Below, one piece after another: positions 1 through 25,552 of a DNA stretch of 25,552 nt. Made by a program: the position numbers and the translations under genes. The notes beneath the pieces are model-generated. The model was not told where the DNA came from. It saw only the letters and a program-made list of their open reading frames with translations, and did no database searches. Positions within the stretch are counted from its first letter, which is position 1, and each line of letters opens with the position of its first letter. The stretch comes from a virus, in the IMG/VR virus record IMGVR_UViG_3300048592_000956, positions 1 to 25,552 of that record, one strand, 5' to 3'.

Positions 1-211
1 TGTATAACGTCCTACCGACATCTTGTTTCAATATCCTTTCCGCGGACTCCGCCACGGAGGCGCGATCTTCTGCGTTGGACCATTTATCGAATAGGGTTAC
101 GATCAACATCACTATTCCTGCCACGATTACCATTAATGCCAACGCGATCAGCTCGCGCCAACTTTTCCAATTAACCAGTAAAATTACCCAAGGTACTTCG
201 ATTGCCAGCAT
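1..211 (-). CDS. Small membrane protein, cut by the left window edge
   Basis: An open frame runs from an ATG at 211 to the window edge, giving 70 visible residues and no stop. It starts MLAIEVPWVI. A hydrophobic stretch at about residues 24-41 (LIALALMVIVAGIVMLIVTL) is a convincing single transmembrane helix. After it comes a charged, soluble-looking tail (DKWSNAEDRASVAESAERI). The chosen ATG overlaps the end of the upstream gene by 41 bases and has only a weak AAGG/GGAA upstream, so a later start inside the helix is possible. It is the last visible member of the early operon. Small one-helix proteins of this kind can be holin-like, spanin-like or exclusion factors, but nothing here decides between these. 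The family is not recognised. Confidence 0.5.
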   Translation of the reverse strand, partial: MLAIEVPWVILLVNWKSWRELIALALMVIVAGIVMLIVTLFDKWSNAEDRASVAESAERILKQDVGRTLY

Positions 212-443
212 CCTTGCTGTGTTCCGTTGATTTGTTGTTAGTTCTTTCTTCGTGTATCGCTGCCACGGAATCCACTGGATCACCAGCAGACTCAGGCTCA
301 TTATCACCACCGCTATTCCTGTTTGTGCGAGCATAGTAAATCTCCGCGTCCTGAACTATCTTTTGCAACGCCGCCCACCAAGCCTTTTCCTTACCTGGCG
401 GCAAAGGCACATAATGTGTTTCACAATTGATTTGCAGTTTCAT
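171..443 (-). CDS. Hypothetical protein, 90 aa
   Basis: A small soluble protein starting MKLQINCETH. The ATG at 443 follows GGGGAGG at very short spacing and lies inside the end of the upstream gene (stop at 421), as is normal in this operon. The first 40 residues look folded (YVPLPPGKEKAWWAALQKIV, then AEIYYART). The remaining half is low complexity and rich in Asn, Ser, Glu and Asp, so it is probably disordered. No catalytic motif, membrane segment or cysteine pair is visible. I do not recognise the family. Its place downstream of the methyltransferase suggests a dispensable early accessory protein. Confidence 0.6.
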   Translation of the reverse strand: MKLQINCETHYVPLPPGKEKAWWAALQKIVQDAEIYYARTNRNSGGDNEPESAGDPVDSVAAIHEERTNNKSTEHSKDAGNRSTLGNFTG

Positions 444-636
444 CGCCTCCCCTCTGCCTGCAATCGATCAACTCGCTTTTGCCCTCATAAATAACGCACA
501 CATTGGCTCCCTGATTATGCAGCTCATCAATTGCAGGCAATACATTGAGTGTAGGATCATGAAACACAATCTTCCCCCTGCCAGGCGTTACCAACGCCAC
601 ATCACCGGTGATGGGGTCAATCATCGCAAACGGCAT
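421..636 (-). CDS. Hypothetical protein, 71 aa
   Basis: The frame is open further upstream, but the ATG at 636 is preceded by GAGGAGGGGGATC, a good ribosome site, and gives MPFAMIDPITGD. The start lies 20 bases inside the end of the preceding gene (stop at 617), which fits translational coupling. The sequence looks like a small beta-rich fold (DVALVTPGRGKIVF, then ANVCVIYEG) with a polar tail. No known motif, signal peptide or membrane helix is seen. The function is unknown. Confidence 0.6.
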   Translation of the reverse strand: MPFAMIDPITGDVALVTPGRGKIVFHDPTLNVLPAIDELHNQGANVCVIYEGKSELIDCRQRGGDETANQL

Positions 637-871
637 GATCCCCCTCCTCACCTGGCACACGTGCCACAATGTACACACTCCGTACACTTTCATCACTGCG
701 AGGCATTTTCTCATTGGATACATCGATCACCTCGTAGTTGCCAGCTCTGAGGGCGTCCACCACAGCGCCCACAAAAGCCTTGATCAAACCCGGTGCAGCC
801 TGGATGCGGATGTTCCCCACCGGTACCTTCTGCACCTTATCAATTCGCTCCTGTTGTTCAGCCAATAACAC
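617..871 (-). CDS. Hypothetical protein, 84 aa
   Basis: The start is a GTG at 871, nine bases after AGGAGG. That ribosome site contains the stop codon of the methyltransferase (TAA at 877-879). The protein starts MLLAEQQERIDKVQKV. It has an amphipathic helix-rich region (PGLIKAFVGAVVDALRAGNY) followed by a probable strand (RSVYIVARV). The size and the mixed alpha/beta pattern are common in phage accessory proteins, but no family is recognised. It also overlaps the end of the alternative frame at 858. It is probably translated from the same early mRNA as the methyltransferase. Confidence 0.6.
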   Translation of the reverse strand: MLLAEQQERIDKVQKVPVGNIRIQAAPGLIKAFVGAVVDALRAGNYEVIDVSNEKMPRSDESVRSVYIVARVPGEEGDHAVCDD

Positions 872-1622
872 TTCTATTACCTCCTGTTTTCTGACAATTC
901 ATTCCATGCAGTTCGCACCACTGCCGGTATTTGTCCATTTCCAATGGCTCTAATGCGGTCCATCCAATGGGGAATCCCATAATCCATTCCAAGAAACTCA
1001 AATTCGGGTATTCTCCAAAGCTTTTGATCATCTGTGCGATAATACTTTCCGTTCCACCATTCTTGTTCCTGGTTAGTTCTCTTTTCATGATGGATTTTTT
1101 GCTGAACCGCATGCGGATATAATCCGACGCCGTGGGTGTGATCCACAAGGAATATTCTCTTGCGTAATTGCGGGGAACCGACGCTCGTGCCTTGAAAAGT
1201 TCCCCATATTGCACCATACCCCATGACGGATAAGGTGGAGAGAATTTCTCCAAAGTATTCGTAATGAACGAGCCTTGATACGTTTTCCAGCATGATTCGC
1301 CTGGGTCGTACTTCGCCAATGATACGCGCGGTGTCCGGCCATAAATTTCGTTCGTCGTTTTCTGCTCTTCCTTTACCTGCTGAGCTGTATGGCTGACACG
1401 GGAATCCTGCAGTGACAATATCCACCGATCCAGCCCAGGGACGCCCGTCGAAGGTGCGCACGTCGTCCCAGATGGGTGCATCATCGAGGATTCCATCCCG
1501 GATTCTGGCTTTGATGATTTCGACTGCGTAGTCATTGTTTTCGACATAGCAGACGGTCCGCCATCCGAGCAATTTGGATCCAAGCAATCCGCCGCCTCCA
1601 CCGGCAAATAAAGCCAGCTCAT
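858..1622 (-). CDS. Possible second protein encoded in the +1 frame of the methyltransferase gene, 254 aa
   Basis: This frame is open for 254 codons on the same strand as the methyltransferase and covers almost all of it. It begins with an ATG four bases downstream of the methyltransferase TTG and could use the same GGAGG. It does not look like random sequence. SLAKYDP (101-107), CWKTYQGS (111-118), YPSWGM (131-136), LWITPTASD (159-167) and EWIMGFPIGWTALEP (212-226) match, as I remember them, motifs in phage proteins usually called hypothetical or methyltransferase-associated. Those database proteins may themselves be +1 readings of methyltransferase genes, so the similarity alone does not prove translation. 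If real, it is an overprinted gene or one reached by frameshifting. Its function is unknown. Confidence 0.4.
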   Translation of the reverse strand: MSWLYLPVEAADCLDPNCSDGGPSAMSKTMTTQSKSSKPESGMESSMMHPSGTTCAPSTGVPGLDRWILSLQDSRVSHTAQQVKEEQKTTNEIYGRTPRVSLAKYDPGESCWKTYQGSFITNTLEKFSPPYPSWGMVQYGELFKARASVPRNYAREYSLWITPTASDYIRMRFSKKSIMKRELTRNKNGGTESIIAQMIKSFGEYPNLSFLEWIMGFPIGWTALEPLEMDKYRQWCELHGMNCQKTGGNRSVIG

Positions 1623-1626
1623 TCAA
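877..1626 (-). CDS. Solitary C5-cytosine DNA methyltransferase, 249 aa
   Basis: It transfers a methyl group from SAM to carbon 5 of cytosine in a short DNA target. The family motifs are present in order: motif I FAGGGG (residues 7-12, SAM binding), motif IV GFPCQPYS (74-81, catalytic Cys77), motif VI ENV (114-116), motif VIII QLRKRIF (153-159) and motif X IGNGQIP (228-234). At 249 residues it is short for the family, and the target-recognition segment between motifs VIII and X is only about 65 residues. No restriction endonuclease gene is adjacent, so a likely role is protecting phage DNA from host restriction or regulatory marking. The start must be the TTG at 1626: the codons before it are TGG and TGA in frame, and GGAGG lies six bases upstream. 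The whole gene is overlapped by a +1-frame ORF. Confidence 0.9.
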   Translation of the reverse strand: MNELALFAGGGGGLLGSKLLGWRTVCYVENNDYAVEIIKARIRDGILDDAPIWDDVRTFDGRPWAGSVDIVTAGFPCQPYSSAGKGRAENDERNLWPDTARIIGEVRPRRIMLENVSRLVHYEYFGEILSTLSVMGYGAIWGTFQGTSVGSPQLRKRIFLVDHTHGVGLYPHAVQQKIHHEKRTNQEQEWWNGKYYRTDDQKLWRIPEFEFLGMDYGIPHWMDRIRAIGNGQIPAVVRTAWNELSENRR

Positions 1627-1855
1627 CCATCACCTCCACATGATGATTAAACGGCACGTACCTCTGAACTACACCCAGACGATTGGCCAATGCACACTGA
1701 TCCATCGACACGCCGCGGCTTTCCGTGAGCCGGAAATCCTTCAATCCCAGCGATGGAATACTGACTCTCGTGCCGGTGTTGATAATCTCACCGGCACTGA
1801 TCATCTCACGCAGCTTATCCGGATGGATCACGACAAATTCGAATTCATTGGACAT
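1619..1855 (-). CDS. Hypothetical protein, 78 aa
   Basis: The ATG at 1855 (MSNEFEFVVIHP) has GAGGTACAG just upstream and is preferred over the earlier in-frame ATGs, which have no ribosome site. It overlaps the end of the 38-residue ORF before it by 11 bases and the methyltransferase start by 8 bases, so all three are probably translationally coupled. The product looks soluble and mixed alpha/beta, with a Val-rich end (HHVEVMVE). No motif is recognised. Its position directly before a methyltransferase could mean a partner or an antirestriction accessory role, but nothing in the sequence supports a specific function. Confidence 0.6.
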   Translation of the reverse strand: MSNEFEFVVIHPDKLREMISAGEIINTGTRVSIPSLGLKDFRLTESRGVSMDQCALANRLGVVQRYVPFNHHVEVMVE

Positions 1856-1961
1856 CCTGTACCTCGCTGTCATCCACCTGGGCATGGCCAAAGAAAATTA
1901 GAATCAGGTGTCCAAGGATCTCAATGCCAAGCTGTTTAAACCATTCATAAACTTTCCTCAT
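1845..1961 (-). CDS. Very small hydrophobic ORF, 38 aa
   Basis: The frame begins MRKVYEWFKQ at an ATG one base after the tyrosine recombinase stop. It has a good ribosome site (GGGAGGTGA) that overlaps the end of the recombinase gene. It has a short hydrophobic run (GIEILGHLILIFFGHA) that could be a marginal membrane helix or the core of an amphipathic helix, then an acidic tail (DDSEVQDVQ). The tight spacing on both sides and the strong SD argue that it is translated. No family is recognised, and the small size limits confidence. Confidence 0.5.
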   Translation of the reverse strand: MRKVYEWFKQLGIEILGHLILIFFGHAQVDDSEVQDVQ

Positions 1962-1962
1962 T

Positions 1963-2988
1963 TCACCTCCCAACGGCGCCACGCTCAGCGGCAGCGAACA
2001 GATCATCTTCCGACAGTCGGGTATAGCGTAAAGAAGTTTCCAGTTTCTTGTGTCTCCCGATTGCCTGGACGGCCCGTACATCGGACCCTGCATCCAGTAC
2101 CTGCGTGAGCGTGGTATGTCGTAAGCTGTGTGCAGTAAAACGGATACCAGTCCTAGCACTCACCTCGAGCACCGTCTTCTGCACGGCCCGCGTGGTCAGC
2201 TCTTCGCCGTTTTCCGCGGGAAACAACAATTTTGAATCTCTTATAGGCATCTCCTTTCTGATTTGCAACCAGTCCTGTAAAAAATCGCGGGCAATCAACG
2301 GCACCGGCACATCGCCGGTGGTTCCGCGTTTCGCAATCGACCCATGGATATGCACCCAGCCTTTTCGCTCACCCAGGGTGAGATCAGCAAGCTGCAATTG
2401 CACAGCCTCGCCCACACGCAGACCGCTGTAGGCCATCAGCGCGAACAGGGCCCGGTTACGCATGGCGAGCCAGCGTTCGCGCCCTGTGGTGGGTCGAAAC
2501 TTCTCTTTTTTGTAATTCGTATCAATACTGAGGGTTAAGTACTTCATGATCCGGTTGCGCTCTTGCTTACTCAGGCTCTTTGGCGCCAATTCAACCACCG
2601 GCATGAGCGGCAGTGTGTTGACCTTGGGCATGTTCAGTTTGTACTTTTTATGTGCAAACTCACAGAACATGGCCAGGCTGGCCCGCCTGCGTTCCCAGGT
2701 GGATGGCGCACAGCGTACTTCATCCACCATCCAGGCGCGGTATGATCGCAGATCCATGATATTCATCTGCTCGGGCGAAAACGGCTCGCCGCATTCATTC
2801 ACCCACCAGCAGCAGAAATGGGAGAGGTCATACATATACCCCTTGACCGTATTCACTGCACTGTGTCGCTGCTTCAACCAGGTTTCGAAGTCTTCCCTCC
2901 AGCTCTCCGAGCTTATCGAGGAGTGAGGGGTCGAGGTAGTAATATTCACACGTCTGTTTAACTTCGGGTTCGCCACTGCCAACATCAT
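1963..2988 (-). CDS. Tyrosine recombinase / phage integrase, 341 aa
   Basis: A site-specific recombinase of the lambda-integrase/XerCD superfamily, which cuts DNA through a tyrosine-3'-phosphate intermediate. The N-terminal SAM-like core-binding domain spans about residues 30-115 (the WREDFETWLKQ region) and the catalytic domain about 135-330. The catalytic residues are all visible: Arg191 (SGLR), Lys220 (SIAKRG), His287 and Arg290 (HSLR), His313 (GRH) and nucleophile Tyr322 (RYT). The ATG at 2988 overlaps the stop of the preceding gene in an ATGA arrangement, with GGAGG just upstream. It lies in the early operon, about 350 bp from the tRNA-like structure at 3504-3542, and the same element also carries a large serine recombinase. 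It could be an integrase, a circular-dimer resolvase, or a recombinase acting on a host dif-like site. Confidence 0.92.
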   Translation of the reverse strand: MMLAVANPKLNRRVNITTSTPHSSISSESWREDFETWLKQRHSAVNTVKGYMYDLSHFCCWWVNECGEPFSPEQMNIMDLRSYRAWMVDEVRCAPSTWERRRASLAMFCEFAHKKYKLNMPKVNTLPLMPVVELAPKSLSKQERNRIMKYLTLSIDTNYKKEKFRPTTGRERWLAMRNRALFALMAYSGLRVGEAVQLQLADLTLGERKGWVHIHGSIAKRGTTGDVPVPLIARDFLQDWLQIRKEMPIRDSKLLFPAENGEELTTRAVQKTVLEVSARTGIRFTAHSLRHTTLTQVLDAGSDVRAVQAIGRHKKLETSLRYTRLSEDDLFAAAERGAVGR

Positions 2989-3344
2989 GCACCTCCAAAC
3001 GCGCGGCGCAGAATGGCAAGCTGAGCATCATTCCAGGCCACCCACTTACCGCCGGATGTACGCGGTTTCTCCAGACCCATGGCCGAACACATCCGCCCCA
3101 CCCGCTGCACCGAAGGTTCCGGATAAATATCCACACAGCGTTTCACCTCTTCTACCATCGTGCGGTAAAAACGGCTGTCTTCCCCATCCTGGCTGATCTC
3201 ACAATGGCTGTCATCTTGGGAAAATTCTTCCAGGGTAGCTACAATGGCCCTGGCCAAATCCGTTTCGGATTGTGTCGTTTTTGGTCCCGCTTTAATCACT
3301 TCCGCTAAAACGTCTTTGTCTAATACTTTGATATCGATTGTCAT
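2985..3344 (-). CDS. Small winged-helix-like DNA-binding protein, 119 aa
   Basis: The ATG at 3344 follows GGGGAGGTAATAGC, a strong ribosome site. The N-terminal two thirds is acidic and helical (KDVLAEVIKAG, DLARAIVATLEEF). The C-terminal 45 residues (RVGRMCSAMGLEKPRTSGG, then WNDAQLAILRRAFGG) look like the winged-helix tail found at the end of many phage primase-helicase proteins. A similar segment ends the gene at 4831-5331. Lying between the ATPase and the tyrosine recombinase, it could be a replication accessory or a recombination directionality factor. Both are inference. Its stop overlaps the recombinase start. Confidence 0.65.
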   Translation of the reverse strand: MTIDIKVLDKDVLAEVIKAGPKTTQSETDLARAIVATLEEFSQDDSHCEISQDGEDSRFYRTMVEEVKRCVDIYPEPSVQRVGRMCSAMGLEKPRTSGGKWVAWNDAQLAILRRAFGGA

Positions 3345-3365
3345 GCTATTACCTCCCCGGATATT

Positions 3366-3379
3366 CGGGTCCGGACCCG
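3366..3379. repeat. 14-bp perfect palindrome upstream of the winged-helix gene
   Basis: CGGGTCCGGACCCG is identical to its own reverse complement. It lies just upstream of the ribosome site for the gene that starts at 3344. It could be a protein-binding site or a short RNA hairpin that affects translation of that gene. No T-run follows it, so it is not a standard terminator. Confidence 0.55.
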
Positions 3380-3381
3380 TT

Positions 3382-3548
3382 ATGGTTTTGTTTCTCCCTT
3401 TGCCCTCCCCACCTTAGGGCCTCGTGAGTGCCTGCTCCTGACACTTTGAGGGATGGGAAGGGCTTCGAGGAGGATCGAACTCATGGCCCGCTTACGGCCA
3501 AAATGGGCGCCGGGGAATCGAACCCCGGAATCCTCACGCCCGAATGTG
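3382..3548 (-). ncRNA. Structured non-coding stretch with tRNA-like elements in the early operon
   Basis: No gene fits between 3345 and 3548, yet the minus strand here folds strongly. In order it holds four parts: a tRNA-like acceptor/T-arm unit (3504-3542); a perfect 5-bp hairpin with a 7-base loop (3484-3500, TGGCC/GGCCA); a second T-loop-like GTTCGATCC inside a 5-bp hairpin (3464-3479, TTCGA/TCGAA); and a long nested structure at 3402-3463. In that last part GCCCTTCCC pairs with GGGGAGGGC around a CCTC/GAGG helix and an AGTGTC/GGCACT hairpin. It could be a decayed tRNA pair, an attachment site carrying tRNA 3' sequence, an mRNA-processing element or a new RNA. Transcription as a separate RNA is not shown. 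Confidence 0.4.
3504..3542 (-). other. tRNA-like acceptor/T-arm minihelix (tRNA remnant or att-associated)
   Basis: The T arm is perfect: CGGGG, loop TTCGATT, CCCCG (3511-3527). The next seven bases, GCGCCCA, pair with CGGGCGT at 3536-3542 over six of seven positions, one being a G-T wobble. Only eight bases separate the 5' acceptor strand from the T arm, so the D and anticodon arms are missing and this cannot be an ordinary tRNA. Phage attP sites for tyrosine integrases often carry the T arm and 3' end of a host tRNA, and a tyrosine integrase lies 0.5 kb downstream. A decayed tRNA is the other simple explanation. Confidence 0.5.
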
Positions 3549-3740
3549 TTACTGTTCCAACGCTGCCCGCACGAAACAATCTTTCGCTTCCAGCAGCTTG
3601 CGCATACCGGCGCTTTTTTCTGCACCATCCGGCAGCTTGTCTTCCATCTCATGCGCCAATTCGGCACAGGGAATGCTCACTTCTTGCAGCTTTTCCGGAA
3701 GATGCGCAAACTCAAACCACTTGATCGTTGTAGATGCCAT
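3549..3740 (-). CDS. Internal start: 63-aa C-terminal protein, possibly Acb2/Tad1-hairpin-like
   Basis: Inside the ATPase frame an ATG at 3740 is preceded by AAAGGAGGTGAA, a complete complement to the 16S rRNA tail at good spacing. This is far stronger than chance and should start a separate 63-residue product (MASTTIKWFEFAHLPEKL). The product has the pattern F-x-HLP, a helix ending in LAHEMEDKL, then LPDGAEKSAGMRKLLEAKD and VRAAL. From memory, close relatives occur as stand-alone small genes in many tailed phages. The DG-x-EKS-x4-KLxEA pattern resembles the hairpin proteins of the Acb2/Tad1 group, which bind signalling nucleotides of CBASS or Thoeris. That functional link is inference. Here the small gene is in frame with the upstream ATPase with no stop between them. 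Confidence 0.6.
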   Translation of the reverse strand: MASTTIKWFEFAHLPEKLQEVSIPCAELAHEMEDKLPDGAEKSAGMRKLLEAKDCFVRAALEQ

Positions 3741-4796
3741 TTCACCTCCTTTCAGATTGTTGATTGTAAAAATCACCTGATCCACCGTTTCAGGTGTCGG
3801 GCGGTTACGTTCAAAATATTTCTGTACAGTTTCACGTACACTCTGCTGAGCCGTTGGGTCATTTTCCAATGCAGTTATCAAAGTGGCAGAAAACCTGTTC
3901 AAGTTTGCGGAGATATTCAGGTCATAACGGCAAACATTCGGATCAATTTCTTCACGCCAATATTCCAGGCGAAAGCGCAGCAAGCTGTTCCGCAAATTCT
4001 GAGCGCGTACTTTTGCTGAATCTGTAATCTGCAGGGGAATTTCCGCTTTCAAAACATCAACAATTTCCATGGGTTTCATGTGAATCCTGATGGAATTACC
4101 TCGTATTGCATCATCGATTTCTTCAATAAACCGGGTGGCTAACATCTTGGGGAAAAACGTGTTGTAGTGTACAAACCCTTTTCCATGTTCCATCTTGCTC
4201 AAAGGCCTGCCTTTCATTGTTCCCATTCTGCAAAATTTGCTCAGCTCAGATTCAGGATTAAAGATGTCATCGGTTTCATCGATCACCATCGTGGTCTGAT
4301 ATGAGTTTGCAGCTCGAATAGAACTAGCTTGTGAAGTGAAGTTTCCACACCACATCGGGTGATACGCCAGCAAGCTGCTGCGATACACGGTTTCTGATTT
4401 TCCGCAGCCTAAACCGGCCGTAACGACAAGGTATTGCGTGGTCACAAAGCAGTCATAAATCCAGCTTTTCAAGAGCCAAACGGCAATCATTTCGGCATCG
4501 TTTTCATCACTGAACAGGATGAGAGAGGACAGGTAATATTTAATTTTGATCAGCAATTCAGATGGAGAATAAGCTTTCCCAAGCTCCGATGGGTACAAAA
4601 TACTGCCGGTCGTGATAAGCGGCGTCGGTTCCACCGGTACAAACACACTGGCATGAGTTTCCAAAACATCCCCGGAATCAATATTCCCTTCAGGGTCCCG
4701 CCAGGCCAGGCTGGCTTTTTGAGTTTTAGCATCGTACAGGTACTCAATCAAATGCCCCTCATGCAGTCCACCCAATGTTTCAATCCGTTCTTTCAT
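3549..4796 (-). CDS. Helicase-like P-loop ATPase of phage replication (DUF3631-like), 415 aa
   Basis: The Walker A motif is AGLGCGKS (residues 127-134) and Walker B is MVIDE (170-174). They are followed by an FFPKMLATR segment (sensor-like) and Arg-rich motifs (IRGNSIRIHMKP). This order matches the ATPase core of DUF3631-type primase-helicases, which unwind DNA during plasmid and phage replication. No primase motifs are seen, and the N terminus (1-110) is not recognised. The ATG at 4796 has TTGGAGGATTGAA upstream. The last 63 residues appear to be a distinct small protein with its own perfect ribosome site, fused in frame. The winged-helix tail usual at the end of such proteins is absent here but appears in two neighbouring genes. 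Confidence 0.75.
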   Translation of the reverse strand: MKERIETLGGLHEGHLIEYLYDAKTQKASLAWRDPEGNIDSGDVLETHASVFVPVEPTPLITTGSILYPSELGKAYSPSELLIKIKYYLSSLILFSDENDAEMIAVWLLKSWIYDCFVTTQYLVVTAGLGCGKSETVYRSSLLAYHPMWCGNFTSQASSIRAANSYQTTMVIDETDDIFNPESELSKFCRMGTMKGRPLSKMEHGKGFVHYNTFFPKMLATRFIEEIDDAIRGNSIRIHMKPMEIVDVLKAEIPLQITDSAKVRAQNLRNSLLRFRLEYWREEIDPNVCRYDLNISANLNRFSATLITALENDPTAQQSVRETVQKYFERNRPTPETVDQVIFTINNLKGGEMASTTIKWFEFAHLPEKLQEVSIPCAELAHEMEDKLPDGAEKSAGMRKLLEAKDCFVRAALEQ

Positions 4797-4830
4797 TTCA
4801 ATCCTCCAATTGAATATGGTTTATTAGTAT

Positions 4831-5331
4831 TTACAACGCAACCGGTTCCAATGCATCCGGATCGATACCAAAACTTACCGCCAGCCCTTCCAGGCGTATC
4901 TTGTTGTATTTGATATAGAATCCCGATTCTGTTCGTTTTGAGGTTTCAAGATTCAATTCATTGCATGCTATTTGGCCAACGCTATGAGCTGTTAGTAATC
5001 CATCAGGATGTCCATTCGGTTCGCTGATGTTGTTCGCTATCTGTGCCACAGCAGCAATGCTGATGCAATCTTGCTCATCAAATTTGCGGACAACCAGCGG
5101 ATTCTCTTTATTGAACTGATACGCCATAATGATTGCCTTTACAACCAGCTCTTGAAGTGCCGGATTATTTCGATATGATTTTTCAATATGATCTTTGACT
5201 ACTTCCTCGTACGCTTTTTGCAGCATGAAACGAAACTGATCTTTTGGTGAACGCACATTTACTTTGCACAGTACATTGAATTGCTCTTTTTCTTCCGGGC
5301 TTACTCTCAGGTAAATCACTACATTTTCCAT
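4831..5331 (-). CDS. Small DNA-binding-like early protein, 166 aa
   Basis: An ATG directly after the preceding stop (5343) exists, but the GGAGG inside it lies five bases before the ATG at 5331, so MENVVIYLRVSPEEK is the likely start. Residues 1-45 resemble a ribbon-helix-helix domain (VVIYLRVSPEEKEQF, then SPKDQFRFMLQKAYEE). The C-terminal 45 residues (SVGQIACNELNLETSKRT, then KIRLEGLAVSFGID) resemble the winged-helix tail of phage primase-helicases and the end of the gene at 2985-3344. Lying directly before the helicase-like ATPase, it may help load it at the origin or regulate it. The exact role is not known. Confidence 0.65.
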   Translation of the reverse strand: MENVVIYLRVSPEEKEQFNVLCKVNVRSPKDQFRFMLQKAYEEVVKDHIEKSYRNNPALQELVVKAIIMAYQFNKENPLVVRKFDEQDCISIAAVAQIANNISEPNGHPDGLLTAHSVGQIACNELNLETSKRTESGFYIKYNKIRLEGLAVSFGIDPDALEPVAL

Positions 5332-5343
5332 AAAAGCCTCCAT

Positions 5344-5715
5344 TTATCCGGCAAGTTCTTTTTTCAAAAGCTCTTCATATTCGTCTGTTTTCATACCTTT
5401 GAGGGCCTTTTCCAAAAACGCATAGGATAGTTTCGCTTTTTCTGCAATGGTTCCAATATTCACTTCCCCTATCCAGATTCCATCATGCTCCATCCTTTGG
5501 ATGGCATTCAGTAATGGACCGATGGCTTTTTCTCTTTCCATCCCTTCAGCCTCACCCACAAAGTGCGCCATTACCATCGTGATGAATGGCATCTTTGGTG
5601 TTTCGGTATTATCCGATATTCTCAGCCGGTACTCATGCACGGCTTCTGCATTTTCTTTTGCCAGATAGCTTTGCAACGCATATTCAAAATCGTCTACAGT
5701 TTCCAGATACATCAT
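5344..5715 (-). CDS. Hypothetical early protein, first gene of the leftward operon, 123 aa
   Basis: The frame opens at an ATG at 5742, but AGGAGAAAAC precedes the ATG pair at 5715 and 5712, so MMYLETVDDFEY is taken as the start. That leaves about 30 bases of leader after the predicted transcription start near 5746. The protein is acidic and mostly helical (FEYALQSYLAKENAEAV, EAEGMEREKAIGPLL, AEKAKLSYAFLEKALK), with no catalytic motif or membrane segment. As the first gene after the repressor-controlled promoter, it may be an early regulator or replication helper. I do not recognise the family. Confidence 0.65.
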   Translation of the reverse strand: MMYLETVDDFEYALQSYLAKENAEAVHEYRLRISDNTETPKMPFITMVMAHFVGEAEGMEREKAIGPLLNAIQRMEHDGIWIGEVNIGTIAEKAKLSYAFLEKALKGMKTDEYEELLKKELAG

Positions 5716-5747
5716 GTTTTCTCCTGTCTGTTCGTTTACCATTTTCT

Positions 5748-5792
5748 ATTGCATTATACAATTTTTTATTTCATTTTACAATGGTTTATTGT
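5748..5792. promoter_or_regulatory. Repressor operator cluster between the divergent early and lysogeny operons
   Basis: Two direct repeats, ATTATACAAT (5753-5762) and ATTTTACAAT (5773-5782), are spaced exactly 20 bp, about two helical turns. Each also forms an inverted repeat: ATTG...CAAT (5748-5762) and ACAAT GGTTT ATTGT (5778-5792). The arrangement fits two dimer sites on one DNA face. The likely ligand is the XRE-family protein encoded at 5844-6257. Confidence 0.6.
5753..5781 (-). promoter_or_regulatory. Leftward early promoter
   Basis: On the minus strand, TTGTAA (5776-5781) is followed after exactly 17 bases by TATAAT (5753-5758), preceded by TG (extended -10). This is a near-ideal sigma-70 type promoter. 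It should start transcription near 5746 and read the whole early operon. The repeated ATTxTACAAT boxes cover both its -10 and -35, so a repressor bound there would block it. Confidence 0.75.
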
Positions 5793-5831
5793 GGATTTCT
5801 TGCGTAATGCCCCTATTTGCTATCACGTGAA

Positions 5832-5837
5832 TATAAT
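5832..5837 (+). promoter_or_regulatory. -10 element of the repressor gene; mRNA probably leaderless
   Basis: A perfect TATAAT ends only six bases before the ATG at 5844, so transcription should start at or next to the start codon. No SD is present, which fits a leaderless mRNA like that of lambda cI. The -35 region is not clear at 17-18 bp, so activation by a bound protein is possible. Confidence 0.5.
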
Positions 5838-5843
5838 CTACTT

Positions 5844-6257
5844 ATGAAGTTTGTAATTTGGTTCAATAAAGAATTTGATAATTGGTCTTTGAATCAACCA
5901 CGTAATAAAAGGACCGTCAATGCTTTCGCAAAGACGCTTGGTTATTCACAACAACTCGTCTCTGCCTGGTTGAATGACACTCAAAAACCAGGCACAAAAG
6001 CTATTGATAAGCTTTATGAAATATTCGGTGATCGTATTTATGAGATAGATGATATTCATTTACCCAATAAATCCCCACTTGATTCATTTCCCCCGGCCAT
6101 TCGAGAAGTATTTGTAAGGTCACGCAACGAAATCAACGCCATATATGCGCGTGAAAAAGTGCCTGCCGACTCCCCGGAAGCGCTGCGTATTGCCGAGGAA
6201 GTATTTTCCAAATACGGCATAATAATAAATTCTGTCGAAAAATTGGATGATGAATGA
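5844..6257 (+). CDS. XRE-family phage repressor, 137 aa
   Basis: The helix-turn-helix lies at about residues 22-60: TVNAFAKTLGYSQQLVSAWL, then KPGTKAIDKLYEIFGD, typical of Cro/cI-type HTH_3 domains. The C-terminal part (PPAIREVFVRSRNEINAIYA onward) is helical and probably mediates dimerisation. There is no LexA-like Ser/Lys protease domain, so induction would not be by RecA-driven self-cleavage. The ATG at 5844 is preferred to an upstream TTG at 5817 because of its position just after TATAAT. Divergent from the early operon with operator repeats between them, it is the best candidate for the lysogeny regulator. Confidence 0.8.
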   Translation: MKFVIWFNKEFDNWSLNQPRNKRTVNAFAKTLGYSQQLVSAWLNDTQKPGTKAIDKLYEIFGDRIYEIDDIHLPNKSPLDSFPPAIREVFVRSRNEINAIYAREKVPADSPEALRIAEEVFSKYGIIINSVEKLDDE

Positions 6258-6417
6258 GTCACGTTCAATTTGATCATGGTTCTCCCCATTATTGGTAAAA
6301 TTATTAGAACACGTTTTCTATTTATCTATACTTACAGTATAGCACCTGATTTCGAATCTGTACTTTTTTTTTCTCACTTGAATAGATTAATTTTGGTGTA
6401 ACCCAGGAGGGTGAAAT
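6258..6417 (+). promoter_or_regulatory. Intergenic region with a promoter-like -10 and an operator-like palindrome
   Basis: This AT-rich stretch holds a perfect inverted repeat CTATAC TTACA GTATAG (6326-6342). A TATACT (6327-6332) inside it could be a -10 box for the genes that follow, with a poor -35 (TTAGAA at 6304-6309). The strong ribosome site CCAGGAGGGTGAAAT lies just before the ATG at 6418. The palindrome differs from the ATTxTACAAT boxes upstream, so another regulator or autoregulation is possible. Confidence 0.45.
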
Positions 6418-7023
6418 ATGGATGATAAAAACAAATTAGGTAATTTCACAGTCACAATTGATCCGAATGAAACATATAAAGAACCAACCGCATACGATAT
6501 GTTTCTGGATATGTATTACGCGGTAGAACATGAACACTATCAAAAAGTTGCTGATTACGAATTAATGAATCCTACTGAATGGCAAACTGTGCTTGGTTTT
6601 CGCAATCTTTTTGCTGGTTCCCAATCGCCTGCCTGGATAGACAATTATTTCAAGAACAATCCGAAATATAAAATTGATTTATGTGCATTAACTGTCGCAC
6701 AAATTTATTCTCCAATCCCCTTGGATTTGCTTAAAGTTTGTATCAAATTCAAATTTCAAACTAATCATGAATATTTTCTAGCTCATCTTCTTCCTGTTAT
6801 TAATTTCTACAATGCATGGATTATTTTTAATGAACTCAATAATGATGACACCATCGCAATTGAATATTATTCAGATGAGTATTGCTGTAAAAAATGTGAG
6901 GAGACTGCGAAATATCCCATCCACTTGAATAGATTTAGCCTATCCGATTTACCACCGCTCAAGGAATGCGAAAATGGCATAAATTGCAAAACAAAAATTA
7001 GAAAACACATCGATACCAAATGA
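6418..7023 (+). CDS. Hypothetical AT-rich protein with a C-terminal cysteine cluster, 201 aa
   Basis: It starts MDDKNKLGNFTVTIDPNE after a near-perfect SD (AGGAGGGTGAAAT). The body is rich in Asn, Tyr and Phe and looks globular, with a hydrophobic patch (AHLLPVINFYNAWIIFNEL) too polar for a clear membrane helix. At the end are CCKKC (Cys156, 157, 160) and CENGINC (Cys184, 190), a plausible zinc-binding knuckle. The gene is much more AT-rich than the start of the next one. Its stop overlaps the serine recombinase start (ATGA), so they are co-translated. The family is not recognised. Possible roles include a recombinase partner or a cargo exclusion protein, both guesses. Confidence 0.7.
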   Translation: MDDKNKLGNFTVTIDPNETYKEPTAYDMFLDMYYAVEHEHYQKVADYELMNPTEWQTVLGFRNLFAGSQSPAWIDNYFKNNPKYKIDLCALTVAQIYSPIPLDLLKVCIKFKFQTNHEYFLAHLLPVINFYNAWIIFNELNNDDTIAIEYYSDEYCCKKCEETAKYPIHLNRFSLSDLPPLKECENGINCKTKIRKHIDTK

Positions 7024-8642
7024 GTTCCTGCCCCTTCCCGCCTGGCGCCAGCGTTGCCGCCTATTTCCGTGATTCCGGCGGTGTGGGCCAGGACCTATCC
7101 ATTCGTCAGCAAGAGCATGAGGTTCGCTCCTGGTGCTCAGCTAATGAGCTTCGGCTCACCATTATTTTTCAGGATGAAGCCCAATCTGCCTCCTCCACTA
7201 CAGGCAGGGCGGACTTCATCCGCATGATCGAATACTTCGGCCAGCGCAGCCGCCCCGAATTGGGCGTGGTCATCTGGAAACTTTCCCGCTTCGCCCGTGA
7301 AATTGACGATGCCCAATACTTCAAAGCCAGCCTGCGCCGCAACGGCTACATCGTCCACTCCCTGCAGGATAACATCCCCACCGGTCCGGAAGGCCGCGTC
7401 TTCGAAACCATGGTCGATTGGATGAATGCTCGCTACCTCAAGGATCTCTCCGAGGATGTCAAACGCGGCCAGCGCCACAACCTCAATGCCTTTGGCGGGT
7501 TCTGGGGCACGCCGCCCCGTGGCTTTATGTTTGGTGACCCCGTACAAGTGGGCTTGAAACGCAACGCGCAGCCGCGCATTATCCGCCGCTGGGTTCCGGA
7601 TCCGGATATGGTCCCTCTGGTACGCAAAGCATTTCACATGCGCGCCCAGGGCGCCTCGCTGGGACAAATCCTCAAAGAGACGGAATTGTTCTCAAGCACA
7701 GGATCCATGACTTATTTCTTCAAAAATGAAATTTACATCGGACGGTTTTATTTTGGGGGAGAATTGATCGAAAACTTTTGTGAACCAATCATTGATATGG
7801 ATACCTGGGAGCTGGTTCAAAACAGTTATCACCAAAAAGAAAAGAAAATGGATAGAATAGAGAATATGAAACATCATCCGCGTACCAAAACCAGCGATTA
7901 TCTACTAACCGGCCTCCTGCAATGCCGGGAGTGCGGCGCTCCTATGACAGGCCATAGCTCCACCAACAAAGCAAAGCAAATCACGAATCGCTATTACTCC
8001 TGCACCAACCGCAAAAAAACGTACGGGGACCGGTGCAATTCATTATCCGTTCCCAAAGACCAATTGGAATTATTCATTGTCAACGAACTCACCGAACACA
8101 TCCTGGATGCGGATAACCTCCTGCACGTGAAACGGGATATTGAATCCAGAGTAGAGAACGACATAACCGAAAAGCAATCCCTCCTCAAACAGCTTCAGAA
8201 CGAACAAAAAGAAAATAATCGAGCACTCACAAACCTGCTCGATTCAATCGAAAGAATGGGATATATCGATGTAGTCGAAGAACGGATCCGGGAAAAACGC
8301 AGCATCGCCAGTGACCTGGACTTCCGCATTCAAAAAATGAAAGAAGAGATCGAGCGGTTAACCAACCTGCCCAGCGACGAAGAGATCCAGGAACTTGGCA
8401 GCAAACTGCGTCCCTTCCTGAATAGCGTGGATAACGAACAACTGCGCATCTGGATGCGCAGTTTGATCGAACATATTGAAGTAACCCGAAAAGACGAAAA
8501 CCTCCAAATAGCGATATTCTACTATTTCCCTGATGAGGTCGTGCCTACGGAAAGGAGCCATCGGAGTGGCTACGTCTATAGACACGACCTTGTAATTCAA
8601 CCCGGTTGGGTTGATTGCGAGGTCATCAATGAACAGAAATAA
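7020..8642 (+). CDS. Large serine recombinase / integrase, 540 aa
   Basis: A large serine integrase, which joins attP and attB through a 5'-phosphoserine intermediate without host factors. The resolvase domain is at residues 10-160, with catalytic Ser19 (YFRDSGG), SIRQQ, and the KLSRFAR arginines. The recombinase domain follows (about 165-300). Next comes a zinc ribbon with CREC and two later cysteines (YYSC, GDRC; about 305-350) and a long coiled coil (about 370-460), the part that controls synapsis direction. The N-terminal part up to about base 7680 is visibly GC-richer and prefers C-ending codons, unlike the rest. It overlaps the genes on both sides. A recombination directionality factor is not obvious, and the two neighbouring genes are candidates. 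Confidence 0.93.
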   Translation: MSSCPFPPGASVAAYFRDSGGVGQDLSIRQQEHEVRSWCSANELRLTIIFQDEAQSASSTTGRADFIRMIEYFGQRSRPELGVVIWKLSRFAREIDDAQYFKASLRRNGYIVHSLQDNIPTGPEGRVFETMVDWMNARYLKDLSEDVKRGQRHNLNAFGGFWGTPPRGFMFGDPVQVGLKRNAQPRIIRRWVPDPDMVPLVRKAFHMRAQGASLGQILKETELFSSTGSMTYFFKNEIYIGRFYFGGELIENFCEPIIDMDTWELVQNSYHQKEKKMDRIENMKHHPRTKTSDYLLTGLLQCRECGAPMTGHSSTNKAKQITNRYYSCTNRKKTYGDRCNSLSVPKDQLELFIVNELTEHILDADNLLHVKRDIESRVENDITEKQSLLKQLQNEQKENNRALTNLLDSIERMGYIDVVEERIREKRSIASDLDFRIQKMKEEIERLTNLPSDEEIQELGSKLRPFLNSVDNEQLRIWMRSLIEHIEVTRKDENLQIAIFYYFPDEVVPTERSHRSGYVYRHDLVIQPGWVDCEVINEQK

Positions 8643-9555
8643 GTTTCTTTCCATTCTCTGGTGGGGTATCGGAATTGGTATAGTTATCGGCTGTAGTGTC
8701 AGTGATTATAGCGGTTTTGATTATTACGTTACCTTTCTGCCCCAGGGACTAAAGATGTCTATCTCTGAAATCCGAAATCCGATGTGGATTTATCTCATTA
8801 TTTCACCAATCACACATCTGCCGGTCCGCCTTGGTTTTGCCGTATTTTCAGCCATCAATTTGATCCAGCTTCATTACACATGCAAATTATATGGGGCAAA
8901 TCGTTTTGCTGTTCTCTTGTCTTTCCCTGCACTTTGGATTTTCTGGTACGGTCAATTGGATATTTACGTTGCTTTTGGTATTGTGCTAGGAGCATGGTCT
9001 CTAAATAATAACCGGCCAATCTTGACCGGTGTTTCCATTTTACTGATTATGATCAAACCACAACTTGGTTTACCTATTTCAATTGCATATTTCATTTGGT
9101 CTTTGCGTCAGGGTGGTGCTCTCAAAACAATTTATCCGATTCTGGGTATTACTTTTCTTACTTTACTCGTTTGGGGATGGGACTGGCCAATTCACTGGGT
9201 CATCAATCTTACCAAAGCCACTGGTGCAGATCAATGGTTCCTGGGCCAGAAAGCCAATATCGGTTTATACCCCTATGGCCTGATTGCCTGGCTAGGCTTG
9301 CTCATTCCCATGAGCCGTGAAAAGCGTATACAATTTATCCTTGTTGCAACCATTGTAAGCATGCCCTATATCGGCACATATTCCCTCATCATCTTACTGG
9401 TTTTGCAGCCGCACTTCTGGTTTTTTGTCCTTGCTTCAACACCCGTTTTGTTTGGCCAATTTGGATATAGCATCACTGCATTAATTTCCCCACTTTTCCT
9501 TCTCTCACTCCTTCCACAATTCCACACTGGTATATATACTCGTGCCATAGATTGA
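8629..9555 (+). CDS. Polytopic membrane protein, GT87 (mannosyltransferase)-like, 308 aa
   Basis: The start ATG at 8629 follows GAGGT at a five-base gap, inside the serine recombinase end (stop at 8642), so the two are translationally coupled. The chain has about eight to nine hydrophobic helices. The region GQLDIYVAFGIVLGAW, then ILTGVSILLIMIKPQLGLP, matches the GQ...AG..LGL...IKPQ pattern of GT87 polyprenyl-phosphate-dependent glycosyltransferases, which act at the membrane. An acidic FDYYVTFLP motif near the N terminus could be the catalytic region. In a phage this could alter host surface glycans and block superinfection (seroconversion), or be host cargo. Its last 51 bases overlap the end of the tail-fibre gene on the other strand. 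Confidence 0.7.
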   Translation: MNRNKFLSILWWGIGIGIVIGCSVSDYSGFDYYVTFLPQGLKMSISEIRNPMWIYLIISPITHLPVRLGFAVFSAINLIQLHYTCKLYGANRFAVLLSFPALWIFWYGQLDIYVAFGIVLGAWSLNNNRPILTGVSILLIMIKPQLGLPISIAYFIWSLRQGGALKTIYPILGITFLTLLVWGWDWPIHWVINLTKATGADQWFLGQKANIGLYPYGLIAWLGLLIPMSREKRIQFILVATIVSMPYIGTYSLIILLVLQPHFWFFVLASTPVLFGQFGYSITALISPLFLLSLLPQFHTGIYTRAID

Positions 9556-11199
9556 TCGAATTCCTAACCCATAACTTGCCCGGGTAGCCTCACACTTATG
9601 GTGAATTTCAAAGGTCGTTTCTTCTTCAATTTCAAATTTTCCGACAAGTATAGCTGGGTTTTCTATTAATAAAGTGCTGGCTGCAAAGGCATGTCCAGTA
9701 ATATCTTCTCCATTTATATCATCCTGGTAAGCACTTGTCGCAACATTATATAACCAGGCAGTATGTAAACCTACTTGCGCTGCAGGTACTATAGCTCTGA
9801 TTCTGTACACGCCAACTGGCAAAGTGAACTGATTAGCTGATAGGGTCACCACGCCCGTATCATCATGCTCAATTGAATTAAGCACTCTGGTTACCTCTAC
9901 ACCTGCTGAAAAATTTCCGCCATTATTGTTAGTGTCATTTACCCTTTGCTGGATCAAAATATATTGAGCAATTGCAGATGAGGATCCTCCTGGCAGATTT
10001 GTCATTAGTACGTATTTCAGTGTACCAGCAGATGCATCAAACACCAGAAAATAGTCGTTATCAGCCAGGGAAGTTAATTCTCCTTTTCCTGCCCAATCCG
10101 CTCCATCTGCCCGCAGTTGCAGATAATTGATCAAGTCGCTTAATCCGATGGTGCTTTTGTTCGTGGTCACCGTCACCTTACCAGTTTCAGTTTCCGCAAT
10201 GGTAGATCCAGAAAAAGTGGTCTCTGTAACATTGTTATAGGTGTTCGTACCATCCTTCAGCGTCATGCTCCCAGTGCCGCCCAATCCGGGGATGGCGTCT
10301 AATCGAAATTTTTTCTTTGCTCCACTGTCTTCCGAATCTTCCAATAGACCAATATCCGCACCAACCGGTGCGATTTTGCTTGCAAAGGTAGCAAAATCCC
10401 CAGCAGATCGTATCAATTGTGCATCATTGGTCACATTTTCCAATCCGACCAATTCGTTTGTCATATATCTCATTGTATTGAGCCGAATATCAAAAATGTC
10501 CGGATCAATTATGTTAGCTTCCCGAATGACCACCTGTCCATAATATAAACGGATCAAAGCCAGTTCAAAAGCGGTATCACTTGGTGCAGTCGGTGCGCTG
10601 CTCAAATCCAATAATGCAGAAATATCCACCTCATCCCCTTCGGTGGCTACCAGGATACCATTGGTATCCAGTGTAGCCAGTACAAGTTTTGCTTTTCCGA
10701 CCGTTTCAGGGACCATACTCGCCAGGCTCAGCGTTTGATATTCAATCGCTGTCCATACTTCATCTAATTTCACAGTACTGGGTGTCACAGAAATTGATAG
10801 TCCACCATTGGAGTTTATACGCAGTGGCAATATCTGGCGAAGATCCACCAGAATCGGATCAGATCCCAACCAATTATAATGACTGGAAGGCGCATATCCA
10901 GTCCCTTGTACGGGAACACCTGCTCCTTGCGCTTGTTTTGTCCGTGCAGACAGAACCTGTTGGCGCTTTGGATCATTGACATCATATCCTATGGTCACCG
11001 GCAGCCCATAACTGGGTGTGACTCGGACATTGTAGACTTCAATCACCTGGCGATTTACACGAGCATACACATAATTATCTTTTCCGGAAACGAATACATT
11101 CCCTCTGGTATCACCCAGTATGCCATATTGAATTTCCTGAACATTTTGTTTTCTGGCAAATCGGCGGTTAACCAATCGTTGAATACGCATTTTCATCAT
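9505..11199 (-). CDS. Receptor-binding tail fibre, 564 aa
   Basis: The likely start is the ATG at 11199 (MMKMRIQRL), with GGAGGG six bases before it. It lies three bases after the stop of the tail-tip gene, so coupling is likely. The middle is rich in beta-strand and Thr/Asn (KDGTNTYNNVTET), and LADNDYFLVFDAS is common in fibre shafts. The end, with LPVGVYRIRAIVPA, then IYTSVELWKE, matches the jelly-roll domain often found at the C terminus of phage and prophage fibres, where it binds the host receptor. No chaperone gene or invertible segment follows. It is the last gene of the late operon, and its 3' end overlaps a convergent gene. Confidence 0.8.
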   Translation of the reverse strand: MMKMRIQRLVNRRFARKQNVQEIQYGILGDTRGNVFVSGKDNYVYARVNRQVIEVYNVRVTPSYGLPVTIGYDVNDPKRQQVLSARTKQAQGAGVPVQGTGYAPSSHYNWLGSDPILVDLRQILPLRINSNGGLSISVTPSTVKLDEVWTAIEYQTLSLASMVPETVGKAKLVLATLDTNGILVATEGDEVDISALLDLSSAPTAPSDTAFELALIRLYYGQVVIREANIIDPDIFDIRLNTMRYMTNELVGLENVTNDAQLIRSAGDFATFASKIAPVGADIGLLEDSEDSGAKKKFRLDAIPGLGGTGSMTLKDGTNTYNNVTETTFSGSTIAETETGKVTVTTNKSTIGLSDLINYLQLRADGADWAGKGELTSLADNDYFLVFDASAGTLKYVLMTNLPGGSSSAIAQYILIQQRVNDTNNNGGNFSAGVEVTRVLNSIEHDDTGVVTLSANQFTLPVGVYRIRAIVPAAQVGLHTAWLYNVATSAYQDDINGEDITGHAFAASTLLIENPAILVGKFEIEEETTFEIHHKCEATRASYGLGIRSIYGTSIYTSVELWKE

Positions 11200-11201
11200 G
11201 A

Positions 11202-14009
11202 CTACCCTCCATACCCACAAACGTTGAAGATTTCTATTTTTCCGATAGTCAACCGTCTAGCAGTTATATTACTAATAAATCCATAAACATGGACATTATC
11301 CAGCCATTCCCATGTTTCTCCCGAACTATCCGTATACCAGTGAAAGGAATATACTCTTTTACCAATATCAGATACGCTAATATTGTAAATTGGGTTCGAA
11401 TAACCTCGAATATTTATATATCGATATGCGATAGTCAAAGGTTCTTCAGAAAGAACCACATCAATACCCATACTTGTGAAAGCACAATAAGGATAATTAT
11501 TATAATGACTGGCTGCCATATAAGCTCCGCTGGCAACATACAGTTCATCCGGATAATACCGCCAATTGACAATCCCTCCTGATTTTTCAATCCTTGCGTT
11601 TGCCCATCTACCTTCTCCATCACCGGTTCCCGTCCAAACCCATCCTTGAGTTCCATTACTAAAATCGAAAGTGTGATCAATTGCACTACTTATTGCCATC
11701 GGCTCAACCAGACTTAATTTAAATCCATTCACATCCAATTGTGCTGCAGGTTCTAGATGACTGGTTAACCCAATGTCCAGTGCTTCATTTTTGGCAGTAA
11801 ATATAACAGCTTGATCTCCATCCACGGCTTCAAACAGCCAACCGCCTGGATTATAACTGCGCGTCCATACACCAGCGCTGAGGTATTCCATTACGCCATG
11901 AATTCTCACGTATGTTTTGTTGGAAGCTTCTATAGAACGAACCATACATGGATTGAAAATCATGGTGCTCAATTCACTTGAATCTTGGGTATTGAGCGTA
12001 AACTTCTGAGGCCACAATGTATATGGTCCCAGGAATGGAGCGCTAAGGTTATCCCGACATCCGCTGCTAGGCGGACCATCCCCGCCACTCAGAAAATCCG
12101 GCGTCCATATTCTGCCGGTTGGCAGCAACGGGTACAAAATATCGCCGATGCCATACGCACCTTCCGGAACAGCACTCACCGGTGTGTCTGTATCCAGGTA
12201 AACGGTCACCCCGTCCGTCCCGGTGGTTTCCCCTTCGCAGCTCATCGCCATGGTAATGAAGCCATCGTTATCGTAGGAATATTCAATTCTGCGCGGAATC
12301 ATGGCTTTGTTCGTCCACACAATTCCGCGTACCGTATCATCTTCCACGATACTCACCGTTACCCGCTGCCGTGGACATACGCCAATCAGCCTGTTATTGG
12401 CTGCCACCTGAAAATCTGCTGCAGGGAATTCGTTGTTATCCCGAGCATACAATTGACCGCTCAGCTCATTCAACCGGTTCTGATCTGAAACCACCAGGTA
12501 ATCATACACAGCGGCATCACCGTAGTGTCCGTAAGATGTGCCGGGTGCAACCGAACTCAATGGCGCGGAATTGGTTCCATCGAACGCCACACCGGAGGCT
12601 TCCGTTTGTGTGACAGGGTTCACGGTCACCCGCTCGATGTATACCTCATCCGAGATGTCATCTTGGGTAAGTTCCATCACCGTCGGTATGCTGGTTCGAT
12701 CATTTTCCGGCGTCACCTGTAAATCGATTTCAACAAACAGACGCCCGTACAGGTCACAACGTGGCTCAGCCAGAATGGTTTCACTTGCAATAGCCTTGAT
12801 CTGCTCCCAAAGCTTGGCATTGGGAGCTTCAATGGTCGGGGCATATTGGGTATCACTGGTCAGTTGAATATCAATGCTCAACGTAGCCGTGCTGCGCCAA
12901 TGTAAAAAGTGCCACAGTCCACGGTCCACGGTCAGGTAATCCATCGATGTCCAGGCATCGGCGCTGTCGCTGTACTCCAAACCAAGTGGATAGCTTTTTT
13001 GTTGGTTCAGCCAATACTGTGGACCCTGCACCTCAAAGGTCACATAATTATCTTCCGGATCCCAGTTGATTGCTTCTTTTGCAATCCAGCCGCTGGCCAG
13101 AATATTTTCACTACCAGCCAGTGGACCAATCGATCCCTCATCATCTCCGTACCAATCCCGTGTAAACAAAATCACCTTGGCCCGTTCGCGTATATCGGCG
13201 ATCGCAGCCCCGGCATACATGCGTACACTGAACTGTCCGCCGCCAACATCGGCATCCAGTCTGATCGGTCCTTCCAGCGTAAACGCCTCTTCCGGATACA
13301 CGCCTTCGGCCAACACATGCACCAATCGGTAGCCGGTGCCGCTTTTTCCATTGGCTGCAGTTACCGTACAGGCAACCATATACCAGCCAGCCGTATCGAA
13401 GGTGATGGTCGGTGTGGCGCTGGTAGCATCATCAATCACAGCCGTTCCTGCGCCGGATACTGCGGTAAAGTATGAAGAAATCGTACTTCCCAGCACCCAG
13501 GAGCCGCTAAAATCGAAATCTGCGGTGATTTCTCTGGAAGAAAGCATGATCACTCTGTCAGAACCCAGTACAGGAACGGGATCCAGATCATTGTGCTGAT
13601 CGGTGTAAGGAATATCGAAATCCATGTATACCGTGGATCCATCCACGATCAGTGGCCGCTGCCAGATCGGGAAATCTCGTACCACAGTCAGGTGAAGGTT
13701 ATCTTCCCAGGCTATTTCCGATGTCTCACCGATGTACAATATCCCGGACAGAGGCGTTTTACGAATCCGCACCATGCCCTTGTCATAAGCACCGGCTGTA
13801 CTGCCCACATAACACAGCATGCCAGGCTTTACATCGCTCAGCGTGCCAGTCGCGTTATCGATTGTCACCTGCATCACCGGTGCGGAAAATATACTTTGCG
13901 CCACCTGGCAGGAATAAACAGTTGGCGGATTATAAATCAGGATGTAAGGGATGCTGCGCTGTTTGGATCTCAACTTGGTTAATTCGGTTGAGGTTGCTTC
14001 TCTTGCCAT
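11202..14009 (-). CDS. Tail tip / baseplate hub-like protein, 935 aa
   Basis: Its start (MAREATSTELTKLRSKQ) overlaps the stop of the distal tail gene as TAATG, after an AGGAGG site. Residues 1-130 contain beta-strands typical of tail hubs. About 155-235 (WVLGSTISSYFTAVSG through TAGWYMVACTVTAANG) look like an inserted Ig/PKD-type domain. The 240-620 region continues the hub fold with VAANNRLIGVCPRQRVTV near the end. The last 250 residues hold a carbohydrate-binding-like beta-sandwich (DFSNGTQGWVWTG). It would sit at the tail end, hold the fibre, and may contribute to host binding. The exact family is not certain, but the position between distal tail and fibre is strongly conserved in siphoviruses. 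Confidence 0.7.
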   Translation of the reverse strand: MAREATSTELTKLRSKQRSIPYILIYNPPTVYSCQVAQSIFSAPVMQVTIDNATGTLSDVKPGMLCYVGSTAGAYDKGMVRIRKTPLSGILYIGETSEIAWEDNLHLTVVRDFPIWQRPLIVDGSTVYMDFDIPYTDQHNDLDPVPVLGSDRVIMLSSREITADFDFSGSWVLGSTISSYFTAVSGAGTAVIDDATSATPTITFDTAGWYMVACTVTAANGKSGTGYRLVHVLAEGVYPEEAFTLEGPIRLDADVGGGQFSVRMYAGAAIADIRERAKVILFTRDWYGDDEGSIGPLAGSENILASGWIAKEAINWDPEDNYVTFEVQGPQYWLNQQKSYPLGLEYSDSADAWTSMDYLTVDRGLWHFLHWRSTATLSIDIQLTSDTQYAPTIEAPNAKLWEQIKAIASETILAEPRCDLYGRLFVEIDLQVTPENDRTSIPTVMELTQDDISDEVYIERVTVNPVTQTEASGVAFDGTNSAPLSSVAPGTSYGHYGDAAVYDYLVVSDQNRLNELSGQLYARDNNEFPAADFQVAANNRLIGVCPRQRVTVSIVEDDTVRGIVWTNKAMIPRRIEYSYDNDGFITMAMSCEGETTGTDGVTVYLDTDTPVSAVPEGAYGIGDILYPLLPTGRIWTPDFLSGGDGPPSSGCRDNLSAPFLGPYTLWPQKFTLNTQDSSELSTMIFNPCMVRSIEASNKTYVRIHGVMEYLSAGVWTRSYNPGGWLFEAVDGDQAVIFTAKNEALDIGLTSHLEPAAQLDVNGFKLSLVEPMAISSAIDHTFDFSNGTQGWVWTGTGDGEGRWANARIEKSGGIVNWRYYPDELYVASGAYMAASHYNNYPYCAFTSMGIDVVLSEEPLTIAYRYINIRGYSNPIYNISVSDIGKRVYSFHWYTDSSGETWEWLDNVHVYGFISNITARRLTIGKIEIFNVCGYGG

Positions 14010-14386
14010 TATGCCTCCTGCTCAACACAGTGCCGAAAATCAAGCGTAAAATCGATATGCTTTCCGGATTCAATCGAATCACCTGCAGGCCAAATCATCA
14101 CCGCTAGATACACGGTATCCTCATCATCATCGTTCGGGGACTGTATAAAAATATTGGCTGATTTGCCAGGGCAAAAAGTACGCAGCTGCGCAAACTCATC
14201 CGCTTCCAAAAATCCCCAATGCCAGGTAATCACAGGAAATCCCATTCCGCGAACGTGTCCGGATGCAAGGTCAACATTTCGAGCCGAATCGCTGTAGCCC
14301 TGGTGTGGCGGCAGCAAAGGTGTATCCAATGCTTCTATATCTATCAGCCCTGCCAGGCTGGTGCCTATTTTGAATATGTTATCCAC
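14009..14386 (-). CDS. Distal tail-associated protein, 125 aa
   Basis: It starts MDNIFKIGTSLAGLIDIEAL and overlaps the tape measure end by 8 bases and the hub gene start by 1 base. The sequence is beta-rich and aromatic (GFPVITWHWGFLEADEF), followed by an acidic loop (SPNDDDED) and a strand-rich end (HIDFTLDFRHCVEQEA). Position between tape measure and hub fits a distal-tail or adaptor protein. Similar proteins occur at this place in other siphoviruses, but I cannot name the family from sequence alone. Confidence 0.65.
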   Translation of the reverse strand: MDNIFKIGTSLAGLIDIEALDTPLLPPHQGYSDSARNVDLASGHVRGMGFPVITWHWGFLEADEFAQLRTFCPGKSANIFIQSPNDDDEDTVYLAVMIWPAGDSIESGKHIDFTLDFRHCVEQEA

Positions 14387-16256
14387 CTAATAAACCTCCA
14401 AAATTCACTTCCATATCTCGATTGATCATGGCTCGATCCTGAGAACTTAAACGGCTATTAATTCGTTTGTTATCCACATAAGTCACTTGGTTTCCCACAC
14501 TACGACCGGCAAGCAATTGCATCACGCTTTCTTGCGTCAACCGTCCACCATTGGCTCGTTCGGCTGCCTGTGTGGTGCGGTTGGTCAACACGAATTCACC
14601 CGCATGCATGTTGTACAAACCCTGGTTCACGTACCCACCTACCGCGCGGGAAGGATACGCCGAGCTTCCGGATTCAACCTGAGCAATCATAGCTCGCAGA
14701 TCGGCCAGCATGGCTTCGCTGAATTTTTGCTTCAGTAGTCGTTCCTGAGTCAAAGCGTCGGCGGTATCTTGTAATTGTTCGGTAAACGCTTGGCGCCGCC
14801 TGGCTTTTTCCTGACGGTACTGTGTTTCCAAATCTCGCAGTTGTTCCTGCATGGCTTGCTGATTCTGTTTTCTTTGCAGCTCATGTTGTTCAGCATCATC
14901 TTTGAGGCTTTGTTCAAACTGTGCATACTTTTGTTCCCGCTGTTCCTGAAAATCAGCTTCGGCATCGGCTAATTGTTTGGCCAATTGCTGGTTGCGTTGA
15001 GCCACTTCAGCTTGGTAGTTGCTTTCTGCTTCCCTGCGTTGTCGTTCCGCGCTGCGCATTTCACGCACCATACCCAGGGCATCCCGGGCAGCCGATAAAT
15101 CCTGCATACGTTCATCATGATCCACGGTCAGCCTGGCCATTTCCCGCTGGTGATTCTCCTCAGCCTCCACTGCATCATCGTTGGCATCCCGGATGGTACG
15201 CAAACGATCCGTGTAATAATCCGCCAAACTCTGGCGGTCCTCAGCGTAAAAATCACGTACTTTATCTACCCGATTGCGCTGATACTCGGCATCCGCCTGA
15301 ACCTGTGCACTGCGTGCCTGGGATAGGATGGTGCTTCGTTGCTGTTGATATGCCTGTTCGGCTTCACGCTCGGTTTTCTGATATTCCACGTACAGTTTCA
15401 GTTGTGCGGTGGTCACGCCATTGACTGTGGTGGTAGCTGACTGAGTGGCTGCATCGGCTTCTTGAATCGCACCGGTCAATCTTCCGATCGATAAAAGCCA
15501 TTTTTCCCCAAGCTCATTTCCACCGATCAAGGTGCCCAATGTCCCAGCCGTTCCGGTCAGGAATTGAGCGCCAGCCGTCACCCCTTTTTTTCCGAATTCT
15601 GTATTGAGCAATGCCACCAAACCGGTGATTGCCAAAGCCAGTGGTCCCAAGGTTGTCGCTAAGGTTCCCAGCTTGGTTCCAATCGTTGCAAGATTGGCCG
15701 CATTAATCGAATTGGTCAAGAGCTGCACGGTTGCCACGGTCCGCTGCACCTGAGCAACCATTGTTATCACACCACCGGCTGTCACCAATGTAGCGCCGCC
15801 TGCCAAGATCGCCTTGGTGATCCATGGATTCTTTTCCAGCGTATCGGCGAACTTATCTGCCAGGTCAACACCCTTTTCCAGCAATGGCGCCATCACCTCA
15901 GTGGTTTCCCGACCAATGCGTACCTGCACTTCATGTAAACGTTCCTGAGCTGCCGCCCATTTAGCTGAGGCGGCTTCACCCTTGCCCACTTCATCCCGGT
16001 AGGTTTTCGCTGCAAGCAGCATTGGGGTTAACATAGCCGTACCTGCCACAGCCAAAGTGGTACCCACTTGCTGCAACTTTTCTGCGTTCTCCCGCATGGC
16101 GTTCAGCTTTTGTGTGGCTTCCTGGGCTGCTTTTTCAGTATCCTTGAGTTTTTTCTCTACGTTGCCGATCTGCTTCTCAATCTCTTTGGCCTGCTCTTTG
16201 TCGGAACTGAATTTCAGTAAAGCCTTCAGTTCATGTACGGTCATTTCAAGCGCCAT
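14379..16256 (-). CDS. Tail tape measure protein, 625 aa
   Basis: It sets tail length and is ejected with the DNA. The start is taken at the ATG at 16256 (MALEMTVHELKALLKF), with GAGGAG upstream. It overlaps the tail chaperone extension (stop at 16246), the usual arrangement. Residues 20-80 form a coiled coil. There are hydrophobic segments at about 65-85 (TTLAVAGTAMLTPMLLAA), 155-175 (AILAGGATLVTAGGVITMV) and 205-225 (LGPLALAITGLVALLN). Residues 310-530 are a long Glu/Gln/Arg-rich coiled coil (EQREQKYAQFEQ). At about 0.15 nm per residue the tail would be near 90 nm, an inference from the family rule. The end (NMHAGEFVLTNRTTQAAER) matches a motif common at tape-measure C termini. Confidence 0.92.
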   Translation of the reverse strand: MALEMTVHELKALLKFSSDKEQAKEIEKQIGNVEKKLKDTEKAAQEATQKLNAMRENAEKLQQVGTTLAVAGTAMLTPMLLAAKTYRDEVGKGEAASAKWAAAQERLHEVQVRIGRETTEVMAPLLEKGVDLADKFADTLEKNPWITKAILAGGATLVTAGGVITMVAQVQRTVATVQLLTNSINAANLATIGTKLGTLATTLGPLALAITGLVALLNTEFGKKGVTAGAQFLTGTAGTLGTLIGGNELGEKWLLSIGRLTGAIQEADAATQSATTTVNGVTTAQLKLYVEYQKTEREAEQAYQQQRSTILSQARSAQVQADAEYQRNRVDKVRDFYAEDRQSLADYYTDRLRTIRDANDDAVEAEENHQREMARLTVDHDERMQDLSAARDALGMVREMRSAERQRREAESNYQAEVAQRNQQLAKQLADAEADFQEQREQKYAQFEQSLKDDAEQHELQRKQNQQAMQEQLRDLETQYRQEKARRRQAFTEQLQDTADALTQERLLKQKFSEAMLADLRAMIAQVESGSSAYPSRAVGGYVNQGLYNMHAGEFVLTNRTTQAAERANGGRLTQESVMQLLAGRSVGNQVTYVDNKRINSRLSSQDRAMINRDMEVNFGGLLGG

Positions 16257-16838
16257 TTTGTTTTCTCTCCTCTTCCTGGACATGCTTGATCCAGGCTTTC
16301 TCATGGCTTAAGGTAAAGAGGTCTGCCATTAACCAATCCGGTTGATCTAGCAGACCTCCTCCATACGGTAAGAATCGCCAGTCAGTGGCCTCCATCATGC
16401 TGAACACCTGGCGGCTGAATGTTGGATCATGCAGCTCACACTGGTTTCCAACCGGTGTTACTTCGCTTCCCCGACTGACTCCTTCCCAGAGCCATCGTCG
16501 GGTTTCAAGGCTTTTTTTTCGTTGACTTCAGGATCGATACCATAGAAAGCCGGGTTCAGTTGTAGTACCGCCTGATCCCATTTGTCGGTGAAGGCATAGG
16601 GCAATTCGCAGTAATCCTCAAAGGTGAACGGTTTCGAAAATCCGGATACCAATTCCGAGCAACAAACAGAATTTGGGTAGGCAGTAATCCGTGTAAGTCG
16701 CACAGCTTCCTCTTCCTCTTTCTCGGGATTCTCCTTGACCCCATCCTGCATCATGATCGCCCGTCGCATGCCGTCCACCGCTTTGGCTTCCCGCACAATC
16801 ACTTTGTAAGGTCCGTGTGTTACTACAATCGTTTCCAT
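16246..16838 (-). CDS. Tail assembly chaperone G-T fusion made by -1 frameshift, 197 aa
   Basis: The zero frame codes for the 126-residue G protein. If ribosomes slip back one base at the A8 run (16512-16519), they read an open -1 frame of 88 further residues ending at 16246, giving a 197-residue fusion. The extension contains FLPYGGGLLDQPDWLMAD and HEKAWIKHV, which match the T region of tail chaperones seen before many tape measures. The -1 frame has no stop from the slip site to its end and runs straight through the G stop codon. In lambda and relatives the G:G-T ratio is essential for coating the tape measure. An independent start at the ATG pair near residue 127 of the fusion cannot be excluded. 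Confidence 0.8.
16458..16838 (-). CDS. Tail assembly chaperone G, 126 aa
   Basis: The main product of the chaperone gene. The ATG at 16838 (METIVVTHGPYKVIV) has AAGGGG at a five-base distance and is preferred to the GTG two codons earlier. It contains a small compact domain (RLTRITAYPNSVCC, then FEDYCELPYAFTDKWDQAV) and an acidic, lysine-rich tail that holds the slip site. It lies between the tail tube and tape measure, as in nearly all siphoviruses. It is not expected in the mature virion. Confidence 0.8.
   Translation of the reverse strand: METIVVTHGPYKVIVREAKAVDGMRRAIMMQDGVKENPEKEEEEAVRLTRITAYPNSVCCSELVSGFSKPFTFEDYCELPYAFTDKWDQAVLQLNPAFYGIDPEVNEKKALKPDDGSGKESVGEAK
16512..16519 (-). promoter_or_regulatory. 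Programmed -1 frameshift slip site (A8)
   Basis: In the G frame the codons are GAA AAA AAA GCC, which gives a perfect A AAA AAA heptamer where both tRNAs can re-pair after slipping. The -1 frame downstream is open to 16246 while the zero frame stops at 16458. An SD-like GGGAAGGAG lies a short way after the slip. No pseudoknot was worked out. Confidence 0.75.
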
Positions 16839-16850
16839 ACTCACCCCTTA

Positions 16851-17654
16851 TCAGATCTCATAAAACACGGTGATCATGTCACCATCTGCCGGTGCGGATG
16901 CAAAGGTGAGGTCATCGGTAGCAACGGTCAAACCGGTGGTCACTTCAACACCATTGTTGAATACAGCCACTTTATCCACGCTCAGCGCTTCTTCACCGGT
17001 CGGAAAAGCAAACACGGTTGTAGTGCCGTCGCCCAGGAAGCCGCAAATTGCCGGTTGTCCTTCAGTGTCGTATTCAAAGAATGCCGTTTTACTGTACCCG
17101 TCGGTCGCCTTGACCAGGGTTTTGCCCCATAAACGCTGCTTAACCATCGTTGGTGCGATCTGGTACGTGATTTCACCGGCGTTCTGATTCATGCTGCCTG
17201 CATTAGGAATACAGCGGCATTTCGGAACGATGTAAGAATGCCAGGTCAAATTTCCAGTATCCAGATCCTGGGATTGCTGGTAAAGAAGCAATCCCACCTG
17301 TGGCTCTTTTCCTGCCTGGTCTGTTACCTGGGCAATTTCTTTGGCTTCACCCACAGAACCCACTGCAATACCGGTCAGAATGGCATGAATGTCAAACCGG
17401 TAGTCCGATACCCGAAGCTGTGCAGAAGCTGGTTCTGTTGGTGGAAGCGTTGTTACACCAATTACCCCATCATTCCCCGGGTGGGGAATAATCCGCGCTG
17501 CTGGTTTGGTAATCTCAAAAGCCAATGACCCATTCCAACGCACCCCGGCATAGGCTGTCACTGCGGTTGCATTTGGTCGCCCGTTGGCATCCAGGGCAAA
17601 CACTGCCGCAAACCGGCTACCCACCGGTAAAAATTTTCCTGTTCTATCTGCCAT
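16851..17654 (-). CDS. Major tail tube protein, 267 aa
   Basis: It starts MADRTGKFLPVGSRFAAVF. The main body (1-200) is beta-rich with a long loop, as expected for proteins that stack as hexameric rings to make the tail tube. The last 65 residues (TTTVFAFPTGEEALSVDKV, then FASAPADGDMITVFYE) form an Ig-like or phage-surface add-on domain of a type seen on many tail tube and fibre proteins. Two cysteines (KCRCIP) are visible mid-protein. It directly precedes the tail chaperone gene and follows the tail completion protein. Absence of a sheath gene supports a siphovirus tail. Confidence 0.85.
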   Translation of the reverse strand: MADRTGKFLPVGSRFAAVFALDANGRPNATAVTAYAGVRWNGSLAFEITKPAARIIPHPGNDGVIGVTTLPPTEPASAQLRVSDYRFDIHAILTGIAVGSVGEAKEIAQVTDQAGKEPQVGLLLYQQSQDLDTGNLTWHSYIVPKCRCIPNAGSMNQNAGEITYQIAPTMVKQRLWGKTLVKATDGYSKTAFFEYDTEGQPAICGFLGDGTTTVFAFPTGEEALSVDKVAVFNNGVEVTTGLTVATDDLTFASAPADGDMITVFYEI

Positions 17655-17660
17655 TTATTT

Positions 17661-18107
17661 TCATTCTCCTTTTGCGATGGTGCGGCGTTCTACCGTCACC
17701 ACCTGCAAACCAATTTCATAACCGATGTATTTCTGGCCGTATTCCATCAACAGGATTACGCCGGAATCATAGACAACTTTGGCGCTGCGCACGCCTGCCA
17801 GCTTTCCCAGAGTGGGGTGAGTTTCAAAGGCTGCTACATGCGCCTGCAATAATGGCCGTACCACCGTTTCCCGTGCATTTGGATTTCCTTGTCCTGTGGG
17901 AATGGCTGCAACCTGCACCCGGTACATTCGTGTGACCACAAACAGGTTCGGACCGGCGGAATCATCACGCTGTGCTTGACCGGTAAAAATAACCTGAGCT
18001 GGCAAATTGGCACTGTTCAGATTCACCGGCGGCGGATCAATCGCCGTGGTAATTCCTTCCACTGCCGCTCCAATGCTGGTAATGGATGCACAAACTTCTT
18101 CGATCAT
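17661..18107 (-). CDS. Tail terminator / completion protein, 148 aa
   Basis: It starts MIEEVCASITSIGAAVEGIT and overlaps the connector stop by 4 bases (ATGA). The alpha-helix followed by strands (AQVIFTGQAQRD, FVVTRMYRVQVAAIPT, KYIGYEIGLQVVTVE) is the general pattern of small head-tail joining and tail terminator proteins. Position between the head connector and the tail tube supports that. It would cap the tail and bind the head. The sequence alone does not separate the terminator from a neck protein. Confidence 0.65.
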   Translation of the reverse strand: MIEEVCASITSIGAAVEGITTAIDPPPVNLNSANLPAQVIFTGQAQRDDSAGPNLFVVTRMYRVQVAAIPTGQGNPNARETVVRPLLQAHVAAFETHPTLGKLAGVRSAKVVYDSGVILLMEYGQKYIGYEIGLQVVTVERRTIAKGE

Positions 18108-18970
18108 GAAGCCCTTCCTCTGGAACCCAACGCCAGCACCACATCACTGGGCATGTTGGCAGGAATCGAAACCGTTCCAGTACCCACGATGTAGGTTTTA
18201 TCGAAGTTATCCACGTCACGCTGCGCGTATCTCCACTTCACCAATCGCATGGCCGCCTGTTGGATAATTCCCATGGGTTTGAAAATCTTGATCTGTGCAC
18301 CGGCGTTGTGAACTGCGGCTGTGGATCCATTGAATCCGCGTTCCACGGTCAAGGTATAAGTGGTAACTTCTCCAACGGTTTTCTCGACGATACTTTCCAA
18401 CAGAATCAATTCATCATCAATACGCAGTAACTGCCCGGCCTGCAAAGTGCCCAAACTGCTCAGATCAATTTCAACTGCACTATCATCCAGCTCGGCCGCC
18501 AACACCTGGCTGTTTTTCCATGCATCCTGGTATCGGTCATGTGCACCCCAAAATCCGGTAACGCTGATCGCTTGCTCCGGACCGTATTCACCCTCTACCC
18601 AGATCGCGCCATTGCGTAGCTTGATCCGTGTTTTCGGTGTTTCATTGGCCGGTTCCAGCACAAAATCGCCGGATTCCAGGGCGATTTCATCTCTATTCAC
18701 CAGTTCCACCAGCTCTACCAGGTCATTGCTCAGGCGCAGCTTTTGCTGATTTCCCGTGGCATAAGCTCCATTCAGGCTGCCGAAACTGCTCGAGGGTGTT
18801 TCCGGCGTATCATACAACCGTGTTTCATAACGCACATCATACCGCCGCCCCTTCCACTCATCGATCAACGCCGTCGCCCAGGAAGCGAACAACACCAAAG
18901 CGGCATCATCCGTACTACCGCTGATATTGAAAGTCCTTTTGATCTCATCCAGGGTCACATAGTTATACAC
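18104..18970 (-). CDS. Head-tail connector (gp6-like), 288 aa
   Basis: The first 120 residues resemble gp6-type head-tail connectors: a helical start (DEIKRTFNISGSTDD), then ALVLFASWATALIDEWKGRRYD and strands with a Tyr-rich RLYDTPE. The middle part (QAGQLLRIDDELILLESIVE) is an inserted beta domain, which makes the protein longer than the usual 100-110 residues. The final helix pair (IIQQAAMRLVKWRYAQRD) returns to the connector fold. The start is a GTG at 18970, with a weak GGCGGTG upstream, so a slightly later start is possible. It forms the ring below the portal. Confidence 0.75.
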   Translation of the reverse strand: MYNYVTLDEIKRTFNISGSTDDAALVLFASWATALIDEWKGRRYDVRYETRLYDTPETPSSSFGSLNGAYATGNQQKLRLSNDLVELVELVNRDEIALESGDFVLEPANETPKTRIKLRNGAIWVEGEYGPEQAISVTGFWGAHDRYQDAWKNSQVLAAELDDSAVEIDLSSLGTLQAGQLLRIDDELILLESIVEKTVGEVTTYTLTVERGFNGSTAAVHNAGAQIKIFKPMGIIQQAAMRLVKWRYAQRDVDNFDKTYIVGTGTVSIPANMPSDVVLALGSRGRAS

Positions 18971-18980
18971 ACGTCACCGC

Positions 18981-19220
18981 CTATTCCAGGAATGCTGCAC
19001 CCGGGTTGTTTGTTTTGGGAGATGGTTTCTTCGGTTTTTTCTTTGCGGTTTTCTTTGGTTTCTCAACCGTTTCCACCGGATCGACGGCCACAGCTTTTCC
19101 TTCAGCGATTAGTTCCTTGCCGTACCATGGTTTTACTTCTAGAATGGCATCCTTTTGGCATTTCACCGCTTTTAGATCAGCATTTCCATATTTACCTGGA
19201 ACAATAATTTTTACTTGCAT
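18981..19220 (-). CDS. Small structural protein with a Lys/Pro-rich tail, 79 aa
   Basis: It starts MQVKIIVPGKYGNADLKAVKC, a short beta-rich domain (about 1-50) seen in many small proteins next to phage head genes. The rest is a basic, disordered tail (KPKKTAKKKPKKPSPKTNN) that could contact DNA or the capsid. A GAGGAGTAAAT site sits just before the ATG, directly after a perfect hairpin at 19232-19261. Its role is not settled; a head decoration or a head-closure helper is possible. Confidence 0.6.
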   Translation of the reverse strand: MQVKIIVPGKYGNADLKAVKCQKDAILEVKPWYGKELIAEGKAVAVDPVETVEKPKKTAKKKPKKPSPKTNNPGAAFLE

Positions 19221-19231
19221 ATTTACTCCTC

Positions 19232-19261
19232 ATCTCTTCCCTCATAGAAGAGGGAAGAGAT
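19232..19261. terminator. 12-bp perfect hairpin between head genes
   Basis: ATCTCTTCCCTC and GAGGGAAGAGAT pair perfectly around a 6-base loop. On the minus strand it is followed by the GAGGAG ribosome site, not by a T run, so for the late transcript it is more likely an RNA-processing, stability or translation element. On the plus strand a weak T-rich tract follows, so it could stop antisense transcripts. Confidence 0.5.
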
Positions 19262-19277
19262 ATTCTTTTCAATATGG

Positions 19278-19718
19278 CTATCCAGCCACCGTGACAACAG
19301 TCAAGTCCGATGATTGGGTTGCTGGTTTGAATTTTGGAACACCCATAAATTCAATCGATGCATAATCATCACTGTCTGCGGCCCCGCTGATATTCAAAGA
19401 CACATACGGCTTTGTATCATCAGTCAGATTATCCACTTTCACTTCGATAAGCTTCTGCTTATCATCGTCAGTAGCCGCGATGGTAACTGTTGCATTGGTT
19501 ACATCGGATGGTGTACCGTCCACAGCATCTGCCTGCTGCACTTTTGCTGTAATGGCACTTGTCAATGCACCGGCATTGATTTTGAAACCAAACTGGATCA
19601 TATCCCCAACATGGATAAAGTAACCCGATGCAGGGTAATTTCCATTCGCTAATGCATCTTCTGTGTTCAGGGTTTGAAACTGAATGGCTTCAGATAACAT
19701 TTCATTTACATTTGGCAT
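19278..19718 (-). CDS. Probable head decoration protein, 146 aa
   Basis: It starts MPNVNEMLSEAIQFQTLN after GAGGTGAAAA. It is strand-rich and acidic (FIHVGDMIQFGFKI, then AITAKVQQADAVDG, KLIEVKVDNLTDDTK, YVSLNISGAADSDD), compatible with a virion surface protein. It lies directly after the capsid gene, where head decoration or stabilising proteins are usually found. There is no recognisable enzyme motif or membrane segment. The assignment rests on position and composition. Confidence 0.6.
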   Translation of the reverse strand: MPNVNEMLSEAIQFQTLNTEDALANGNYPASGYFIHVGDMIQFGFKINAGALTSAITAKVQQADAVDGTPSDVTNATVTIAATDDDKQKLIEVKVDNLTDDTKPYVSLNISGAADSDDYASIEFMGVPKFKPATQSSDLTVVTVAG

Positions 19719-19745
19719 TTTTCACCTCAAAAATACTTTATGATT

Positions 19746-19796
19746 CTCCCCCCCCTCCATCTTCTGGTCGTTGAGCCAGTCGAATCGTGGGGGGAG
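19746..19796. terminator. Large G/C-rich stem-loop after the capsid gene
   Basis: CTCCCCCC pairs with GGGGGGAG over 8 bp, with an inner CTGG/CCAG helix and an 8-base loop. It lies in the 96-base gap after the capsid stop and before the next SD. No strong T run follows on the minus strand (only TATTTTTG), so partial termination or mRNA protection is more likely than full termination. It may set the capsid-to-downstream expression ratio. Confidence 0.5.
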
Positions 19797-19814
19797 TTAG
19801 TAGTCAATTATGAA

Positions 19815-21965
19815 TTAACTGGCAGCTACTTTTTGAACTGCAAATAACCACGGTTTTTCAACTCGTCCGCCTTTGCGGTCACGAACATGGAATTCAACCT
19901 TGTTAGGTCCTGTGTTTGAATCCTGGAATCTTTGAATAGACATGCCAAGACGTTCAACAATGGTGTAACCTTCCATGGCTGCATACAATAATGGATACAA
20001 TCCGGCACCCACATCTGCCATTGCACCACTTTCATAGGTCTGCTTTTGCAGCAATTTTCCGGTTTCAGAGAGATCTTCAAACACATATTCCCCACTGCCT
20101 GCATAAGTTAACCGCTCAATTGCCCCATAGGTATCAGAGTTCGCAACCCATACACCATTTTGTCGATATTGGCTAGCAATACCTCGTTTTAGCGCTTTCA
20201 CACCATTTGCGGTTAAAGCAGCTGCGGCACCACTGACTACTTCAGCCAATGACATTGCATTGCTCCCATCTGGCAAAATACCATATGGTTTCTTGATGCC
20301 ATTACCGGTCAGGAAGGCGATGTCTTCATCAATAGCCTGGGTCATGACAATATCATCTTGTACAAGGCTTACCAAATTGGTAGCATCTTCAACCATACTT
20401 TGAGACATTGGCACTTTATAGGTGTAAACATGGGCATCCACCTGAATGAAATCCAGTTCAAAGTTTTTCTCTTCAGGAGTTTTGGTTTCATTTCCCCATT
20501 GGCCACGGATTTTCCCGATGTATGCATCCGAGTTACCACTGTATTGTGGAATTTCTACAGAATTGGACCGTACAAGCGTAACAACCCTTGCACCACCACC
20601 ACGAACGGCGGTTAATCCAGGAAGCCGACGGCTGATTTCTGCCTGTTGTTCAGGGGGAATAGCATAACCACCCATTTCCCCAATGGCTTCAACCTGAACC
20701 GCTTTGATTGATTGCACATCAAAACCACCTTTCACCAATCCCAATACCTGATCAATTGGGAAATACATGGTTTTCAAGGCTTTCACTTGATTACGGTCTA
20801 ATCCATCGTTTCCATGGCGCAGATAAGTTGCATAGGCAACATTCTGTTCATAAAGCAATTGCTGATAATTTTTTCCAATCAGATCCTGTCTGATGGCTTT
20901 CTGCGCTTCATTCTCATCGTTATATTGGATGATATGAAATGCCTCAATACTCTTCTGCCGTGCCGCTTGAGTCGGATCTTCCTCACTTCCGGGAGCTTCG
21001 GCATCTTCCCGGCTGGCTGCAGGGTTTGTTTCATACATCGGGCGCATTTCTGTCATGGCTTTGCGTACAATCTTCTGACCAGGCAGCTGGACTGGATACC
21101 CCATTTTCTTGAGTTCGACAACCAGGTCACCGATCTTTATCGATTTCATTGCCTGGCCACTTTCATCCACCGGTTGTTCATCCGTGGACATTACGACGGC
21201 ACCACTTAGATTCAAAACAGCGGCTAATTGCGTTTGCTGTTCCGGAGTCAGTCCTGGTACCAATTGATTAATTGCTTCTAAAATATTCATTGGTTCAGCC
21301 ATAGTTTTCCTCACTATAGGTTTGTTTTGTACCGTGACTGTCCGAGGTCGGACTACGGTCACCTTATGGTTCGTGCCGTCTATATCCGCATCGCTATGGG
21401 TCCCGGTTTGTTTGTTAATTGCATCCAGCAACGATTTCGCTGCCGGTAAGAACTCCGATACATTTTTCAACGCCGTGATGGCGTTTTCTCCAAGCATCCT
21501 GGGTTCTGCAGGGTTTACGGTGAGCGTGTCCCGCATCAATCCCCACTGGATAATGCCCCCATCCCCTTTAATCTTGGTCATATTCTGAAAAGGCTCAGAG
21601 CTGGTGCCGATCAATCCTTCCTCAATCAAGGGTTCCAGCATCTGCACATATTTCTTGCGCCGGTCCAGAATACGGTCCACGATCCATCCCGTATCATCCT
21701 TTTTGGCTGTGGACCAATCCACATATCCCAGCACATCCTCGCCCATCTCACCTTTCCGGTGTTCAAAATCCACCGGGAACTTGCCGGTCTTAGTCGCCGG
21801 ACTTTCCAGATCCACAGCTGGGTCGAAATACTCACCGAAACTGCCGTCCAGATTGGCGCCTTTACGTAAAAATTCCAGATCCCGAGAGTTAAAAAGCACA
21901 ATGTGATTCCGTACTCTCAATTCGGTATCCGTTTTCGCAATTGCTTTTAATGCAGTAAATGGCAT
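19815..21965 (-). CDS. Prohead protease-major capsid fusion, 716 aa
   Basis: Residues 1-190 are an HK97-type prohead protease (peptidase U35/S78 group): VDFEH with likely catalytic His69 and LIGTSSEP with the Ser near 122-123. Residues 200-350 are a helical, charged scaffold-like linker. About 350-716 are an HK97-fold capsid: QAIDEDIAFLTGNG and GVWVANSDTYGAIERL are typical of the E-loop-to-A-domain part. In most relatives these are two or three genes; here they are one. Processing between scaffold and capsid should free a mature capsid of about 35-40 kDa. The start follows GGAGG at 21965. It is likely the most expressed late gene, with a stem-loop after it. Confidence 0.9.
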   Translation of the reverse strand: MPFTALKAIAKTDTELRVRNHIVLFNSRDLEFLRKGANLDGSFGEYFDPAVDLESPATKTGKFPVDFEHRKGEMGEDVLGYVDWSTAKKDDTGWIVDRILDRRKKYVQMLEPLIEEGLIGTSSEPFQNMTKIKGDGGIIQWGLMRDTLTVNPAEPRMLGENAITALKNVSEFLPAAKSLLDAINKQTGTHSDADIDGTNHKVTVVRPRTVTVQNKPIVRKTMAEPMNILEAINQLVPGLTPEQQTQLAAVLNLSGAVVMSTDEQPVDESGQAMKSIKIGDLVVELKKMGYPVQLPGQKIVRKAMTEMRPMYETNPAASREDAEAPGSEEDPTQAARQKSIEAFHIIQYNDENEAQKAIRQDLIGKNYQQLLYEQNVAYATYLRHGNDGLDRNQVKALKTMYFPIDQVLGLVKGGFDVQSIKAVQVEAIGEMGGYAIPPEQQAEISRRLPGLTAVRGGGARVVTLVRSNSVEIPQYSGNSDAYIGKIRGQWGNETKTPEEKNFELDFIQVDAHVYTYKVPMSQSMVEDATNLVSLVQDDIVMTQAIDEDIAFLTGNGIKKPYGILPDGSNAMSLAEVVSGAAAALTANGVKALKRGIASQYRQNGVWVANSDTYGAIERLTYAGSGEYVFEDLSETGKLLQKQTYESGAMADVGAGLYPLLYAAMEGYTIVERLGMSIQRFQDSNTGPNKVEFHVRDRKGGRVEKPWLFAVQKVAAS

Positions 21966-21967
21966 GA

Positions 21968-22543
21968 TCAGCCTCCTAATTCCTGCTGAAGAAGTTTCTG
22001 ATATTCGTCAGCAAATACTTTGTCAAACTCTTTCCATGCCTCAGGCATGTTGTCTGTAATTTCCTCAGCAAACTGCCACCAGCGATCCACGTGCACCTTT
22101 GCCTGGTACATCTGCTGACCATTGATCATTTCACCCGGAAAATCAGGACCCACCACCCAAGGCGCGTACTCTAAATTTGTACCGATCTTTCCAATAACCT
22201 CATCCCCGTTTTGATCGGATCTGTATGTCCATGTGGTTTCTTTTCGTCCAAGCGTTCCGGTCCTTCCACTACCAAACCGTTCTGCATGGCCATTCACTTC
22301 ATGCCATCCCGGGATATTCCCTTTCCGTACATTGGCAAAGAAGAAAGCTCGCTGCGCGTCGGTTCGTAAAAAGCTCACTCCATCCGGAATTACTGTCTCA
22401 GCCAATGGATAATCAGGTAAACGCCCATGCAGGTAGAGAACAGCTTTTTCCATCGCAGGAACAGCTGCACGTAAAGCCAATTCATGCAGCTTCTCAGTAG
22501 CCTCGCGTAATTCGTTCAATCCTTCAACAGTAAACTCAGGCAT
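21968..22543 (-). CDS. HK97 gp10-like / virion morphogenesis protein, 191 aa
   Basis: The ATG at 22543 overlaps the portal stop (TAATG), so a much longer upstream start is rejected. It starts MPEFTVEGLNELREATEKL, typical of gp10-like proteins: an N-terminal helix pair (VEGLNELREATEKLHELA, AAVPAMEKAVLYLHGRL), then strands around KIGTNLEYAPWVVGPDF, and a C-terminal helix. In other phages this family acts in head-tail joining or tail completion and lies after the capsid gene. Here it sits between portal and capsid, directly after the MuF part, which is unusual. Confidence 0.75.
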   Translation of the reverse strand: MPEFTVEGLNELREATEKLHELALRAAVPAMEKAVLYLHGRLPDYPLAETVIPDGVSFLRTDAQRAFFFANVRKGNIPGWHEVNGHAERFGSGRTGTLGRKETTWTYRSDQNGDEVIGKIGTNLEYAPWVVGPDFPGEMINGQQMYQAKVHVDRWWQFAEEITDNMPEAWKEFDKVFADEYQKLLQQELGG

Positions 22544-24840
22544 TAACGCACCTTTTGTCCCAAATATGGACCTTCGGAAATCACCACACCGTGTAAAGCA
22601 GCGCATCCTTTCACCACACCCCAAGGCGTTTCAATCGGTCGGGTGCAAACTCGCTCATCCCGAGCGGTGTACCAAACCACGCCCTTGGATCCATCATCAA
22701 ATTTCCATGGCTGTGAGTAACATCTGCACTTCACATGCGCCCCAGGTCGGTAAACAACCTTTGGATAACCGGCTGCCTCCCAGGCATCCGCATTCGCCTG
22801 ACCATAGGTGTTGGTCGCTTCCGTAATGGCGATTGTTTCCGCCCGATCACGTCCGAATACCTCCCCGTTTACATCCTTCAGGTTTTCAATCCGGCTAATC
22901 AGACCGTCCAGTCCTTCGCTGGACTGGGTCCAATTCGCTACCTGGTCGGCAATCTGTGATCTTGTCGTACGGTTAACTTGTTTAACCAGCTCACCGGCGT
23001 GCTGCCTGGCCCAGGCTGTGGCGTTATCGTTTGCGAGGTTCCAATTGATACTCACTTCGGCAGTACCCAACGTATCCTTCACCCGTTTCACCGCACTTAG
23101 GGAAAGTTCAATCAAAATCGGTTCCATAACCGCCCGAATTTCTTCCTCGTGTTCCCGCCACAAGGTAGGGTCTTCCAGATCAGTCGGATTTCCGTTCTCC
23201 CGCAGTTTCGCAACCAGTTTTTCCGCTTGCGCACGTAATGTTTCTTCAATCTCATCTGCCAGTTTCTCCTCAAACATCGACCACGGGCGCCAGCTCCGGA
23301 TGATTCCCTTCTGCGCCAGCTCAAATACTTCGTAAATGTCCGCTCTGTGTTCGGAAAAATCCAATCCGGCAATCACTGCATTACCCAGCGCTTCCGGAAT
23401 GGCCTTACTCACAAACGAAACTGCTGCAGGTTCCCCAATCTTGATGGATTTGATCGCCTTTGCGCGCCACTTTTTCAAGTCATCCTGCAAAGATTCAGCA
23501 TCCACAGTCTTTCTTGCACTGGGCATCAAAGCATTGGTAGGTTTTGCCAGTACATCGCGCGAAAAACCATCATCAATCCCAAACGGAGTCGGACCACCGC
23601 TCGCTTGCATCTGCACACTGGGCAGCACGTCCCCACCATCAATGGCTGGCAGCTTCCAGAATCTTTCTCGGCGTTCGTTCTGGGTCATGTCATTCTTGGA
23701 TGCTTCTGCTTCTCGCAAAACCATGTCTTTATTGATTGGTCGCACATCATCAAAACGAGCCACCAGATCAACATTGCTCGGATACCAACGCGGGAGAATC
23801 AGTGATGTCATCTGTTCTGCACTCAGTCGGTGCAGCCCGGAAATAAACTCCATAAATTTGGCATATCCAACAGTCGAGTTGGATTCCGTAGAATTCTTAC
23901 TGGCGTATCCGGGAGGGAATCCAAGCACCTGGTAAATCTCATCTTGCGTTAATTCCCGTCCGCCCAGGAAATCCATATCCTTGGCGTTGTATCCCAATAG
24001 CTGAGCAGCCATCTGGTACGCATTCGTAACAATGGTCTTTCTGCGACCGGCTGTATAGTTGTTTGCCAGATCATCTTTGATCTCATCAATGTCCCGAGGA
24101 TCAATCGGTGACGTTGGATTTCCACTTGATAGGCTGATAATCGCACTCGGCATGACATTATCCTGACCAAAGAAAGCCCCGTTCCAGTGCGCCATCGCAC
24201 TGTCGCTATCAATCGGCAACATCGCAGCTACAAGTGGGCTTAATCCTCGGAAAATATCAAACGGATTGGGCAGCTTATGCTGGAAAATGTATTCTGCAGG
24301 GATCGGAACCAAACGGCCATTGACCTGGTACTCGTAATAATCCACCATGCGGTCCTTATTTCCCGGCACAACCCTCACCTGATACGAGGGCAGCGGCCAG
24401 ATTTCAGCTAGACGAAAACCGGTTTCATCCGGAAGCATCATCCAGAAATAATTCCCATCAAGGTCACTCCACCAGGAGCTGAACTGCATCAATGCCGCCT
24501 GACCCATCAATGGATTGGGGTTCCGCAGAACTCGCAAAAAGTGATGATTCTGAATTTCCATCCCATCTTCGGACCCATCCACTGCATAAATGCGTAGTCT
24601 CCCTTTGGCATACTCCATGGCTTTTTCGTTCATTGCCGTAAACGCCCACGAATTCTGGATCGCCCGACGCTGAGCGGCCTCACGTGCACCATTAAAATTA
24701 CCGCCTTTCCATTTGGCTGCCTCGGCAATGTCAGTCATAAATCCCGGTCGCATCGCTCTTGATTCCAATCCAATCATCCCGACACGGAAAGACCGCACCA
24801 TACTACCTATTCCATACGCAATCTTGTTATGTAATTCCAT
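22543..24840 (-). CDS. Portal protein fused to a MuF-like domain, 765 aa
   Basis: Residues 1-440 are an HK97-type portal (YFWMMLPDETGF, ELTQDEIYQVLGFPPGYA), which forms the 12-subunit DNA channel and binds terminase. Residues 440-600 are a helical linker. Residues 600-765 are a MuF-like minor head domain: RAETIAITEATNTYGQAN, then VVWYTARDERVC and GCAALHG. The MuF region has a Cys-rich insertion (KCRCYS) and shortened metal-type motifs. In most phages portal and MuF are separate genes; a fusion would give 12 MuF copies at the portal vertex. The ATG at 24840 follows AGGTGG. It starts seven bases after the terminase stop. Confidence 0.9.
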   Translation of the reverse strand: MELHNKIAYGIGSMVRSFRVGMIGLESRAMRPGFMTDIAEAAKWKGGNFNGAREAAQRRAIQNSWAFTAMNEKAMEYAKGRLRIYAVDGSEDGMEIQNHHFLRVLRNPNPLMGQAALMQFSSWWSDLDGNYFWMMLPDETGFRLAEIWPLPSYQVRVVPGNKDRMVDYYEYQVNGRLVPIPAEYIFQHKLPNPFDIFRGLSPLVAAMLPIDSDSAMAHWNGAFFGQDNVMPSAIISLSSGNPTSPIDPRDIDEIKDDLANNYTAGRRKTIVTNAYQMAAQLLGYNAKDMDFLGGRELTQDEIYQVLGFPPGYASKNSTESNSTVGYAKFMEFISGLHRLSAEQMTSLILPRWYPSNVDLVARFDDVRPINKDMVLREAEASKNDMTQNERRERFWKLPAIDGGDVLPSVQMQASGGPTPFGIDDGFSRDVLAKPTNALMPSARKTVDAESLQDDLKKWRAKAIKSIKIGEPAAVSFVSKAIPEALGNAVIAGLDFSEHRADIYEVFELAQKGIIRSWRPWSMFEEKLADEIEETLRAQAEKLVAKLRENGNPTDLEDPTLWREHEEEIRAVMEPILIELSLSAVKRVKDTLGTAEVSINWNLANDNATAWARQHAGELVKQVNRTTRSQIADQVANWTQSSEGLDGLISRIENLKDVNGEVFGRDRAETIAITEATNTYGQANADAWEAAGYPKVVYRPGAHVKCRCYSQPWKFDDGSKGVVWYTARDERVCTRPIETPWGVVKGCAALHGVVISEGPYLGQKVR

Positions 24841-24847
24841 ACACCAC

Positions 24848-25552
24848 CTATCCCGCTACCGCTGAATGCATCCGCGTTGTTCGCGGTTCTTCTAGCATGG
24901 CCATACCACCTGAACAACTATCCGCGTCATCATCATGCTGTCCACGTGGAAAATCGATCATTTCACCGATAAAGCTCTCATTCCACGAACCGCGTACTAG
25001 AAATACTTTTTTCGCTTTTGCTCGAGATGCAAACGGACGAAAACGGCTTACCTTGTCCCCAACCGCTTTGATACCCCTCATGGTGACTCCAATCAAATCC
25101 GGATCATTTTGCAATTCTCGTACTGCCAATTCCTGGAATGCGTTTGCTTCAAATCCCCATTCGGTCCCTTTTTCGTTATCGCTTCGCATGGCGTGTTTAA
25201 ATGCACGTTTCGCCTGATCCCAGCCCTTTTCCTTGATCCGATCCCGAAGCCACAAGTTAGCTTCTTTGTCTTTTGCCATCGCAATGCTCGAATTGAAATC
25301 TGCCTGACGCTTTTCCGAGATAGCCAGGTCACAATACCGTACCCAGTGCAAACCTGGCGGTACTTCGTGCTTTTCTTTGATGATGAAATCATCCGCAGAA
25401 AGCATTTCCCCTTCCTGCGGTCGTGGTTGCTGTTGGTACAAGGCGAACCAATCCGCTGCATTTCCTTGGGTTTCCAGGTTGATCCGTGTTTTTTCCAGCA
25501 TCTCAGGTGGAAACTCAGCCGACCATAAAACCTCACCTGGTTTCCTTCCCAA
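24848..25552 (-). CDS. terL: Terminase large subunit, C-terminal part, cut by the right edge
   Basis: The frame runs off the right edge; 234 residues are visible. The first part (FALYQQQPRPQEGEML) is the linker after the ATPase domain, typical of large terminases. The nuclease domain follows: WVRYCDLAISEK with the first acidic residue, then FNSSIAMAKDKEANLWLRD, and DDDAD near the end, giving the usual triad of RNaseH-fold nucleases. It cuts concatemeric DNA and drives packaging through the portal. The ATPase motifs lie outside the window. The TTG at the edge is not a real start. Confidence 0.9.
   Translation of the reverse strand: MGRKPGEVLWSAEFPPEMLEKTRINLETQGNAADWFALYQQQPRPQEGEMLSADDFIIKEKHEVPPGLHWVRYCDLAISEKRQADFNSSIAMAKDKEANLWLRDRIKEKGWDQAKRAFKHAMRSDNEKGTEWGFEANAFQELAVRELQNDPDLIGVTMRGIKAVGDKVSRFRPFASRAKAKKVFLVRGSWNESFIGEMIDFPRGQHDDDADSCSGGMAMLEEPRTTRMHSAVAG

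Follow-up and report, generated by a model that had tools for sequence, protein, structure and literature searches.

Does the DNA that encodes a phage cytosine methyltransferase also encode a second, functionally related protein in another frame? The question arises from an earlier note on the window analyzed here, the whole 25,552-nucleotide stretch of IMG/VR virus record IMGVR_UViG_3300048592_000956, in which two overlapping frames both resembled conserved proteins. That note posed two alternatives for the second frame: true overprinting, or a shadow of the methyltransferase held open by strong constraint.

Two Reading Frames at One Locus

Both frames lie where they had been placed, with the zero frame (alpha) running from 1626 to 877 and the +1 ORF (beta) from 1622 to 858 over 254 codons, and all of the peptides quoted for the second frame are located in it. 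The double use of the motif X DNA is likewise borne out, the same nucleotides being read as IGNGQIP in alpha and as PLEMDKY in beta. The features of the locus are as follows.

877..1626, minus strand: alpha, C5-cytosine methyltransferase frame, 249 aa, TTG start, with motifs I-VIII and X and without motif IX (PF00145, phrog_363, AF2 and VIA-align)
858..1622, minus strand: beta, +1 frame ORF, 254 aa, ATG start (phrog_1008, tblastn, openness and selection tests)
1138..1626, minus strand: alpha motifs I-VIII, the catalytic large domain; the weakly conserved N-terminal part of beta is coded there too (column identities)
1275..1322, minus strand: beta block SLAKYDPGESCWKTYQ, over the VRPRRIMLENV region of alpha (beta identity 0.35-0.42 versus 0.22-0.23 expected)
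1011..1145, minus strand: variable segment of beta with the ITPTASD (PTP) module, putative target-recognition region, over a predicted disordered linker of alpha (alpha pLDDT, length variation in relatives)
957..1010, minus strand: motif IX-like block of beta, YPNLSFLEWIMGFPIGWT (column identity; best local match by hhalign)
880..963, minus strand: motif X region of alpha (RAIGNGQIP), co-coding beta ALEPLEMDKYRQW (both frames above nulls)
1633..1637, minus strand: GGAGG, a Shine-Dalgarno-like element of putative role (read from the sequence)
1620..1626, minus strand: overlapping starts TTGAATG, with the alpha TTG at 1626-1624 and the beta ATG at 1622-1620 (read from the sequence)
1619..1891, minus strand: upstream 90-aa ORF, its TGA stop overlapping the beta ATG (ATGA), with putative coupling

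Alpha matches phrog_363 (E 8e-53) and PF00145 (E 2.6e-34), the latter over profile positions 4-190 of 324 only. GFPCQP and LENV are found in its sequence. The AF2 model of alpha (pTM 0.74) has a confident M.HhaI-like core that aligns with M.HhaI over 192 residues (VIA-align, Z 21.9, rmsd 2.6), and residues 170-216 and 221-230 have pLDDT values below 50 and are predicted to be disordered. Among the hallmarks of a C5-cytosine methyltransferase, alpha possesses motifs I-VIII with the catalytic PCQ, ENV, and the PF00145 fold; it does not combine them with motif IX and a target-recognition domain (TRD) in one chain. The single-chain enzymes M.HhaI and M.HaeIII have the large domain in common with alpha, but their small domain, containing the TRD and motif IX, is missing from it. 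The earlier description of the zero frame as carrying all main motifs is correct for I-VIII and X and fails for motif IX, which appears to be carried by beta.

Beta matches phrog_1008, labelled 'DNA methyltransferase' (E 1.1e-16), as well as phrog_35493 and phrog_26627, and has a full-length tblastn match in other phages. A profile scan matched no Pfam or NCBIfam family to beta, and comparison with PF00145 gave no match. The family phrog_1008 is the beta family, matched by beta of the window, the Lilo (Paenibacillus) phage, mycobacteriophages, and an E. coli phage, and its label is silent on an origin in the second frame of another methyltransferase gene. The structure model of beta is weak (mean pLDDT 61), and the DNA stretch that corresponds to the disordered part of alpha is relatively ordered in beta. 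This low-confidence model found no PDB match with Foldseek or with VIA-align, and the beta profile matched PDB chains only at the level of chance. Chimeras that join alpha motifs I-VIII, the beta block, and alpha motif X, built for five loci, score no higher against PF00145 than does alpha alone.

Openness of the +1 Frame

Related loci were gathered in three scans: 80 viral loci collected using alpha-frame patterns only, and a beta-frame collection of 80 viral plus 80 bacterial or archaeal loci. The resulting 240 loci are the 80 top-ranking ones from each scan, a cutoff that could hide less common arrangements; some contigs are shared by both viral scans, so that not all loci are independent. 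Pooled stop counts used 89 loci, made up of the 80 alpha-selected loci, the window, and eight phage loci from beta matches.

When the codons of the window alpha are shuffled synonymously, a +1 frame open through 247 codons turns up once in 20,000 trials (median 88 codons), and in the 80 alpha-selected viral loci plus the window it is open over a median of 98% of the gene, versus 41% in shuffles. The frequent +1 stops that the earlier note named as evidence against a second protein are absent: across the middle of the alpha gene (20% to 80% of its length), none is observed in the 89 loci versus ~278 expected from synonymous shuffles, and those that do occur are confined to the outermost two tenths at either end. 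In the +2 frame, stops are not depleted and lie slightly above expectation. Canonical phage methyltransferases with an in-frame motif IX (e.g., LTPRECFRLQGFPD) are not depleted in this way either, with 180 +1 stops versus 209 expected. The phase of the alpha/beta overlap is +1 in all 240 loci (best 80 of each scan). More distant clades also have the overlap, namely the Lc-Nu clade and an E. coli phage 'C-specific methylase' clade in which GEQV replaces ENV; their +1 frames terminate in blocks such as QETMMGFPKGWTD and RQLMGIPASWDDC. The two-frame overlap in the window is confirmed as real rather than a product of chance.

Openness driven by GC content was considered and rejected, the loci having about 46-67% GC and a +2 frame that is not open; an accident specific to the window was rejected as well, the overlap being present across the 240 loci. 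The earlier note had also counted the absence of stand-alone +1-type genes against a second protein. No beta without alpha was found among the 240 loci (best 80 of each scan), as would be anticipated were beta one of two parts of an enzyme.

Conservation of the Start Sites

The start of beta lies 4 nucleotides after that of alpha, and GGAGG is followed by the alpha TTG at a spacing of 6 nucleotides and by the beta ATG at a spacing of 10. The [A/G/T]TGAATGA arrangement recurs in 57 of the 80 alpha-selected loci. In genes with Asn-Glu at this position, codon 2 of alpha is AAT in 67 of 68 (AAT:AAC 67:1), versus an AAT:AAC ratio of 239:352 at the other Asn codons of the same genes. The choice of AAT creates the ATG of beta, although part of the bias may reflect shared ancestry or a general preference for AT near starts. 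At four loci (L016, L019, L011, and L088), the DNA near position 1501 reads TTAAATGAG, with the ATG of beta in place and no alpha start codon at the usual position, so that alpha must start elsewhere in these genes.

Ribosomes may initiate at both the TTG and the ATG, 4 nucleotides apart, under the direction of one upstream Shine-Dalgarno element, and dual initiation could be aided by termination-reinitiation at the overlapping stop. In E. coli, AUGUG and GUGUG sites have been demonstrated to combine two neighboring starts with termination-reinitiation at an overlapping UGA (PMC9841429).

Selection along the Two Frames

In aligned pairs, single-nucleotide differences were sorted by their effect in each frame and divided by opportunity, yielding a rate ratio of alpha-silent/beta-changing over alpha-changing/beta-silent differences. 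In overlapping pairs, the ratio is 15.6 in motifs I-VI, 5.9 in VI-VIII, 0.80 between VIII and X, and 2.55 at X, with values of 10.3, 3.7, 0.62, and 4.6 for the same regions in the Lc-Nu clade and of 29-519 in canonical genes; as the pairs share history, these ratios are effect sizes and not probabilities. Upstream of the X region, no alpha-silent difference in the overlapping set involves a beta stop. Normal synonymous variation in the zero frame, which the earlier note would have taken as a refutation, is not what is seen: from motif VIII to motif X, alpha shows restricted synonymous change.

A second test, applied to 39 non-redundant pairs, compared column identity in each frame with a null in which the protein of the other frame is fixed and synonymous codons are shuffled. 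Across motifs I-VIII, alpha identity is 0.52-0.63 versus 0.21-0.23 expected given beta, and beta identity is 0.31-0.35 versus 0.24-0.25 expected given alpha. Within this region, beta lies near its projection at motifs I-IV (0.306 versus 0.250) and reaches 0.334 versus 0.238 at VI-VIII. At codons 206-221, beta identity is 0.491 versus 0.189 expected given alpha, and alpha identity is 0.337 versus 0.283 expected given beta; by this measure, alpha is here little more than a by-product of beta. Both proteins exceed their nulls at motif X. Taken together, the substitution patterns show both frames to behave as protein-coding, with constraint on alpha in motifs I-VIII, on beta between VIII and X, and on both at X. 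The frame-by-frame tests thus place function first in alpha, then in beta, and again in alpha along the DNA. The first ~100 codons of beta seem to be mostly an open shadow, in which stops are excluded and amino acids are little conserved beyond projection.

Motif IX and the Probable Target-Recognition Region

Canonical motif IX occurs in none of 77 alpha frames. An IX-like block, typically LNPxWVEWLMGWPxGWT, is present in 72 of the 77 beta frames at a constant distance of 13 codons before motif X of alpha, and EWIMGFPIGWT in the window beta occupies the place expected of motif IX. When beta is aligned by hhalign with canonical methyltransferases, the best local alignment falls exactly on motif IX, weakly in both cases (E 0.05 and 0.11). 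A natural series of split relatives provides stronger support than this direct profile match for the placement of motif IX in beta. In L017 and L068, alpha ends past motif VIII and the +1 ORF continues, taking in motif IX and then motif X. Mycobacteriophages Firecracker, Pharaoh, and JewelBug each have a pair of annotated genes that share about 180-210 nucleotides in phase +1, and the second gene of the pair carries motifs IX and X. The second protein of Firecracker matches positions 441-482 of phrog_116, and the window alpha matches positions 212-400 of the same profile. Motif X is found together with IX on beta in L017, L068, L253, L254, and L256.

The beta segment between the WGM block and motif IX varies from 50 to 244 aa and is longer where PTP modules are more numerous (r 0.74), marking it as the probable target-recognition region. 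One relative, L038 (IMGVR_UViG_2767802241_000002; alpha frame 1501-2397), has a frame change that puts the motif IX block (DWVEWLMGWPIGWTDLKP) into alpha, with motif X lost from alpha; this change could be a natural frameshift, a pseudogene, or a sequencing error.

A Probable Two-Polypeptide Methyltransferase

From the sequence comparisons, the preferred interpretation is that one stretch of DNA is read twice to give both subunits of a two-polypeptide C5-cytosine DNA methyltransferase of the M.EcoHK31I type, and to this we assign a probability of roughly 0.85. Alpha would supply AdoMet binding and the catalytic PCQ and ENV, beta would supply target recognition and motif IX, and the complex of the two would methylate phage DNA, probably as protection against host restriction. 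The order of elements along the DNA, with I-VIII in frame 0, TRD-IX in +1, and X in 0, is that of an ordinary gene, suggesting an origin from a single-chain methyltransferase gene by frame switches around its recognition block. We also lean toward a broader proposal, that phage C5 methyltransferases include a large class with dual coding over the entire gene, which yields two interlocking subunits and has the recognition/IX block in the +1 frame; in this class, recognition would evolve in beta via PTP modules as the alpha linker drifts as a shadow.

Other accounts of the +1 frame fare less well. If the methyltransferase frame alone were real, conservation in +1 would be a projection of conserved motifs plus codon bias, and the first ~100 codons of beta do behave nearly so. 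Canonical methyltransferases, too, yield +1 stretches of 114-160 codons that match the beta profile across motifs IV-VIII, and the annotation of Streptococcus phage P0094 lists one of these as a gene. Such a shadow would not, however, account for stop avoidance in +1 or for the stretch from VIII to X, in which constraint is reversed and weaker on alpha than on beta, and canonical genes do not keep their +1 frame open. The shadow account is contradicted by these patterns for beta from about residue 100 onward, and as an explanation of the whole it is barely credible. Between the alternatives posed at the outset, overprinting is thus upheld from about that residue, and a shadow fits only the codons before it.

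It is also improbable, if less so, that beta is a genuine overprinted protein with a role unrelated to methylation, such as anti-restriction or regulation. The unrecognized fold of beta would permit this, but the very elements missing from alpha are those that beta seems to have, the beta block is collinear with motif X, split relatives have both IX and X in beta, and beta was never seen without alpha in the 240 loci (best 80 of each scan). Programmed frameshifting, in which ribosomes would join alpha I-VIII to the beta block and return for motif X, has the attraction that the collinear elements would give one ordinary methyltransferase chain. It would, however, demand two shifts in opposite directions and leave the start codon of beta superfluous, despite the retention of AAT at codon 2 of alpha; moreover, the beta frame is open upstream of the block as well, and the M.EcoHK31I precedent consists of two polypeptides. 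We give it a very small chance.

Precedents and Differences

Two-polypeptide C5 methyltransferases are represented by M.AquI and M.EcoHK31I (PMC3404938). In the latter, the large subunit contains I-VIII and X and is also assigned the target-recognition domain, and only motif IX is located on the smaller polypeptide; M.AquI likewise has motif IX on its second polypeptide (PMC3404938). The earlier statement that no account of such a pair had been published is incorrect for the principle, since the motif layout of M.EcoHK31I, with IX on its own smaller chain, is on record (PMC3404938); of the phage-wide dual-frame family, no account was found in the literature searched, most subscription papers being outside it. 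Compared by described motif layout, the window alpha resembles the large subunit of M.EcoHK31I (YGGCCR) in having I-VIII and X without IX, and at the sequence level the window beta has the IX-like block expected of a second polypeptide. The invariant +1 overlap of the window family may be a further likeness: Lee et al. 1995 reportedly found the small subunit of M.EcoHK31I to be encoded within the gene of the large subunit, in another frame. The kind of enzyme is already known; the window differs in its nearly complete overlap, in having the recognition region probably in beta, and in belonging to a broad family, which spans many phages as opposed to one restriction-modification enzyme. In the dual-coded class proposed above, the recognition region would fall in beta, unlike its published assignment to the large subunit of M.EcoHK31I. 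M.AquI (CYCGRG) is similar in comprising two polypeptides with motif IX on the second, but its motif X also resides on the second subunit, whereas in the window X is in alpha. The M.AquI-like arrangement is seen in the relatives with motif X in beta (L017, L068, Firecracker, Pharaoh, and JewelBug).

If this interpretation is right, what annotations list as a single phage cytosine methyltransferase gene is in many cases a pair of genes. The locus would constitute a same-strand dual-coding region of unusual length and wide conservation, an unusual case in which the overlapping proteins complement each other within one enzyme, and a test bed for the evolution of recognition specificity under dual coding.

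Breadth and Annotation

The arrangement occurs in phages of Pseudomonadota, Actinomycetota, Bacillota, Bacteroidota, and cyanobacteria and in genome contigs of many phyla, including an archaeal one. Lactobacillus phage Lc-Nu and Mycobacterium phage OwlsT2W are two examples with the dual-coded locus. Gene callers usually annotate one of the two frames only. In Stenotrophomonas phage SOVA965 (L001:1696-2196) and Pseudomonas phage phPA-G (L002:1501-2229), beta is annotated and the alpha frame is not. The annotated half can be alpha or beta, so that, if the two-subunit reading holds, a clone designed from annotation alone could be inactive. The E. coli EC6868 chromosome (L375:493-1299) encodes a cytosine methyltransferase akin to the phage 'C-specific methylase' with a long open +1 frame containing MARLLMGFPQGWSYC; its RefSeq annotation consists of alpha only, and the related phage gene has matches in 50 of 5,426 E. 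coli genomes. In Streptococcus phage P0094, P0094_43 (L255:1160-1579) is labelled as a second 'DNA methyltransferase' and corresponds to a +1 shadow ORF; the methyltransferase that it overlaps is a canonical single-chain enzyme with its own motif IX.

The window itself also carries integrase, portal, and capsid genes. A tyrosine integrase (1963-2988, minus strand) and a large serine recombinase (7020-8642, plus strand) occur on the one contig; the recombinase, on the strand opposite to the integrase, adjoins a GT87-like glycosyltransferase ORF at 8611-9555.
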